Positions 1 through 64,000 of a DNA stretch of 64,000 bases are shown one piece after another. The DNA comes from Pelovirga terrestris (lineage in GTDB: Bacteria; Desulfobacterota; Desulfuromonadia; Desulfuromonadales; Geopsychrobacteraceae): positions 1 to 64,000 of the forward strand of contig NZ_JACWUN010000010.1 of assembly GCF_014773365.1 (NCBI RefSeq), written 5' to 3'. The notes beneath the pieces are model-generated. The model saw only the letters and a program-made list of their open reading frames with translations. It had not been told where the DNA came from and did no database searches. The translations under genes were made by a program, and so were the position numbers. The first letter of the stretch is position 1, and the number at the start of each line of letters is the position of its first letter.

Positions 1-1226
1 CAACGGATCAGTCGCTGCGGGGTCCAGTCAGCATACTCCTGATGGCCTTTGGGCATGTGGTCGCTGACCGTGGTGTGACGACCCTTCTGGTAAGAGCGGA
101 CATGGGAGGCAACCCGTTTGCGCTGCATAAAGCATTCGATGCTGGTTGCGGTGATACGGGCCTCAAGCTGCTGGCCTCGTAGTTGATAGGGAACCGAGTA
201 GTAGTGACCATCAACCGTGACATGATAATCGATCCCGGCCCGCACCTTCTGCCACTGAGAAAAGGTATAAGCGTTTGTCGGTAACGGTTTCAACATCGGA
301 CGATCGAGGGCCTCAAAGGCCTCTTTGCGCGAGCCGGGAAGTTTCTTAAAGGGGCGGTTGTTCAGATCCGTCAACAGCACCCGGATAGCGGCATTGGCAG
401 CGACCAGACTGAAGAAGGTCTGCTTGCGCAGTCGCGCCAGAATCCAGCGTTCGACGATCTGGACACCGACTTCAGCCTTGGACTTGTCCTTCGGTTTGCG
501 AACACGAGCCGGTATGACCGCCGTGCCGAAATGTTCGGCCAGCTCCTGATAGCTGGGATTCAGATCCGGTTCGTAGCGGCAGGGTTTACTGACCGCGCTT
601 TTCAGATTGTCGGGGATGACGAGTTCCGGGACGCCACCAAGAAACTCAAAGGCGCGACGGTGGGAACCAAGCCAGTCCGACAGGTTCTGACTCAGCGTTG
701 CTTCGGCAAAGGTGTAGCTGCTGGCGCCCAGCACCGCCACGAAGATCTGAGCCTCACTGATCTCGCCGGTCTGCGGGTTGACGATGGGCAGGGTGTGACC
801 GCAATAGTCGACGAACAGTTTCTCGCCGGCCTTGTGGATCTGCCGCATGGAAATCTTCAGTTTGCGCGCCCACTGCCGGTATATTTCGCAGAAGTGGCTG
901 TAACGATACCCCTGCGGGTGCTCGGCTTGATACTCCTCCCAGAGCAGCATCAGGGTCACTCCTTTGCGTTTCAGCTCGGCATGGAGGTAAGCACAGTCCG
1001 GTAAGGGGCGGTCGGAGGATGAAACAGAACCCGCCGGTGGGAATAATCGGTTGTAGAGTTGCTGATCGGTCAGGGCCTCTGGTAGCGGCCAACTCAGACC
1101 GGCTATTTTCGCCCGGTGCAGGTAGTCACCAACGGTGGTGCGGGAGATGTTCAGACAGCGGCTAATGGGGCGTTGCCCTAAACCACTGTCGTGGTGAAGA
1201 CGGAGTGTTTCTCTAATTTTACGCAT
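1..1226 (-). CDS. istA: IS21-family transposase IstA (C-terminus beyond window)
   Basis: Transposase that cuts and joins the ends of an IS21-type element. Read from an ATG at 1226, the minus strand stays open to base 1, about 408 codons, so the gene is cut by the window edge. Residues 1-40 hold a helix-turn-helix ([16 protein letters not shown]). The catalytic core follows with a plausible DDE triad: D140 ([10 protein letters not shown]), D206 ([10 protein letters not shown]) and E252 ([10 protein letters not shown]). The last visible part matches the beta-barrel-like C-terminal region of IstA proteins. A GAGG lies about 7 bases before the ATG. The helper ATPase gene istB would be expected further left, outside the window. 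No internal stop was seen, so this part appears intact. Confidence 0.9.
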
Positions 1227-1354
1227 GGATAACCTCGTGTTTGCCAACGGTGCACCTCCTGGAAAATAGTATTTCCAAGGTTGTACACCAGGTTATCCAG
1301 CATCGCTTTTTATTCCGGTGGAAACTGGTCCACCGATTCCGCTCGTCAGGAAAA

Positions 1355-1474
1355 AGTGGCCCAGATTGAATCGGAATCAGTGGCCCAGTTTATAGCGGAA
1401 TGACTGGTCCAGTTTGCCCCGGAACAGGTGGCCCACTTTGCAGCGGAATCGGTGGCCGTTTTGCTCCGGAATAC
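1355..1474. repeat. Five tandem 24-bp terminal repeats of the IS21 element
   Basis: Units begin near 1355, 1379, 1403, 1427 and 1451. Each follows the pattern AGTGGCCCAGTTT, a few variable bases, then CGGAAT. A more diverged, partly inverted copy lies at 1313-1345. In IS21 elements such repeats bind the transposase, so these are likely IstA binding sites. Confidence 0.75.
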
Positions 1475-1538
1475 GCAAACAACGATTTCGATCCCGATAG
1501 CGATTTCGATTTGGATTTAAACAAAAAAAAGGGGGGGG
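1475..1538. repeat. Hexamer palindrome element, copy 1 (right half only)
   Basis: This is the right arm of the repeat family described for copies 2 and 3: AACAACGATTTCGATCCCG, then AGCGATTTCGATTTGG, then an A-run and a G-run. The left half is missing because the IS21 end abuts it. The stretch ends just before the 3' end of parE. Confidence 0.7.
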
Positions 1539-1576
1539 CAGGCGAATTATGATTTTTTATGCCGTAACTTGTGTCG

Positions 1577-1867
1577 CTAAAGGTAACGCTCAAAATCCAT
1601 TCTCTGGTGTAATATCCTTATAACGTCGATCCCATCATCAGTAAATTTAAAGAAGATAACGTGAGAACCCGCTCTTGATTTTCGGTAACCCCTCCTCACG
1701 TCCCCAATATCTACAGATTTTGTGGGGTCACTGGCTGCGTTCTCCATGGCTGACCATAGTTCTCGCACATATTTTTCGGCTTGCTCAACGTTCCATTGTG
1801 AAAAAGTGTAATCCCAAATTTCACTCAGGTCTAATTTGGCCCTGGGAGATAAAATCACTCTACTCAT
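1577..1867 (-). CDS. parE: ParE/RelE-type toxin
   Basis: Protein of 96 residues of the ParE/RelE fold, probably the toxin of a type II pair; ParE members poison DNA gyrase. The start (MSRVILSPRAKLDLSEIWDY) and the middle stretch RRGYRKSRAGSHVIFFKFTD followed by IDVIRILHQRMDFERYL are typical of ParE: the N-terminal SPRAKxDLxEIW helix, then the strand-rich core and the RILH..MD end. Its ATG overlaps the parD stop by 4 bases (ATGA), so the two are translationally coupled. ParE and RelE cannot be separated by eye alone, but the partner is a ParD-like RHH protein, which favours ParE. Confidence 0.88.
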   Translation of the reverse strand: MSRVILSPRAKLDLSEIWDYTFSQWNVEQAEKYVRELWSAMENAASDPTKSVDIGDVRRGYRKSRAGSHVIFFKFTDDGIDVIRILHQRMDFERYL

Positions 1868-2097
1868 AAGACAAGGAGTTTCTTTTTGTTGGCAATAAAT
1901 TTTTCAATATCCAAACTGGTGGAAGGGCCTGAATTCTCCCCCTCGATCAAGGCCTGCCTTAATCGCTCCAGCTTTATATGATCCTGCCTGATCAGGTCTC
2001 GAACATAGTCAGAAGCGTTGGCATACCGCCCCGTTTTAACGCATTCTTCAACCCAGTTTTTCATCTGATCGGGTAAAGACACATTCATCGTCGCCAT
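1864..2097 (-). CDS. parD: ParD-like ribbon-helix-helix antitoxin
   Basis: Antitoxin of 77 residues. Residues 4-45 form a ribbon-helix-helix DNA-binding domain (MNVSLPDQMKNWVEECVKTG, then YANASDYVRDLIRQD). The remaining tail is charged and would wrap the toxin. An AAAGGAGG sits 5 bases before the ATG at 2097, supporting this start over the internal Met4. ParD proteins repress their own promoter, and a perfect inverted repeat lies about 35 bases upstream (2132-2154). First gene of the parD-parE pair. Confidence 0.88.
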   Translation of the reverse strand: MATMNVSLPDQMKNWVEECVKTGRYANASDYVRDLIRQDHIKLERLRQALIEGENSGPSTSLDIEKFIANKKKLLVL

Positions 2098-2131
2098 AAA
2101 GGCCTCCTTTAGTCGGAATTAATACCAATAA

Positions 2132-2154
2132 CATATGACAGCCTTTGTCATATG
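2132..2154. promoter_or_regulatory. Probable ParD operator (inverted repeat)
   Basis: Perfect 9-bp arms CATATGACA and TGTCATATG separated by 5 bases, directly upstream of parD. Position and symmetry fit an autoregulatory RHH operator; binding is inferred. Confidence 0.6.
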
Positions 2155-2170
2155 TCAATCCTTGCCAATC

Positions 2171-2490
2171 TAAAAATAAAAGGGAGACAGGCAAAATACG
2201 AATAATAAACTCCGGATAAGAGCGGCTAGAAATTGGTTCAATCGAAATCGAAATCGAAATCGGGATCGCTATCGAAATCGAAATCGCTATCGAAATCGCT
2301 ATCGAAATCGCTATCGAAATCGCTATCGAAATCGAAAAAGCCTACCACCTTTCGATTGACTCTGTAGCCCTGGGGTGGGCGGGGCTATCATGTTCGTGAA
2401 GAAAAGCTAGCCTACAGCAACGGTAACAACGATTTTGATCCCGATAGCGATTTCGATTTGGATTTAAACAAAAAAGGGGGGGGAGCTCCT
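2171..2490. repeat. Hexamer palindrome element, copy 2
   Basis: Begins with GGGAGACAGGCAAAATACG and a second conserved piece at about 2213-2240 (GGATAAGAGCGGCTAG, then AATTGGTTCA). Sixteen hexamers ATCGNN follow at 2241-2336, with NN being AA, CT or GG. A spacer of about 90 bp shared with copy 3 contains GGGGTGGGCGGGGCTATCA. The right arm at 2428-2470 (AACGATTTTGATCCCG, then AGCGATTTCGATTTGG) is complementary to parts of the left array. It ends in an A-run and a G-run. The arms could pair as a long imperfect hairpin. It lies between parDE and the Phd/VapC module. Confidence 0.8.
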
Positions 2491-2496
2491 AAATAA

Positions 2497-2955
2497 CTAG
2501 CTTAATTTACCTCTTGCTGATGTTGACCCCTCCATAGCGCTTCCCCATGGGTTCAGCACCATGCCGCCGGTCCTGATAAAATCATCAACATTACGGGTCA
2601 CGATGGTCATGCCGTGAACAAGGGCTGTGGCGGCAATCAAGCCATCGCGCACCGGGTGCGGGTCAGGGACATGCATTTGGGCGCTGCGCAGCGCGACCCT
2701 TGTGTCGACCGGGATAATGCGCCCGGTAAAGGCGGGCAGGACATGGTCGTTGAGCCAGGTGCGAAGCATGGCTCCCTGAACAGCGTCGCGCCGTTCGACC
2801 AGCAGCACCCCGATTTCCAATTCCTGCACGGAAATGACCGAAAGATACAACTCGCTTGCATCCACACTGTCAGCCCAGCGAACCACGTTGGGATCGGCTT
2901 TGCCGGCACGAGCCTTGCGAAGTTCTGACACCACATTAGTATCGATTAGATACAT
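2497..2955 (-). CDS. vapC: VapC/FitB-type PIN-domain toxin
   Basis: PIN-domain ribonuclease toxin of 152 residues. The acidic metal-binding residues are present: D5 (MYLIDTNVVSELRK), E45 (SVQELEIGV), D104 (PVRDGLIAATA) and D124 (TRNVDDF). The first motif and the PVRDGLIAATA block are typical of the FitB/VapC subgroup, whose members cleave RNA. The ATG overlaps the antitoxin stop by one base (TAATG). The last 15 residues (SAMEGSTSARGKLS) run beyond the usual PIN end. Its stop lies 6 bp from hexamer element copy 2. Confidence 0.9.
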   Translation of the reverse strand: MYLIDTNVVSELRKARAGKADPNVVRWADSVDASELYLSVISVQELEIGVLLVERRDAVQGAMLRTWLNDHVLPAFTGRIIPVDTRVALRSAQMHVPDPHPVRDGLIAATALVHGMTIVTRNVDDFIRTGGMVLNPWGSAMEGSTSARGKLS

Positions 2956-3209
2956 TATTCAAACTCTGCCGCTTTGGCCGGCTCATCCAGTTTCGCAGGA
3001 GTGAAGTCAATTTCCTCGATACCCGGCATAGCCAGCAGATCACCAATTTTTTTGCGCTCACCGACAAGGCGCCGGTACTCTTCAAAGCTCAGCAACACAT
3101 GCTCCGGTTGCCCACGGTCAGTGATGAAAACCGGGCCACATTTGGCGGCTTTCTTAGCCCTGCCAGCATGTTGATTGAATTCTCTACTGGATAAGGTTGT
3201 TATTGTCAT
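2955..3209 (-). CDS. Phd/YefM-family antitoxin
   Basis: Protein of 84 residues with the Phd/YefM N-terminal DNA-binding fold: SSREFNQHAGRAKKAA, then GPVFITDRGQPEHVLLSFEEYRRL. The C-terminal tail with repeated acidic residues would neutralise the PIN toxin encoded immediately downstream. First gene of the pair. An 8-bp inverted repeat lies 15 bases upstream at 3224-3248, consistent with self-repression of the operon. Phd antitoxins paired with PIN toxins are common in bacterial chromosomes. Confidence 0.88.
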   Translation of the reverse strand: MTITTLSSREFNQHAGRAKKAAKCGPVFITDRGQPEHVLLSFEEYRRLVGERKKIGDLLAMPGIEEIDFTPAKLDEPAKAAEFE

Positions 3210-3223
3210 CGTCTTCTCTCCTT

Positions 3224-3248
3224 ATAGTAACTGTAGATATGTTACTAT
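3224..3248. promoter_or_regulatory. Probable Phd operator (inverted repeat)
   Basis: Perfect arms ATAGTAAC and GTTACTAT separated by 9 bases, directly before the phd-like start. A binding site for the antitoxin is inferred from position and symmetry. Confidence 0.55.
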
Positions 3249-3326
3249 GTTTTGCTGGGTTAAGCAACTTCGTGGAGTGCGGGCCGGAAAGACAAAAACG
3301 AATAAAAAGAGACAGGCAAAATATGA

Positions 3327-3470
3327 TTGCTGGCGGAGTTAAAATTCGGGGTGGACGTTGCCAAAGATCCTGCCGTGAAACAACGGCGACAGATCGCGTT
3401 GCGGCGGTTGCAGCGTAAACCGTTGTTGCCGATTGACGCAGCAACCGCTATCGTTTTTGGTGGGCTGGCA
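3327..3470 (+). pseudogene. Fragment of a VapC PIN-domain toxin gene
   Basis: In frame from 3327 the translation contains LAELKFGVDVAKDP and, further on, LPIDAATAIVFGGLAK. These match the middle of VapC proteins (the LAELRYGVEKS-type helix and the xPxDxxxAxxYGxL block). The N-terminal first Asp motif and the C-terminal acidic motifs are missing. Both ends merge into repeat-family sequence: GAGACAGGCAAAATATG just before it and AAAAAAAGGGGACATACG just after. The reading frame continues into the hexamer array of copy 3, giving a meaningless Glu-Ile-rich tail. It is a broken toxin gene without a visible antitoxin. Confidence 0.65.
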
Positions 3471-3473
3471 AAA

Positions 3474-3765
3474 AGAAAAAAAGGGGACATACGAATTACG
3501 GTTGGTTTAATCGAAATCGAAATCGAAATCGGGATCGAAATCGAAATCGAAATCGAAATCGAAATCGGGATCGAAATCGAAATCGGGATCGAAATCGGGA
3601 TCGAAATCGAAATCGGGATCGAAATCGAAAAGACTACCGCCTTTCGATCGACTGTGTCGCTTTGGGGTGGGCGGGGTTATCACGTTCGTGAAGCCTACGG
3701 CAAAAGGCAACAACGATTTTGATCCCGATAGCGATTTCGATTTGGATTTGGAAAAAAAAGAGCAA
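3474..3765. repeat. Hexamer palindrome element, copy 3
   Basis: Twenty uninterrupted ATCGNN hexamers at 3510-3629, with NN only AA or GG. The spacer at 3630-3708 is about 80% like that of copy 2 and includes GGGGTGGGCGGGGTTATCA. The right arm is at 3709-3750, almost identical to copy 2 (AACGATTTTGATCCCG, then AGCGATTTCGATTTGG). The left flank carries AAAAAAAGGGGACATACG. Because the unit is 6 bp, the array is open in several frames (Glu-Ile repeats on plus, Asp-Phe/Asp-Pro repeats on minus). These frames are not believed to be genes. Confidence 0.82.
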
Positions 3766-3795
3766 CCTTCTTGGCTTCTGGTAGCGGTTGACAGA

Positions 3796-3820
3796 ATTTG
3801 TAAAGCTATCGGCCGCGATG
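3796..3820 (+). repeat. 25-bp motif shared with 4706-4730
   Basis: AATTTGTAAAGCTATCGG followed by CCGCGATG. A near-identical stretch occurs at 4706-4730. Each copy sits just after a hexamer element and shortly before the start of a plus-strand toxin-antitoxin module. It may be a remnant of a lost gene end or part of the repeat family. Confidence 0.5.
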
Positions 3821-3856
3821 GGCTTTTGCTCCGATATTTACGTGACATGAATTGAG

Positions 3857-3908
3857 TTGACCTGAGATACCCGCGCCGATAAACTGGTATTACTTTTTGT
3901 AGTAATAC
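3857..3908 (+). promoter_or_regulatory. Promoter and operator of the AbrB/VapC module
   Basis: TTGACC (3857-3862), 17 bases, TAAACT (3880-3885) form a sigma70-like promoter. Immediately after it lie perfect inverted arms GTATTACT (3887-3894) and AGTAATAC (3901-3908). The operator would overlap the transcription start, the arrangement expected for antitoxin self-repression. Confidence 0.55.
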
Positions 3909-3927
3909 TTTTATGATGAGGTCTATT

Positions 3928-4152
3928 ATGCGGATCACCAGTAAAGGTCAAGTCACCATACCGCGTCATGTTCGTGATCAGCTTGGGTTGCTACCTCAAA
4001 CCGAAGTTGAATTTGTTGTTGAGGGTACCGTGGTCTATGTCCGTAAAGCGACAGGTGCACAACAGCGAGGCCGTCGCCTGATCGAAGGGATGCGTGGTAA
4101 GGCTTCGGTTAAAATGAGTACGGATGAGATTATGGCGTTAACTCGTGGATAA
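3928..4152 (+). CDS. vapB: AbrB/MazE-type (SpoVT-AbrB fold) antitoxin
   Basis: Swapped-hairpin AbrB-family antitoxin of 74 residues. The domain starts at the first residues (MRITSKGQVTIPRHVRDQLG), and a linker and toxin-binding tail follow. The ATG at 3928 is chosen because the domain begins directly with it and a GAGG lies 7 bases upstream. An earlier in-frame ATG at 3913 is less likely. It overlaps the next gene by 8 bases. The promoter and operator at 3857-3908 suggest self-repression. Confidence 0.85.
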   Translation: MRITSKGQVTIPRHVRDQLGLLPQTEVEFVVEGTVVYVRKATGAQQRGRRLIEGMRGKASVKMSTDEIMALTRG

Positions 4153-4564
4153 GCCGGCTATGGCTGGTGTGCTGGTCGACAGTAACGTGTTGCTTGATAT
4201 CTTGACTGAAGACCCGATATGGTTCAATTGGTCCGCTGAGAAGCTGGCTGCGATGGCGGAATCGTTTGTTTTAATGATCAATCCCATCATTTACTCGGAA
4301 GTGTCTGTCGGTTTTAAAAATATCGAAGAGTTGGAAAGATGCCTGCCTGCTGATGCCTTTGTGCGCCAATCCCTGCCCTGGGAAGCGGCGTTTTTAGCTG
4401 GGAAATGTTATGTTGCTTATCGCCGTTCTGGCGGAGTTCGCCGTTCTCCGTTACCTGATTTTTATATTGGCGCTCATGCAGCAGTTGCTGGACTAACCCT
4501 TTTAACGCGGGATGTGTCACGCTATCAAACTTATTTTCCGACTTTGAAGCTGATTGCCCCTTGA
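4145..4564 (+). CDS. vapC: VapC-type PIN-domain toxin
   Basis: PIN ribonuclease of 139 residues. The acidic set is D12 (LVDSNVLLDIL), E52 (IIYSEVSVGF), D105 (PLPDFYIGAHAAV) and D123 (LLTRDVSRYQTYFP). The PLPDFYIGAHA and RDxxRYxTYFP blocks are typical of the VapC group paired with AbrB-type antitoxins. The GTG at 4145 gives an 8-bp overlap with the antitoxin; an ATG at 4160 is an alternative start. It is unrelated in detail to the PIN toxin at 2497-2955, so the two are not a recent duplication. Confidence 0.88.
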   Translation: MDKPAMAGVLVDSNVLLDILTEDPIWFNWSAEKLAAMAESFVLMINPIIYSEVSVGFKNIEELERCLPADAFVRQSLPWEAAFLAGKCYVAYRRSGGVRRSPLPDFYIGAHAAVAGLTLLTRDVSRYQTYFPTLKLIAP

Positions 4565-4575
4565 GCGAGACCATG

Positions 4576-4690
4576 TAAAGAGGGGAGACAATATAGACCG
4601 TCCCTCCGTGAGGTGCATTATCAGACCTTCATCGATTCCGATAGCAATTTCGATTTGGACAGATCAAACAATAGTAAAAAATGGAGGGTA
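4576..4690. repeat. Hexamer palindrome element, copy 4 (degraded)
   Basis: A shortened, diverged copy. A flank GAGGGGAGACAATATAG lies at about 4577, and a right-arm-like stretch lies at 4631-4665 (ATCGATTCCGATAGCAATTT, then CGATTTGGACAGATC). It is followed by an A-run and TGGAGGGTAGGC. No long hexamer array remains. It separates the AbrB/VapC module from the MntA/HepT module. Confidence 0.55.
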
Positions 4691-4705
4691 GGCTAAATAT
4701 GCTGC

Positions 4706-4730
4706 ATTTGAAAAGCTATTGGCCGCGATG
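4706..4730 (+). repeat. 25-bp motif shared with 3796-3820
   Basis: CATTTGAAAAGCTATTGG followed by CCGCGATG, about 62 bp before the mntA start. See the partner copy at 3796-3820. Confidence 0.5.
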
Positions 4731-4791
4731 AAAATCTATCAACAACGGTTAAAATTTAACTCACTGGTTTTGATCTGAGCTGGAGCAAACT

Positions 4792-5220
4792 ATGCTTGAT
4801 CCGAAAAAAGATCAACAAACACAAGAATATGTAAAATGTGTCACAGCGCGGATCAGCCGTGTTCTTGCTACGTATCCTGTCATCGCAGCCGTTTATCTGC
4901 TCGGTTCCGCTGCCGCAGGCTCAATGCGTGACGACAGTGACATTGATATTGCCCTGCTGCCGGCAGACGAACAGCCAATATCATTGCAATCACGTCTGGA
5001 AATGGCCGCACTACTCCAAGCCGAACTGCACAGGGTCGTTGATATCGGGGTGATAACGACAAAAAATCTCATCTATGCCAGTGAAGCAATATTCAAAGGT
5101 CGCCGCATCATAACAGTTCACAAAGATTATACCGAAGCGATGGAGGCACGTTTGCTGGGGTGCTATTTAATCTTCAGGCAGGATCGTAAAGTGGTAGAGG
5201 AGAGTTATCGTGCCGCCTGA
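4792..5220 (+). CDS. mntA: MntA-type minimal nucleotidyltransferase antitoxin
   Basis: Minimal nucleotidyltransferase of 142 residues. The signature GS-X10-DXD is complete: G38-S39 (LLGSAAAGSM) and D50-I-D52. In the characterised MntA-HepT pair the enzyme adds AMP groups to a tyrosine of the HEPN toxin and silences it. The same role is inferred here because a HEPN gene follows with an 11-bp overlap. A GGAG lies 6 bases before the ATG. The C-terminal part (LLGCYLIFRQDRKVVEESYR) is the usual helical tail. Confidence 0.88.
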   Translation: MLDPKKDQQTQEYVKCVTARISRVLATYPVIAAVYLLGSAAAGSMRDDSDIDIALLPADEQPISLQSRLEMAALLQAELHRVVDIGVITTKNLIYASEAIFKGRRIITVHKDYTEAMEARLLGCYLIFRQDRKVVEESYRAA

Positions 5221-5623
5221 CAATGTCAGTTTCAATAAAGCTGCGATTATTGAGCGTTGTCTACGTCGCATGCGCGAGGAATACGAGGCAGATAAAACCC
5301 TGAGTAATCAAACGCATCTGGATGCCTTGATTTTGAATATCGAGCGCGCCTGTCAAGCTGCCATCGACCTGGCCATGCATACTGTTTCCGCTGACCATCT
5401 GGGAATGCCGCAAAGCAGCGCCGAATCATTCAAGCTACTCCAGCAGGCAGGTAAAATTGACACTGTTCTTGCTTCACGTCTTGGGGGTATGACCGGATTT
5501 CGCAATATTGCTATCCACCAATATCAGGATATTGATCCGGACGTGATCCACTTCATCATGCGAGAAGGTTGGCTGGATCTGGTTTCACTATGTATGGCAC
5601 TAAAGCTGAAAATCAAACCGTAG
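5210..5623 (+). CDS. hepT: HepT-type HEPN ribonuclease toxin
   Basis: HEPN-domain protein of 137 residues (DUF86/HepT family). The catalytic RX4HXY motif is intact: R98, H103 and Y105 in GFRNIAIHQY. R and H form the RNase site, and the Tyr is the residue that the MntA partner AMPylates in studied systems. The helical bundle before it (LILNIERACQAAIDLAMH) is typical of the family. A GTG start at 5210 overlaps mntA by 11 bases, so translation is coupled. No reason to suspect inactivation. Confidence 0.88.
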   Translation: MPPDNVSFNKAAIIERCLRRMREEYEADKTLSNQTHLDALILNIERACQAAIDLAMHTVSADHLGMPQSSAESFKLLQQAGKIDTVLASRLGGMTGFRNIAIHQYQDIDPDVIHFIMREGWLDLVSLCMALKLKIKP

Positions 5624-5775
5624 ATGTAACTATTCACCAATATCCTTGCGCAGGATCTGGGTATCTCCAAAACCTACAATCCCGGCCTGTTCAAGAAAAA
5701 GGTTGGTGCGGTTAACGACCTTTCCTAAATGAAGAAGAGATAATATAGTGTGTCCCCATGCAAACAGGGAGCAGC

Positions 5776-6046
5776 ATGCGCAAAGTTCAAGCATTACCGG
5801 CAGATATTTTAAAGCGACTAGAGTCTCTCCCTGCCATTCTCGCCGCACATGACAATGGTGGACACTATCTGATGCGCGCTGGAGCAGTTTAAACAAAAAG
5901 AGGGGCGCATACCCGAATTTGTTGAGTTGGTTGATTCCGGTTACCTGGATGAACTTCCTGCTGATCCTTATGGTGGCGAGTGGATTCTGCTGCCCAATGG
6001 ACGCGTCTTCAGTACCAGCAAGTTTGCCGAGATACGGGAGCAATAG
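5776..6046 (+). pseudogene. Degraded small gene of unknown function
   Basis: From ATG 5776 a frame runs about 34 codons (MRKVQALPADILKRLESLP...) and stops at TAA after LMRAGAV. A second frame, open from 5873, continues ALEQFKQKEGRIPEFVELVD, then a GYLDELPADPYGGEWILL-type end, and stops at 6046. The DPYGG block and its context resemble the C-terminal end of conserved deltaproteobacterial proteins. A +1 frameshift near 5870 would join the halves, so this is probably a broken gene. The bases between hepT and this remnant (5624-5775) hold another short open piece without recognisable homology. Confidence 0.45.
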
Positions 6047-6095
6047 AGGTCATCCCTGACTGTCTGACCGCACTCCCCCGAACTTGAACTGGGCT

Positions 6096-6151
6096 CCATC
6101 CTCCAGTGGCAACCCCCCATCCTCCAGTGGCAACCCCCCATCCTCAAACTC
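6096..6151. repeat. 21-bp tandem repeat, two full and one partial unit
   Basis: CCATCCTCCAGTGGCAACCCC at 6096-6116 and 6117-6137, then a partial unit CCATCCTC at 6138. It lies in the gap of about 430 bp between the gene remnant and the flavoprotein gene and has no evident coding role. Confidence 0.7.
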
Positions 6152-6209
6152 ACCCACCCCGCAGTGAAGTAAAACTCACAAAAATCAGGCATCACAACCT
6201 GCCATGATG

Positions 6210-6448
6210 GACTGCGGATAAGGGCGGATAAAAATTGGTGCAATCGCTATCGAAATCGCTATCGGGATCGCTATCGGGATCGCTATCGGGATCGCTATCG
6301 GGATCGCTATCGGGATCGCTATCGGGATCGCTATCGGGATCGCTATCGGGATCGAAATCGTTGTTGCCTTTGCTGTAGGCTTTTCGATCCCGATCCCGAT
6401 TTCGATTTCGATTTGGACAAATCAAAAAGAGGGGACAGGAAAAATCTC
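6210..6448. repeat. Hexamer palindrome element, copy 5 (inverted core)
   Basis: The left flank GGATAAGGGCGGATA then AAAATTGGTGCAATCG matches copy 2. Nineteen ATCGNN hexamers at 6243-6356 are organised mostly as a 12-bp unit ATCGCTATCGGG repeated about eight times. The core at 6357-6383 (GTTGTTGCCTTTGCTGTAGG) is the reverse complement of the spacer end in copies 2 and 3. A right arm CGATTTCGATTTGGACAAAT and the flank AAGAGGGGACAGGAAAAAT follow. It closes the toxin-antitoxin island next to the first housekeeping-like gene. Confidence 0.8.
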
Positions 6449-6480
6449 GCTACTGTTCGTGATTATCAGTGCAGTTGAAT

Positions 6481-7608
6481 CTACGGAAAACCAAGATAGG
6501 TATCAACCCCGTCTAAAAACAGATCATACTGGCTTTCCATCGCTTCTTTCAGGATATTGGCGGGAAATCCGCGGGCGAGGTTGCAGTGCAGGCCGACCCA
6601 GCCGACAGCGTCGATCGGGCCGAGGCTCATCAGGTAGCCTTTTTCCTGATAGCGGTATGGACGCAGCCTGCGCCCGGCGTACAAATTAACGATATTGTGT
6701 GCTACCAGTTTGCCTTTGCGGACCGCCGCCTGGGCAGTGAGCTGGTTCAGTCCGTTGCCGGCGTAATCGGAACAGTCGCCGGCGCTGAAGATGTCGGGCA
6801 GCAGATTTCCTTCGAGCTCGATCTGTCCGAAGGGGTTGGTCGGCAAACTGATCGGCGCGCGCTTGACCCCGGCAAACAATAATGTCGCCGCCGAGTCCAA
6901 TTGATATTCCCTGTCGCTGCCGCATTCCCTGAGCTTAATGCTGGTGTCGGTTTGTTCCAGGTATTCTGTCTGAGGCAGATAGATGATGTTTTCCCGGCGC
7001 AATTTACGGACGACATAGCGATGGGCACCTTCGGGCATCATGGGCAGGGTGCGACTGTTCATGTCGATAAGCCGTAGACCGGCATCAATTTTCTGCTGCC
7101 GAAGCAGCGCCTTCAATTCGAATAGTATCTGCAGACCGGTGGCGCCGCCACCGACAAAAGAAAGATCCAGCCGTTGTGATTCGGCACGGGTCCGCCATTC
7201 TTCCAGTAGGTCCGGGCCCCGCCCCGCCATCAGGTGTTCCAGGCCATAGACCTGGCGTCCTCGGGGTGGAACCAGCGCAGCGGCGCCGGTGCTGATAATC
7301 AACCAGTCAAAATCGAGTTCGCTATCACCCAGGGGGATCTTTTTCTGTTGTTGCCAGCGGTTTAAGCTGTGGTTATCAATCTGTAGTCGATGCTGATGAA
7401 AAGTAAACCCGAAACGCTCTGCCAGCTGAGTGTACGGAAGCTTGAAGTCGGCAACCTGTCTGGCAAAGGTCTTGTGTAGATTGGTGATCTTGCAATGTTC
7501 CGGGTTAGCATCGATCAGGTGCAGTTGCAGTGCCGGCATTTTTTTCGCCAGACTGATGAGACTGGCCAGACCGGCATAGCCTCCACCAAGGACAACTACT
7601 TGAGCCAT
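6481..7608 (-). CDS. NAD(P)H dehydrogenase-like FAD/NAD-binding oxidoreductase
   Basis: Flavoprotein of 375 residues of the pyridine nucleotide-disulfide oxidoreductase class II family, close to type II NADH dehydrogenases. The FAD-binding Rossmann motif is at residues 7-16 (LGGGYAGLAS). A second NAD(P)H-binding GGGATG motif is at 153-158 (FVGGGATGLQILFEL). The FAD-contacting FSAGDCSDY block is near 290. The classical redox-active Cys pair is absent, as in NDH-2. In a membrane NDH-2 role it would pass electrons from NADH to quinone; sulfide:quinone-type activity cannot be excluded. It stands alone, facing away from pyrC. Confidence 0.75.
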   Translation of the reverse strand: MAQVVVLGGGYAGLASLISLAKKMPALQLHLIDANPEHCKITNLHKTFARQVADFKLPYTQLAERFGFTFHQHRLQIDNHSLNRWQQQKKIPLGDSELDFDWLIISTGAAALVPPRGRQVYGLEHLMAGRGPDLLEEWRTRAESQRLDLSFVGGGATGLQILFELKALLRQQKIDAGLRLIDMNSRTLPMMPEGAHRYVVRKLRRENIIYLPQTEYLEQTDTSIKLRECGSDREYQLDSAATLLFAGVKRAPISLPTNPFGQIELEGNLLPDIFSAGDCSDYAGNGLNQLTAQAAVRKGKLVAHNIVNLYAGRRLRPYRYQEKGYLMSLGPIDAVGWVGLHCNLARGFPANILKEAMESQYDLFLDGVDTYLGFP

Positions 7609-7726
7609 AAAAGCGTTCCTTCCAAATTGAGGCGCGAGTTTCCGGTTTTTAACCGGTCAGCTTGGAGCTTTCCCAGGTTAAACGGCAGAGATGAATAGGA
7701 TGGTCTGCCGTATGGGTGCAGAAAAG

Positions 7727-7785
7727 TGACTATTCAGCTCTATCCCGGTACCGGATCCAAAGGCCCGGTGCTTAACTGATACGCA
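7727..7785. repeat. Dispersed palindromic repeat, copy A
   Basis: Shares ACTATTCAGCTCTATC and a following CCCGGTGCT-AACTGA part with 15935-15986. The outer parts TATTCAGC and GCT(G/T)AACTGA are partly complementary, so it could fold as a hairpin. It lies in the 409-bp gap between the flavoprotein gene and pyrC. The rest of that gap shows only an extra hairpin at 7878-7904 (ACCGAC ... GTCGGT). Confidence 0.6.
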
Positions 7786-8017
7786 GAAAGTATTCAATTT
7801 GTGTGTCATTCTACGCTCCTTTAGGTTTTTAATGATTTTATCAATAGTAGCTTAGGGGTTTGTCCAAGACAATAGGACCGACTGTTTTTTTGCCGGTCGG
7901 TAAGGCGGGAAGTACGAAGGGATTGAAAAGGGCAGATATTTTGTGATCTGTTCAGGGGAGTAAGTCTGTTATCATAAGAGGCAAAGCTCGGTCAGAAGAT
8001 AGCTCAAGGAGTGAGGC

Positions 8018-9052
8018 GTGCCAAAAACCCTGACGATAACCAGACCCGATGACTGGCATATTCATCTGCGTGATAACGCGATGCTGGCAGCGGTGGTGCC
8101 GGCCACCGCCCGGGTCTTTGCCCGAGCCATCGTCATGCCAAACCTGCAACCCCCGGTGATCACCCCGGCCGAAGCCAATGATTATTACTGGCGGATCAAG
8201 GCCGTCATCCCGGTCGACAGCAGCTTTGAGCCGCTGATGACGCTGTATCTCACCGATCAGACAACCCCGGAGATGATTCACGAAGCGGCAGCTCAGGGCC
8301 TGGTGAAGGCGTGTAAACTCTATCCAGCCAACGCCACTACCAATTCGGCGCAGGGGGTGACCAACCTGGCAGCTCTTCATGAGGCCTTCGCTGCGATGGC
8401 CGATGCCGGACTGTTGCTCCTGGTGCACGGCGAGGTCACCGCCAATGATATCGATATTTTCGACCGTGAAAAAGCCTTTATCGATCAGCAACTGGTCCCC
8501 ATTGTCACCAATTACCCAGAACTCAAGGTGGTGTTCGAACATATCACCACCAGCGATGCGGTGGAGTTTGTGCTGGCCGGTGGCCCAAATATTGCCGCCA
8601 CCATAACTCCCCAGCACCTGATCTACAATCGCAATCACCTGCTGGTCGGCGGTATCAAGCCCCACAACTACTGCCTGCCGGTATTGAAACGCAATACCCA
8701 CCAGCAGGCGCTGCAAGCGGCAGTCGCCGGCGGTTCCCCGAAGTTTTTCCTGGGGACCGATTCAGCGCCCCACCTGCAGCACACCAAAGAGAACGCCTGC
8801 GGCTGTGCCGGTTGCTACAGCGCCCCGGCGGCACTGGAACTGTATGCCGAGATGTTCGATCAGTTGGGGATACTGGATAAGCTGGAGGCCTTTGCCTGCT
8901 TCAATGGGCCCGATTTTTACGGCCTGCCCCGCAACCCGGATACCCTTACCCTGGTCCGCAAGCCCTGGCAGGTTCCGGCTACGGTTCCTGTTGCCGGGCA
9001 ACCCATGGTGCCCTTCTGCGCCGGTGAAACCCTGCAATGGCAGGTTCTTTAA
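8018..9052 (+). CDS. pyrC: Dihydroorotase
   Basis: Catalyses ring closure of carbamoyl aspartate to dihydroorotate in pyrimidine synthesis. The protein has 344 residues, the usual size for the E. coli-type (class II) enzyme. Metal-binding H14 and H16 are in [10 protein letters not shown]. The carboxylated lysine region is near residue 100 ([15 protein letters not shown]). Further metal-site His residues are in LLLVHGEV and VFEHITT, and the catalytic Asp lies in [12 protein letters not shown] start with an AAGGAG 7-8 bases upstream. No other pyr genes are adjacent; pyrH is 44 kb away. Confidence 0.95.
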
Positions 9053-9127
9053 GGTCCCGGTCCGGTGCTGAAGAGGCTCAATTCATCCACGTAAATCTTC
9101 CATTCATCTCTGCAGGAGCGTGCGAAC

Positions 9128-10009
9128 ATGACCGACAACACCAAATTCCCCCCGGAAAAAAATCAGCCCGCCGGCTATGTGCCCCCGAAGATCTGGACCT
9201 GGGAGCGCGAATCGGGTGGGGTCTTTGCCGGTATCAATCGTCCGATTGCCGGTGCCCGGCATGACAGCGAATTGCCGATTGGCGAACATCCCCATCAGCT
9301 CTACTCTCTGGCGACCCCTAATGGCATGAAGGTTAGTATCATCTTTGAAGAGTTGCTGGCGGCGGGGTTTGCCGGGGCAGAATATGACGCCTGGTTCATC
9401 GATATCGGCAAAGGTGATCAATTCGGCAGTGGCTTTGTCGACGTCAATCCCAACTCCAAGATCCCGGCATTGGTTGACCGGCAACCCCGGCTTGATTCCG
9501 GCAAACAGAGTGAACCCGTGCGGGTTTTTGAAAGTGGTTCCATTCTGTTTTATCTGGCGGAAAAGTTTGGTGCGTTTTTGCCCCAGGATGTGCCTGGCCG
9601 CACTGCAACCCTCAACTGGCTGATGTGGCAGATGGGTGCCGGGCCGCTGTTGGGCGGGGGCTTCGGTCATTTTTATGCCTACGCACCGCTTAAGATCGAA
9701 TATGCTATTGATCGCTTTGCCATGGAGGTAAAGCGCCAGTTGGATGTTCTTGACCGGCATCTGACCACCCATCACTATATGGCCGGTGATAGCTATACGA
9801 TTGCCGATATGGCGATATGGCCCTGGTATGGCCGACTGGCCCTGGATCAGATTTATGCTGATGCCGGCACCTTCTTATCCGTGGAGGAGTACCAGCACCT
9901 GCAGCGTTGGGCCCGGTTGATCGCAGCGCGACCGGCGGTGCAGCGAGGGATTCTGGTCAACCGCATGGATGGCGTCAAAGAGCGCCATTCGGCAGCGGAT
10001 TTTGCTTGA
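9128..10009 (+). CDS. yghU: YghU-type glutathione S-transferase
   Basis: Protein of 293 residues of the Nu-class GST (YghU/YfcG) family, which act as disulfide-bond reductases or peroxidases with glutathione. The N-terminal extension KIWTWERESGGVFAGINRPI and the first thioredoxin-like segment HQLYSLATPNGMKVSIIFEE are characteristic. So are VNPNSKIPALVDR (GSH site) and the ESGSILFYLAEK motif. The all-helical domain follows from about residue 165. GST genes are less usual in strict anaerobes, so acquisition by transfer is possible, but base composition does not stand out. Confidence 0.88.
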   Translation: MTDNTKFPPEKNQPAGYVPPKIWTWERESGGVFAGINRPIAGARHDSELPIGEHPHQLYSLATPNGMKVSIIFEELLAAGFAGAEYDAWFIDIGKGDQFGSGFVDVNPNSKIPALVDRQPRLDSGKQSEPVRVFESGSILFYLAEKFGAFLPQDVPGRTATLNWLMWQMGAGPLLGGGFGHFYAYAPLKIEYAIDRFAMEVKRQLDVLDRHLTTHHYMAGDSYTIADMAIWPWYGRLALDQIYADAGTFLSVEEYQHLQRWARLIAARPAVQRGILVNRMDGVKERHSAADFA

Positions 10010-10097
10010 GGACAAAGTGACGGGGATTATAGTTCTATGCTTTTCGCGGCAAACTTTTGTACTATCCTGGAGTCCTTTGTCCCATGTCGGAGTTACA

Positions 10098-10340
10098 ATG
10101 CTCCCGAAGGCTAACATCAATCTGACCATCAAGCTCTATGGGGTCTTCCGCATTGACCGCTTCAAGGAAAAACACCTTAAATTTCCTGCCGGAGTTTGCG
10201 TGGATGAGGTGGTGGACCAACTGCAGCTAAATCGTCAGTTATTGGGTATTATTCTGATCAATGACCAGCACGCTAGGATGACCAGTAGGCTGACCGACGG
10301 CGATACCCTGGCGTTACTGCCGCTCCTTGAAGGCGGGTAG
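10098..10340 (+). CDS. MoaD/ThiS-like small sulfur-carrier protein
   Basis: Protein of 80 residues with a beta-grasp ubiquitin-like fold ending in the functional Gly-Gly (LLPLLEGG), the tail that is activated and thiocarboxylated in MoaD. Typical central block: LGIILINDQHARMTSRLTDG then DTLALLPLLEGG. The ATG at 10098 is chosen because the fold begins soon after it. It lies 34 bp before the aldehyde oxidoreductase gene. Such MoaD-like genes often accompany tungsten enzymes, so a role in pterin-cofactor assembly for that enzyme is inferred. Confidence 0.8.
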   Translation: MLPKANINLTIKLYGVFRIDRFKEKHLKFPAGVCVDEVVDQLQLNRQLLGIILINDQHARMTSRLTDGDTLALLPLLEGG

Positions 10341-10374
10341 TTATTGAATTGTCTTAAAGAGGAGGAGAAGTCAG

Positions 10375-12231
10375 ATGCAGATTCTTACCACTGATCCGGT
10401 TAAGGAGCCGTTCAAGATTCTCTACCGCCGCTGTGTCCTCGATCTGCAGACCGGTGAGCAGACATTTACCGATGTGCCCTGTGCGAATCTCGAGCAGGTG
10501 CTGGGTGGTTTCGGGCGTTCGTTTCAGCACCTGGCAAAGCGTCCGGTCGAGCGCGCCTATTGTGATGAAAATCCGCTGATCATCAATACCGGTCTGCTCA
10601 CCGGCAGCAGCGCCATGACCGGGATGCGCACCTATTTTTCCGCCTATAGCCCATTGAAGCAATCACGCAAAGGGTTGCCGGCGGCGATCTGGTCGGCGGG
10701 TAGCGGAAAATTCGGCGCCAAATTCAAATGGACCGGTCTGGATGAACTGATTCTTGAACATCGTTCAAATCAGCCTGTCTATCTGGTGATCAGCCATACG
10801 GAACAGGGGCCGCAGGTTGCCGTGAAGTCAGCGGAGCATCTGTGTGGCCTCACGACCCATGACAAGATCATGACCCTGCAGCAGCAGTATGAGAATGCTC
10901 ATTTTGCCGCCATCGGGCCGGCTGGTGAGAACTGGCAGCAGGTGCTGATGGGGGCGATTGCCCTGTCGACGGAAAACCAGTTACGCAGTGGCGAGGATAA
11001 GCAGCGCTTTGCCGGACGCGGTGGGATGGGCAGCATGATGGGGTATAAGAATGTACTGGCGCTGGTGGCCCAGGCCCCTGATCAGAAAAAGCCCCTGACC
11101 GATGCGGTAAAAAAGGTCAATTTCAACGTGGTTAAGGGGGGCGGTGCTGCTCGACTGCAGCCGATCAAGCGTGGAGGTGGTGGCGGCACCTGGGCCGCTT
11201 ATGATGTGATGCAGCCTTTTCATGCGGTGCCGCTCAATAATTTCCGTCCCCAGGGGAATGATCTGCCTGAACGGATGCTGCGGGAGAATGTCGAAAAAGA
11301 ATACGCTCTGGAATCCTCCGCCTGTTGGCGTTGTGGTATCACCTGCCATAATTATGTCTATGAAAAAAAGCAGGATGGTACCCGCGGTGAGTTCCTCGCC
11401 AAGTTTGACTACGAACCCCTGAATCTGCTCAGTACCAATATCGGTGTTCATGACCCCGGCAAGGGAGCACGGCTGATTCAGGCTTGTGACCTGATGGGGA
11501 TGGATGCCATCAGCCTGGGGGTGACCCTGGCCTACCTGCTGGCGTGGAATGAACGTCATCCTGACCAGCCGCTGCTGGGTGGGGTGCGTTTCGGTGATTA
11601 CGAGAAGATTCATGAGCTGATTCTGGAGACCGGCAGGGGAAATTGCCCTGACATCGGTATGGGTTCTATGCGCCTGTCACAGCAAACCGGCGAAACCGAC
11701 TACGCTTATCATGTCAAAGGGCTGGAGATTGCCGCCTACCAGCCGGAAACCAACCCGGGCTACATCTGGGCGATTGCCGGTGGTCATATGACCATGGGTA
11801 CCTACGGTATGCTGATCCGCGAAGGCAAGACCGATGTTGATTCCTGGGTCGATGCCATCACCCGTGATAAACTACAGATCGTCGGTTTCGATATGATCGG
11901 CCTGTGCAAGTTTTTTGATATCACCAAAGGGATCGGTACACAAATGGTGGTCGATTGCCTTCACAGTGATTTCAACCTGGAAGTGACCCAGGAGGATCTC
12001 AAGGCGGCGGTTCGGCGGGCGTTTATCCTGGGGTTGATCATGGAAAAGCGTCAGGGCTACACCATGGACGAATATGCCCTGCCGGCTGAAGTGGCCAAAA
12101 AACCCAATCCGCACATCAAGGTACCTGATATCAGCAACCTCGAATATATTGAACAGCTCAGTCAACGGGTCTGGGCGGTGTTTAAGCCGGAGATGGAGCA
12201 GGTAGAGAAAGAGCTGCTGGAAAGGGATTGA
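10375..12231 (+). CDS. aor: Aldehyde:ferredoxin oxidoreductase family protein
   Basis: Tungsten/molybdo-bis-pterin enzyme of 618 residues, the family's usual size. It would oxidise aldehydes to carboxylates with ferredoxin as acceptor. The N-terminal AOR domain includes the NTGLLTGSSAMTGMRTYFSA segment. The [4Fe-4S] ligands C317, C320 and C324 lie in ACWRCGITCHN, and the distal Cys is near 511 (IGLCKFF). The pterin-binding DLMGMDAISLGV block is near 370. GGAGGAG ends about 6 bases before the ATG. Substrate cannot be told from sequence; related family members act on various aldehydes or on acyl-CoA derivatives. The upstream MoaD-like gene supports cofactor assembly. Confidence 0.9.
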   Translation: MQILTTDPVKEPFKILYRRCVLDLQTGEQTFTDVPCANLEQVLGGFGRSFQHLAKRPVERAYCDENPLIINTGLLTGSSAMTGMRTYFSAYSPLKQSRKGLPAAIWSAGSGKFGAKFKWTGLDELILEHRSNQPVYLVISHTEQGPQVAVKSAEHLCGLTTHDKIMTLQQQYENAHFAAIGPAGENWQQVLMGAIALSTENQLRSGEDKQRFAGRGGMGSMMGYKNVLALVAQAPDQKKPLTDAVKKVNFNVVKGGGAARLQPIKRGGGGGTWAAYDVMQPFHAVPLNNFRPQGNDLPERMLRENVEKEYALESSACWRCGITCHNYVYEKKQDGTRGEFLAKFDYEPLNLLSTNIGVHDPGKGARLIQACDLMGMDAISLGVTLAYLLAWNERHPDQPLLGGVRFGDYEKIHELILETGRGNCPDIGMGSMRLSQQTGETDYAYHVKGLEIAAYQPETNPGYIWAIAGGHMTMGTYGMLIREGKTDVDSWVDAITRDKLQIVGFDMIGLCKFFDITKGIGTQMVVDCLHSDFNLEVTQEDLKAAVRRAFILGLIMEKRQGYTMDEYALPAEVAKKPNPHIKVPDISNLEYIEQLSQRVWAVFKPEMEQVEKELLERD

Positions 12232-12232
12232 C

Positions 12233-12709
12233 GTGAAACTATTATTCCGGAACCTACTGTTAGTCGGTTTTTTTGTGTTTTTTTTCGTATCCACCGTCGT
12301 TGCTTTCGAAGCAAAAATGCCGGGGCCTCGAGATCGTTGTCCGGTCTGCGGCATGTTTGTTGCCACGTATCCGGAATGGATTGCCACTATTGTTCTTAAC
12401 GATGGTCAGCAGCTGTACTTCGACGGCGCCAAGGACATGTTCCGCTATTATTTCAGCCTGCCCGAGGGGAAGATAACGCGTGAAGACATTGATGGCATCT
12501 ATGTGACTGAATATTACAGTGCCCGTTATGCGCCGGCAGATGAGGTGTTGTTTGTTCTGGGTACCGATGTCTACGGACCGATGGGAGCCGAAATGATTCC
12601 GGTTCGCGGCCGGTCCCACGCGGAAACCTTCATGAAGGACTACAGCGGCAAGCAAATCGTGACTTTTGCTGAAGTGACACCCGATATGTTGCCGTCGGAT
12701 TATCGATGA
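12233..12709 (+). CDS. NosL-family periplasmic protein
   Basis: Protein of 158 residues with a signal peptide (about residues 1-24) and the NosL Cu-binding region CPVCGM (C36, C39, M41). NosL proteins carry copper in nitrous oxide reductase assembly, but no nosZ is visible here. It starts 1 base after the aor stop and overlaps the next gene by 4 bases, so it belongs to the aor-ABC operon. Here it probably supports a metal-handling or anchoring role linked to the downstream ABC transporter. The signal peptide lacks a lipobox Cys, unlike many NosL proteins. Confidence 0.75.
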   Translation: MKLLFRNLLLVGFFVFFFVSTVVAFEAKMPGPRDRCPVCGMFVATYPEWIATIVLNDGQQLYFDGAKDMFRYYFSLPEGKITREDIDGIYVTEYYSARYAPADEVLFVLGTDVYGPMGAEMIPVRGRSHAETFMKDYSGKQIVTFAEVTPDMLPSDYR

Positions 12710-13035
12710 AGCGCAGTTTTATCTGTCTGACCGTTCTGCTGGCGGGCGCTGTGCTGCTTGTCAGTCTACTGTTTTCCGCCCATCTGCATGATCGACGCCA
12801 CCCGGCAAGATGGCAGAATAAGCGCGATCTGGTCGCTGCCCTGGCCATTACCGACCTGTCGCTGAGCAGTGAAGCGCGTTACACCCGCCATGTCACTCAG
12901 GCCGATCTGTTTTCGGCGTTTCAGGATTTTCCTGCAGCATTTGAGCATTTTCCCACCGGTTCGATGATCCCGCCGCGCCCTGCCGGTTACAGCGGGCGGG
13001 TATTATTTGAATCCAGCCAACAGGTCCGGCCGTGA
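12706..13035 (+). CDS. Small membrane-anchored protein of unknown function
   Basis: Protein of 109 residues with an N-terminal hydrophobic segment (about residues 5-24, SFICLTVLLAGAVLLVSLLF) that is a signal anchor. The rest is polar. No family recognised. It overlaps both the nosL-like gene (ATGA) and the permease gene (GTGA), so it is an integral part of this operon and probably acts with the ABC transporter outside the membrane. Confidence 0.65.
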   Translation: MKRSFICLTVLLAGAVLLVSLLFSAHLHDRRHPARWQNKRDLVAALAITDLSLSSEARYTRHVTQADLFSAFQDFPAAFEHFPTGSMIPPRPAGYSGRVLFESSQQVRP

Positions 13036-14189
13036 TCTTCAATTTCAAATTACTTGAATACAGTCTGTCGAGTTTATGGCGACGTAAAGAAAAGAACATC
13101 GCCCTGATGATTGTTTATGCCCTGGTCATCGCGACCCTGGGGTCGGTGCTGCTGCTGACCCATGCGCTGAAAACCGAAGCGCTAATGACCCTGAGCGCGG
13201 CCCCGGAAATTGTCGTACAACGTACGCAAGGGGGGCGGCATGAGCTGATTCCGGTCCATTATGCAGAGACCATTGCGGGCTTCCCCGGGGTCGGCAAGGT
13301 GACGCCACGGGTCTGGGGCTATTACTATGATTCCCTGGTCAAGGCCAATCTGACCCTGATCGGCCTGGGCGGATATCACGAACAGCTCGAATTGCTTGAG
13401 GGGCGCTTACCGCAGGCAGCGGATGAGTGTGTCATCGGTGCCGGGGTGGCGGATGCCTTTGGTCCGCAGATCGGCAATCTGTTGGTGCTGGAGGACAGCA
13501 GCAAACGGCGTTCGGAGTTTTACGTTACCGGCATCTTTCGTTCCCGATCCAACCTGCTGACAAACGATCTGGTGGTGTTACAGGAAGACGCCCTGCGCGA
13601 TTTTTTTGCCATGCCGGACGGGCTTGCCACCGATCTGACCGTTCAGGTCTATAACTCGCGCGAGATCAGTACCATCGCCAAAAAAATTGCCTATTTTCTT
13701 CCTGATAGCCGCCCGATCACCCGCGAGGAACTGCTCCACACCTACGATTCCCTATTCAACTGGCGCAGTGGCATGATGCTGGCGGTGTTTGTCTCAGCCC
13801 TGATGGCTTTTCTGATCCTCGCCTGGGATCGGGCGACCGGCATCAGTGCCGAGGAGAAGCGCGAGATCGGCATATTAAAAGCCCTGGGGTGGGAAACCTC
13901 CCATATTCTTGGTGCCAAATTACGTGAAGCCCTGCTGATTTCCCTGAGTGCCTTTATTGCCGGCCTGCTGTTGGCCTGGTTCCACGTGTTCGTCCTGGGG
14001 GCGCCCTTGCTGATGCCGTTGTTAAAGGGCTGGTCGGTGCTTTTTCCAACCTTTGACCTGACCCGGGGGGTGAATCTTTACCAACTGGCGGTGCTCGGCT
14101 GTGTGACGATTTTACCCTATCTGGCCTGTACCGTTATTCCGGCCTGGAAAGCTGCCGGCAGCGATCCCGATGATGTGATGCGAGGCTGA
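13032..14189 (+). CDS. FtsX-like ABC transporter permease
   Basis: Permease of 385 residues of the FtsX/MacB family. A first membrane helix near residues 22-45 (NIALMIVYALVIATLGSVLL) is followed by a large periplasmic domain (about 46-245), then three helices at about 250-380 within the FtsX domain (SGMMLAVFVSALMAFLILAW then EKREIGILKALGWETSHIL). The EIGILKALG motif contacts the ATPase. GTG start overlapping the previous gene. Together with the next gene it forms a mechanotransmission-type ABC transporter rather than a classical importer. Substrate unknown. Confidence 0.85.
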   Translation: MIFNFKLLEYSLSSLWRRKEKNIALMIVYALVIATLGSVLLLTHALKTEALMTLSAAPEIVVQRTQGGRHELIPVHYAETIAGFPGVGKVTPRVWGYYYDSLVKANLTLIGLGGYHEQLELLEGRLPQAADECVIGAGVADAFGPQIGNLLVLEDSSKRRSEFYVTGIFRSRSNLLTNDLVVLQEDALRDFFAMPDGLATDLTVQVYNSREISTIAKKIAYFLPDSRPITREELLHTYDSLFNWRSGMMLAVFVSALMAFLILAWDRATGISAEEKREIGILKALGWETSHILGAKLREALLISLSAFIAGLLLAWFHVFVLGAPLLMPLLKGWSVLFPTFDLTRGVNLYQLAVLGCVTILPYLACTVIPAWKAAGSDPDDVMRG

Positions 14190-14191
14190 CA

Positions 14192-14917
14192 ATGGGTGCT
14201 GATATGGATAACCACGAGCCGCTGATCCGCATCGAGGAGGTCAGTAAAATCTACCATCAGGGCAAGCCTGATGAAGTACGCGCCCTGCAGGACATCTCCC
14301 TGGAGTTTTTCCCGGGGGAGGTGGTGGTCCTGACCGGGCCGAGTGGTTCCGGCAAATCGACCCTGCTGGCCTTGATCGGTTGTATGGCGCGTCCGACCCA
14401 AGGAACCATCTACCTGCAGGAGCGCCGCGTCAGTCGCCTGCCGGAATCATTTCTGGCCCGGATTCGCCGTGAGACTTACGGCTTTGTCTTTCAGCAGTAC
14501 CATCTGCTGCGCGATGTTTCGGTGCTCGATAATCTGATGTTTCCTCTTTATCCTGCCGCGCTGCCCTACAAAACCATGCGTGAACGGGCACTGCTGCTGT
14601 TGAACAAGTTTGATTTGTCAGACCGGCATAAAACCAACGTCCGCCAACTCTCCGGTGGTGAACAGCAGCGGGTGGCCCTGGCGCGCGCGCTCATGGCTGA
14701 TCCGCCGATCATTATCGCTGACGAGCCGACGGCCCATCTTGATGCCGAACTGTCATTAGAGCTGCTGAAGATTCTGACAGAGCTGAACGCGGAAGGCCGA
14801 ACCATCATCATCGCCAGCCACGACCCGGTGGTATATCAGTCGCCACTGATCAATCGCAGGATTGGCCTGCGTCATGGCAAGCTGGTTGACGACAATAACG
14901 CAGGGGCAGGGCAGTGA
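14192..14917 (+). CDS. ABC transporter ATP-binding protein (LolD/MacB type)
   Basis: ATPase of 241 residues. Walker A GPSGSGKS at residues 49-56, Q-loop FVFQQYHLL near 100, signature LSGGEQQRVALARAL near 153, Walker B IIIADEPTAHLD near 176, and the H-loop IIIASHD near 205. It follows the permease by 2 bp. A GAGG 6 bases before ATG 14192 supports the longer start, with 14204 as an alternative. It belongs to the LolD/MacB/FtsE group and would power the preceding FtsX-like permease. Confidence 0.9.
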   Translation: MGADMDNHEPLIRIEEVSKIYHQGKPDEVRALQDISLEFFPGEVVVLTGPSGSGKSTLLALIGCMARPTQGTIYLQERRVSRLPESFLARIRRETYGFVFQQYHLLRDVSVLDNLMFPLYPAALPYKTMRERALLLLNKFDLSDRHKTNVRQLSGGEQQRVALARALMADPPIIIADEPTAHLDAELSLELLKILTELNAEGRTIIIASHDPVVYQSPLINRRIGLRHGKLVDDNNAGAGQ

Positions 14918-15921
14918 TCCTTCATCCGGGGATTCTCGCTCTGTTGTCCGGTTCAGCCCTGATCCTGCTGATGCTGCTGGTGGCGGGTGGGGTGGCACTG
15001 CGGATCCTGCGTCACTGGAACGCCGACAGCGGCTCTACGACCCAATTGCAACTGGAACGGCAGACCTGGCTGGTAACAACCCTGCTGAAATACGCCTTTG
15101 GTTTCCAGATTATTACCCTGTTCCTCTTTCTGTTTACCCTCGATGAAATCCATCCGCTGTTTGTCGGCGCCATGTGTGCGACCGGATCCCTGAACGCCAA
15201 TCTGGTCGGCTGGCTGGTGTTGCTGGTCAAGATCGGGCTGGTGTTTGCTGCCGCGTTCTGGCTGGCGGTAAATACTCTGGATCAGGGTACCGAGGATACC
15301 CCCTTGGTACGCTTTAAATATGTCACCCTGCTGTTGCTGATTCCGCTGGTGGCGCTGGATCTGTGGCTTCAGTGGGAATATTTCAGCGGTTTGCGTCCAC
15401 AGATGATCACCTCCTGTTGTGGCTCGTTGTTTTCTGCCGAAGGGGAAGGGGTGATCAGTACCCTGACCGGTTTACCGGTCGAGCAGGGGATGTCCCTATT
15501 TTTTGCGGTGGTCCTGTTGTATGCCGGGTTGTTACTGGCGAGCCTGCGCCGGCGGGCGGTGCTGTTGCGACATGGGTTGTTTGTGGCGTCGGTGCTGCTG
15601 TTTTTTGTTTCCCTGGCAGCGCTGGTGTCGTTTCTTTCTCTGTATATCTACCAGATGCCCAGTCATCAGTGCCCCTTCGACATGCTCCAGGGGCACTATT
15701 ACTACATCGGTTATCCGATCTACCTGGGGCTGTTTATGGCCACCCTTTTTGCCATGCTGCCGGGCCTCTGCCGCCCGCTGGTAAAAACAGCGAGCCTTGA
15801 GCGGCAGCTGGAAAGTTGTGAACCTGTATGGCTGCGCCTGGCCCTGTTCGGCCTGATCCTCTTTCTTGTGACCAGCTGTTGGCAGATGGTGTTTGGCCCG
15901 TTGATATTACTGGGTTATTGA
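14914..15921 (+). CDS. Multi-pass membrane protein of unknown function
   Basis: Protein of 335 residues with about seven to eight hydrophobic segments (first: LLSGSALILLMLLVAGGVAL). Cys-containing loop pieces are AMCATGSLN and ITSCCGSLFSAEGEG, and there is a conserved-looking HQCPFDMLQGHYYYIGYPIY near residue 250. No family assigned with certainty. GTG start overlapping the ATPase stop (GTGA), so it is the last gene of the aor-nosL-ABC operon. The Cys/His-bearing loops suggest metal or heme contact, but this is only a guess. Confidence 0.65.
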   Translation: MILHPGILALLSGSALILLMLLVAGGVALRILRHWNADSGSTTQLQLERQTWLVTTLLKYAFGFQIITLFLFLFTLDEIHPLFVGAMCATGSLNANLVGWLVLLVKIGLVFAAAFWLAVNTLDQGTEDTPLVRFKYVTLLLLIPLVALDLWLQWEYFSGLRPQMITSCCGSLFSAEGEGVISTLTGLPVEQGMSLFFAVVLLYAGLLLASLRRRAVLLRHGLFVASVLLFFVSLAALVSFLSLYIYQMPSHQCPFDMLQGHYYYIGYPIYLGLFMATLFAMLPGLCRPLVKTASLERQLESCEPVWLRLALFGLILFLVTSCWQMVFGPLILLGY

Positions 15922-15934
15922 ATATCATTTTGCA

Positions 15935-15986
15935 ACTATTCAGCTCTATCTTTGCACAGGATCCCCGACCCGGTGCTGAACTGACA
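15935..15986. repeat. Dispersed palindromic repeat, copy B
   Basis: Matches copy A at 7727-7785: ACTATTCAGCTCTATC is identical, and the following CCCGGTGCTGAACTGACAC part is similar. TATTCAGC and GCTGAACT are near-complementary ends. It lies between two convergent genes, where such palindromic repeats often occur. Confidence 0.6.
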
Positions 15987-15988
15987 CA

Positions 15989-16363
15989 TCATTTTTTCAG
16001 ATTAGCCAGGGCCGCAAAGGGAGAGTGGGACAACGAGGGTTTGGCTGCATTCGATCCCACCTCTGCGTCACGGTCTTCCTGCACCCCGCGTGTGTGCTCA
16101 TGATCGTGACAGTAAACGCAGAGCAATTCCCAGTTGCTGCCATCGGGTGGATTGTTGTCGTGATTGTGGTCCTTGTGGTGAACAGTGAGTTCCCGGATCT
16201 TTTTCCCTTCGAGCTCACGGGTGCAGCGGGCACAGACGTGGGGGAAGAGTTTCAGGGCCTGCTCACGGTACCCTGACTGACGTTGGCGATGTTCGTCGCG
16301 CATTGCTTCCAGCCGTTGTTCCAGCGCTTCCGGGCTCAAGGTTTTTTTCTGTTTGCTGCTCAT
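15989..16363 (-). CDS. yajD: HNH nuclease family protein (YajD type)
   Basis: Protein of 124 residues with an HNH nuclease fold at about 38-95. CARCTRELEGK provides the first zinc-knuckle Cys pair, ELTVHHKDHNHDNNPPDGSN the HH/N core, and LCVYCHDHEH the second Cys pair. The arrangement and length match the YajD family of small HNH proteins. It overlaps the end of the acyl-CoA dehydrogenase gene by 4 bases (ATGA) and follows it on the minus strand. Cellular role unknown; likely a DNA-binding or nicking enzyme. Confidence 0.85.
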   Translation of the reverse strand: MSSKQKKTLSPEALEQRLEAMRDEHRQRQSGYREQALKLFPHVCARCTRELEGKKIRELTVHHKDHNHDNNPPDGSNWELLCVYCHDHEHTRGVQEDRDAEVGSNAAKPSLSHSPFAALANLKK

Positions 16364-17895
16364 CTGTTACGCTTCTCCTGTCGGTAAAAACAATCAAGCC
16401 AGTTGTTCTCCCCATCCCCTTGATGGTAGGTGCTGCTGCCCAGGGCCTGAAAGCCACACAGTTCCGCTGCAATGCGCTGGATCAGGTGCGCTCGGGCGGT
16501 GGTGATCAGGGCCGGACGATAACCTGAATCCCCCAGTTCTTCGACCAGCTGCAGGGCAATAATGCGGCTGATCAGTAGACCAAAGGCATTAAGCCGGCGC
16601 TGCGACAGGGGCAGGATCAGATCAATATTCAGGTAGCCTTTAAGATCTTCTGCTGTTCTGCCGGTCAGTTCGAATGTGCTGATAAAGGTCAGAAGATTAT
16701 TGACTTTCTGTCGTTGCATCAACTTTTGAACGGCTTCTGCAATCTGGATATAAAGAATATCGTTGGAGCCCTCAAAAATCTGGAAGGGACGACTGTCGAC
16801 CAGGGCGCGACCGGCGATATGATCAAGTCGGTAGCCTTTGGCCCCGACCAGTTGCAGCAGGGACTGGGCTGATTCCTGCATCAAATCGGTGACACATGTT
16901 TTGACTGCATTGGCTTCGAGTCCGGCAGCGGACAGATCGTTTTTGGTATCAGCTTTTTTGCTGCTGTTCAGGCACATGGCCGTGGCAATGGTGACGTTGG
17001 CCTGCAGGGCAGACAGGCGCTGCTGGACCTGATCATAGCTGAATAGACTTTTCCCCCCGACCTGGCGTTGTTGGCAATGGCTGACCGCTTCGTCTTCCAG
17101 CCGCTGGAGAAATCCCAGAGCCATGCCGGGAAACTGCATGCGACTGCGGTGAAGCAGGTCAAGCATCATCTTGATGCCGGTGCTGTGGGGTTCGAGCTTC
17201 TGCAGCTTGGGGATCTTGACGTCAATCCGGTTGCGACCATAGGGGAGCAGGTAGATGCCGAGATTTTCGAAAAATTCCTCAACGATGATGTTTTGATCGT
17301 CCGCCGAGGAATCACAGATAAAGAAATCAACATCCCGTCCGAGCTGGCCCGATTCATTTTTGCGGCGTGCCGTCAGCAGCCAGTAGTCGGCCCAGCCGGT
17401 CAGCCCGGCCCAGTGTTTGAGGCCCTGCAGGTGGAAGTAATCACCCTGTTGCCGGTAATGACTCTGCATGTGCAGGGCATCACTGCCATAGTCGGGCTCG
17501 GTGATCATCAGCCCACCCATCTTCTGCCGGTGAATGAAGCCGTCAAAAATTGGTAGTTTAATGGTTTCCTGCGCATATTTGGCGACCGGTTGTAGAAACA
17601 GCGCCCAGTTAATACCGAACCCCAGTGACAGGGGCAACGATTCGTAGCTTGCCGCTGTAAGGAGCGCCAGACCTTCATGAACATGGCCACCGCGGCCTCC
17701 GTATTGCTGGGGGATAAAGGTCGCCAGCGGTTGTGCCGCAAGGATATCGCGCAGGATGAAGGGTGGGGCGCCGCGCTTGACGCTGAGCTTGTCGATGTCA
17801 CTGCGGACGTGCAGCAGGTGGTGTAATCGGTCTTTAAAGCTGGACAGAAAAGCACTGAAATCGGTTGCCGGATGTTGTTCCGAGAAGGATGTCAT
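16360..17895 (-). CDS. Acyl-CoA dehydrogenase family protein
   Basis: Protein of 511 residues of the acyl-CoA dehydrogenase superfamily. The all-helical N-terminal domain is at about 1-130. The middle beta domain has GGLMITEPDYGSDALHMQ near 135 (flavin/substrate contact motif TEPxxGSD). The C-terminal helical domain has FEGSNDILYIQIAEAVQKLM near 375, where the Glu of FEGS matches the catalytic base position. It is longer than typical 380-residue members, having an extra C-terminal part. No etf or thiolase genes are adjacent, so the substrate is unknown. First gene of a two-gene minus-strand unit with the HNH gene. Confidence 0.82.
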   Translation of the reverse strand: MTSFSEQHPATDFSAFLSSFKDRLHHLLHVRSDIDKLSVKRGAPPFILRDILAAQPLATFIPQQYGGRGGHVHEGLALLTAASYESLPLSLGFGINWALFLQPVAKYAQETIKLPIFDGFIHRQKMGGLMITEPDYGSDALHMQSHYRQQGDYFHLQGLKHWAGLTGWADYWLLTARRKNESGQLGRDVDFFICDSSADDQNIIVEEFFENLGIYLLPYGRNRIDVKIPKLQKLEPHSTGIKMMLDLLHRSRMQFPGMALGFLQRLEDEAVSHCQQRQVGGKSLFSYDQVQQRLSALQANVTIATAMCLNSSKKADTKNDLSAAGLEANAVKTCVTDLMQESAQSLLQLVGAKGYRLDHIAGRALVDSRPFQIFEGSNDILYIQIAEAVQKLMQRQKVNNLLTFISTFELTGRTAEDLKGYLNIDLILPLSQRRLNAFGLLISRIIALQLVEELGDSGYRPALITTARAHLIQRIAAELCGFQALGSSTYHQGDGENNWLDCFYRQEKRNR

Positions 17896-17951
17896 GAGGG
17901 CTCCACTCCGCTGAATGACGTTTATCGTTGGTGAGGGTTTGATCTTACATG

Positions 17952-17988
17952 AAAAAAGGGCCCCGACAAAGTAGTCAGAGCCCTTTTT
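17952..17988. terminator. Bidirectional intrinsic terminator
   Basis: Stem GGGC...GAC and GTC...GCCC, with A-run before and T-run after (and the reverse on the other strand). It lies between ilvC (with its downstream mini-ORF) and the acyl-CoA dehydrogenase gene, ending minus-strand transcripts. Confidence 0.75.
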
Positions 17989-18028
17989 ATGGTCAGATGT
18001 TGTGATAGTTAAAGATCTTCAGCTTCAA

Positions 18029-18076
18029 TTACAGAGTTACAGCAACTTTATTCTGTGGTGGTTCAGAGACGATCAT
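18029..18076 (-). CDS. Possible 15-codon mini-gene
   Basis: Reading MIVSEPPQNKVAVTL then TAA. An unusually strong ribosome-binding site (GAGGGAGG) sits 6 bases before the ATG at 18076, and an intrinsic terminator follows about 40 bp downstream (17952-17988). It lies in the 271-bp gap after ilvC. Possibilities are a small peptide (leader or precursor), or a spurious start in a non-coding RNA. No family recognised. Confidence rests mainly on the RBS and terminator. Confidence 0.35.
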   Translation of the reverse strand: MIVSEPPQNKVAVTL

Positions 18077-18122
18077 CTGTCTACCTCCCTCTGTTGTATG
18101 TTTGATCTCAATCTATCATAGG

Positions 18123-18160
18123 ATCCTGCTGTCATTCAAGGTCAGCAGGAATTTTTTTTG
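18123..18160 (+). terminator. Intrinsic terminator-like hairpin after ilvC
   Basis: TCCTGCTG and CAGCAGGA arms separated by 11 bases, followed on the plus strand by eight T. The T-run favours plus-strand termination. For the minus-strand ilvC transcript the hairpin lies just after the stop but lacks a downstream U-tract. Confidence 0.55.
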
Positions 18161-18166
18161 TATCTT

Positions 18167-19639
18167 TTAAACGATTGCCTTCATTCCCTGCATGGCAGCA
18201 CGCAAGTGTTCACCGACTTCTTCGATCAGATGGCTGCGGATGTCGGCATTGATGACCACCAGAATCTGGTTGTCGACGTAGGTGTCCTTGACGTCAAGAC
18301 CCTTGCCGATCACATCGGTATCGACGCCGGCCATAAAATCCTTGAGTAATGGCACACAGGCGTGGGAGAAGAGATAGCAGCCGTACTCGGCGGTATCGGA
18401 AATGATCCGGTTCATTTCATAGAGTTTTTTACGGGCGATGGTGTTAGCAATCAGCGGCGTTTCATGCAGTGACTCATAGTAGGCTGATTCCGGTTCAATG
18501 CCGGCGGAAACCATCACTTCAAAGGCGAGTTCAACCCCGGCCTTAACCATGGCGACCATCAGAATCCCTTTATCGTAAAACTCCTGTTCGGAGATCTCAC
18601 CGGCGCCTTCGGTTTGCTCGAAGGCCGTTTTGCCGGTTTCTTCCCGCCAGGTCAGCAGTTTTTTATCATCGTTGGCCCAGTCTTCCATCATCGTGCGGGA
18701 GAAATCACCGGAGAGGATGTCGTCCATGTGTTTTTCAAACAGCGGCTCCAGAATGTCTTTTAATTCTTCAGCGAGGGCAAAAGCCTTGAATTTTGCCGGA
18801 TTGGACAACCTGTCCATCATCAGGGTGATGCCGCCATGCTTGAGGGACTCGGTGATGACCTCCCACCCTTTTTGAATCAGTTTGACGGCGTAGGGGGCGT
18901 CGATACCAGCTGCGACCATTTTGTCGAAACACAGCAGTGAACCGGCCTGGAGCATACCGCAGAGAATGGTCTGCTCGCCCATCAGATCTGATTTGACTTC
19001 AGCGATAAAAGAAGATTCGAGAACTCCGGCGCGGTCACCACCCTGGGCGGAACACAGAGCCTTGGCGATCTCAAGACCATCGCCGTTGGGATCGTTCTCG
19101 CCATGGACAGCGATCAGGGTCGGTACACCGAAACCACGCTTGTATTCCTCACGTACTTCGCTGCCAGGGCATTTAGGGGCGACCATGATGACGGTCAGGT
19201 CTTCCCGGATTTTCGTTCCTTCTTCAACGATATTAAAGCCGTGGGCGTAGCAGAAGGTCGCACCTTTTTTCATCAACGGCACCACGGTGTTGACGACATC
19301 GGTGTGTTGCTTGTCCGGTGCGAGGTTCATAACGATATCGGCGCTTGGCAGCATCTCTTCGTAAGCACCGACACTAAAGCCGTTGTCCGTGGCGTTTTGC
19401 CAGGATTGACGCTTCTGCTCAATGGCTTCCTTGCGCAGGGTGTAAGAAACATCCAGGCCACTGTCGCGCATGTTCAGCCCCTGGTTAAGCCCTTGGGCGC
19501 CACAGCCGACGATGACAATTTTTTTGTCTTTGGCGTAATTGCAGCCGTTGGCAAATTCCTCGGCATCCATGAACCGGCAGGTTGCGAGCTCCTGAAGTTG
19601 ACGACGAAACGGCAGTGAATTGAAGTAGTTTTGACCCAT
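18167..19639 (-). CDS. ilvC: Ketol-acid reductoisomerase (long, class II form)
   Basis: Converts acetolactate or acetohydroxybutyrate to the dihydroxy acids with NADPH, between IlvBN and IlvD. The protein has 490 residues, the long E. coli-like class II form with a duplicated C-terminal knotted domain. The start ATG 19639 ([19 protein letters not shown]) is chosen because E. coli IlvC begins in the same place and AGGAG lies 7 bases upstream; an earlier ATG adds 10 weakly supported residues. The NADPH Rossmann motif is [18 protein letters not shown] near residue 45. It is apart from ilvBN-ilvD (59-63 kb). Confidence 0.96.
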
Positions 19640-19903
19640 GTTTGTTCTCCTGGTACTGTTGGTTGACAAAAATTGACGAACTGATACAGCGATCTGTTAT
19701 CAAGAGATCGCCGGAAAAAATAACTCTGATACAATCCGCCACTCTATAACAGATTACTGTGTTGCGTAAAATGATTTATTGCACCCGGCTGCTACTCCTG
19801 ATAAGTGCTTTCGTGAGTGAAGCCAATAATTCTGGTGCACCTGCGAAAATTCCCTCCCGACTTGATATCGGTGACAAATCGAAGGTCGATAGATAGACCG
19901 AAA

Positions 19904-20131
19904 CTATTTCATCATCTGCTGCAGTTGCTCAACAATGTTAAATTCCGGCGGAAACTCGCCCGTCGCTTTTTTTGAATAAACGAGGGTGTCATCCACGCTG
20001 ATTTCAAAAACTCCACCGCTGGAGGGGATCATTTCTACCTGCACCGGCAGTGTTGCTTCAATTTTTGCCGCCAGACTGACAGCACGTGGCCGGTAGCCTC
20101 AGGAATTGCAATATTCGATGCTGATGTTCAT
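19904..20131 (-). CDS. SelW-like (Rdx family) selenoprotein, in-frame UGA = Sec
   Basis: Reading from ATG 20131 gives MNISIEYCNS, then TGA at 20101-20099, then GYRPRAVSLAAKIEATLPVQ and so on to a TAG at 19904: 75 residues in all. Reading the TGA as selenocysteine creates a CXXU motif (C8-N-S-U11), exactly where the SelT/SelW/SelH (Rdx) family has CXXC or CXXU. The later GGVFEISVDDTLVYSKKATG then FPPEF matches the thioredoxin-like Rdx fold. AGGAG lies 6 bases upstream. The stop codon of the DnaQ-like gene is 11 bp before this start, so they are co-transcribed. Automated ORF calling would miss or truncate this gene. Confidence 0.85.
20067..20101 (-). promoter_or_regulatory. Candidate bacterial SECIS hairpin
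   Basis: Directly after the UGA codon, CCGGCCA can pair with TGGCGG (one bulged G), leaving a 13-base loop CGTGCTGTCAGTC with exposed GU. The position and small apical loop match what SelB recognises in bacteria. Folding was done by eye only. Confidence 0.5.
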
Positions 20132-20142
20132 GCCTGTCTCCT

Positions 20143-20814
20143 TTATCCGAACAGATTGCCGGTTGTGTCAAGTTGGTTGTGAAGCGCGTCTTTGGCCGCT
20201 TTTCGTAACAGTTCTGCTACTTGTTCCTTGCTGGTGAGAGAAACTTTTTTCAGTAAATCAAAAGGTACAAAGGTGAATCCGTAATCCTGCATGATATCGT
20301 TATTGATAGCCAGCCACAGCTGTGCGGTCATCTCGGCATCAGCCAGGGCGCGATGAAATGTCAGCGCGGGCTTTAGTTTTTTGTACTGCACCAGGGTCCC
20401 CAGTTTATAATTGAGCGGGTCGGGGTAGATGCGTCGTGCCAACTGGAGGGTGCAGTTGAAGTTCGTTGGGCGGGGCTTGCCGTAGCGGGAGAGTTCCGCG
20501 TCGATAAACTTCTGGTCAAAAGCGGCATTATGGGCAACAAAAGGATAATGGCCGATAAAATCGATAAAGTCGGTCATGACTTGACGACTGCCCGGTGCGT
20601 CCTGGAGCATGCTGTTGGTGATCCCGGTCAGGGCTTCAATCTCCCGTGTTACCAGAAAGTCCGGGCGGATCAGGCGTTCAAAGTGTTCAATGATCTGATC
20701 TCCGCGCATTTTGATGGCGCCAATTTCAATGACCCGGTCACCTTTTTCAGGTAGCATACCGGTGGTTTCGACATCGACGACAATGACGGTTTCATGCTGA
20801 TAGGATGCTGGCAT
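20143..20814 (-). CDS. DnaQ-like 3'-5' exonuclease domain protein
   Basis: Protein of 223 residues of the DEDD exonuclease superfamily (as in DNA polymerase III epsilon). Exo I is VVDVETTG (D and E), Exo II is VAHNAAFDQKFIDAEL, and Exo III is HRALADAEMTAQL with the catalytic His and Asp. The start ATG 20814 (MPASYQHET) is preferred over 20844 because GAGGT lies 8 bases before it. It is not physically next to dnaE. It probably proofreads or trims nucleic acid; the specific partner is unknown. Followed closely by the SelW-like gene. Confidence 0.85.
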   Translation of the reverse strand: MPASYQHETVIVVDVETTGMLPEKGDRVIEIGAIKMRGDQIIEHFERLIRPDFLVTREIEALTGITNSMLQDAPGSRQVMTDFIDFIGHYPFVAHNAAFDQKFIDAELSRYGKPRPTNFNCTLQLARRIYPDPLNYKLGTLVQYKKLKPALTFHRALADAEMTAQLWLAINNDIMQDYGFTFVPFDLLKKVSLTSKEQVAELLRKAAKDALHNQLDTTGNLFG

Positions 20815-20985
20815 TAAGCGGTACCTCGTGGGGAAAAGCATCAACTTCTTGTGGTTTATTGTTGCTGAACCGTCCGGATCTTGTCAAACTCACCCGCACG
20901 TTGCCACTGTTGTTATGATGCGCAGGTGTTTTTCTGTTGCTGATGACAGCAGGTTATGGACGTATCATAAAGGACCGATATTATC

Positions 20986-22011
20986 ATGGATTCACCTCGC
21001 CGGCGCGGGCGCAGACCAAAAAAATACAGTCAGGCCGCCCGCCTGCATGACCTGATCCGTATTCTTGAAATGCGCTATGGAGCAACGGTAGCGGAGCTGG
21101 TCGAAGAATGCCGGGTCACCCGACGGACCATTTACCGTGACTTGCAGGCGCTGATGGACGCCGGCTATCCATTGGTTAGTGGGCGCCAGGCAGATGGTCA
21201 TGTGGTCTATCGATTTGTGACCGGCTTCAGTAAGATCCCGCCTCTAACCCTGTCCCTGGATGAATTGATGACCCTGTATCTGTGCCGCGGACAGCTGGAG
21301 TTTCTTCAGGGGACCCCGTTTTCCGAGGATCTCGAGGCGATTTTTTCCCGCCTGCGGTCGATGTTGCCGCCCCGCAGCATCGCCCATCTGGAACGCATTG
21401 CTGAAGCCTTTTCCCCACGTTTTCAGGGGTATAAGGATTATTCATCACAACGTCAGATCCTGGTCGATCTGCGTCAGGCGCTGCTTAAACAGCAACGTTG
21501 CCGCATCAACTATCGACCGGCACAGCGTGCCAGTCACTCTTACCTGATTGATCCCTATACCCTGCTTTTTTACAATAATGCCCTGTATGTCGGTGCCTAC
21601 GCCCATAATCGCAAGGATATCCGGCTGTTTGCCATCGATCGTATTGAGTCGGTCAGTCTTGAACCGCAGCGCTTTGAGGTGCCCGAAGATTATCACCCGG
21701 GACAGTTGACCGGCAGAGCCTTTGGCCTGATTGATGATGGCCCCGGCTATGAGCTGGAGTTGGAGTTTACTGCCGGGGTTGCCCACCTGATCCGTGAGCG
21801 CGTCTGGCATCCACTCCAGCAGATTGAAGAACATCAGGATGGTACCCTGAGCTTACGTTTTTTCGCCAGCGGCGATAAAGAGATTCTGGCCTGGCTTTAT
21901 TCCTACGTCCCTCATGTCCGCGTTATCCGCCCGGAGCCCTTGCGGCGCCGGTTTATTGATGGGCTGCAGATGGCTTTGGCGGCGCAACTGACCAACGAAG
22001 GAAGACCATGA
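20986..22011 (+). CDS. WYL-domain transcriptional regulator
   Basis: Protein of 341 residues. The N-terminal helix-turn-helix (about 20-70: GATVAELVEECRVTRRTIYR) is followed by a WYL domain at about 150-215 (CRINYRPAQRASHSYLIDPY then LLFYNNALYVGAYAH) and a WCX region to the end. WYL proteins sense ligands, often nucleic acids or nucleotides, and control stress or defence genes. The very basic start (MDSPRRRGRRPKKYSQ) is notable. It overlaps the Maf gene by 4 bases, and no defence genes lie next to it. Confidence 0.88.
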   Translation: MDSPRRRGRRPKKYSQAARLHDLIRILEMRYGATVAELVEECRVTRRTIYRDLQALMDAGYPLVSGRQADGHVVYRFVTGFSKIPPLTLSLDELMTLYLCRGQLEFLQGTPFSEDLEAIFSRLRSMLPPRSIAHLERIAEAFSPRFQGYKDYSSQRQILVDLRQALLKQQRCRINYRPAQRASHSYLIDPYTLLFYNNALYVGAYAHNRKDIRLFAIDRIESVSLEPQRFEVPEDYHPGQLTGRAFGLIDDGPGYELELEFTAGVAHLIRERVWHPLQQIEEHQDGTLSLRFFASGDKEILAWLYSYVPHVRVIRPEPLRRRFIDGLQMALAAQLTNEGRP

Positions 22012-22604
22012 GAAAAATTGTTCTCGCATCAACCAGTCCGTATCGGCAGCACCTGCTTAAACAATTACAGATTCCTTTTGTGACGGCAGCACCGGACTTT
22101 ACCGAGGTGATCGATCCCCATGTTGCTCCGGCTCTGCAGGTACGGCACTTGGCCGCTGGAAAGGCTCAGAGTCTGGCAGACCAGTATCCTGATGCGGTCA
22201 TTATCGGTTCTGATCAGCTCTTTGTTGATCAGCGGGGCAGAACCCTGGGCAAGGCTGGTGATGAACACGGAGCCTTTAATCAACTGCGTCAGATGGTCGG
22301 CAGGACACATTGTTTTTATACGGGTCTGGCGCTGCTGGATTGCCGCACGGCTGCCATGCAGACAGATTATGCAACATTTTCTGTTACCCTGCGTGAACTG
22401 ACTGACGAACAGATTACCGATTACCTTCAACGTGAGCGCCCCTTTGACTGTGCCGGCTCGTTTAAGGTTGAAGGGCTGGGTATTGCGCTGATCGAAAAGA
22501 TGGCCGGAGAGGATTATAATACCCTGATTGGTCTGCCGTTAATCAAATTGGTGACAATGCTGGAACAGGTTGGCGTCAATGTGCTGCGGGCTTCCGGCAA
22601 ATAA
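22008..22604 (+). CDS. Maf-like nucleotide pyrophosphatase (YceF type)
   Basis: Maf/Ham1-fold protein of 198 residues. LASTSPYRQHLLKQL at residues 5-19 is the YceF-like signature (STSPxR). Also DAVIIGSDQLFVD (metal-site Asp) near 63, and the GSFKVEGLG block near 148. YceF-type enzymes hydrolyse m7GTP and related modified nucleotides. Translation is coupled to the WYL regulator (ATGA overlap), but a joint function is not evident. Confidence 0.88.
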   Translation: MRKIVLASTSPYRQHLLKQLQIPFVTAAPDFTEVIDPHVAPALQVRHLAAGKAQSLADQYPDAVIIGSDQLFVDQRGRTLGKAGDEHGAFNQLRQMVGRTHCFYTGLALLDCRTAAMQTDYATFSVTLRELTDEQITDYLQRERPFDCAGSFKVEGLGIALIEKMAGEDYNTLIGLPLIKLVTMLEQVGVNVLRASGK

Positions 22605-22628
22605 GATTGGAGACGGTTCATTTTTTTG

Positions 22629-22657
22629 TTGATCTGGTTTATTTTGTTTGCTAGAAT
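22629..22657 (+). promoter_or_regulatory. Sigma70-like promoter of the riboswitch transcript
   Basis: TTGATC, 17 bases, TAGAAT. Transcription would start near 22664, some 25-30 bases ahead of the aptamer. Confidence 0.65.
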
Positions 22658-22687
22658 CCACACTAAATAGATAAACAGCAATATGCT

Positions 22688-22775
22688 GTCAACCGAAAGG
22701 GCAAAACCAGAGTAATCTGGTGACGCAAAGCCACGGATCCCGCCCAAGTGGGACCGCCGGGTTGCCGAAGCGGAC
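22688..22775 (+). ncRNA. GEMM-I cyclic dinucleotide riboswitch aptamer
   Basis: The class I signature is present: GGGCAAAACC, a short hairpin (CCAGAGTAATCTGG), the invariant GACGCAAAGCC, a second stem (GGATCCCGCCCAAGTGGGACC) split as GGATCCC and GTGGGACC, then CGGGTTGCCG closing P1. GEMM-I RNAs bind c-di-GMP; some in Geobacter relatives bind cyclic AMP-GMP. The base next to the conserved CAAA is G as in the c-di-GMP type, but ligand choice cannot be settled by eye. Downstream GCCCTTTTTTT (22789-22799) can pair with AAAGGGC (22696-22702) of the aptamer's 5' side. A full terminator follows at 22815, and the regulated gene starts at 23058. Confidence 0.85.
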
Positions 22776-22814
22776 GCGACGCTTTCCCGCCCTTTTTTTG
22801 TATAACGGCTGAGA

Positions 22815-22853
22815 GGCGCCCCCTTCGGATGATTAGAAGTGGGCGCCTTTTTT
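22815..22853 (+). terminator. Intrinsic terminator between aptamer and gene
   Basis: GGCGCCC...CTTC pairs with GAAG...GGGCGCC, followed by six T. Its position after the aptamer fits transcription control by the riboswitch. The remaining gap to 23057 shows no gene. Confidence 0.75.
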
Positions 22854-23057
22854 CTTGCCACCCGCTTCTGCCAACAGGCTGGTGTCGGGATAGGTCGGAA
22901 TCTGCCGATTGATCATTATACCCTGGTTTGCCCTTCACCGCTTTTGTTCCATTTTTAAGGTAGAATGTAAGAGTGTGCGGTGTTTTTACGCTGTCAACAA
23001 ACTCCAACCACCTGCACTCTTCTTTTATGCGGGCAGGCTACGCTCCGGAGGTCGCAA

Positions 23058-25727
23058 ATGAAAAGAATATTGAGTTTTTACCTGTTGCTGGTCCTGTTTC
23101 TGATCATGGGCTGCAGTTCTGTTGCCTGGGCTAAAACCGTCACGCTGGCCTGGGATCCAAGCCCAAGCGCTGTAAGCGGTTATAAGGTATATTACCAAGT
23201 GGGCTCGGATAGCCTGTCGAAAACCGGAGAAGCGGGGACGGTCGTTGTTGATGTCGGCAGTGTGCTGACCTACAGTCTGTCACATCTCAACGATGCCGAG
23301 GATTACTACTTTGCGGTTACCGCCTATGATGCTAACGGCCAGGAAAGTGATTTCTCCAACCATGTTCACAGCCCGGCGGTGGTTGCGATCAATCACCCGC
23401 CGGTTCTTGCGCCCATCGGTACCAAAAGTGTTAATGAAGGTCAGGAACTGGCTTTTACTATTCTGGCGACTGATGCCGACGGCGATCCTTTAACCTATGG
23501 TGCCGCCAACCTGCCCGCTGGTGCAACATTTAATGCTACGACGCGCCAGTTTGTCTGGACCCCGAATTATAGTGGCTCGGAGAATATCCGGGTTTTTTCG
23601 GTGACCTTCAGTGTCAATGATGGTTCGGCCGAAGATACGGAACTGGTCACTATCAATGTCAACCCGGTCAATCGTCCCCCGGTTCTGAGGCCGATTGGGG
23701 CGCAGGAGCTGCTGGCCGGTGATAATTTCAATCTGATTATCAGTGCTACCGATCCTGATACCGCTCTCGGTCAGAATCTTACCTATAGTGCCGTCAATCT
23801 CCCCTCCGGTGCGGTTTTTCTTCCGGCTACGCGTTCTTTCAGCTGGCTTCCGGGCATACAGCAGGTTGGTACCTATCAGGTCACTTTTGTTGTTCATGAT
23901 GGGCGCTTGCAGGACAGTGAAGTTGTGCCATTTACCGTTGTTCGTGCTAATGAACCGCCGGTTCTAGCTGCCATCGGTACCCAATCCGTTCATGAAAATG
24001 CTCTGTTGCAATTCAGTGTGGCGGCGACCACCGAGAGTGCTAACTTTGTTTACCGTGTAAGCGGTCTACCGGCCGGTGCCTCCTTTGATACTGCCTCAAG
24101 AACCTTCAGCTGGACTCCCGACTATGATCAGGCCGGTAGTTTTATCGTAACCTTTGCCGTGACCGATGGTGTCGACACTGATTCTGAAGCGGTCACCATC
24201 ACGGTTCATAATACGAATCGTCCACCGGTGATTTCCGGCACACCGGATCCAACCGCCAGTGTTGACCGGACCTACGTGTTTGCCCCAGTGGCCAGTGATC
24301 CCGACGGTGATGACCTGAGTTATACCATCAGTGGTCAGCCATTTTGGGCTGAATTTAATAGTCAGACGGGCGTGTTAAGCGGTACGCCCATTGCTTCGGA
24401 TCTCGGCAGCAGGGCAACTATTGTTATTACCGTGGGTGACGGATCTCTGACGACATCTCTGCCGGCTTTTTCTATAGAGGTTGTGGCAGCTGCGGACGAT
24501 TCGGAGCCGAGCTATGTCGATGGCGAGATCGATTCGGACCGTGACGGCATCCCTGATGTGCGTGATGGCTTCCCTTTTGATCCGAACCGTACTGACTGGG
24601 TGATTTATGCCAGTGCCGGCACCGGCGGTTATATTGATCCGGCCGGAGAGGTGTCGGTTCTTTATGGTGGCACACAGCGCTTTGAGCTGATTCCGATGGC
24701 CGGCTATTACCTCAATGACCTGCTGGTCAATGGGATGTCGGTTCCCTTGCGGGATAACTATGAATTTGTCGACGTAGATTCGCATAATACCATTGAAGCG
24801 ATATTTTCAGAGATTCCTTCCGGTTTGAGTCAAAATCCTCTTGAGCCGGGATTAAAGGGTATCGAGCGGGTTGATGATGGGGATGACAGTAATAATCTGG
24901 TGGATGGTAAGCCCCGGCTCGACCTTGATTATCGTTTCCACGTCACCCTGCGGGAAGAGGACTCGCTGGACCAGTACCGGGTTTTTGCTGTGATCAACGG
25001 TTATCGCTATCTGCTGCAGCAGGATGCCGGCGTGCCGGCCAGTGGTGCCCGTTTCAGTATGACCACCAGGCTTGGTCCATTGCCGGCTCAGCGTTATTAC
25101 TTTGTCGTTGAAAACGCGGTAGGCACCCAATTGTGGCGCTATCCGGCAGTGGGTGACCTGCCCGGTCCGACGGTTGAACTTTTGTCCGGTCATAACATGG
25201 TGGGACTGGTCGGCAACCTGAACCCTTACGGTTTAACAACGACGGAAACCATCGGGGTCAGACAGGTTTATCGTTGGTCCCCGTCGGCAAAAAAAGAGGG
25301 TGCTTATGTCATGGTTGACAGTGGTGCACCGATAGCGTCGGGAGAAGGTTATCAATTGCGCCGGGCGACCAGCACCACCCTGCCCGATTTAAGTGCTTAC
25401 GGCGAACTGAGTGTCGACCTCTATGAGTTTGATGTGTTCCCGGGCTGGAATTTGATCGCTAACCCTTACGCCGGTAATGTGCCTCTGGAGAGGGTGCTGA
25501 TCCGTTCCGGCGATGCTGTTCCCATGGAGTGGCTTGCTGCAGCAACCCAGGATGTTGTGGTTGATGGCCTGCATTCGTATCTTGGTGATGATTGGGGGGG
25601 CGGCAACGAAGTCACCACCGCCGCTGGAACCAATAAGGCGATTCTGGTCCCGGGGATGGGCTATTGGATATACGTTAACCCTGTGAATCAGCCGGTGTCG
25701 CTGCTGATCCCCAGACCTTTGCGCTAA
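23058..25727 (+). CDS. Large secreted protein with Fn3 and cadherin/Ig-like repeats
   Basis: Extracellular protein of 889 residues. Signal peptide 1-25; IMGC at 16-19 might be a weak lipobox. A fibronectin type III domain is at 26-110. Four Ig/cadherin-like repeats begin with N-x-PPV at about 112, 205, 298 and 387; their He_PIG-type ends are GATFNATTRQFVWTPNYSG, AVFLPATRSFSWLP and similar. A thrombospondin-3-type Ca2+ loop (DSDRDGIPDVRDGFPFDPNR) lies near 490. The last 350 residues are unclassified. The ATG at 23058 has GGAGG 8 bases upstream. Control by the upstream GEMM-I aptamer suggests a surface or adhesion role in cyclic-dinucleotide lifestyle switching. Confidence 0.8.
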   Translation: MKRILSFYLLLVLFLIMGCSSVAWAKTVTLAWDPSPSAVSGYKVYYQVGSDSLSKTGEAGTVVVDVGSVLTYSLSHLNDAEDYYFAVTAYDANGQESDFSNHVHSPAVVAINHPPVLAPIGTKSVNEGQELAFTILATDADGDPLTYGAANLPAGATFNATTRQFVWTPNYSGSENIRVFSVTFSVNDGSAEDTELVTINVNPVNRPPVLRPIGAQELLAGDNFNLIISATDPDTALGQNLTYSAVNLPSGAVFLPATRSFSWLPGIQQVGTYQVTFVVHDGRLQDSEVVPFTVVRANEPPVLAAIGTQSVHENALLQFSVAATTESANFVYRVSGLPAGASFDTASRTFSWTPDYDQAGSFIVTFAVTDGVDTDSEAVTITVHNTNRPPVISGTPDPTASVDRTYVFAPVASDPDGDDLSYTISGQPFWAEFNSQTGVLSGTPIASDLGSRATIVITVGDGSLTTSLPAFSIEVVAAADDSEPSYVDGEIDSDRDGIPDVRDGFPFDPNRTDWVIYASAGTGGYIDPAGEVSVLYGGTQRFELIPMAGYYLNDLLVNGMSVPLRDNYEFVDVDSHNTIEAIFSEIPSGLSQNPLEPGLKGIERVDDGDDSNNLVDGKPRLDLDYRFHVTLREEDSLDQYRVFAVINGYRYLLQQDAGVPASGARFSMTTRLGPLPAQRYYFVVENAVGTQLWRYPAVGDLPGPTVELLSGHNMVGLVGNLNPYGLTTTETIGVRQVYRWSPSAKKEGAYVMVDSGAPIASGEGYQLRRATSTTLPDLSAYGELSVDLYEFDVFPGWNLIANPYAGNVPLERVLIRSGDAVPMEWLAAATQDVVVDGLHSYLGDDWGGGNEVTTAAGTNKAILVPGMGYWIYVNPVNQPVSLLIPRPLR

Positions 25728-25739
25728 CAGGAGTTGACG

Positions 25740-26990
25740 ATGAAACGGACATTAAATTGTTGCTATTGGCTTTTCTCCTTTGTTCTACTTGGGTTGCTGA
25801 CCGCCTGTGAAGGGGGTGGGGGCGGTGGTGGAACCAACTCCGTCACCGGCACACCGGCTGGAACCGCTGAAACGACCGCATCGCTATTAAGCGGGACCGT
25901 GGCAGACGGCTATTTGACCGGGGCTCGGGTGTTTCTTGATCGCAATGGTAATCGTGTCTACGACAGTGGTGAGCCGATGGCGATATCCACTGCCGGTGGG
26001 GCTTATACCTTGTCCATCAATCCCGGCGAAGGGGCGAAATATCCGGTTGTTGTTCAAGTTATTGGCGGACAAACGATTGATGAGGATGACGGACAACCAG
26101 TGGCCGCCGGCTACCTGCTGGAAGCACCACCAGGGCGCTGGCAGTTTATCTCGCCGATGACCACCCTGGTTCATCTGGAAATGCAGAAAAATCCGACCAT
26201 GACGCTCCAGGGAGCGGAACTGAAGGTGAAACAAAAACTCTTAGGGGTTGTTGATGAGTTTTCCCTGTTTGATGATTATATTGCCCTGAAATCGGACCCA
26301 CTCCAGAGCAACAAGGCTGAGCGTACTCATAGGGCTGCGCAGGTGGTTGCGTCCCTGATGGGTACGCTGCGCAGCGATATCACCACCAATCTTGGCGGAG
26401 AGATATCAGCCAACGACCAGCGGCCGGTAGCTTATCTGGTCAGTGACGAGATTTTGCGGCGCAGCGACAAGATCGAAGAGGCACTGAATCAGCCTCTCGA
26501 CTCGGATCCGACGGTGAATATTTTAAATATTGTTACTGCGGTTGAAGAACAGATAGCACCTCAGACCCTTAGTCGTGAAAGACTGGATCTGTACGCTCAG
26601 GCTATCACTGAGAATCTTGAAGTCTGGGATATGGAGCCACCCCGTATCGCTCGGCGGAATATCCAGCATGGTGCCATTGTTTCAGTCGCTGCCAGGGTGA
26701 CGGTGAGCTTTGATAAAGAGATTGATCCGGCAACCATTTCTGCAGGGGCTGTATCGCTGCATCGCTCCGGCTCATCTGTTTCCGGTGTTGTAGATTATGA
26801 TGCTGAATTAAAAGAACTGCGGTTCACCCCTAACCAAAAGTTGTTCCCGGACACCGACTATACCGTGGTAGTGAGCGGGCAACTGGCTGATCATTCCGGC
26901 AACAAGATCGGCCGTGATCTGGCCTGGCAGTTTTCGACTTTGTTCGACTTGACGCCGCCGCCCCTGGCGGAAATTGGTCCGGCACTGTGA
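25740..26990 (+). CDS. Lipoprotein with C-terminal Ig-like (Big_5/SbsA) domain
   Basis: Protein of 416 residues. Lipobox LTAC at 20-23 is followed by a Gly-rich linker (EGGGGGGG), so it is probably lipid-anchored. Residues 40-95 resemble a carboxypeptidase-like/SdrD-type beta domain (SGTVADGYLTGARVFLDRNG). Residues 300-400 match the bacterial Ig-like Big_5 domain (VTVSFDKEIDPATISAGAVS, then FTPNQKLFPDTDYTVVVSG). The ATG at 25740 has AGGAG 7 bases upstream; a TTG 6 bases earlier is also open. It lies 12 bp after the large secreted protein and is presumably co-regulated by the riboswitch. Confidence 0.75.
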   Translation: MKRTLNCCYWLFSFVLLGLLTACEGGGGGGGTNSVTGTPAGTAETTASLLSGTVADGYLTGARVFLDRNGNRVYDSGEPMAISTAGGAYTLSINPGEGAKYPVVVQVIGGQTIDEDDGQPVAAGYLLEAPPGRWQFISPMTTLVHLEMQKNPTMTLQGAELKVKQKLLGVVDEFSLFDDYIALKSDPLQSNKAERTHRAAQVVASLMGTLRSDITTNLGGEISANDQRPVAYLVSDEILRRSDKIEEALNQPLDSDPTVNILNIVTAVEEQIAPQTLSRERLDLYAQAITENLEVWDMEPPRIARRNIQHGAIVSVAARVTVSFDKEIDPATISAGAVSLHRSGSSVSGVVDYDAELKELRFTPNQKLFPDTDYTVVVSGQLADHSGNKIGRDLAWQFSTLFDLTPPPLAEIGPAL

Positions 26991-27005
26991 TCTCTCTGGT
27001 TTGAG

Positions 27006-27045
27006 CCACCGGCGACTGGGTAATGGCTTACTCGCCGGTGGTTTT
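27006..27045. terminator. Terminator between convergent genes
   Basis: CCACCGGCGA and TCGCCGGTGG arms around a 16-base loop, followed by TTTT on the plus strand. The right stem contains the last codons of the minus-strand DUF3422 gene (stop at 27028). Confidence 0.7.
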
Positions 27046-28350
27046 ATCCTGATCCTGGATCAGTCGACGTTTAATGCGCCGGGTGATAAACCAGACACTG
27101 GCCAAAACCAGTGGAATGCTGGACGCCAGCAGCAGGTTTTTATTCAGCCCCCATTGTTCCAGCGGGAACCCTCCGAACACATAGCCCAGCAGGCCGACCG
27201 CATAGTAACTGATGGCGGCAATGGAGAGCCCTTCAACGGTTTCCTGCAGGCGAAACTGCAGTTTGCTGCGACGATTCATAGCGGCCAGCTGCAGGCGGTT
27301 CTGCTCCTGCAGGGTCAGGTTGGCGCGGGTACGCATCAGTACGCTGGCCCGCTCGATTCGCTTTGACAGGTCATCCATCCACTCTTTGACCGATTCGCAG
27401 GTACGTGACGCCGGATTCAGTCGTCGGGTAATAAATTCGCCCATCGACAGGTGGCCTTCAATGCGCTGTTCGCCAATTCCCTCAAGACGATCCTTGACCA
27501 ATTGATGGTAGGCCTTGGTCGCCGAGAAGCGCTGGTTGGTTTCGGCGCGATAGGCTTCCAATGTCGCTTCAATCCGGGTCAGTTTTTCGAGCAGTTCACG
27601 TTCGCCGCTGGTAGTTTCTTCGTTCGTGACGACGGTCAGGATATCTCCCAGTTGCTTGTCCATATCAACCAGTTGCGGAGCGATCTTTTTAGCCAATGGC
27701 AAGGCCATTAATGCCAGCAGCCGGTAGGTTTCCATATCGGTCAGGCGGCGTACCAGCTGGCCGAGCTGAGTATTGTTGAGGTGATCATTTTTGACGATAA
27801 AACGTGAGAAACTATCGCCGTGAAGTTTGAAAGCGGTATAGATGCGGGCATGGTCACTATGGGCGCTGCTGATCATTAGCGGATGCCCCTCAAAATAGCG
27901 GGTCAATGCCTTGTGCTCATAGTTCAGATGATGCTGATCAATAATCAGATGAAAAGCACCAATCATCTGCCCCGGCAGTTGCTTCAGCCAGTCGGCAGGT
28001 AATAGATCGATCGCCGTATGAGCAAAGGGGGCGTCCGGGTCGGGAACCGCGCCTTGCATGATGGTCAATGAATAAAATTCAGCGTGACGCTCCCAATGGA
28101 TAACAAAGTTGCCGACACTTTCATGGTAGGAGACGGTGCCTTTTGTGGGCTGGTTGATGTCGTAGCGACGACATAAATCACAGAGTAAATCAAAGGCCTG
28201 CTCCAACTCCTCCTGCCGCTCGCAACAGGCGGCCAAATGAGTCATCAGTTGCGGCGATTCAAGGGTGTAGAATGGTCGGATGTGCAGCTCGTTATAAAGA
28301 ACCTCACGCAGGGGATGAAAATGGTAATCGACATTGGGACAGACGGGCAT
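27028..28350 (-). CDS. DUF3422 family membrane protein
   Basis: Protein of 440 residues. The N-terminal HPLREVLYNELHIRPF block is the hallmark of DUF3422 (COG4949). A helical region follows (NQRFSATKAYHQLVKDRLEG). The C-terminal membrane pair (LSIAAISYYAVGLLGYVFGG then NLLLASSIPLVLASVWFITR) precedes a basic end, so the bulk is cytoplasmic. The ATG at 28350 (MPVCPNVDY) has a GAGG 9 bases upstream and is preferred over 28383. Function unknown. It follows guaC with about 80 bp between. Confidence 0.8.
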   Translation of the reverse strand: MPVCPNVDYHFHPLREVLYNELHIRPFYTLESPQLMTHLAACCERQEELEQAFDLLCDLCRRYDINQPTKGTVSYHESVGNFVIHWERHAEFYSLTIMQGAVPDPDAPFAHTAIDLLPADWLKQLPGQMIGAFHLIIDQHHLNYEHKALTRYFEGHPLMISSAHSDHARIYTAFKLHGDSFSRFIVKNDHLNNTQLGQLVRRLTDMETYRLLALMALPLAKKIAPQLVDMDKQLGDILTVVTNEETTSGERELLEKLTRIEATLEAYRAETNQRFSATKAYHQLVKDRLEGIGEQRIEGHLSMGEFITRRLNPASRTCESVKEWMDDLSKRIERASVLMRTRANLTLQEQNRLQLAAMNRRSKLQFRLQETVEGLSIAAISYYAVGLLGYVFGGFPLEQWGLNKNLLLASSIPLVLASVWFITRRIKRRLIQDQDKTTGE

Positions 28351-28428
28351 GGTTGTTTCCCTCGTTAGATGGCTTCTGCGCACTTATGCAAGTTATCTCT
28401 AGGGTGACCTGATGGTGTTGGCCTCAGG

Positions 28429-29466
28429 TCAGGAATAGGTTTGATTTTCCTGTTCCTGGACCCGGATAAAGGTCGTGCGTTTGGTCAATTCACGCAGAGC
28501 CGAGGCGCCGACATAGGTGCAGGTGGAGCGCACACCGCCAAGAATGTCCCGGATCGTATCGGCAACGGGACCGCGATAGGGAACTTCAACGGTTTTTCCT
28601 TCTGATGCACGGTATTCTGCCACCCCGCCGACGTACTTTTCCATGGCGGTTGTTGAACTCATACCATAAAAGAGTTTGTACTGTCGCCCGTTACGCTCGA
28701 CCAGCTCGCCGCCACTTTCATCGTGGCCGGCAAACATGCCGCCGATCATGACAAAATCCGCGCCCCCCCCAAAGGCTTTGGCGACATCTCCGGCACTGAC
28801 ACAACCACCATCAGAGATAATCCGACCACCGAGGCCATGGGCAGCGTCTGCGCATTCAATCACCGCTGACAGTTGCGGGTATCCGACCCCGGTTTTGACC
28901 CGGGTGGTGCAGACCGAACCGGGGCCGATGCCGACCTTGACGATGTCGGCACCGGAAAGAATCAGCTCTTCGACCATTTCTCCGGTGACGACATTGCCGG
29001 CGGTGATGGTTTTCTCCGGAAAGGCGTCACGGCAGCGTCGGACAAAATCAACAAAGGCCTCGGCATAACCGTTGGCGACATCAATGCAGATGAATTTGAG
29101 CTGTGGGTGCTGCTTCATAATGGTATGCAATTGCTCCATGTCCTGGTCGGAGGTGCCGGTGCTGACCATGATATGCTCGACCACAGAAGCTGATTGCTGA
29201 GCCAGAAAATTTCCCCATTGGCCGGGATGATAGTGTTTGTGGATAGCGGTGATCAGACCATGACGGGCAAGTTCAGCGGCCAGCTCAAAGGTGCCGACGG
29301 TGTCCATGTTGGCGGCAATAATCGGTGTGCCAACCCAGCGATGATGACTGTGAAGAAAAGTGAACTCGCGTTCAAGACTGACCTGGGCGCGACTTTTAAT
29401 GGTCGAGCGTTTCGGTCGGATCAGTACATCCTTAAAGCCCAGCTTGATATCCGTTTCGATGCGCAT
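28429..29466 (-). CDS. guaC: GMP reductase
   Basis: NADPH-dependent conversion of GMP to IMP in purine recycling. The protein has 345 residues, close to the 347 of E. coli GuaC. The catalytic Cys is in [20 protein letters not shown] near residue 184. The phosphate-binding loop is [20 protein letters not shown] near 220, and the IMPDH-type [11 protein letters not shown] segment is near 50. The CBS domains of IMP dehydrogenase are absent, which supports GuaC. Divergent from dnaE. Confidence 0.95.
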
Positions 29467-29624
29467 GATGGTATCCTCTTATCTGATTGCGGTAGCAAGA
29501 GCTTGACGTGACAGTATAACAAGGAGATCTGAATGTTGTCTGTTGTAAAATTTACACCGACTGTGGCAGTCTAGCATCCTGCTCTTAACCGTCGACCCAA
29601 AGCTTTTTTCAGGAACAGTCACCC

Positions 29625-32600
29625 ATGGAACATTCCAACTTCGTTCATCTTCATTTACACAGTCAATACAGCCTGCTTGACGGGGCGATCAAGCTTGACG
29701 AACTGGTTGCCAAAGCCAAGGAGTTTCGCATGCCGGCGGTGGCAGTGACCGATCACGGCAATATGTTTGGCGCTATAGAGTTTTACAGCAAGGCGATGAG
29801 CGCCGGCATCAAGCCGATCCTTGGTTGTGAGGTCTACGTGGCGCCGGGATCGCGGTTTCATAAAACCAATGCCCGTGGTTCGTCTGAAGCCTCCTATCAT
29901 CTGGTGCTGTTATGCATGAATCTGGCCGGTTACCGGAATATCTGTCGTCTGATTTCTGCCGCCTATCGCGAGGGATTCTATTATAAGCCCCGTATCGACT
30001 GGGATCTGCTCGCCCAGCATAATCAGGGGCTGATCGCCATGTCTGCCTGCCTTGGTGGCGAGTTACCGACTCTGATTAATCTGAATCAGACGTCAGAGGC
30101 TCATGTACGTGCCCGCCAGATGGCAGAAATTTTCGATGATGGGCGCTTTTATCTGGAATTACAGGAAAACTTTCTTCCTGAACAGAAAAAAGCTAATGCC
30201 GGGCTGATTTCCCTGGCTGATGAGCTGAATTTACCCCTGGTGGCCACCAACGACTGTCATTACCTGGCGCGCGAAGATGCCTTTGCCCATGAAGTTCTGC
30301 TATGTATCCAGACCGGCAAAACCATGGACGATCCGAATCGGATGCGTTTTCCCAATGAGGAGTTTTATCTCAAGTCCGCCGAGGAGATGACCAGCCTTTT
30401 TGCCGAGCATCCTGACGCGATCGCCAATACCATCCGCATTGCTGAACGCTGCAATCTGGATCTTGACTTTAACACCTACCACTTTCCCCAGTACGAAAAA
30501 CCGGCAGACCAAACCCTCGATGAGGTCCTTGCGGAGCAGAGCCGGATTGGTTTGCAGGAGCGACTGGAAGAAATCCGCCAGGTCCGTCCGGTTACTGATG
30601 AGATGGTACGTACCTATGAAGAACGACTGCAGGTGGAACTTGACTGTATCAAGCAGATGGGTTTCCCGGGTTATTTTCTGATTGTCGCCGATTTTATCAA
30701 CTGGGGTAAGGATAACGGCATCCCGGTTGGCCCCGGACGGGGTTCAGCGGCAGGCAGTCTGGTGGCCTTCGCTATTCGCATTACCGATATCGACCCGATC
30801 CCCTACAATCTGCTGTTTGAGCGGTTTTTGAATCCTGAGCGCATATCGATGCCGGATATCGATGTCGATTTCTGTATCTATGGGCGGGAGCGAGTGATCG
30901 ACTATGTGCGTAAAAAATATGGTGCCGAGAATGTCGCCCAGATCATCACCTTTGGCACCATGCTGGCCAAGGGGGTGTTACGTGATGTCGGGCGGGCACT
31001 GAATATCCCCTATGGTGAGGTCGACAAGATCGCCAAAATGGTGCCGACGGTGCTCGGTATTACCTTAAAACAGGCGATTGAGCAGGAACCCCAGTTAAAA
31101 GCCCTGATTGATAAAGAACCCAAGATCAAGGAGCTGGTCAAAATTGCGCTGGCGCTGGAAGGGCTGACACGTCATGCCTCTACCCATGCGGCCGGGGTGG
31201 TGGTGACGCCGCGGCCCCTGCCGGAATATCTCCCCCTCTATGTTGATCCCAAGTCGGGCGGGCAGGTGACTCAGTACCCGATGAGCTATGTTGAAAAAAT
31301 CGGTCTGGTCAAGTTTGACTTTCTCGGGCTGAAAACCCTTACCGTCCTGGAAAATGCCGTGCGGTTGGTGCGCGCCGGCAAAGATGAGAGCTTTGATCTC
31401 AAACTGATTGCCGATGACGATAAAAAAACCTTTGAGTTGCTCTCCCACGGCGAAACCACCGGGGTTTTTCAGCTCGAATCGAGCGGCATGAAGGAATATC
31501 TGGTCAAACTCAAGCCCAGCTGTTTTGAAGACCTGATCGCCATGGTGGCGCTCTATCGTCCCGGACCATTGGGTTCCGGGATGGTCGACTCCTTTATCAA
31601 GCGTAAACATGGTCTGGAAAAGTTTCAGTTCGACTTTCCCCAACTTGAGCCGATCCTCAAAGATACTTACGGGGTCATCGTCTATCAGGAACAGGTGATG
31701 CTGATTGCCCAGATTCTTGGCAATTACAGTCTTGGCGCCGCTGACCTGCTGCGCCGTGCCATGGGTAAGAAAAAAGCCGACGAGATGGCTAAACAGAAAA
31801 AACAGTTTCTGGCTGGAGCCCAGGAAAACAAGCTCAACACCAAAAAAGCCGAAGCGGTATTTGATCTGATGGAAAAGTTTGCCGCCTACGGTTTCAATAA
31901 GTCCCATTCCGCTGCCTATGCCCTGATCGCCTATCAGACGGCCTATCTTAAGGCCCATTTTCCGGTCGAGTTCATGGCTGCCCTGCTGACCGAAGATATG
32001 GAGAACACTGATAAAGTCATTAAAAATATCAGTGAAGTCCGGAGTATGGGCATTGCAATTCTACCGCCTGACATCAATGCGTCGGAACGATCCTTCACTG
32101 TAGATAACGAGGCCATGCGCTTTGGTCTCGGTGCGGTCAAGGGGGTTGGTTCTGCTGCCCTTGATGCCATTTTTAACGTGCGCAGGGAAAAACCCTTTAG
32201 CTCTTTGCAGGATTTCTGTGAACGGGTCGATCTGCGCAAGGTCAACAAAAAGGTCGTCGAGGCCTTGATCAAATGTGGAGCTTTTGATTCGCTGGGCGGC
32301 AAAAGATCGCAGTTCCTCTCCGCTTTCGAGGAATGTATGGATATCGGCCAGCGCTTGCAGCGCGAACAGGAGTCCGGGCAGGATTCACTGTTTGGCAGCA
32401 ACGAGATTGTTTCTGTCGGCGGCAATGGCTATGGCCAGCTGCCGCAGATTGAAGAATGGGACGAGAAAACCTTGCTGAGCCATGAAAAGGAGGCTCTTGG
32501 CTTCTACGTGTCCGGCCACCCCCTTGCGCGCCACGCTGATGCCATTAAAAGTTTTGCCACCTGCGAAATCAGTGCTCTGAACGAGCGTACCGATAAGGAG

Positions 32601-33095
32601 CAGGTACGCATTTGCGGAATTGTCTCCGGGGTGAAGGAGTTGGTCACCAAAAAGGGGGACCGGATGGCTTTTGTTACCCTGGAAGACCTTACCGGATCCC
32701 TCGAACTCGTGGTTTTTCCGGAGGTCTATGCGGCGGCCATGGAACTGATCAAGGGGGAAGAGCCGATCATCGTCAGCGGCGAACTCGATGTTGGTGAAGA
32801 GGCATGCAAGCTGCTCGCCGGTGATATTGCTCTGCTGCGTGAGGTGCGTAAAACCATGGCCAAGCGGGTTCGCATCCGTTTGACGACGCCGGGGCTGCAG
32901 GAGACGCAGTTGCGCCAGCTCAAAAGTATCGTGCAGCGTTATCGGGGTGACTGCGACGTACTGCTGCAGATGGTTATTCCCAACCGCAGCGACACCTTGA
33001 TCATGTTGCCTGAACAGTTGAAGATGGCGGCGACCGAAGAAGCGATGGCGGAAGTGGAGGCTCTGTTTGGCTACAGTGTAATGCACTTTGAGTAA
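29625..33095 (+). CDS. dnaE: DNA polymerase III alpha subunit
   Basis: Main replicative polymerase of 1156 residues, the usual DnaE1 size. N-terminal PHP domain (HLHLHSQYSLLDGAIKLDEL). The palm catalytic Asp residues are in SMPDIDVDFCIYGRE near 410, preceded by GPGRGSAAGSLV near 365. Further parts are the beta-binding/helix-hairpin region, an OB fold near 990-1070 (VRICGIVSGVKELVTKKGDR), and the C-terminal domain. Divergent from guaC; accA follows at 180 bp. That 180-bp gap contains no gene or clear terminator. Confidence 0.97.
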   Translation: MEHSNFVHLHLHSQYSLLDGAIKLDELVAKAKEFRMPAVAVTDHGNMFGAIEFYSKAMSAGIKPILGCEVYVAPGSRFHKTNARGSSEASYHLVLLCMNLAGYRNICRLISAAYREGFYYKPRIDWDLLAQHNQGLIAMSACLGGELPTLINLNQTSEAHVRARQMAEIFDDGRFYLELQENFLPEQKKANAGLISLADELNLPLVATNDCHYLAREDAFAHEVLLCIQTGKTMDDPNRMRFPNEEFYLKSAEEMTSLFAEHPDAIANTIRIAERCNLDLDFNTYHFPQYEKPADQTLDEVLAEQSRIGLQERLEEIRQVRPVTDEMVRTYEERLQVELDCIKQMGFPGYFLIVADFINWGKDNGIPVGPGRGSAAGSLVAFAIRITDIDPIPYNLLFERFLNPERISMPDIDVDFCIYGRERVIDYVRKKYGAENVAQIITFGTMLAKGVLRDVGRALNIPYGEVDKIAKMVPTVLGITLKQAIEQEPQLKALIDKEPKIKELVKIALALEGLTRHASTHAAGVVVTPRPLPEYLPLYVDPKSGGQVTQYPMSYVEKIGLVKFDFLGLKTLTVLENAVRLVRAGKDESFDLKLIADDDKKTFELLSHGETTGVFQLESSGMKEYLVKLKPSCFEDLIAMVALYRPGPLGSGMVDSFIKRKHGLEKFQFDFPQLEPILKDTYGVIVYQEQVMLIAQILGNYSLGAADLLRRAMGKKKADEMAKQKKQFLAGAQENKLNTKKAEAVFDLMEKFAAYGFNKSHSAAYALIAYQTAYLKAHFPVEFMAALLTEDMENTDKVIKNISEVRSMGIAILPPDINASERSFTVDNEAMRFGLGAVKGVGSAALDAIFNVRREKPFSSLQDFCERVDLRKVNKKVVEALIKCGAFDSLGGKRSQFLSAFEECMDIGQRLQREQESGQDSLFGSNEIVSVGGNGYGQLPQIEEWDEKTLLSHEKEALGFYVSGHPLARHADAIKSFATCEISALNERTDKEQVRICGIVSGVKELVTKKGDRMAFVTLEDLTGSLELVVFPEVYAAAMELIKGEEPIIVSGELDVGEEACKLLAGDIALLREVRKTMAKRVRIRLTTPGLQETQLRQLKSIVQRYRGDCDVLLQMVIPNRSDTLIMLPEQLKMAATEEAMAEVEALFGYSVMHFE

Positions 33096-33276
33096 TTATC
33101 GGTCAGCTGCGGGCTTGTGCTTGACCTGGTCCTGTACCCGTTTTATTATCACAGTTTAAGTTTTTGAAATGTAAGGGTGTTTTATGCCGAATGTACAGGC
33201 ACTCGTTTGCCTGTTCCATGAGACTTTTGAGGGCCAACCACGGTGATTAAACATCACCTGACGCAGGGAGATTTGC

Positions 33277-34233
33277 ATGAGTCAGTACCTCGATTTTGAA
33301 AAACCCATTGCCGAACTGCATAATAAAATCAGTGAGTTGAGAGAATATTCGACTGACAATGTTGATTTTACCAGCGAAATCCAGAAGTTTGAAAAAAAGG
33401 CCGAACGCCTGAAAAAAGAGATCTATTCCAATTTGACCCGCTGGCAGCGCACCCAGTTGGCGCGGCATGCAGAGCGTCCCTATACCCTGGATTACATCGA
33501 ACGGATCTTCACCGACTGGTTTGAGATCCATGGCGATCGCAATTACCGTGATGACCCGGCCCTGGTCTGCGGTTTTGCCCGCATTGATGGCCAACCCTGT
33601 TGCGTTATCGGACATCAGAAAGGGCGCAATACCAAGGAAAAGGTCCACCGTAATTTTGGTATGCCCAATCCTGAGGGTTACCGCAAGGCTTTGCGGGTGA
33701 TGCAGTTGGCCGAGCAGTTTCGGCTGCCGATTTTCACCTTTGTCGATACCCCCGGAGCCTTTCCCGGTATCGGCGCTGAGGAGCGCGGTCAGGCCGAAGC
33801 CATCGCCAGAAACCTGCGTGAGATGGCCACCCTGACGGTGCCGGTGATTGTTACCGTGACCGGTGAGGGGGGTTCGGGGGGTGCCCTGGCGATTGCCGTG
33901 GGGAATCGGGTTTTAATGATGCAGTATTCCGTTTATGCGGTTATTTCGCCCGAAGGATGCGCGGCTATTCTCTGGAATGATGGCAGTAAAGGGCCACAGG
34001 CTGCTGAAGCATTGAAATTGACGGCGCAGGATGTCGACAGTTTGAAAACGGTGATTGACGATATTGTGCCGGAGCCTTCGGGTGGTGCCCATCAGAACCC
34101 GATTGAAGCTGCCGCCACCTTGAAACAATATCTCCTTAAACACTTGAATGAACTCCTTGAATATTCACCGGAAGGGCTGGTGGAACAACGCTATCAACGC
34201 TTCCGGGCGATGACCGAGATCGAGGAAGACTAA
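33277..34233 (+). CDS. accA: Acetyl-CoA carboxylase carboxyltransferase alpha subunit
   Basis: Transfers CO2 from carboxybiotin to acetyl-CoA, with AccD, in fatty-acid synthesis. The protein has 318 residues. The N-terminal coiled stretch is [20 protein letters not shown]. The CoA/biotin site motifs are [20 protein letters not shown] near 110, [20 protein letters not shown] near 155, and [15 protein letters not shown] near 195. The order dnaE-accA is common in proteobacteria. AGGGAG precedes the ATG by about 7 bases. Confidence 0.97.
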
Positions 34234-34250
34234 CCTTCAGTGGTACCTAT

Positions 34251-35006
34251 ATGACATCTGCCCGGCGTGTTGTTCTGTTGTTCCTGTGTCTGACGTTGGT
34301 GCTTCTGCTCGCTGGCTGTGGTGGTCGCAGGTCTCCGGTCGTGCGGGTCGTCGATACGCCGGAAGCGCGCGAATTACCGGGTTGGCAGCGTCCTTATGAC
34401 GTAGACGGCATCCGTTATACGCCGTTGCGCGATCACCAGGGGTATCGTGAACGGGGTATTGCCAGCTGGTATGGTAAAGAATTTCATGGCCTGAAAACCA
34501 GTAACGGTGAAACTTATGACATGTACGGCATCAGTGCCGCCCATAAAACCCTCCCTATGGGAACGCTGGTACAGGTGACCCATCTGGGGACGGGTAAGCA
34601 GATTGACGTCCGTATCAATGACCGTGGACCTTTTGCCGCCGGGCGGATTATTGACCTCTCTTATGGTGCCGCTCGTCAACTGGGTACGGTTGAGGCAGGC
34701 TTGGCAGAGGTCGAAGTGGTTGCCATTGGGGGTTCTTATGTTCCCCCATTGCGTTCCGTGGCCGCTGTTAGTAACAGTTATGCTATTCAGGTTGCTGCCT
34801 TTGGGGTGGCGGCCAATGCCCACCAGTTGGCGAGTCGGATGCGTGAGCGCTTCGGCCATGCCCAGGTGGCAACGGCACTGATCAACGGGCAGGCGGTTCA
34901 TCGCGTGCGGGTGGGTGATTTTAATTCCCTTGAGAGCGCCGAACAACTGACCAGCCAGTTGATCGCAGAAGGGTACCGTGGCAGCTTTGTCGTCGTGTTC
35001 GAGTAA
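34251..35006 (+). CDS. rlpA: RlpA-like septal ring lytic transglycosylase with SPOR domain
   Basis: Lipoprotein of 251 residues. Lipobox LLAGC (C23). The double-psi beta-barrel RlpA domain is at about 65-160 (GIASWYGKEFHGLKTSNGET, with the catalytic-type Asp in INDRGPF). The SPOR domain is at about 175-250 (YAIQVAAFGVAANAHQLASR) and binds denuded peptidoglycan at the division site. RlpA cleaves naked glycan strands in studied species. It follows accA by 17 bp and is ended by a terminator at 35042. Confidence 0.92.
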   Translation: MTSARRVVLLFLCLTLVLLLAGCGGRRSPVVRVVDTPEARELPGWQRPYDVDGIRYTPLRDHQGYRERGIASWYGKEFHGLKTSNGETYDMYGISAAHKTLPMGTLVQVTHLGTGKQIDVRINDRGPFAAGRIIDLSYGAARQLGTVEAGLAEVEVVAIGGSYVPPLRSVAAVSNSYAIQVAAFGVAANAHQLASRMRERFGHAQVATALINGQAVHRVRVGDFNSLESAEQLTSQLIAEGYRGSFVVVFE

Positions 35007-35041
35007 GGGGGTTTTGGATTACAGCCGTTCGATAAATTCTA

Positions 35042-35071
35042 GGGCTCCATGGCTTCCATGGGGCTTTTTTT
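35042..35071 (+). terminator. Intrinsic terminator after rlpA
   Basis: GCTCCATGG and CCATGGGGC arms around CTT, then seven T. Confidence 0.75.
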
Positions 35072-35141
35072 GTCAGCCGGCTCATTGCTCAGATTTTTGT
35101 AGTTGGTTTGAATAACAAGGGTTTTAACCTAGGGAGTCCGC

Positions 35142-36083
35142 ATGGAATTGCTTCATCGTCAACCGGTGTTAGATGTCATCGATATCCTTGCGAGTCGTTA
35201 TCTGCAGGGGAAAATTAAAGCCCTTCGCACCGCGATGATCAGCCTGTTGGCGGAAGGGCATCTGCTGATCGAGGATATTCCGGGGCTGGGTAAAACCAGC
35301 CTGGCATTGGGTCTTGCCGCCGCTCTCGGGCTTGACTTCGGGCGCATCCAGTGCACCGGTGATCTGTTGCCGAGCGATATCACCGGTGTTTCCATTTTTA
35401 ATCGTGAGGAGAACCGTTTCCATTTCGTTAAGGGGCCGATTTTTAACCACCTTCTCCTGGTTGATGAAATCAACCGTACCTTGCCTAAAACCCAGAGTGC
35501 GTTACTTGAAGCGATGGAGGAGCAGCGCGTGACCCTCGAGGGGGTAACCTATCAGTTGCCGGAACCTTTTATGGTGATCGCCACCCAGAACCCGCTGGAT
35601 CATGTCGGGACCTTTCCCTTGCCGGAATCACAGCTTGATCGCTTTTTGATGACCACCGATATCGGTTATCCGCCGCCGGCGCTGGAACAACAGATCATCC
35701 GCCAGGGCAGTGTGCGCGAGGATCTGGCCCGTATCACGCCGTTGCTGACTCATGAGCAGATCATTGAAACGCGCCGGTTTGTCCGGAAAAAAATCATCCT
35801 GCACGAAAAGATTGCAGCTTATATCCACGAACTGCTGCAGCGCAGCCGTGATCACGGGTCCTTCGTTAACGGCATTTCAACCCGTGGTGGTATCAGCCTG
35901 GCGGCGGCGGCTCGCGCCCAGGCGTATCTGCAGGGGCGCGCCTTTGTCGTGCCGGAAGATGTTCAGGTGGTAGCGCTGGCGGTCATCTCTCACCGCCTGG
36001 AACTCCGCCCCGAACAGGATCATCTGAATAAAAAAGAGGTGTTGCGATCGCTACTCAAAGACATACCGGTGCCCGTCGTTTAA
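35142..36083 (+). CDS. moxR: MoxR-family AAA+ ATPase
   Basis: Protein of 313 residues. Walker A GLGKTSLALGLA near 50, Walker B LLVDEINRTLPKTQSALLEA near 110, sensor-1 MVIATQNPLDHVG near 147, and ESQLDRFLMTTDIGYP near 165. MoxR ATPases are chaperones that insert metals or help assemble complexes, and are typically encoded with DUF58 and transglutaminase-like proteins, as here. GGGAG lies 7 bases before the ATG. First gene of a three-gene operon. Confidence 0.92.
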   Translation: MELLHRQPVLDVIDILASRYLQGKIKALRTAMISLLAEGHLLIEDIPGLGKTSLALGLAAALGLDFGRIQCTGDLLPSDITGVSIFNREENRFHFVKGPIFNHLLLVDEINRTLPKTQSALLEAMEEQRVTLEGVTYQLPEPFMVIATQNPLDHVGTFPLPESQLDRFLMTTDIGYPPPALEQQIIRQGSVREDLARITPLLTHEQIIETRRFVRKKIILHEKIAAYIHELLQRSRDHGSFVNGISTRGGISLAAAARAQAYLQGRAFVVPEDVQVVALAVISHRLELRPEQDHLNKKEVLRSLLKDIPVPVV

Positions 36084-36937
36084 GGTTAACCCGTGCCGGT
36101 GCTTTTTATCTTGCCCTGACCCTGCTTTTCGGGTTTGCTGCGGTCAATACCGGCAACAATCTGCTCTATCTGTTGGTCTCGGCATTGCTCGGTTTCATGG
36201 CGGTTACCGGTTTCTGCGGCCACCGTAACCTGCACCATCTTGAATTGCGTCTGCTCCCTTCTGCCGATCTGTTTGCCGCAACCCCCGGGGCCTTGAGGAT
36301 CCGCATCAGTAATCGCCAGCGCTATGTGCCGCTATATTTGCTTCAAGTCGGTATCGGCGAGGACAAGGTCATAGTGCCGACGCTTGCCGCCGGCGGCAGT
36401 GAGGTGATTGATATGGCCCTGACAATGGAACGGCGCGGTATGCAGCCGGCACCTAAGATTCAGGTCTTGTCCTGTTTTCCTGTCAACTTTTTTGTCCGTT
36501 CTTTTGATTATGACCCCGCCAGGACCCTGCTGGTTTATCCGCGCCCACTGCCAACACCGTTACCCATGAATCAGGACGCCCGAGGCTTTGCGAGGGAAGA
36601 ACAGATCACCATGCCTGGTGGTGATGGCGATCTGCGCAGTATTGAAGATTATCGCCCCGGAGATTCCCCCCGGGCGATTCATTGGAAGCTGTCGGCCCGT
36701 CACGATGTCCTGAAAACCAAATTGTTGAACCGTCAGGCGGCAGCAACCAGGGTCATCAACCCAGAACAATTTGACGGCCCGCTGGAAGAGCGTCTGGGCC
36801 GCTGCGCCTATCTGGTCAATCGCTGTCTTCAGCAGCAGTGTGCGGTCGGGCTGGTGATCGGGGCCAAGCGCATTGCGCCCGGCCTGGGGCGCAGCCATCA
36901 GGTGCGCCTGCTCAAGGAGCTGGCGTTGTATGAGTAA
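36047..36937 (+). CDS. DUF58 family protein (no canonical start codon found)
   Basis: DUF58 proteins have two N-terminal helices, then a von Willebrand-like domain. Both helices are visible (TRAGAFYLALTLLFGFAAVN then LLYLLVSALLGFMAVTGF), and the motif YRPGDSPRAIHWKLSARHD near residue 210 is diagnostic. The frame opens after a stop at 36029-36031, but there is no ATG, GTG or TTG before helix 1. An ATC at 36047 has an AAAGAGGT 6 bases ahead and would give the expected N-terminus. The nearest normal start, TTG 36173, would delete helix 1. The gene overlaps moxR and the following gene. Confidence 0.75.
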   Translation: MATQRHTGARRLRLTRAGAFYLALTLLFGFAAVNTGNNLLYLLVSALLGFMAVTGFCGHRNLHHLELRLLPSADLFAATPGALRIRISNRQRYVPLYLLQVGIGEDKVIVPTLAAGGSEVIDMALTMERRGMQPAPKIQVLSCFPVNFFVRSFDYDPARTLLVYPRPLPTPLPMNQDARGFAREEQITMPGGDGDLRSIEDYRPGDSPRAIHWKLSARHDVLKTKLLNRQAAATRVINPEQFDGPLEERLGRCAYLVNRCLQQQCAVGLVIGAKRIAPGLGRSHQVRLLKELALYE

Positions 36938-38882
36938 CCTCCAGCGCTTATTGAACTGGTTACTGTATGCCGCGGCCTTGCTGGCGCTGCTGCCGGTTTT
37001 CCCCTTTGTTGCCCTGTGGGTGCAGATTTTTCTCGCAACCGGTGTGGTTGCCGGCTGGTTACGTCCACGGTTGGTGTGGCACCAGGCTTTCGACCGTCTG
37101 GCAATGCTGGTGACAACTGTTGCCGTGGTGGTTAATGCTCTGCAGCTAACCTTGACCGACGTGGCACTGCCACTGGTGCAGGTACTGTGCATCCTGCTGG
37201 CAGCGCGATTGGCGAGTGAAAAAACGCCGCGCAACATACTCCAGTCCTTTGTGCTGGCATTGACGCTTCTGGCCGCTTCGTCACTGTTGACACTGGATAT
37301 GGTCTATCTGGTCTATCTGGTTTTGATGATTCTGATCTTGAGCGCTGGACTGGTCTTGTTGAGCTTTGTCAATGTTGATCCCGCCATCCAGCTATCGGTT
37401 CAGGCGCTGAAAGGGTTAATCTTTTTTCTTCTGGTTATTCCCGTGATCACGCTGGTGCTGATGGCCGCGTTTTTCTTTATTCTGCCCCGTACCCCGACCC
37501 CGTTGTGGACTATTGTCGGCCAGAAAGGAACTGCCGTTGCCGGTATGAGTGATCAGGTGCGGCCCGGGAGCTTTTCAGATCTGGCCGGCACCGGAGAGAT
37601 TGCTTTTCGTGCTGAAACGGCTGAACTGCCGGCACAGCTGCTCTACTGGCGCGGCATTGTTCTTGATCAGGCCGATGGTCACATCTGGCGGCGCAGCAAT
37701 CGTCAACCGGATGAACAGTTCCGACCAGCAACAGCTAACGGGCAGCAGGTGGTTGTTTACGCCGAGCCCAAGTCTGACCCATATCTGGTTGCTCTTGATC
37801 GCAGCGATCGTCTGCAGGGGGTGTCGCATCGCAGTGAAACCGATGGCGTTTTTGTCCGTCAGCGCCAGGATTATCAGCGTACCACCTATCGCGCAACAGG
37901 ATGGCCACAAGGGGTTGCCCGTTTAAGGGGTTCTGCCGATCTGTACCTCAGTGTGCCGGAAACCCTTTCCTCCCAAGTGCGTCAGGCTGTGGCATCCATC
38001 AACGTTGAAAACCTTGGCTTTGCCGAGCGGGTTGCTGAGCTTGAGGGGTTCTTTCTGCGCCGGCAACTCAGTTATTCGGCCGAAAACCTGCCACAAACAG
38101 AAACTCCAGTGGCTACTTTTCTCTTCGATTCGCGACGCGGCTACTGCGAACATTTTGCTTCAGCCTTCGCGGTGATGTTACGCCTGATGGATGTCCCGAC
38201 GCGGCTGGTCGGTGGTTACCTGGGAGGAACCTACAATCGTTTCGGCGAATTTTATCTGGTGACAGAGGATCGCGCCCATGTCTGGGTTGAGGCGTTAAAT
38301 GATCAGGGGGAGTGGGTGCGGATTGATCCCAGCCGTCTTGCAATCAATGCCGATCAGGCATTTTCTGCCGCAGTGGCTGAGCGTGGTTACGTGCAAAGCC
38401 TTACGGACGCCCTTTTTCATCTATGGACCCGGCGCGTTCTCAACTTCGATGTCCAGCAACAGTTCCAGTTGTTGCGGGAAACATCCACCAGACTTGGGCT
38501 GTTACGCCAGATCAATGTCCCCTCGCTGGTCGCTGTGATGATGATTATGGCGCTGGGTCTTGTCGTTGTTCTCGCCTGGAAGCGCCGCTGGGGGACAAAA
38601 AACAAGGGTTTGCTGCATTCCTATCTGCGCCAGGTTGCCCGCTGTGCAGGGTTGCAGCGTCTGCCCCCTGAATTAGGGTTGTATCAACTGGCGCACCTCA
38701 GTGGCCACCCTTTGTGCCGCGAGTTTGCCGACCTCTATGGAGCCGCCCTCTATGGTGGGAAAAGGCTTGATTCTTCCCAAAACAAACGATTAAGAGATGT
38801 CGTACGCCAGCTTAAAAAGGAACGATTTGTTATTGAGGTTGCATTGCCGCAATGCCTTGGCGATAATAGCCGTTCTGAATGA
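36930..38882 (+). CDS. Transglutaminase-like TgpA family membrane protein
   Basis: Protein of 650 residues. About six membrane helices fill residues 10-195 (LLYAAALLALLPVFPFVALW first). A periplasmic transglutaminase domain is near 400-480 with its Cys-His-Asp triad in GYCEHFASAFAVML, DRAHVWVEAL and WVRIDPSRLA. A last helix is near 535 (AVMMIMALGLVVVLAW), followed by a cytoplasmic C-terminal tail. The start ATG 36930 overlaps the DUF58 stop. Together with MoxR and DUF58 it forms the widespread MoxR-DUF58-transglutaminase operon. Confidence 0.88.
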   Translation: MSNLQRLLNWLLYAAALLALLPVFPFVALWVQIFLATGVVAGWLRPRLVWHQAFDRLAMLVTTVAVVVNALQLTLTDVALPLVQVLCILLAARLASEKTPRNILQSFVLALTLLAASSLLTLDMVYLVYLVLMILILSAGLVLLSFVNVDPAIQLSVQALKGLIFFLLVIPVITLVLMAAFFFILPRTPTPLWTIVGQKGTAVAGMSDQVRPGSFSDLAGTGEIAFRAETAELPAQLLYWRGIVLDQADGHIWRRSNRQPDEQFRPATANGQQVVVYAEPKSDPYLVALDRSDRLQGVSHRSETDGVFVRQRQDYQRTTYRATGWPQGVARLRGSADLYLSVPETLSSQVRQAVASINVENLGFAERVAELEGFFLRRQLSYSAENLPQTETPVATFLFDSRRGYCEHFASAFAVMLRLMDVPTRLVGGYLGGTYNRFGEFYLVTEDRAHVWVEALNDQGEWVRIDPSRLAINADQAFSAAVAERGYVQSLTDALFHLWTRRVLNFDVQQQFQLLRETSTRLGLLRQINVPSLVAVMMIMALGLVVVLAWKRRWGTKNKGLLHSYLRQVARCAGLQRLPPELGLYQLAHLSGHPLCREFADLYGAALYGGKRLDSSQNKRLRDVVRQLKKERFVIEVALPQCLGDNSRSE

Positions 38883-38913
38883 TCTTGTGAAACAACTCTG
38901 AAAGGATATTACC

Positions 38914-39135
38914 ATGCCCTACATAGAGGTCAACGTCACCAAAGGTGCGACCAATGAACAAAAAGCTCAACTCGTTGAGGGGATTACCGATTTGATGGTC
39001 AAAGTAATGAATAAAAATCCTTATTCAACCCACGTGGTGATCAAAGAAGTTGAAACGGAAAGCTGGGGGATTTCCGGCAAATCGGTCAAGCGCCTGCGCG
39101 CCGAAGGCAATACCGCGAACATTTCCAAGGTCTGA
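38914..39135 (+). CDS. 4-oxalocrotonate tautomerase family protein
   Basis: Protein of 73 residues. After removal of Met, Pro1 (MPYIEVNVTKG) would be the catalytic base typical of 4-OT enzymes. The conserved KAQLVEGITDLMVKVMNKNP helix and a STHVVIKEVETESWGISGKS strand follow. 4-OT homologues isomerise beta,gamma-unsaturated acids, but most are of unknown substrate. It is somewhat longer than the common 62 residues. It lies 31 bp after the transglutaminase gene. Confidence 0.9.
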   Translation: MPYIEVNVTKGATNEQKAQLVEGITDLMVKVMNKNPYSTHVVIKEVETESWGISGKSVKRLRAEGNTANISKV

Positions 39136-39150
39136 TGGCGGGGAGGCAGT

Positions 39151-39372
39151 ATGTCGAATCCTGGTGAATTTCTCCAGGCCTGCGCTGCCGGAAAGATCTG
39201 GGTGTATTGCTCCTCGTGCCGTGACGCTAAAAACCTCAACCTGGTGGAGCACATTGACTGCATAGCCAATCAATCCTATTGGGGCAGTGAGCCCTGGTGG
39301 CACGATACCCGCGTTTTTCATTGCCCTGATTGTGGCACGCAGCAGCAATCCCAGATCGAATATCACCCTTGA
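39151..39372 (+). CDS. Small zinc-ribbon-like protein of unknown function
   Basis: Protein of 73 residues with two Cys pairs, CSSC (near 20) and CPDC (near 58), probably one zinc site. No family recognised. It lies 15 bp after the tautomerase gene with a GGGGAGG 7 bases before the ATG and is closed by a terminator, so it is probably real. Confidence 0.6.
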   Translation: MSNPGEFLQACAAGKIWVYCSSCRDAKNLNLVEHIDCIANQSYWGSEPWWHDTRVFHCPDCGTQQQSQIEYHP

Positions 39373-39398
39373 TTGTTCCTTTTGTCTTTCAAACTTCA

Positions 39399-39422
39399 GC
39401 CCGCTGCCAGCGGGTTTTTTTT
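39399..39422 (+). terminator. Intrinsic terminator
   Basis: CCCGCTG-CCAGCGGG stem with eight T following. It ends the moxR-tautomerase-zinc-ribbon run. The bases from here to 39755 hold no gene that I can support. Confidence 0.75.
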
Positions 39423-39755
39423 ATGGTTATTTTGGTGTATCTGATCAGCACCGGGCCTTTGAATCCTATGTCAAGAGACGCTTTTCGTCATCCATGACCA
39501 CTTGTTGTCGCCGTCCATGGCGAGAAAAAACCCTTGCCACAGGACCCCCGACCCTGCGCGCAAGACAGCCGCTGAATCGTTGCGTTCTGGTTAAAGATCG
39601 GGCCCGTTTATTTTTCTATTTGTTGAAGTTCAGCAAATAATCGCTAGACTGGAAGTCGACATGAATTCACTATACATTCTTTAAATCATATATATAATTA
39701 AAAGAATTAATGATCTTATTTGAATTGCCTGTTTGCGAAAAAGGAGAGAAGCAAT

Positions 39756-41165
39756 ATGACAAATTATGACTACGATATCATTACCATCGGCGTTGGCCCG
39801 GCCGGATTGGTGGTTTCGGCAATGGGTTCGGAAATGGGGCTGAAGGTCTGTGCCATTGAGAAGGCCAAGGTCGGTGGGGAATGTATGAACGCCGGCTGCA
39901 TTCCCAGCAAAGCCTTGTTGCGGATGGCAAAAACCCGCCATGCGGTGACCAAGTTTCCGGCGATGCAGATGGAAGAGATGCGTGAACCGGAGGTCAAGGA
40001 TCCTTTCTCCCTGATTCAGGAGCAGCTTAAAGCCGTAGTCGCCAAGTACGATAAAAAGCTCGGCAAGGTTGATATGGTCAAGGGTGAAGCGCGTTTTGTT
40101 GATGCCCACACCGTCGAGGTTGACGGACGGCAGATCAGCGCCAGGCGGATTTTCATCTGCACCGGTACGCGCCCGGCCAAACCATCGATTCCAGGGCTTG
40201 ATACCATCGATAATCTACTGACCAACGAAAATCTGTTTCATCTCGAAGTGATGCCCAAAAGTATGCTGATTATCGGTGGTGGGGCTATTGGCGCCGAGAT
40301 GGCTCAGGCTTTTTCGCGTATGGGGTGCCGGACAACGATCGTACAGATGGATCCCCATTTGCTGCCCTTTGCCGATCGCTTTGCCGGTGAGTTGCTTGAG
40401 GAGTGTTTCAAAAAAGAGGGTATTGCTGTCTACAACAGCCGTTCCATCACCTCGGTTACTAAAAATGAACAGGGCAATGTTGTTCTGACCACCAAGGAAG
40501 GGGAAACCCTTGAAGCTGAGCGCTTGCTGCTCGCAGCCGGTCGGACGCCGGTGATTGACAAACTGGATCTGGAAAAAGCGGGGGTTCAGTATACGCCCAA
40601 AGGGATACCGGTCAATGCCAACCTGCAGACCAATGTTCCCAACATTTTTGCGGTGGGAGACTGCAATGGTAACTACCTGTTCTCCCATGCGGCAATGCAC
40701 CAGGGAATGATCGCCCTGATGAATATTATGCGCCCCTGGCCTTTCAAAAAGGACTTCAAGAAATATGTTGTGCCCTGGACGGTGTTTACCGAACCACAGG
40801 TGTCGTCCGTCGGGCTGCGTGAAGCCGACCTGATTGCTGCCGGCATCAAATACGAGGTGATTGAAGCCAAATATGCTGATTACGGCGCGGCGATTGCCGA
40901 ACAGGTCACCACCGGATCGGTGCGGGTCCTGGCGAGCAAATACGGCAAGATCTACGGGGCTTCAGTGATCGGCGAGGGTTCTGCAGAAATGATTAACGAG
41001 TGGGCCCTGGCGATTCAGAAGAAAATCCGTCTGGTCGATATCATGCTGCTACAGCACTCGTTCCCGAGCATGTCGTTCATGAATAAATCGATCGGCGAAA
41101 TGTGGATGATGGGGATGCTAAAGAATGAAACAATGAAGAAGATGATGACCAAGATGCTGAAATAG
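39756..41165 (+). CDS. Dihydrolipoamide dehydrogenase/mercuric reductase-like flavoprotein
   Basis: Pyridine nucleotide-disulfide oxidoreductase of 469 residues. FAD motif GVGPAGLVVSAMG at 12-24. The redox Cys pair is in GGECMNAGCIPSKALL (C-x4-C near 44-49). NAD-binding GGGAIGAEMAQAFSRMG near 175, second FAD motif FAVGDCNG near 305, and a C-terminal dimerisation domain. The C-terminal active-site His-Glu region (QHSFPSMSF) is altered compared with true lipoamide dehydrogenases, so the substrate may differ. Start ATG 39756 with AAGGAG 11 bases upstream. It stands alone. Confidence 0.85.
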   Translation: MTNYDYDIITIGVGPAGLVVSAMGSEMGLKVCAIEKAKVGGECMNAGCIPSKALLRMAKTRHAVTKFPAMQMEEMREPEVKDPFSLIQEQLKAVVAKYDKKLGKVDMVKGEARFVDAHTVEVDGRQISARRIFICTGTRPAKPSIPGLDTIDNLLTNENLFHLEVMPKSMLIIGGGAIGAEMAQAFSRMGCRTTIVQMDPHLLPFADRFAGELLEECFKKEGIAVYNSRSITSVTKNEQGNVVLTTKEGETLEAERLLLAAGRTPVIDKLDLEKAGVQYTPKGIPVNANLQTNVPNIFAVGDCNGNYLFSHAAMHQGMIALMNIMRPWPFKKDFKKYVVPWTVFTEPQVSSVGLREADLIAAGIKYEVIEAKYADYGAAIAEQVTTGSVRVLASKYGKIYGASVIGEGSAEMINEWALAIQKKIRLVDIMLLQHSFPSMSFMNKSIGEMWMMGMLKNETMKKMMTKMLK

Positions 41166-41213
41166 TCATTATTCCAGGGGCAGTTTCACCCCCCTGTTGT
41201 TGCTTAACTAGAT

Positions 41214-41246
41214 GCGGGCAGGCCAGCGATTTGCTGGTCTGCCCGC
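41214..41246. terminator. Strong hairpin between convergent genes
   Basis: GCGGGCAG...CCAGC and GCTGG...CTGCCCGC arms form a long stem; a T-rich stretch follows on the plus side. It ends the flavoprotein gene and perhaps tgt. Confidence 0.6.
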
Positions 41247-41275
41247 TGTTTGGTTTGGATGCGTTTTCTTTGCTT

Positions 41276-42391
41276 TCACTTCCCCGATGAAAAATATTCT
41301 CCCAGAAAGTCAGCCTTAAAAGCGGCAAAATCACCTGCCTCAATCGCCGTACGTGCCTGTGCTACCATGTTCAGATAAAAACGCACATTGTGAATGGCTG
41401 ACAGGGTTGCTGATAGAATTTCGTTGGCATTGAACAGGTGATGGAGATAGGCGCGGCTGAAATTAGTGCAGCAATAGCAGTCGCAGGAGGGATCAACGGG
41501 GAAAAAGTCGCGGCGGAAATTGCGATTGGTCAGGCGGATTTTTCCGCGCCTGGTAAACAGGGTAGCGCTGCGGGCATAGCGGGTTGGAATGACGCAATCA
41601 AACATATCCATGCCGCGCTCAATCGATTCAAGAATATCCTCCGGTAGCCCAACCCCCATCAGGTAGCGCGGCTTATGCTGCGGCATGTGGGGTTCCGTGT
41701 CGTCAACCACTTTTTTCAACAGCTCCAGCCCCTCACCAACGCTGACGCCGCCAATCGCGTAACCGGGAAAACCAAGGGCTGCCAGTTGCTTGGCGCACTG
41801 ACGCCTTAAATCCGGGTAGACGCTGCCTTGAACGATACCGAACAGGGCCTGCTCATCAGGACGTTGGTGATGCTGCAGACAGATTTCGGCCCAACGCAGG
41901 GTTTTGTTGATCGATTTGGCCGAATAGTCATAAGTGGCGGGATAGGGAATACACTCATCAAAAGCCATCATGATATCAGAGCCTAAATCGTTCTGAATCT
42001 GCATCGCTTCTTTAGGGCCGAGAAAAATTTCATCACCGGTTCCCTCGTGACGAAAATGTACCCCATCTTCACCAATCTTTTTGTTAGGTAGGGAAAAAAC
42101 CTGAAAGCCGCCGCTGTCGGTAAGGATCGGTCGTTCCCAGTTCATGAACCGGTGAAGGCCGCCGGCTTTCTTGATTAATGCTTCACCGGGTTTCAGATGC
42201 AGGTGGTAGGTATTGGAGAGGATAATCTGCGCCTGTGTTTCTTCAACCTGGGCCGGGGTCATGGCTTTAAGAGCCCCATGGGTGCCGACCGGCATGAAAA
42301 TCGGGGTTTCAATGGTGCCGTGAGGGGTTTCTAGTCGACCGCGGCGGGCACGGGTTTGCGGATCTTGCGCTAGCAAGGTAAAGTGGAACAT
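41276..42391 (-). CDS. tgt: tRNA-guanine transglycosylase
   Basis: Inserts preQ1 into the wobble position of tRNAs with GUN anticodons. The protein has 371 residues. Catalytic Asp in ILTDSGGFQVFSL near 93; the second Asp is in MDMFDCVIPTRYARS near 265. Zinc ligands are in DCDCYCCTNFSRAYLHHLF (three Cys and a His) near 305-330. Stand-alone, divergent from the Cas6-like gene. Confidence 0.96.
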   Translation of the reverse strand: MFHFTLLAQDPQTRARRGRLETPHGTIETPIFMPVGTHGALKAMTPAQVEETQAQIILSNTYHLHLKPGEALIKKAGGLHRFMNWERPILTDSGGFQVFSLPNKKIGEDGVHFRHEGTGDEIFLGPKEAMQIQNDLGSDIMMAFDECIPYPATYDYSAKSINKTLRWAEICLQHHQRPDEQALFGIVQGSVYPDLRRQCAKQLAALGFPGYAIGGVSVGEGLELLKKVVDDTEPHMPQHKPRYLMGVGLPEDILESIERGMDMFDCVIPTRYARSATLFTRRGKIRLTNRNFRRDFFPVDPSCDCYCCTNFSRAYLHHLFNANEILSATLSAIHNVRFYLNMVAQARTAIEAGDFAAFKADFLGEYFSSGK

Positions 42392-42481
42392 CTGATATTT
42401 CTCCTGTTAGGCCATATTGCCGATTGACGCGTCTGACGTATAACAAAATCTACGTTCGCTTGCAATCACAACGGAGGGTTA

Positions 42482-43375
42482 ATGCCCCTGTCTGTCTCTC
42501 CTCCACCCTGGCTGGATCGCCTCGATTGCGCCCAGCTAACTTTTGAGCTGACCTTGTTAGAAGAGGTTGACCTGCCGGCGCAGGCGCTGTTGCAACTGCG
42601 GCGTGAATTATCTTCGGTGCTGGCGGATCTCAAAGAACAACAGGGCGTTCAGATTGCCGACTTGGTGAGCAGTTTGTTGTTTCCAGCGCCGGCGATTGAT
42701 CCGGTCATTCGGCGTCAGGTGCAAAAGCCGGCCTCCGCGGTCATTCTTTCGCCCCCTGCGGTAACTTCAGGGGTATTTGCCATTGGTCATCGATTCAAAC
42801 TGCCCACCCTGTTTGTCGGGGATGGGGTCGTCGGCATTGAAGCCTTTACTCTGTTACTGCAGGTCCTTGGTCAACGTGGTGTCCACAAAGGACAGGGTCG
42901 TTTTAACCTCTCGCTGGATGAATCAGCTCCAAGTATTGTCCCTCTGTCCTGGCTCTTGCTGCAACAGCCCCTTTTATATAATCACGTAAAACTTGAGATA
43001 GTGACACCAATGAGGCTGATAAATAAGGGAAAGCCATTGTTCAAGTTTGACGTTAACTGCTTTTTTTCCGCGGTGCAGCGCCGGGCTATCAATCTGGCCT
43101 GCGCTCATGGTCTGGGTGTTAATGACAACGATGATGAGCTCAATGATCTGGCTGCAACCATTGTATGTTGTGACAACGCTTTGCACTGGCAGGACTGGCG
43201 AATACTTGAACAGGGGCGAAAAGGGCAGGGGATCGGAGGGTTGACGGGAACGTTAACCCTGTCTGGAGACGCCCTGGCAGAGCTGTGGTGGTTGCTTGAA
43301 TTGGGGGCATTGCTCCAGGTCGGTAAGGGAGCTTCCTACGGTTTTGGCCGTTTCCATTTACTACAATATGCGTAG
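42482..43375 (+). CDS. Orphan Cas6-like RAMP-fold protein
   Basis: Protein of 297 residues whose C-terminal half matches the Cas6 C-terminal domain (PF10040-type). FAIGHRFKLPTLFVGDGVVG near 100 and LLLQVLGQRGVHKGQGRFNL near 122 are typical. The glycine-rich loop GALLQVGKGASYGFGRFHL ends the protein. Such proteins process CRISPR transcripts, but no repeats or other cas genes occur in the window. It could serve a distant array, or be a domesticated RNA-binding protein. GGAGG lies 5 bases before the ATG. Confidence 0.7.
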   Translation: MPLSVSPPPWLDRLDCAQLTFELTLLEEVDLPAQALLQLRRELSSVLADLKEQQGVQIADLVSSLLFPAPAIDPVIRRQVQKPASAVILSPPAVTSGVFAIGHRFKLPTLFVGDGVVGIEAFTLLLQVLGQRGVHKGQGRFNLSLDESAPSIVPLSWLLLQQPLLYNHVKLEIVTPMRLINKGKPLFKFDVNCFFSAVQRRAINLACAHGLGVNDNDDELNDLAATIVCCDNALHWQDWRILEQGRKGQGIGGLTGTLTLSGDALAELWWLLELGALLQVGKGASYGFGRFHLLQYA

Positions 43376-43441
43376 ACCATCATGCTCTTTTTTTCGTACA
43401 ATAAATCAAAGATGAGTTTTTGCTGCTGACGGAGGTGAGGT

Positions 43442-43834
43442 ATGTTCTGGATTGTGTTGTTGCTGATTCTACTGGGTGGTAGTTTTTATTTCTATCAGCG
43501 GATGGTTGCTCTGGAGCAGGAAATTCGTGCCGAGCAGGAGCGGGAGAAAGAGCTGCAGGCACAACAGGTGAATCAAGAGAGTGCCGCTGCTGCGCCCAAG
43601 AAAATAGAACCCGCACTGGTGGGTGCCGCAGCTGAAAACCCTGCTACTGAAATGGCAGAAAATCCGATTTTGCAATGTGTCTGTGCGCACCCCGGGGTTG
43701 TTCAGGCTGATCTTTATGCTGATGTGCCCCAGTTGAATAAAAAACAGGCGCAGCAGATGATCCGGGAGCTGGTTGACGCGGGGAAGATTCGGCGCGAGCG
43801 GCTGGGCAGTTCGTTCAAGTTATATCTTGCTTAA
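43442..43834 (+). CDS. Small membrane-anchored protein with C-terminal winged helix
   Basis: Protein of 130 residues. A membrane helix is at 1-18 (MFWIVLLLILLGGSFYFY), followed by an acidic/Gln-rich coiled stretch (LEQEIRAEQEREKELQAQQV) and a linker. The C-terminal residues 80-130 look like a winged helix (GVVQADLYADVPQLNKKQAQ then MIRELVDAGKIRRERLG). Function unknown; a membrane-tethered DNA-binding role is conceivable. GGAGG lies about 6 bases before the ATG. Confidence 0.65.
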   Translation: MFWIVLLLILLGGSFYFYQRMVALEQEIRAEQEREKELQAQQVNQESAAAAPKKIEPALVGAAAENPATEMAENPILQCVCAHPGVVQADLYADVPQLNKKQAQQMIRELVDAGKIRRERLGSSFKLYLA

Positions 43835-43884
43835 ATCACCGGGGGAGCCGTGATGTCACGATTCCCCCGGTGCGGAACAGGTCG

Positions 43885-45264
<1,380 letters not shown>

Positions 45265-45321
45265 CTAACTCTTTATAGCACAGGATCTGTTTTCATTGAG
45301 GTCTTTTTATCAGGAAAGAAG

Positions 45322-46380
45322 ATGGAAGAGAAGATGGCCCAGGTCGTTGAGTTAAGCGTTATCGTTCCGGTCCTTAACGAAGCCGCAGAACTGCCCACTT
45401 TTCTTGCAGATTTGCGGCGTCAGCGGCAGGTGACCTATGAACTGATTATTGTTGATGGCGGCTCGACTGACGCGACATTGGGACTGTTGCAGTCAGAGCA
45501 GGTTCAACTAATCAGCGCTCCGCGTGGGCGCGGCCATCAGCTAAATGCCGGCGCCGCAAAAGCTCGCGGTGACTGGCTGTTGTTTCTGCATGTCGACAGC
45601 CGCTTTGACGATCCCCTGGCCTGGCGTAACGGGATGGACTGCTTGGCTCGAAGCAGTAACAGGCGGATCGCCGGTCATTTTTCCTTGAATTTTTGGACCG
45701 GAGGCCAGAGAAAAAGTCAGGGCTATGATTTTTACCAGCGCAAGGCCCGGTCGTCAAAACCTGAGACCATCCATGGTGATCAGGGCTTTCTGCTCCATCG
45801 TACGCTTAAGCAACAGGTTGGTGATTTTCGTACCGATCTGCCGGTGATGGAAGATACTGATTTTGCTGAACGGTTGCGTGCGGTCGGACAGTGGCAATTG
45901 CTGCCGGCAGTGATCACCACCTCCATCCGGCGTTTTGCGGCGGAAGGTTTGTGGCAACGGCAACTGCTTGGCGCCTTGATGATGTGTTTTCGCCATATTG
46001 GCTGGTACGAGTTTTTTGACCGGGCCCCAGCTGTTTATCGCCTTCAGACAGATACCGAGTGCTTGCGACTTGCCCCTTTCTTTGATCTGATTGCACAGTT
46101 ACTTGCGACTCGACCGGTAGGAGAGCGTTGGAAGCTATGGCTGGCCAGTGGCAGCTATGTTCGTCGCCATGGATGGCAGCTGTTTTTTGCTGCTGATTGC
46201 CGTCGAGCTTTTCGGCAAGGGCGCTCAACCCGGGACACCCCCGAAGTCTGGCAATTCTGGGGTGTCCCGATCTATGATTGGCTAACCGATAATCTTCTGG
46301 GGCGCGTACTGGCAGCATTGACACTGCGTTTATGGTTCGCTGCCATGCGCAGCTGGTTGCATCGTAACGACCCTGCTTGA
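45322..46380 (+). CDS. Family 2 glycosyltransferase (TIGR04283-like)
   Basis: Protein of 352 residues with a GT-A fold at the N-terminus (LSVIVPVLNEAAELPTFLAD then VDGGSTDATL). The DXD-like LHVDSRF near 92, and MEDTDFAERL near 177 with the catalytic-type acid, support GT2. The extra C-terminal 120 residues are unassigned. The acceptor and sugar are unknown. It lies between eno and ahcY as a single gene. Confidence 0.8.
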   Translation: MEEKMAQVVELSVIVPVLNEAAELPTFLADLRRQRQVTYELIIVDGGSTDATLGLLQSEQVQLISAPRGRGHQLNAGAAKARGDWLLFLHVDSRFDDPLAWRNGMDCLARSSNRRIAGHFSLNFWTGGQRKSQGYDFYQRKARSSKPETIHGDQGFLLHRTLKQQVGDFRTDLPVMEDTDFAERLRAVGQWQLLPAVITTSIRRFAAEGLWQRQLLGALMMCFRHIGWYEFFDRAPAVYRLQTDTECLRLAPFFDLIAQLLATRPVGERWKLWLASGSYVRRHGWQLFFAADCRRAFRQGRSTRDTPEVWQFWGVPIYDWLTDNLLGRVLAALTLRLWFAAMRSWLHRNDPA

Positions 46381-46560
46381 CCCAGCTGACGGCACGCTTA
46401 TGGTTATGGCCGCAGCTGTTGTCTTGTCCGTGATACGCTGAATGTGCTAAACAGTCATATCCATCGTGGAACAACTGTTACTTGCTGCAGCGGTTTGCTC
46501 TTTTAGCTATATACTCGGGATAAACGGGCTGTCAGGAACCTAAAAAAGGAGAAAATAACG

Positions 46561-48000
46561 GTGTCAGTTTTCAGTGATTTTAAAGTTAAAGACCTCAGCC
46601 TGGCTGAATGGGGACGCAAGGAAATTCTTCTGGCCCAGGAGGAAATGCCGGGACTGATGGCCTTGCGTCACGAATATCAGGGACAGTACCCGCTTAAAGG
46701 GGCGCGGATCACCGGCTCTTTGCACATGACGATTCAAACCGCCGTTCTGATCGAAACCCTGATTGATCTGGGCGCCAGGGTGCGCTGGTGTTCATGCAAC
46801 ATTTTTTCCACCCAGGATCATGCGGCAGCGGCGGTTGCTGTTGGTCGTGAGGGGACAGCTGCCGACCCGGTCGGGGTTCCGGTCTTTGCCTGGAAAGGGG
46901 AAACCCTGGTGGAATACTGGTGGTGTACCGAGCAGGCTCTTACCTGGCCTGACGATGAGGTTCCCAATATGATTCTTGATGATGGGGGTGATGCTACTCT
47001 CTATGTGCTTAAAGGGAGCGAGTGGGAGCGCGCCGGCTGTCCGGATGTCAGCAATGATGACCCGGAGGACTGGCGTGAGCTGGTTTCCTCTTTGCGTGAA
47101 TCGATCGCTGCTCATCCCGACAAGTGGAGCCGCACTGCGGCTGCTATCAGGGGGGTTACCGAAGAAACCACCACCGGTGTTCATCGCCTTCACCAGATGG
47201 CAGAAGAAGGGGTGCTGCAATTTCCCGCAATGAACGTCAACGACGCGGTGACCAAATCCAAGTTTGACAATGTTTACGGCTGTCGACATTCTCTGGTAGA
47301 TGGGATCATGCGGGCGACGGATGTCATGCTGTCCGGCAAGGTGGCGGTAATCTGTGGTTATGGCGATGTCGGCAAGGGCTGCTGCCAGTCCCTGCGCGGC
47401 CAGGGAGCCCGGGTGATCGTTACCGAGATCGATCCTATCTGTGCGTTGCAGGCGTTAATGGAAGGGTATGAAGTCAAGCGGGTAGAGGACGTGCTCGATT
47501 TTGCCGATCTTTACATCACCACCACCGGCAACAAGAACGTTATTACCCTTGAGCATATGCGTCAGATGAAGAACAATGCCATTGTCGGCAATATTGGTCA
47601 CTTTGATAATGAAATCGAGATGAACGCCATTGAAAAAGATCCCACAGTGACGCGGCAGAGAATCAAACCCCAGGTCGATCGCTGGGAATTTGAGGATGGT
47701 CATGGCGTTATTGTCCTGGCAGAGGGGCGCTTGCTGAACTTGGGTTGTGCAACCGGCCACCCGAGCTTTGTCATGTCCTGCTCATTCACCAATCAGGTGA
47801 TGGCGCAGATCGAGCTGTTTACCAACACCGACGCTTATGCCAACAAGGTTTATGTCCTGCCCAAACTGCTGGATGAAAAAGTGGCGCGGTTGCACCTTGA
47901 TAAGCTTGGAGCCAAGTTGACTGTCCTATCGGATGAACAGTCACGCTATCTGGGGATTCCCGCCGCCGGGCCCTATAAGCCTGATACGTATCGCTACTAG
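46561..48000 (+). CDS. ahcY: S-adenosylhomocysteine hydrolase
   Basis: Hydrolyses S-adenosylhomocysteine to adenosine and homocysteine in the methyl cycle. The protein has 479 residues, the long bacterial form. NAD-binding [20 protein letters not shown] near 263. Active-site blocks are [20 protein letters not shown] near 210, [11 protein letters not shown] near 347, and the C-terminal K..Y end ([10 protein letters not shown]). GTG start with AAAGGAG 9 bases upstream. The 180-bp 5' region shows no obvious SAH riboswitch. Confidence 0.97.
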
Positions 48001-48142
48001 TTTCCGAACCGGAAACGGTTCTTTTCCGCCGTGGCGGCGTCAATCTGCGGTCTTGTTTGTGCGGCGTAAATCACTACGCCTCCGCTCAGGTCCTTGATTA
48101 CCTTGCTACAACAAAAAATTCCTCGTTTCCGGTTCGGAAACT
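47999..48142. repeat. Inverted-repeat element of about 144 bp
   Basis: Perfect 19-bp arms AGTTTCCGAACCGGAAACG (47999-48017) and CGTTTCCGGTTCGGAAACT (48124-48142). Each arm is itself nearly palindromic. The inside contains a second hairpin GGCGTA...TACGCC (48063-48080) and no ORF. The left arm begins inside the ahcY stop codon. It looks like a small non-coding dispersed repeat or MITE-like element; no transposase is present. Confidence 0.75.
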
Positions 48143-48169
48143 GCGTTTTTATTAAATTGCACACTGAAG

Positions 48170-48204
48170 AACGGCAGTCTCACTATTCGGGCTGCCGTTT
48201 TTTA
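48170..48204. terminator. Terminator between ahcY and lptG
   Basis: ACGGCAG and CTGCCGT arms with a T-run. It lies between convergent genes; its right side touches the lptG stop at 48202. Confidence 0.7.
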
Positions 48205-49284
48205 TTGTTTGACCCCGAGAAACAGCCAGACTGCCAGCAGGGTGAAGATCAGGTTGGCGGTCCAGGCGGCGAGCAGCGGGGGCAGAGCGCCGGCATAACC
48301 AAAGGAGATGACCGCGGATTGGATAATAAAATAGGCGGCGCCGATAGCAAGGCTTAAACCAACCCCCAGAGCCAGATTGCTTTGCCGCCCCCGTTGCAGA
48401 GCAAAGGGAATTCCCAGCAGTCCCATGACCAGACTGGTAAAGGGGGCAGCCAGTCGCGCCTGCAGGTCAACCCGTTGACGGGTAGCGTCGTAGCCTTCCC
48501 GTTCCAGCCGCTCTGCCAGTTGCGCTAACTTACGAGCGCTCAGCTCGGCATTGACATCTTCCTCCCGGGCGAAATCATCAATCAGACGGTCAAGGTTAAG
48601 AGGTCTGTTTTCCAGCCGCCGGGTTTGCTGTAATGTGCCTGAGTGGGGATCGAAGGTGCGTTCCACCAGGGTTGGTGCCAGCCATTGCTGGTCGCGGAAC
48701 TCCGCCTCATTGGCATCAATCCGCCGAAGAATGGTTGCTCCCTGACCGATCTCAAAGATGGTGATTCCCCTTAATCTCTGTTCGCGGGTCTGGACCAGGT
48801 CAATGTTAATGATCTGGGTGTCGCTTCGATACCAGATTTTACTGTGGCTCAGGCGGGCCTGCTCACGACCGCGCAGTTTGACTTCCACCAGTTCATTCAA
48901 GGTGCGCACGTTCCAGGGCACCAGATATTCATGCACCAGCAATTGCAGACCGCACAGCAGCACAATGATAGCCAGCAACGGCCTGACAATACGCGCAAGG
49001 CTGATGCCGCAGGCACGTAATGCCGTCATTTCGTTGGTGCGACCGAGGCCGCCCAGGGTCAGAACCATGCTGGTCAACAGTGCCAGGGGGAGAATTTGGA
49101 CAAAAATAAAGGGGATGCTGTGCCCCAGGTAGGTCAGGTATTCGTTCAGTCCGGCACCGTAATCGATGAAACGATCGACCTTTTCAAAAAAATCCACCAG
49201 CAGATAAATGCCGATAAAGGCGCCGCAACACAAGCTCAGAATTCTGAAAAAATAGGCTATAACCAGGCGGCTGACAATGCTCAT
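48202..49284 (-). CDS. lptG: LptG-type lipopolysaccharide export permease
   Basis: Membrane protein of 360 residues (YjgP/YjgQ family), the LptBFGC inner-membrane partner that extracts LPS. N-terminal helices (LVIAYFFRILSLCCGAFIGI) and the GLGRTNEMTALRACGISLAR coupling segment that contacts LptB. A large periplasmic domain and three C-terminal helices (LVMGLLGIPFALQRGRQSNL) follow. The start ATG 49284 overlaps the lptF stop by 4 bases; a longer frame exists but is unlikely. Confidence 0.9.
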   Translation of the reverse strand: MSIVSRLVIAYFFRILSLCCGAFIGIYLLVDFFEKVDRFIDYGAGLNEYLTYLGHSIPFIFVQILPLALLTSMVLTLGGLGRTNEMTALRACGISLARIVRPLLAIIVLLCGLQLLVHEYLVPWNVRTLNELVEVKLRGREQARLSHSKIWYRSDTQIINIDLVQTREQRLRGITIFEIGQGATILRRIDANEAEFRDQQWLAPTLVERTFDPHSGTLQQTRRLENRPLNLDRLIDDFAREEDVNAELSARKLAQLAERLEREGYDATRQRVDLQARLAAPFTSLVMGLLGIPFALQRGRQSNLALGVGLSLAIGAAYFIIQSAVISFGYAGALPPLLAAWTANLIFTLLAVWLFLGVKQ

Positions 49285-50465
49285 AGTCGGCCTCCGCGGT
49301 GGCGCTGAAACAGCAGGCGTTGCAGGCTGTTCCACAGGTGCAGGTGAATCACTACCGGACGTTCACTGGCCGCTCGATAAAGGAAAAATGAGCCACCACC
49401 GAGAAACACCAGATTCGGCAGCCAGAGGATCAGGGCCGCCGGTAATATTCCTTTGTCGGCAAGGGTGCCGGCGAAACTTAAAAGCACGTAGTAAACCAGA
49501 AAAACCACCAGGGCCAGAGTAAAGCCCGCGCCCTTGCCGGAGCGCTGTGATTGCAGACCGAGGGGGATGCCGATCAGAATCAGTATTAAAGGGGCAAAGG
49601 CAACAACAATGCGTTCGTGGAGCTCGGCTGCAAGACGATAACGCTGTTTGCCGGGGGTAGCTGCCTTTATTGCCTGGTTTAATTCCGTCCACGACATCTC
49701 TCCACGGGATCGGTTGCGTTGGCCCTGGCTGATCTGCTCGGAAAAATCGAAATTGATATCATAATTATTAAAGCTGATAGTCTGGTAGGTGTCCTGCCCG
49801 GTGCCGGCAGGTTGCCGGTGGATCTCGCCGTTACGCAGGCGCAAGGTCAGAATCAGGTTTTCCGGATGACTGATAAAAAGTCCTTCGCTAGCAGTGATCG
49901 TTGTCGCTTCCGCGTCGCTGCGCTCATCGGAGATAAAGACATCGCGCATGATCCCCTGGCGCTCGTCAAGGCCCTGGGCATAGAGTACGATACCAGGTAC
50001 GTCATCATTGAAGACCCCGGGCTTGATGCTGACATTGAGGCTGGTTGAAGCAATCTCAAAAACTTTACTGCGCAGGGCGCTTTTGCTGGCCGGTTCAATC
50101 AACAGGGTAATCGCTGCCGTCAACAGGGTAAAAATCAGGGCCAGGAATGCGACCGGTTTGACCATGGAATAGAGGCTGATGCCGGAAGCCTTCATGGCGA
50201 TATATTCGCTGTCCGCCGAAAAGCGACCAAAGGCAAGAAGAATGCCGAGGAGAAATGACAAAGGAACAGTAACGCTTAAAAAAGTTGGGAGCAAATAAGC
50301 GAACAGGGCAATGATGTCCATCACCGGAACCCCTTTGCTGATGATCATCTCGGTCAGCCGTGGAATGCGGCCGAGCAGGACAACAAAGGAAAAAATCAGC
50401 AGACTCATGATCGCAGGGATGCTGATTTCCCGCAAAATATATCGATGGATTCGTTGCTGTGACAT
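49281..50465 (-). CDS. lptF: LptF-type lipopolysaccharide export permease
   Basis: Membrane protein of 394 residues. IHRYILREISIPAIMSLLIF starts helix 1; the coupling segment SADSEYIAMKASGISLYSMV lies near 75-95; the beta-jellyroll periplasmic part is at about 110-270; the last helices include APLILILIGIPLGLQSQRSG. Start ATG 50465 (MSQQRIHRY) is chosen by homology; its ribosome-binding site is weak. First gene of lptF-lptG. LptB, LptA and LptC are not in the window. Confidence 0.9.
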   Translation of the reverse strand: MSQQRIHRYILREISIPAIMSLLIFSFVVLLGRIPRLTEMIISKGVPVMDIIALFAYLLPTFLSVTVPLSFLLGILLAFGRFSADSEYIAMKASGISLYSMVKPVAFLALIFTLLTAAITLLIEPASKSALRSKVFEIASTSLNVSIKPGVFNDDVPGIVLYAQGLDERQGIMRDVFISDERSDAEATTITASEGLFISHPENLILTLRLRNGEIHRQPAGTGQDTYQTISFNNYDINFDFSEQISQGQRNRSRGEMSWTELNQAIKAATPGKQRYRLAAELHERIVVAFAPLILILIGIPLGLQSQRSGKGAGFTLALVVFLVYYVLLSFAGTLADKGILPAALILWLPNLVFLGGGSFFLYRAASERPVVIHLHLWNSLQRLLFQRHRGGRL

Positions 50466-50740
50466 GGGCGGCGATGTTATTACAGTGGCGGGCCTGTGTA
50501 AATAGATCAAAAGTGTTCTTGGCCGGTCATTGCCATTTTCATCCGGTCAAGGTGGTAACAGACATGTCTTTCTTGTCGGCTCTGTTTTTTCTTGCCTGGA
50601 TCCGGGCAGAGATGCTATATGTCTGCACTTGTCCAAATACGCACGCCTCGTGATTCAGACAGGTTGGTTCCCTTTAGGGTCCTGCTGAAACCGATCGGGG
50701 CGGAGGATTAAAAAACCTGACCAACAAGGAGAAAAGAACA

Positions 50741-51544
50741 ATGGCACAAATTTCCATGAAGCAAATGCTCGAAGCCGGTGTCCACTTCGGCCACCAGACC
50801 AAACGCTGGAACCCGAAAATGAAGCCCTATATCTTCGGTGCTCGTAACGGGATCTATATCATCGACCTGCAAAAGACGGTGCGCTATTTCCGTACGGCCT
50901 GTCAGTTCATTCAAGATACCGTTGCCGCCGGCGAAAAGGTCCTGTTTGTTGGTACCAAGAAGCAGGCTCAGGATGCGATCAAAGAAGAGTCACTGCGTGC
51001 CGGTCAGTATTTTGTCAACAATCGTTGGCTGGGGGGCATGTTGACCAACTTCACCACCATCAAGGCCAGCATCGACCGCCTCAAAAAAATCGAGGCCATG
51101 GCTGCTGATGGTACCCTTGACCAATACACCAAAAAAGAAGCTTTGCAGCTTGATCGTGAGCGTGAAAAGCTCGAGAAAAACCTCGGGGGGATCAAGCACA
51201 TGAACAAACTACCCGGCGCGATCTTTGTTATTGACCCGAAAAAAGAGGCGATTGCCGTGCTGGAAGCGAAGAAACTTGGTATTCCGGTGGTTGCTGTGGT
51301 TGACACCAACTGTGACCCGGACAATATCGATTATATCATCCCCGGCAATGATGACGCCATCCGCGCCATCCGTCTGTTTGCCAATCTGATCTCTGAATCT
51401 TGTGTTGAAGGTGCCGAGCGGCAAAAAGTTAAAAAACAGACCGAAGCTGAAGGCAAGGATGAGGTTGTTGCGGCGGAAGAAAAGCCCGAAGAGGTTGTGG
51501 CTGCTGCCGAGGTGGAAGTGGCCGAGCCGGCCGCAACCGAATAA
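50741..51544 (+). CDS. rpsB: 30S ribosomal protein S2
   Basis: Ribosomal protein of 267 residues, longer than E. coli S2 (241) by an acidic, Ala/Glu-rich C-terminal tail ([20 protein letters not shown]). Conserved [20 protein letters not shown] start and [14 protein letters not shown] block. AAGGAG lies upstream. First gene of rpsB-tsf-pyrH-frr. Confidence 0.98.
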
Positions 51545-51668
51545 GCTGCATCACGTAAAATAATTATCGCAGGCCCAGCGGCCGGGCTGACAGGTCCGGC
51601 CGTTCTTTTGAGTATTACATCAGCTGCAGGTTGTTTAAGCCTGCTTTAAAAAAAACAGGGAGGAAACA

Positions 51669-53885
<2,217 letters not shown>

Positions 53886-53917
53886 TGATGGCAGTTCTCT
53901 TACGCCTAAGGAGAGAT

Positions 53918-54085
53918 ATGATGGTATTGAAGATTACGGAAGACTGTATCGGTTGCGGCACCTGTGTTGACACCTGTCCGGTAGGTGCTATCGTTGAGTC
54001 CGGGGAAATTTTCACCATTACTGACGATTGTAACGAATGTGGTGTCTGCGTTGACTCATGCCCGGTCAATGCGATCGTTAAATGA
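53918..54085 (+). CDS. Small 2[4Fe-4S] ferredoxin
   Basis: Clostridial-type ferredoxin of 55 residues with two complete motifs C-x2-C-x2-C-x3-[14 protein letters not shown] near 10-21 and [12 protein letters not shown] near 39-50. Electron carrier in the cytoplasm. AAGGAG stands 4 bases before ATG 53918; an ATG 3 bases later is an alternative. It sits between frr and uppS, closed by a terminator, and could serve the AOR-like enzyme or another reductase. Confidence 0.92.
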
Positions 54086-54108
54086 AGATCGTGTGAGTAG
54101 GATGATGC

Positions 54109-54138
54109 AAAGAGCGTTTTTAAGCGCTCTTTTTTTTT
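54109..54138 (+). terminator. Intrinsic terminator after the ferredoxin gene
   Basis: AGAGCG and CGCTCT arms with loop TTTTTAAG, then eight T. Confidence 0.8.
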
Positions 54139-54247
54139 GGCAGCAGGAAGTTTATTCTGTTACTTGAGGGTACGTTGAGTTGTCGCTTTTAGCCCTGACA
54201 TGGTACCTTGCCCTGCAACACAACAACCGGTGGGGAATTGATCAGCA

Positions 54248-54994
54248 ATGATGCAGAGCACCCAGGAGTCAGAAATTAACAAGGTCCCTGCCCATGTTGC
54301 CATTATTATGGACGGCAACGGGCGTTGGGCCAGGCAGCGTGGTCTGCCCCGGATTGCCGGGCATCAGCAGGGGGTAGACGCGGTGACCAGGGTGGTTGAC
54401 GCCTGTGCCCGCAACGCTGTGCGTTATTTAAGTCTGTTCGCTTTCAGTTCCGAGAACTGGGGCCGTCCCCGGCAGGAAGTCGATGCCCTGATGGTATTGC
54501 TCCTGGATTATCTGTCCTCACAGCGGCAAAAAATGCTCGATAACGGGATTCGTCTGCGGGTTATTGGTGACCTTTCGCGCATGACCGCAGCGGTCCAGCA
54601 AGCCATTGCCGAGGCGGTACAGGCAACCTCTGCCGGCACGGGATTGACCCTGGTCCTGGCCCTGTCTTATGGCGGCCGCGATGAAATCCTGCGGGCGGTT
54701 CAGCGGATTGTCGCACAGGTGCAAGCCGGCGACCTGGATCCGGATCAGCTCAATGCTGAAACCTTTGCCGCCTGTCTTGACCTGGCCGACATGCCGCCGG
54801 CGGATCTGATGATCCGCACCAGTGGTGAAATCCGGCTGAGTAATTTTCTGCTCTGGCAGTCCGCCTATACCGAGCTTTATTTTACCGATGTCCTGTGGCC
54901 GGATTTTAATCTGGACGAGCTGAATAAGGCGTTTGCTGATTACTATCAGCGCCGCCGGCGCTTTGGCTTGACTGACGACCAGCTGCTGCCCTGA
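54248..54994 (+). CDS. uppS: Undecaprenyl diphosphate synthase
   Basis: Adds isoprene units in cis to make the C55 carrier lipid; 248 residues. Catalytic Asp in IIMDGNGRWARQRGLPR near 22. SLFAFSSENWGRP near 62 and the RTSGEIRLSNFLLWQSAYTE block near 193 bind substrate. First gene after the terminator, followed by cdsA. Confidence 0.96.
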   Translation: MMQSTQESEINKVPAHVAIIMDGNGRWARQRGLPRIAGHQQGVDAVTRVVDACARNAVRYLSLFAFSSENWGRPRQEVDALMVLLLDYLSSQRQKMLDNGIRLRVIGDLSRMTAAVQQAIAEAVQATSAGTGLTLVLALSYGGRDEILRAVQRIVAQVQAGDLDPDQLNAETFAACLDLADMPPADLMIRTSGEIRLSNFLLWQSAYTELYFTDVLWPDFNLDELNKAFADYYQRRRRFGLTDDQLLP

Positions 54995-55009
54995 TAAAGG
55001 AGACCGACC

Positions 55010-55810
55010 ATTAAACAACGTCTGATCACTGCCGCTATTGCGCTGCCGCTGCTGATCTTGCTGCTGGGGTTGGCCCCACCGGCAATCTTTACGCTCTTTG
55101 TTACCCTGATTGTTTTTCTGGCGCTGGTTGAATTCAATCGGATGGGCATGAAACAGGAGCAGGTCTTTGTTCAGTGGTTTGCCGCGGCCCTTGGCGCCGC
55201 CCTTGTCCCTTTGTTTTATTTCAATCAATCGGCGTGGCCGACGGTTTTTTTGACCGTCGTTTTTTTGGTTCTGGCCCTGTTCTTTCTGCTGCGTCCGGGA
55301 GCCCTTGTCCGTGTTCATCATCATTTTGGCTGGATCTGTCTGGGTCTTATCTATATTGCCTTGCTGCTGGGGCATCTGGTGCCGCTGCGCATGCTCGACC
55401 ATGGCCGCCAATGGATTTTTCTCACCCTGGTTGTCGTCATGTGCTGTGATACCTGCGCCTATGTTGTCGGAAGTCGAATCGGCAAGCGCAAGCTCTATTC
55501 CCTGATCAGCCCTAACAAAAGTGTCGAAGGGGCTGTCGGCGGGGTTGTTGGTGCCGTTTTGGGGGCGTTGATATCCAAATTGGTGTTTTTCCCGGCCATC
55601 AGCATCTGGTCGGTTGTTGCTGTCGGTCTGCTGTTAGGAGTCGTCGGCCAGATCGGGGATCTGTTTGAATCAATGTTAAAACGGGCCTGTGAGGTAAAGG
55701 ACTCGGGGAATATGATTCCTGGCCACGGCGGTATCCTTGATCGTCTGGACAGTCTGCTGTTTGCCTTCCCCCTGGTCTATTATGTTGCCTGTGGATCTTT
55801 CGGTGGCTAG
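55010..55810 (+). CDS. cdsA: Phosphatidate cytidylyltransferase (ATT start)
   Basis: Makes CDP-diacylglycerol for phospholipids; 266 residues with about seven membrane helices and the family signature SMLKRACEVKDSGNMIPGHG followed by GILDRLD. A stop codon lies at 54995, and no ATG, GTG or TTG stands before helix 1. An ATT at 55010 has AAGGAG 7 bases upstream and yields the expected start (I/M)KQRLITAAIALP. The next usual start codon (TTG 55058) would cut helix 1. AUU starts are rare but known for infC, where IF3 controls initiation. Confidence 0.9.
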   Translation: MKQRLITAAIALPLLILLLGLAPPAIFTLFVTLIVFLALVEFNRMGMKQEQVFVQWFAAALGAALVPLFYFNQSAWPTVFLTVVFLVLALFFLLRPGALVRVHHHFGWICLGLIYIALLLGHLVPLRMLDHGRQWIFLTLVVVMCCDTCAYVVGSRIGKRKLYSLISPNKSVEGAVGGVVGAVLGALISKLVFFPAISIWSVVAVGLLLGVVGQIGDLFESMLKRACEVKDSGNMIPGHGGILDRLDSLLFAFPLVYYVACGSFGG

Positions 55811-55820
55811 GGGGGGAGAG

Positions 55821-56981
55821 ATGAAAAAGATCGCTGTTCTGGGGTCTACTGGATCCATCGGGGTCAGCACCTTGCAGATTGTGGAGGAGTTTCCCGACGC
55901 TTTCCAGATTGTTGCTCTGACCGCCGGGTTCAACCTTGATCTGCTATGCATCCAGGCCAGAAAGTTCCGGCCGCTGATGGTGGCAGTGATCAACAGTCGG
56001 GATGCCAATACGGTCAGGGAGCGATTAAGTGATCTGAATATCGAGGTTTGCTGTGGGGTCGAGGGGATGATCCAGTGCGCTACCCTCGAACAGACCGATA
56101 TGGTGGTTGCAGCGGTGGTCGGGGCAGCCGGCCTGGTGCCGACCATGGCAGCCATTCAGGCCGGTAAGGATATCGCCCTGGCCAACAAGGAGACCCTGGT
56201 GATGGCCGGCAGCCTGATCATGGAAGCGGTCAGCCGGCAAGGGGTTAAATTACTGCCGGTCGACAGCGAACACTCGGCTATTTTCCAGGCCCTTGCCGGC
56301 CACCATCATGGCGATATCAAGCGCCTGATTTTAACTGCCTCCGGCGGACCTTTTCGTGAGCGTCCAGCCTCCGGGTTCAGCCAGATTACCCCAGCTCATG
56401 CATTGGCTCACCCCAACTGGAGCATGGGCAGAAAAATCACGATCGATTCTGCCACCCTGATGAACAAGGGGCTGGAAGTCATCGAGGCACATTGGCTGTT
56501 CGCCGTGCCAACGAACATGATCGATGTTCATATCCATCCGGAAAGTATTATCCATTCCATGGTAGAATACGTCGATGGATCTGTAATTGCGCAACTTGGT
56601 GTGCCGGATATGAAAACACCGATCGCCTACGCCCTGTCGTGGCCGCAGCGCTTGCCCCTGAACCAGCCCGGCCTTGATCTGTGCCGGCTGGGAAAGCTGA
56701 ATTTTTCTGCCCCCGACTTGCAGCGTTTCCCATGTCTGGCTCTGGCTTATCAAGCTCTTGAGTCAGGCGGCACCCTGCCGGCGGTAATGAACGCTGCCAA
56801 CGAAGTCGCGGTAGCGGCGTTTCTTGGCGAGCAGATCTTGTTTACCGGTATTCCTGAGTTGGTCGAGCGGGTGATGGCCTGTCACTCGCCGCAAGTGGTC
56901 ACTACCGTCGAACGAGTATTGCAGGCAGATCGCTGGGCGCGGGGTCGTGCTCGTGAATTTATTGCTGGAGGTTTGAGATGA
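55821..56981 (+). CDS. dxr: 1-deoxy-D-xylulose 5-phosphate reductoisomerase
   Basis: Second step of the MEP isoprenoid pathway; 386 residues. NADPH motif GSTGSIGVSTLQIVEEFPD at 7-25; metal/substrate sites in PVDSEHSAIFQAL near 150, SMGRKITIDSATLMNKGLEV near 202, and the HPESIIHSMVEYVDGS block near 235. Start ATG 55821 with GGGGGAGAG upstream. Confidence 0.97.
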   Translation: MKKIAVLGSTGSIGVSTLQIVEEFPDAFQIVALTAGFNLDLLCIQARKFRPLMVAVINSRDANTVRERLSDLNIEVCCGVEGMIQCATLEQTDMVVAAVVGAAGLVPTMAAIQAGKDIALANKETLVMAGSLIMEAVSRQGVKLLPVDSEHSAIFQALAGHHHGDIKRLILTASGGPFRERPASGFSQITPAHALAHPNWSMGRKITIDSATLMNKGLEVIEAHWLFAVPTNMIDVHIHPESIIHSMVEYVDGSVIAQLGVPDMKTPIAYALSWPQRLPLNQPGLDLCRLGKLNFSAPDLQRFPCLALAYQALESGGTLPAVMNAANEVAVAAFLGEQILFTGIPELVERVMACHSPQVVTTVERVLQADRWARGRAREFIAGGLR

Positions 56982-58297
56982 CCACCGTTGTTGCCGGCAT
57001 TTTGATGCTCGGCTTTCTGGTTTTTGTTCATGAACTTGGTCATTTTGCCGTTGCGAAGATGTGTGGGGTCAAGGTCCTGAAGTTTTCCATCGGATTTGGT
57101 CCCAAACTGGTTTCCTATCGCTACGGTGAAACAGAATATCTGATTTGTATCGTCCCCCTGGGGGGATATGTCCAGATGCTGGGTGAGGGCTCGGGTACAG
57201 AGGGGGAAGCGAGCCTTGAGGCGACAGGGGATCATGACCGATCCTTCGCCGCCAAGCCGGTGTCCCGCCGCCTGGCGATTGTTGGTGCCGGGCCTCTGAT
57301 GAACCTGATATTGCCGTTGCTGATTCTGCCGATTTCTTTCATGATCGGTGTGCAGATGCCAACCTATGTTGAGCAACCGGCCTGTATCGGCTATGTCCTG
57401 CCTGATTCAGATGCCGCGCGTGGTGGTTTTGTCGCCGGTGATTGTTTGCTGGCGGTCAATGGCACACCAATCGAACACTGGAATGCTGCTAACCTGCGCT
57501 TTGTCAGCGAGGCCGGTTCGCCTCTGCTGTTTGATGTCAGTCGTGATGGCCGTCAGGTACAGCTGTTGTTGCCGGCTGATAACAACAGTCTGGAAGGGAT
57601 GCAGGGGCTGGGACTGATGCCTGACCTGGCCGCCCGTATCGGCGGCATGGCGCCGGGTATGGCGGCCGATCAAGCGGGAATACAAATCGGCGATCAGATT
57701 CTGCGGATTGACGGTCACCCCGTGTCTTCCTGGTACGACCTGCGCGAACTGATTCAACAAACGCAAGGGGCCCCGGTTGACGTCCTGGTGGCACGTGATG
57801 GGCGTGATTTTTCTGTCGTCATGATCCCGGAACAGCGTGAAGTCGATGGTGATTTTCTGCTGGGTGTCGCGCCGCTGCATGAGCTCGAGTTAAAGCGTTT
57901 TGGCCCCGTTGCCGCCTTTCGTGAAGGAGCGGCAAAGACCGGCGAACTGATTGAATTGACCATCGTGTTTATTCAAAAGCTCTTCACCGGAAATGTCTCG
58001 GCAAAAAACATTGGTGGACCTATTACCGTGGTCCAGGTGGCTGGGCAGGCCGCTCAGACTGACATTGCCGCGATTTTGACGGTGCTGGCGTTTATTTCCA
58101 TCCAGTTGGGGATATTGAACCTGTTGCCGATCCCGATCCTCGATGGTGGTCATATCCTGTTTTATCTCTTTGAGTTGATTACCCGTCGTCCGGTTTCCCT
58201 GCGTGCCCGTGAGATCGCTCAGCAGGTTGGTCTGGCGATGCTGTTAATGCTGATGGTGCTGGCGTTTTACAACGATATTATCCGTCTTTGGGGTTGA
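56978..58297 (+). CDS. rseP: RseP-type site-2 metalloprotease
   Basis: Intramembrane zinc protease of 439 residues. HELGH in FLVFVHELGHFAVAKM near 17 and the LDG motif LLPIPILDGGHILFYLFEL near 385. Two PDZ-like domains lie between (VLPDSDAARGGFVAGDCLLA and AADQAGIQIGDQILRIDGHP). It would cleave anti-sigma factors within the envelope-stress response. Overlaps dxr by 4 bases. Confidence 0.94.
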   Translation: MTTVVAGILMLGFLVFVHELGHFAVAKMCGVKVLKFSIGFGPKLVSYRYGETEYLICIVPLGGYVQMLGEGSGTEGEASLEATGDHDRSFAAKPVSRRLAIVGAGPLMNLILPLLILPISFMIGVQMPTYVEQPACIGYVLPDSDAARGGFVAGDCLLAVNGTPIEHWNAANLRFVSEAGSPLLFDVSRDGRQVQLLLPADNNSLEGMQGLGLMPDLAARIGGMAPGMAADQAGIQIGDQILRIDGHPVSSWYDLRELIQQTQGAPVDVLVARDGRDFSVVMIPEQREVDGDFLLGVAPLHELELKRFGPVAAFREGAAKTGELIELTIVFIQKLFTGNVSAKNIGGPITVVQVAGQAAQTDIAAILTVLAFISIQLGILNLLPIPILDGGHILFYLFELITRRPVSLRAREIAQQVGLAMLLMLMVLAFYNDIIRLWG

Positions 58298-59011
58298 ATG
58301 ATGATGGTTGATAATCCCCGAATGCTGGCATTGGATACCTCATCACAGGTGAGCAGCGTCGCTCTGTGTCAGGGCGAGAGGCTGGTGGCGGAATCTGCCC
58401 TTCATCTGCGCAGCACCCATAGCCAGAGCCTGCTGGCCCAGATTGATGATCTGCTCAGAGCGGCCGGTTGGGGGCCGGCAGATTTGGATCTGCTGGCTGT
58501 GGTGACGGGGCCCGGCGCCTTTACCGGCGTGCGTATCGGCGTGGCAACCGTTAAAGGATTGGCCCAGGTGCTCAATCTGCCAGTGGTCAGTGTCTCTTCT
58601 CTGACCGCCGTTGCGATGAATCTTCCTCTGTTGCGCCGCCCGGTTTGCGTTTTTGTCGATGCGCGAAAAAAAGAGGTCTATACCCAGCTGTTTCAACTGC
58701 ATGATGGCTTTCCCCGCCCTTTAAATCAGGCCCGGGTGATTGCTCCCCACGAGGCTCTGGCTGATCTTCCGCTGGATAGCTGTTTTGTTGGTGATGGGGT
58801 TGCCGTTTATTATCATCTGATCCTGCAGCATGGCTTTGAGCCGAGCGCCCGCGCACCTGCCTGCTGTCACCCCATCCAGGCCTCCAGGGTAGCCGCTCTG
58901 GCCTTGCAGGATTATTTCAAAGGCTTGGCCCAGCGCCCTGAACAGGTCGTGCCGACCTATATCCGGCCATCGGATGCGGAGCTTAACCGGCAGACCAACA
59001 ATGTTTGTTAG
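58298..59011 (+). CDS. tsaB: TsaB, tRNA t6A biosynthesis protein
   Basis: Inactive partner of TsaD in threonylcarbamoyladenosine synthesis; 237 residues, ASKHA fold. LALDTSSQVSSVALC near 11 and VVTGPGAFTGVRIGVATVKG near 68 are diagnostic. It starts directly after the rseP stop. Confidence 0.93.
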   Translation: MMMVDNPRMLALDTSSQVSSVALCQGERLVAESALHLRSTHSQSLLAQIDDLLRAAGWGPADLDLLAVVTGPGAFTGVRIGVATVKGLAQVLNLPVVSVSSLTAVAMNLPLLRRPVCVFVDARKKEVYTQLFQLHDGFPRPLNQARVIAPHEALADLPLDSCFVGDGVAVYYHLILQHGFEPSARAPACCHPIQASRVAALALQDYFKGLAQRPEQVVPTYIRPSDAELNRQTNNVC

Positions 59012-59025
59012 CGCCGGGTTAGGTG

Positions 59026-59054
59026 TTGACTTTTTACAACTGATCTGGTTAATT
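59026..59054 (+). promoter_or_regulatory. Sigma70-like promoter of the DUF465 gene
   Basis: TTGACT, 17 bases, TTAATT. It lies about 45 bases before the DUF465 start. Confidence 0.5.
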
Positions 59055-59100
59055 TCAAACAGGTCTAAAGCCCCTAAACGTCAACAACGTGGAGGTTCCG

Positions 59101-59319
59101 ATGGATATTGATCAAACCCTTTTGCAGAGCCTTATTGACAACAACCCAAGGTTCCGTATGCTCTACGAAAACCATAACTTACTTGAAAAACAGCTTCAGG
59201 AATTCGAAAAACGTCCCTTTCTTTCCGCCGACGAAGAAATCGAAAAAAACAAGGTCAAAAAATTAAAGCTGATCGGCAAGGATGAAATGGAGACCATCGT
59301 TCAGTCGGTTACCGTTTGA
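59101..59319 (+). CDS. DUF465 (YdcH-like) family protein
   Basis: Small helical protein of 72 residues. NPRFRMLYENHNLLEKQLQE then IEKNKVKKLKLIGKDEMETI match the DUF465 pattern of a short helical pair. Widespread but of unknown function. Start ATG 59101 with GGAGGT upstream; an earlier in-frame codon is unlikely. Ended by a terminator. Confidence 0.85.
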   Translation: MDIDQTLLQSLIDNNPRFRMLYENHNLLEKQLQEFEKRPFLSADEEIEKNKVKKLKLIGKDEMETIVQSVTV

Positions 59320-59350
59320 TCGTGTACCAACATTAGGATTTGTTTTCATA

Positions 59351-59388
59351 CAGCAAAGGGTTTAAGCGAGCGCTTAAGCCCTTTGCTG
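59351..59388 (+). terminator. Long hairpin terminator after the DUF465 gene
   Basis: CAGCAAAGGGTTTAAGCG and CGCTTAAGCCCTTTGCTG form an 18-bp near-perfect stem with little loop. The following TATTTG is only a weak T-stretch. Confidence 0.7.
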
Positions 59389-59458
59389 TATTTGAGGGGA
59401 AGCTATTTACAAATTTCATTTCTCATCTTTCGCTCTTAACCATAAGACAGGTAAAAAA

Positions 59459-61126
59459 ATGACCAAAAGAAGTGATGCCATTACCAAGGGGTTTGAACGC
59501 ACCCCCCACCGTGCATTGTTGAAAAGTACCGGTGTGCCTAATGATCAGATGGATCGTCCTTTCATCGGAATCGCTTCCTCCTTTACCGATCTGATTCCCG
59601 GCCATACCGGGATGCGTGACCTGGAGCGTTTCATTGAAAAGGGCGTTCATACGGGGGGCGGCTATTCCTTTATCTTCGGGATTCCCGGTGTCTGTGATGG
59701 CATTGCCATGGGACACAAAGGGATGCATTATTCCTTGCCGACGCGGGAATTGATTGCTGATATGGTTGAGTCGATCGCCGAAGCCCATCGTCTCGATGGT
59801 CTGGTCCTGCTGACCAACTGCGACAAAATCACGCCGGGGATGCTGATGGCTGCGGCGCGCCTCGATATCCCCTGTATCGTGGTCACTGCCGGGCCCTCCC
59901 TGACCGGCACCGGTCGCAACGGCCGGCGGTTTTCCTTCGTCACTGATACCTTTGAGGCGATGGGGCAATACAAGGCTGGAGTGATTGATGAAAAACAGCT
60001 GTTTGAGTGTGAAGAGAGTGCCTGCCCGACAGCCGGTTCCTGTCAGGGGATGTTTACCGCCAATACTATGGCGGTGCTGACTGAAACCCTCGGCATGAGT
60101 TTGCCCCGCTGTGGTACGGCCAGTGCCGTATCATCGTTGAAGCGGCGAATTGCGTTTGCCTCAGGCGAGCGCATTGTCGGGCTGGTGCGCGATCAGATTA
60201 CTCCGCGCCAGATCCTTACCCGCGCCGCCTTTGAAAATGCGATCCGGGTCGACCTGGCCCTCGGTGGCTCGAGTAATACGGTTCTGCATCTGCTGGCTAT
60301 TGCTCACGAGGCCAAAATTCCCTTGCCCCTGGAATTGTTTGACGAGCTGGGTAAAACTACGCCGCAATTGGCGCACATGAATCCCGGCGGGCCGAACTTT
60401 ATGGAGGACCTCGATACTGCCGGCGGGGTTCTGGCGGTACTCTACCAGTTACGCGACCAGATCATTGACAATCCCACCCTGCTGGGACCGAGCATTGCCC
60501 AGTTGATTGCTTCGGTGGCAGAAGTTGATGAAGATGTCGTGCGCCCTGTATCGTCGCCGATTCGTCCGGAGGGAGGGTTGGCGGTCTTAAAAGGCAACCT
60601 GGCGCCGCAAGGAGCAATTGTCAAGCAATCCGGGGTGTCGGAAAAAATGATGACATTCAGTGGTCGCGCCCGCTGCTACAATTCAGAGGAAGATGCCATG
60701 GCGGCATTGCTGGCTGGTGAGATTGTCGCCGGTGATGTGGTCGTGATTCGTTATGAAGGGCCTAAAGGTGGACCGGGGATGCGAGAAATGCTTGCTCCAA
60801 CCGCAACCCTGATGGGATTAGGGCTGGGAGACAGCGTCGCGCTGATTACTGACGGACGTTTTTCCGGTGGCACCCGGGGCCCTTGCATCGGTCATATCTC
60901 GCCCGAGGCGGCCCAGGGAGGGCCGATCGCGCTGGTGCGCGATGGCGATACCATTGCGCTGGATATCCCTGCCCGTTCGCTCGAACTCAAGGTCGCACCA
61001 GCTGAACTGGAGCAGCGTCGCAGCGCATGGCGGGCGCCGGAACCCAAGATCAAGACCGGCTGGCTGGCACGTTATGCGAAAGTCGTTACCAACGCGTCAA
61101 CCGGCGCCGTATGTAACGCCGACTAA
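59459..61126 (+). CDS. ilvD: Dihydroxy-acid dehydratase
   Basis: Removes water from dihydroxy acids to give the 2-keto acid precursors of valine and isoleucine; 555 residues. Fe-S ligands in [15 protein letters not shown] and [17 protein letters not shown] (near 120 and 195); the C-terminal [20 protein letters not shown] block near 470 is conserved. Precedes ilvB by 76 bp. Confidence 0.97.
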
Positions 61127-61132
61127 AGGTGG

Positions 61133-61160
61133 TTGACAGCTGATACGCTGTTTTTATGAG
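61133..61160 (+). promoter_or_regulatory. Possible promoter of ilvBN
   Basis: TTGACA (61133), 16 bases, TATGAG (61155). The short gap before ilvB contains no attenuator-like leader peptide that I can see. Confidence 0.4.
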
Positions 61161-61202
61161 TATATTTTATGCTTACTGAAGTCACATCGAGGAGAGAATA
61201 AA

Positions 61203-62900
61203 ATGAATCTGACCGGGTCGCAAATTTTGCTCGAGTCGTTAAAATGTGAGGGCGTGGATACCATTTTTGGCTATCCCGGTGGTGCGGTCATCAATATTTA
61301 CGATGATCTCTATGACTCATCGATTCATCATATTCTTACCCGGCATGAGCAGGCAGCGGTACATGCCGCTGACGGTTATGCCCGTTGTACCGGGCGGGTC
61401 GGTGTTGTCATTGCCACCAGTGGGCCCGGCGCGACCAATACCGTGACCGGAATTGCCACCGCCTACATGGACTCCATCCCCATGGTTATTGTCACCGGTC
61501 AGGTCCCCACTCCGCTGATCGGCAATGATGCTTTTCAGGAAGCGGATATTTGCGGGATTACCCGCCCCTGCACCAAACACAATTTTCTCGTCAAGAATAT
61601 CCGTGACCTTGCCCGAACCGTGAAGGAAGCTTTTTACATCGCCCGCACCGGCCGTCCCGGGCCGGTATTGATTGATCTTCCCAAGGATATTCAGGTTGCT
61701 ACCCATGATTTCACCTATCCTGATACGGTTGAGCTACGTGGCTATAAGCCCACCTATTCAGGGAATCTCCGGCAGATTGAAAAAGCCGCAGAAATGATCC
61801 TGGCAGCGCGCCGTCCCGTTCTGTATGTCGGCGGTGGTATTAACCTGTCCGGAGCAAATGCCGAGCTGCTGGCGTTGGCAGAATTAACCCGGATCCCGGT
61901 TGCCACTACCCTGATGGCGATGTCGGCCTTTCCCCAGCGCCATCCATTGGCTCTCGGGATGCTGGGTATGCATGGAACCTTCTGTGCCAACATGGCGGTG
62001 ACCGAGTGTGACCTGCTGATTGCTATCGGCTCACGTTTTGATGATCGGGTCACCGGCCGTATCGACAGTTTTGCCGAAAAGGCAAAAATTATCCATGTCG
62101 ATGTTGATCCCACCTCGATCAAGAAAAACGTTGCTGTTGATCTGCCGATTGTGGGCGATTTGCTCGATGTTTTGAGCAAGTTGAACGATTCCCTTGACCA
62201 GAAGACCGAACACCTCGGGGTGTTCCGTGAGCAGCTGCGCGCGTGGCAAGCACACATTGCGACATGGCAGGAACGCCACCCCATGGCTTATCAGCCCTCC
62301 GATACGGTGATCAAGCCACAGTACGTGATTCAGACGTTGCGGGAACTTTCCCAAGACGATGCGATCATTACCACCGAAGTCGGTCAGCACCAGATGTGGA
62401 CCGCGCAGTTCTTCAGTTTCACCCAGCCCCGGACCTTTTTGACTTCCGGTGGCCTCGGAACCATGGGGTTCGGCCTACCGGCAGCGTTAGGGGCCCAGGT
62501 TGCCTTCCCCGAGCGGCAGGTGATTGATATTTCCGGTGATGGATCATTTCAGATGAATTCACAGGAGCTGGCGACCCTGGTGCAGTACCAGTTGCCGGTG
62601 AAGATTGTCATTTTGAATAATAATTATCTGGGGATGGTGCGCCAGTGGCAGCAGATGTTTTTCAACAAGCGTTACAGTCAAACCGTTATGGAACTGCCGA
62701 TCGATTTTGTTAAGCTGGCGGAAGCTTATGGCGCGGTCGGATTTAATGCCACTCAGGTTGATGAGGTAGAAACGGTTATCCGGAAAGCTTTCGCTACCCC
62801 GGGTCCGGTGCTGATGAACTTCAAGATATCACGTGAAGAAAATGTGCTACCGATGGTACCGGCCGGTAAGGCGATCCACGAAATGGTACTGGCTTCCTGA
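61203..62900 (+). CDS. ilvB: Acetolactate synthase large subunit
   Basis: Thiamine-diphosphate enzyme of 565 residues that makes acetolactate. TPP-activating Glu in [18 protein letters not shown] near 45. FAD-contact and TPP-binding [20 protein letters not shown] near 440 with [16 protein letters not shown] lies upstream of the ATG. Followed by ilvN. Confidence 0.97.
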
Positions 62901-62949
62901 TGGATTATTGATGAAATGGGTTCAATGCCTCTGAGGAGAGTAAACGAGG

Positions 62950-63441
62950 ATGAGACATACAATTTCTGTGCTGGTTGAGAATGAATTTGGAGTGCTTTCA
63001 CGCGTGTCGGGGCTTTTTTCCGGGCGGGGATTTAACATCGAAAGCCTTTCTGTTGCCCCGACCCTGGAACCCAATACCTCACGGATGACAATTGTCACTA
63101 CGGGTGACGATCGGGTCCTCGAACAGATTACCAAGCAACTGAACAAACTGATTTCAACCATCAAGGTTGTCGATTTTACTAGTAAAGATTTTATCGCCAG
63201 AGAGTTGGCACTGATTAAGGTCGCGACAGAGGCTGATACCCGTGCCGAAGCGTTACGGATCGTTGATATCTTTCGCGCCAAGGTCATTGACGTTACGCCC
63301 AAAACCTATACCATTGAAATTACCGGCGCGCCCGCCAAGATTAATGGTATATTGGAATTGTTGCGCCCCATGGGAATCAAGGAGGTGGTGCGCTCCGGGC
63401 CGGTTGTTATTGGCCGTGGTGCCAAGGGTGTTAGTGGCTGA
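62950..63441 (+). CDS. ilvN: Acetolactate synthase regulatory subunit
   Basis: Feedback-regulatory subunit of 163 residues. N-terminal ACT domain (HTISVLVENEFGVLSRVSGL then FSGRGFNIESLSVAP) binds valine. The C-terminal half (TRAEALRIVDIFRAKVIDVT) activates IlvB. Standard length and gene order. Confidence 0.97.
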   Translation: MRHTISVLVENEFGVLSRVSGLFSGRGFNIESLSVAPTLEPNTSRMTIVTTGDDRVLEQITKQLNKLISTIKVVDFTSKDFIARELALIKVATEADTRAEALRIVDIFRAKVIDVTPKTYTIEITGAPAKINGILELLRPMGIKEVVRSGPVVIGRGAKGVSG

Positions 63442-63475
63442 TAGTAACTAAAAACCGTTCTTTACAGGGAGTATT

Positions 63476-64000
63476 ATGTATAAAGCAGACCAGTTTATTG
63501 CTCGTGAAGGGTATCCTTTTATTGTCCTGTTTGGCTTTGTGACCCTCGTCTTTGCCTTGTTGGGTTGGACCTTTGTCACCCTGATCCTGTTGTTCCTGAC
63601 CCTTTTTACCGCGTATTTTTTTAGAGATCCGGTGCGGGTCGTTCCAGTGGAAGAGGGGGTTCTTGTGGCTCCTGCCGATGGCAAGGTGATTTTTGTCGGG
63701 GAGGTTGATGAAGAGCGGTTCTTCAATGCCCGTGTCACCAAGGTCAGTATTTTTATGTCGGTGTTTGATGTCCATATTAATCGGGCGCCCTGTGCCGGCA
63801 AGGTTGTTGATATGTTTTACAATAAAGGAGAATTCGTCAACGCTTCCTACGACAAGGCCAGTGAAAGCAACGAGCAGTCCGGGATTCTGCTCGAAACCGG
63901 TGCCGGCCCCAATATTCTTTTTGTCCAGATTGCCGGTTTGATTGCCCGGCGGATTATAACTTATCCGGTCATCGGTGATATACTTGAGCGCGGTGCCCGC
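63476..64000 (+). CDS. psd: Phosphatidylserine decarboxylase, archaeal/short type (partial)
   Basis: Makes phosphatidylethanolamine. The visible 175 residues have a membrane pair at about 14-50 (PFIVLFGFVTLVFALLGWTF) and the PSD-A core (FFRDPVRVVPVEEGVLVAPA then DGKV; SIFMSVFDVHINRAP; YDKASESNEQSGILLETGAG). The C-terminal self-cleavage site lies beyond the window. AGGGAG stands 6 bases before the ATG. In relatives pssA often follows. Confidence 0.92.
   Translation, partial: MYKADQFIAREGYPFIVLFGFVTLVFALLGWTFVTLILLFLTLFTAYFFRDPVRVVPVEEGVLVAPADGKVIFVGEVDEERFFNARVTKVSIFMSVFDVHINRAPCAGKVVDMFYNKGEFVNASYDKASESNEQSGILLETGAGPNILFVQIAGLIARRIITYPVIGDILERGAR

Follow-up and report, generated by a model that had tools for sequence, protein, structure and literature searches.

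Background

SelW-like selenoproteins of the Rdx family have been on record from bacteria for some two decades. They were detected in Geobacter sulfurreducens and Campylobacter jejuni in 2005 (PMC1242214), and by 2006 ten sequences had been counted, among them those of G. sulfurreducens and Desulfotalea psychrophila, and it was remarked that the family has hardly any Cys homologues, or none, in organisms that contain Sec (PMC1794560). No other selenoprotein family had as many sequences in the GOS marine data as the SelW-like one (427; PMC2398784), and in Epsilonproteobacteria the SelW genes were completely missed in annotation (PMC4607533). The proteins of G. sulfurreducens, D. psychrophila and C. 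jejuni are short Rdx proteins with a CXXU motif near the N terminus (PMC1794560, PMC1242214, PMC2398784, PMC4607533), as is the one described here. The known bacterial members, which occur in Sec-decoding bacteria including Deltaproteobacteria, also share with it a Sec encoded by UGA and a SECIS hairpin downstream of that codon. Unlike this bacterial arrangement, the eukaryotic SECIS sits in the 3'UTR.

Related structures are available as well. The SelW-related proteins of Agrobacterium (2fa8), Pseudomonas (2obk), Vibrio (2p0g) and Streptomyces (3dex) are of the Cys type, that is, they carry Cys in place of the Sec of the Pelovirga protein, and vertebrate SelW (2npb) and MIEN1 (2ljk) likewise belong to the Rdx family and have a thioredoxin-like fold.

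Results

The gene described here lies in a 64,000-nucleotide stretch of a Pelovirga terrestris contig (NZ_JACWUN010000010.1, positions 1 to 64,000), which we refer to as the window; its features are collected in Table 1. An earlier note on this DNA had placed an unannotated SelW-like selenoprotein with an in-frame UGA at 19904-20131. These coordinates hold, but the strand needed correcting to minus, and translation of the plus strand of the same interval gives no meaningful protein. On the minus strand, with the TGA read through, the product is MNISIEYCNSUGYRPRAVSLAAKIEATLPVQVEMIPSSGGVFEISVDDTLVYSKKATGEFPPEFNIVEQLQQMMK. The 64 further sense codons that had been claimed 3' of the TGA are found when counted on this strand, and ORF callers that treat TGA as a stop do indeed miss the gene, as the standard-code ORF list is without any gene here. 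The TGA also falls within a CXXU motif as had been stated, though not at its second position: because the motif reads C8-N-S-U11, U is the fourth residue, and the second of the two redox residues.

Table 1. Features of the selW-like locus and its surroundings (window coordinates)
Feature	Position	Strand	Remarks
ilvC (ketol-acid reductoisomerase)	18167..19669	-	downstream, neighbour only; Pfam KARI_N/KARI_C, synteny
41-codon ORF MIYCTRLLLLISAFVSEANNSGAPAKIPSRLDIGDKSKVDR	19771-19896	+	between ilvC and selW
selW-like selenoprotein gene	19904..20131	-	75 residues with U11, TAG stop included; ATG 20131..20129, TAG 19906..19904; translation and Pfam Rdx, NF041051 and TIGR02174 matches
SECIS-like hairpin GCTGTC-AGTCT-GGCGGC	20067..20083	-	starts 15 nt after the UGA; nt 19-35 from the T of TGA
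In-frame TGA, codon 11, very probably Sec	20099..20101	-	second redox residue of CXXU; codon conservation and full Sec machinery
Shine-Dalgarno AAAGGAGA	20137..20144	-	GGAG 6 nt 5' of the ATG; overlap with the stop codon of the exonuclease gene
DnaQ-like 3'-5' exonuclease gene (RNase_T)	20143..20844	-	upstream; Pfam PF00929, 2.2e-31
c-di-GMP-I riboswitch	22690-22769	+	Rfam over the window, 72.5 bits against a gathering cut-off of 35
Gene of 915-aa protein	22980-25727	+	fn3, He_PIG and cadherin-like domains

The product is a member of the Rdx / SelT-SelW-SelH family. With U handled as C by the profile, structure and alignment programs, residues 2-71 match Pfam Rdx (PF10262; E 1.7e-21, 76.6 bits against a cut-off of 22.6), and since this match spans the TGA at such an E-value a chance ORF can be ruled out. 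The alignment to SelW, SelT and SelH proteins that the earlier note had recommended likewise bears the assignment out, in that both NCBIfam SelT/SelW/SelH models are matched above their curated cut-offs, TIGR02174 clearly (68.4 bits against 34.2) and NF041051 barely (89.1 against 88). The CXXU motif, C8 to U11, lies at the end of the strand formed by residues 3-8 (E3-8) and is invariant across 29 aligned members (U shown as C). PDB sequence matches comprise Cys-type SelW-related proteins, MIEN1 and mouse SelW, and in the three printed alignments (2fa8, 2ljk and 3dex), which run through position 11, that position is Cys. An AlphaFold2 model built with 29 homologues (pLDDT 94.4) has the thioredoxin-like Rdx fold and superimposes on the crystal structures 2fa8, 2obk, 2p0g and 3dex with query TM scores of 0.82-0.92 and an rmsd of mostly 1.1-1.4 A, whereas vertebrate SelW and MIEN1 are more distant (query TM 0.67 and 0.78, respectively; 25-31% identity). 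Profile HMMs and predicted fold thus agree on the Rdx features that had been noticed after the TGA.

The genome of P. terrestris (3.1 Mb, 99.99% complete) contains the full machinery for Sec incorporation. SelA (583.7 bits against a cut-off of 268), SelB (365.8 against 242), SelD (353.5 against 125) and tRNA-Sec (69.7 against a gathering cut-off of 47) were all detected, so that the check for selA, selB, selC and selD, whose absence would have spoken against a selenoprotein, found all four. The selA, selB and selD genes form one cluster on contig C22. Because selD itself has an in-frame TGA (L018 1531-1533, context SSGUAAKIGPETL), we count SelD as a second probable selenoprotein of this genome, and a gene caller that stops at TGA therefore misannotates selD too. 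As a separate observation, the 7-base unit GGTAGTG is repeated perfectly 14.7 times between the stop of selB and the start of selD (L018 1364-1466), where it might act as a spacer of variable length within the cluster.

Bacterial SECIS elements are reported to lie shortly after the UGA and to carry an apical G (PMC2398784, PMC4607533), and the hairpin downstream of the Pelovirga UGA agrees with this description. The Rfam scan of the window gave no match to a SECIS family, its one hit being the c-di-GMP-I riboswitch of Table 1, and, folded singly, the window's own 50 nt reach no better energy than shuffles (z -0.43); because single-sequence fold energy is thus unremarkable, the case for the hairpin was built on comparison. 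The hairpin is conserved in 31 distinct sequences of the same order with the loops AGTCT, AGTTT or GGTCT, in which the apical G (20076) and U (20075), i.e. G26 and U27, are invariant. Across 26 of these sequences 91.0% of the cells are paired, as compared to 17-65% when the partner is slid, and the covariation score of the same 26 (0.247) exceeds those of all 500 shuffles, the double changes being confined to one of the six pairs (columns 21/33; CG, UA, AU). The hairpin region is also coding sequence, and the null was therefore taken from 2000 randomisations of synonymous codons. Pairing lies above this synonymous expectation, both in the paired fraction (0.90 versus a randomised mean of 0.73, sd 0.02, maximum 0.80) and in the number of rows that retain all five inner pairs (26 of 31 versus a mean of 5). 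Codon 19 is AGT wherever it encodes Ser; elsewhere in the gene Ser uses six codons. The earlier note had seen a small-loop hairpin directly after the TGA. Such a hairpin of 4 bp does exist in the Pelovirga sequence, but it is not conserved in the relatives and was rejected as the SECIS, the conserved hairpin beginning further downstream.

But could the UGA be decoded otherwise than as Sec, for instance if near-cognate suppression put Cys or Trp there and the hairpin did no more than stimulate readthrough? Cys is the residue that non-Sec homologues carry at position 11 and would be compatible with such a reading. However, the UGA occupies a catalytic Cys position in a genome that has selA, selB, selC, selD and a probable second selenoprotein gene, and the hairpin has both the place and the apical G of bacterial SECIS elements. 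We therefore consider decoding other than as Sec very unlikely; as judged from the sequence data, it is very probably Sec that is inserted at this codon.

Genome contigs were searched with peptide patterns taken from the Pelovirga protein, which returned at least 79 loci; among the matches listed these range from Desulfuromonadales to Pseudomonadales, Marinimicrobia, Verrucomicrobia and Gemmatimonadaceae. At the position of U11 in the alignment, 77 of 79 of the matches listed have TGA, one from Phaeobacter (L096) has TGT (Cys) and one (L098) is masked or unreadable, figures that do not represent an unbiased Sec/Cys ratio since the patterns derive from the Pelovirga protein and the loci are only those among the matches listed. 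Within the same order a match is present in 51 of 79 genomes (P. terrestris included), and each of the 51 has one or more matches that carry an in-frame TGA. The UGA thus aligns with the Sec or Cys of homologues, between conserved flanks. Similarity past the TGA, the lack of which had been named as grounds for rejecting the gene, is strong: identity of the post-TGA segment amounts to 93% and 81% in the two nearest relatives and to about 50% across phyla. This segment is under strong purifying selection, with a dN/dS of 0.067 (0.021/0.306) against the nearest and of 0.104 (0.124/1.196) against the next-nearest relative; ratios with more distant relatives are only rough because dS is saturated. 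A few gene-bearing relatives have no detected selA. The six of them that were examined are all fragmented or incomplete assemblies, and four (G017, G010, G033 and G040) have a tRNA-Sec above the cut-off, the other two being G042 and G043. In some relatives (G004, G005, G011 and G020) the SelW-like gene with UGA is present in two or three copies, of which some resemble the Pelovirga gene closely and others are more distant, which suggests paralogous subfamilies.

It might be argued that translation truly ends at the TGA, or that the TGA is a sequencing error, in a gene that has decayed or is a miscalled Cys-type Rdx gene, since under the standard code an in-frame TGA ends the ORF and since Cys homologues exist (the PDB relatives and the Phaeobacter locus with TGT). 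This reading is refuted by the conservation of the TGA codon in 77 of 79 independent loci of many phyla among the matches listed, and the post-TGA dN/dS of 0.07-0.10 and the full Sec machinery also speak against it, so that we give it practically no credence.

The exonuclease gene upstream and selW are separated by 11 nt and, given this spacing, are probably co-transcribed. The scan for promoters and terminators around selW gave signals hardly beyond what shuffles give. Purine-rich sites like the Shine-Dalgarno sequence of selW are found 5' of the start codons in most relatives. This good ribosome-binding site and the kept gene order described below both count in favour of the selenoprotein gene. 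A gene for a WYL-type regulator lies upstream in divergent orientation. The order exonuclease-selW-ilvC is kept in most close relatives, whereas in more distant members of the order neither the exonuclease gene nor ilvC is found beside selW within the DNA examined. It seems improbable that the kept order of exonuclease and selW reflects a functional link, for instance that SelW protects or regulates the exonuclease by redox exchange.

Two further observations were made in this part of the window. Judged by eye, the 41-codon ORF may encode a short peptide of secreted or lipoprotein-like type. Farther away, the c-di-GMP-I riboswitch is followed about 200 nt 3' by the gene of the 915-aa protein, which suggests a surface protein under c-di-GMP control.

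Discussion

Taken together, family membership, the Sec machinery and conservation past the TGA support the claim of a SelW-like selenoprotein with an in-frame UGA, and the locus is almost certainly a genuine gene of this kind, with UGA read as Sec, of a Desulfuromonadales-type bacterium. In this reading, SelB with Sec-tRNA would bind the conserved hairpin in the mRNA and the ribosome would insert Sec at UGA 11. The 75-residue product would then act as a small oxidoreductase with a thioredoxin fold; its Cys8 and Sec11 may form a reversible selenenylsulfide that would serve thiol-type redox exchange with a partner protein. We infer this redox role and the partner by analogy, from the family only.

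How, then, does the Pelovirga protein compare with the SelW-like proteins already described in bacteria? It differs from them only in sequence divergence and in local gene order, the gene standing behind a DnaQ-like exonuclease gene and before ilvC; we found no difference in kind. As an ordinary new member of the family, it adds no new kind of system. What the finding does is to correct the gene list of the Pelovirga genome by a real gene that is easily missed, and to show that SelW-like selenoproteins are common among the relatives of this organism, with a match in 51 of the 79 genomes of the order.
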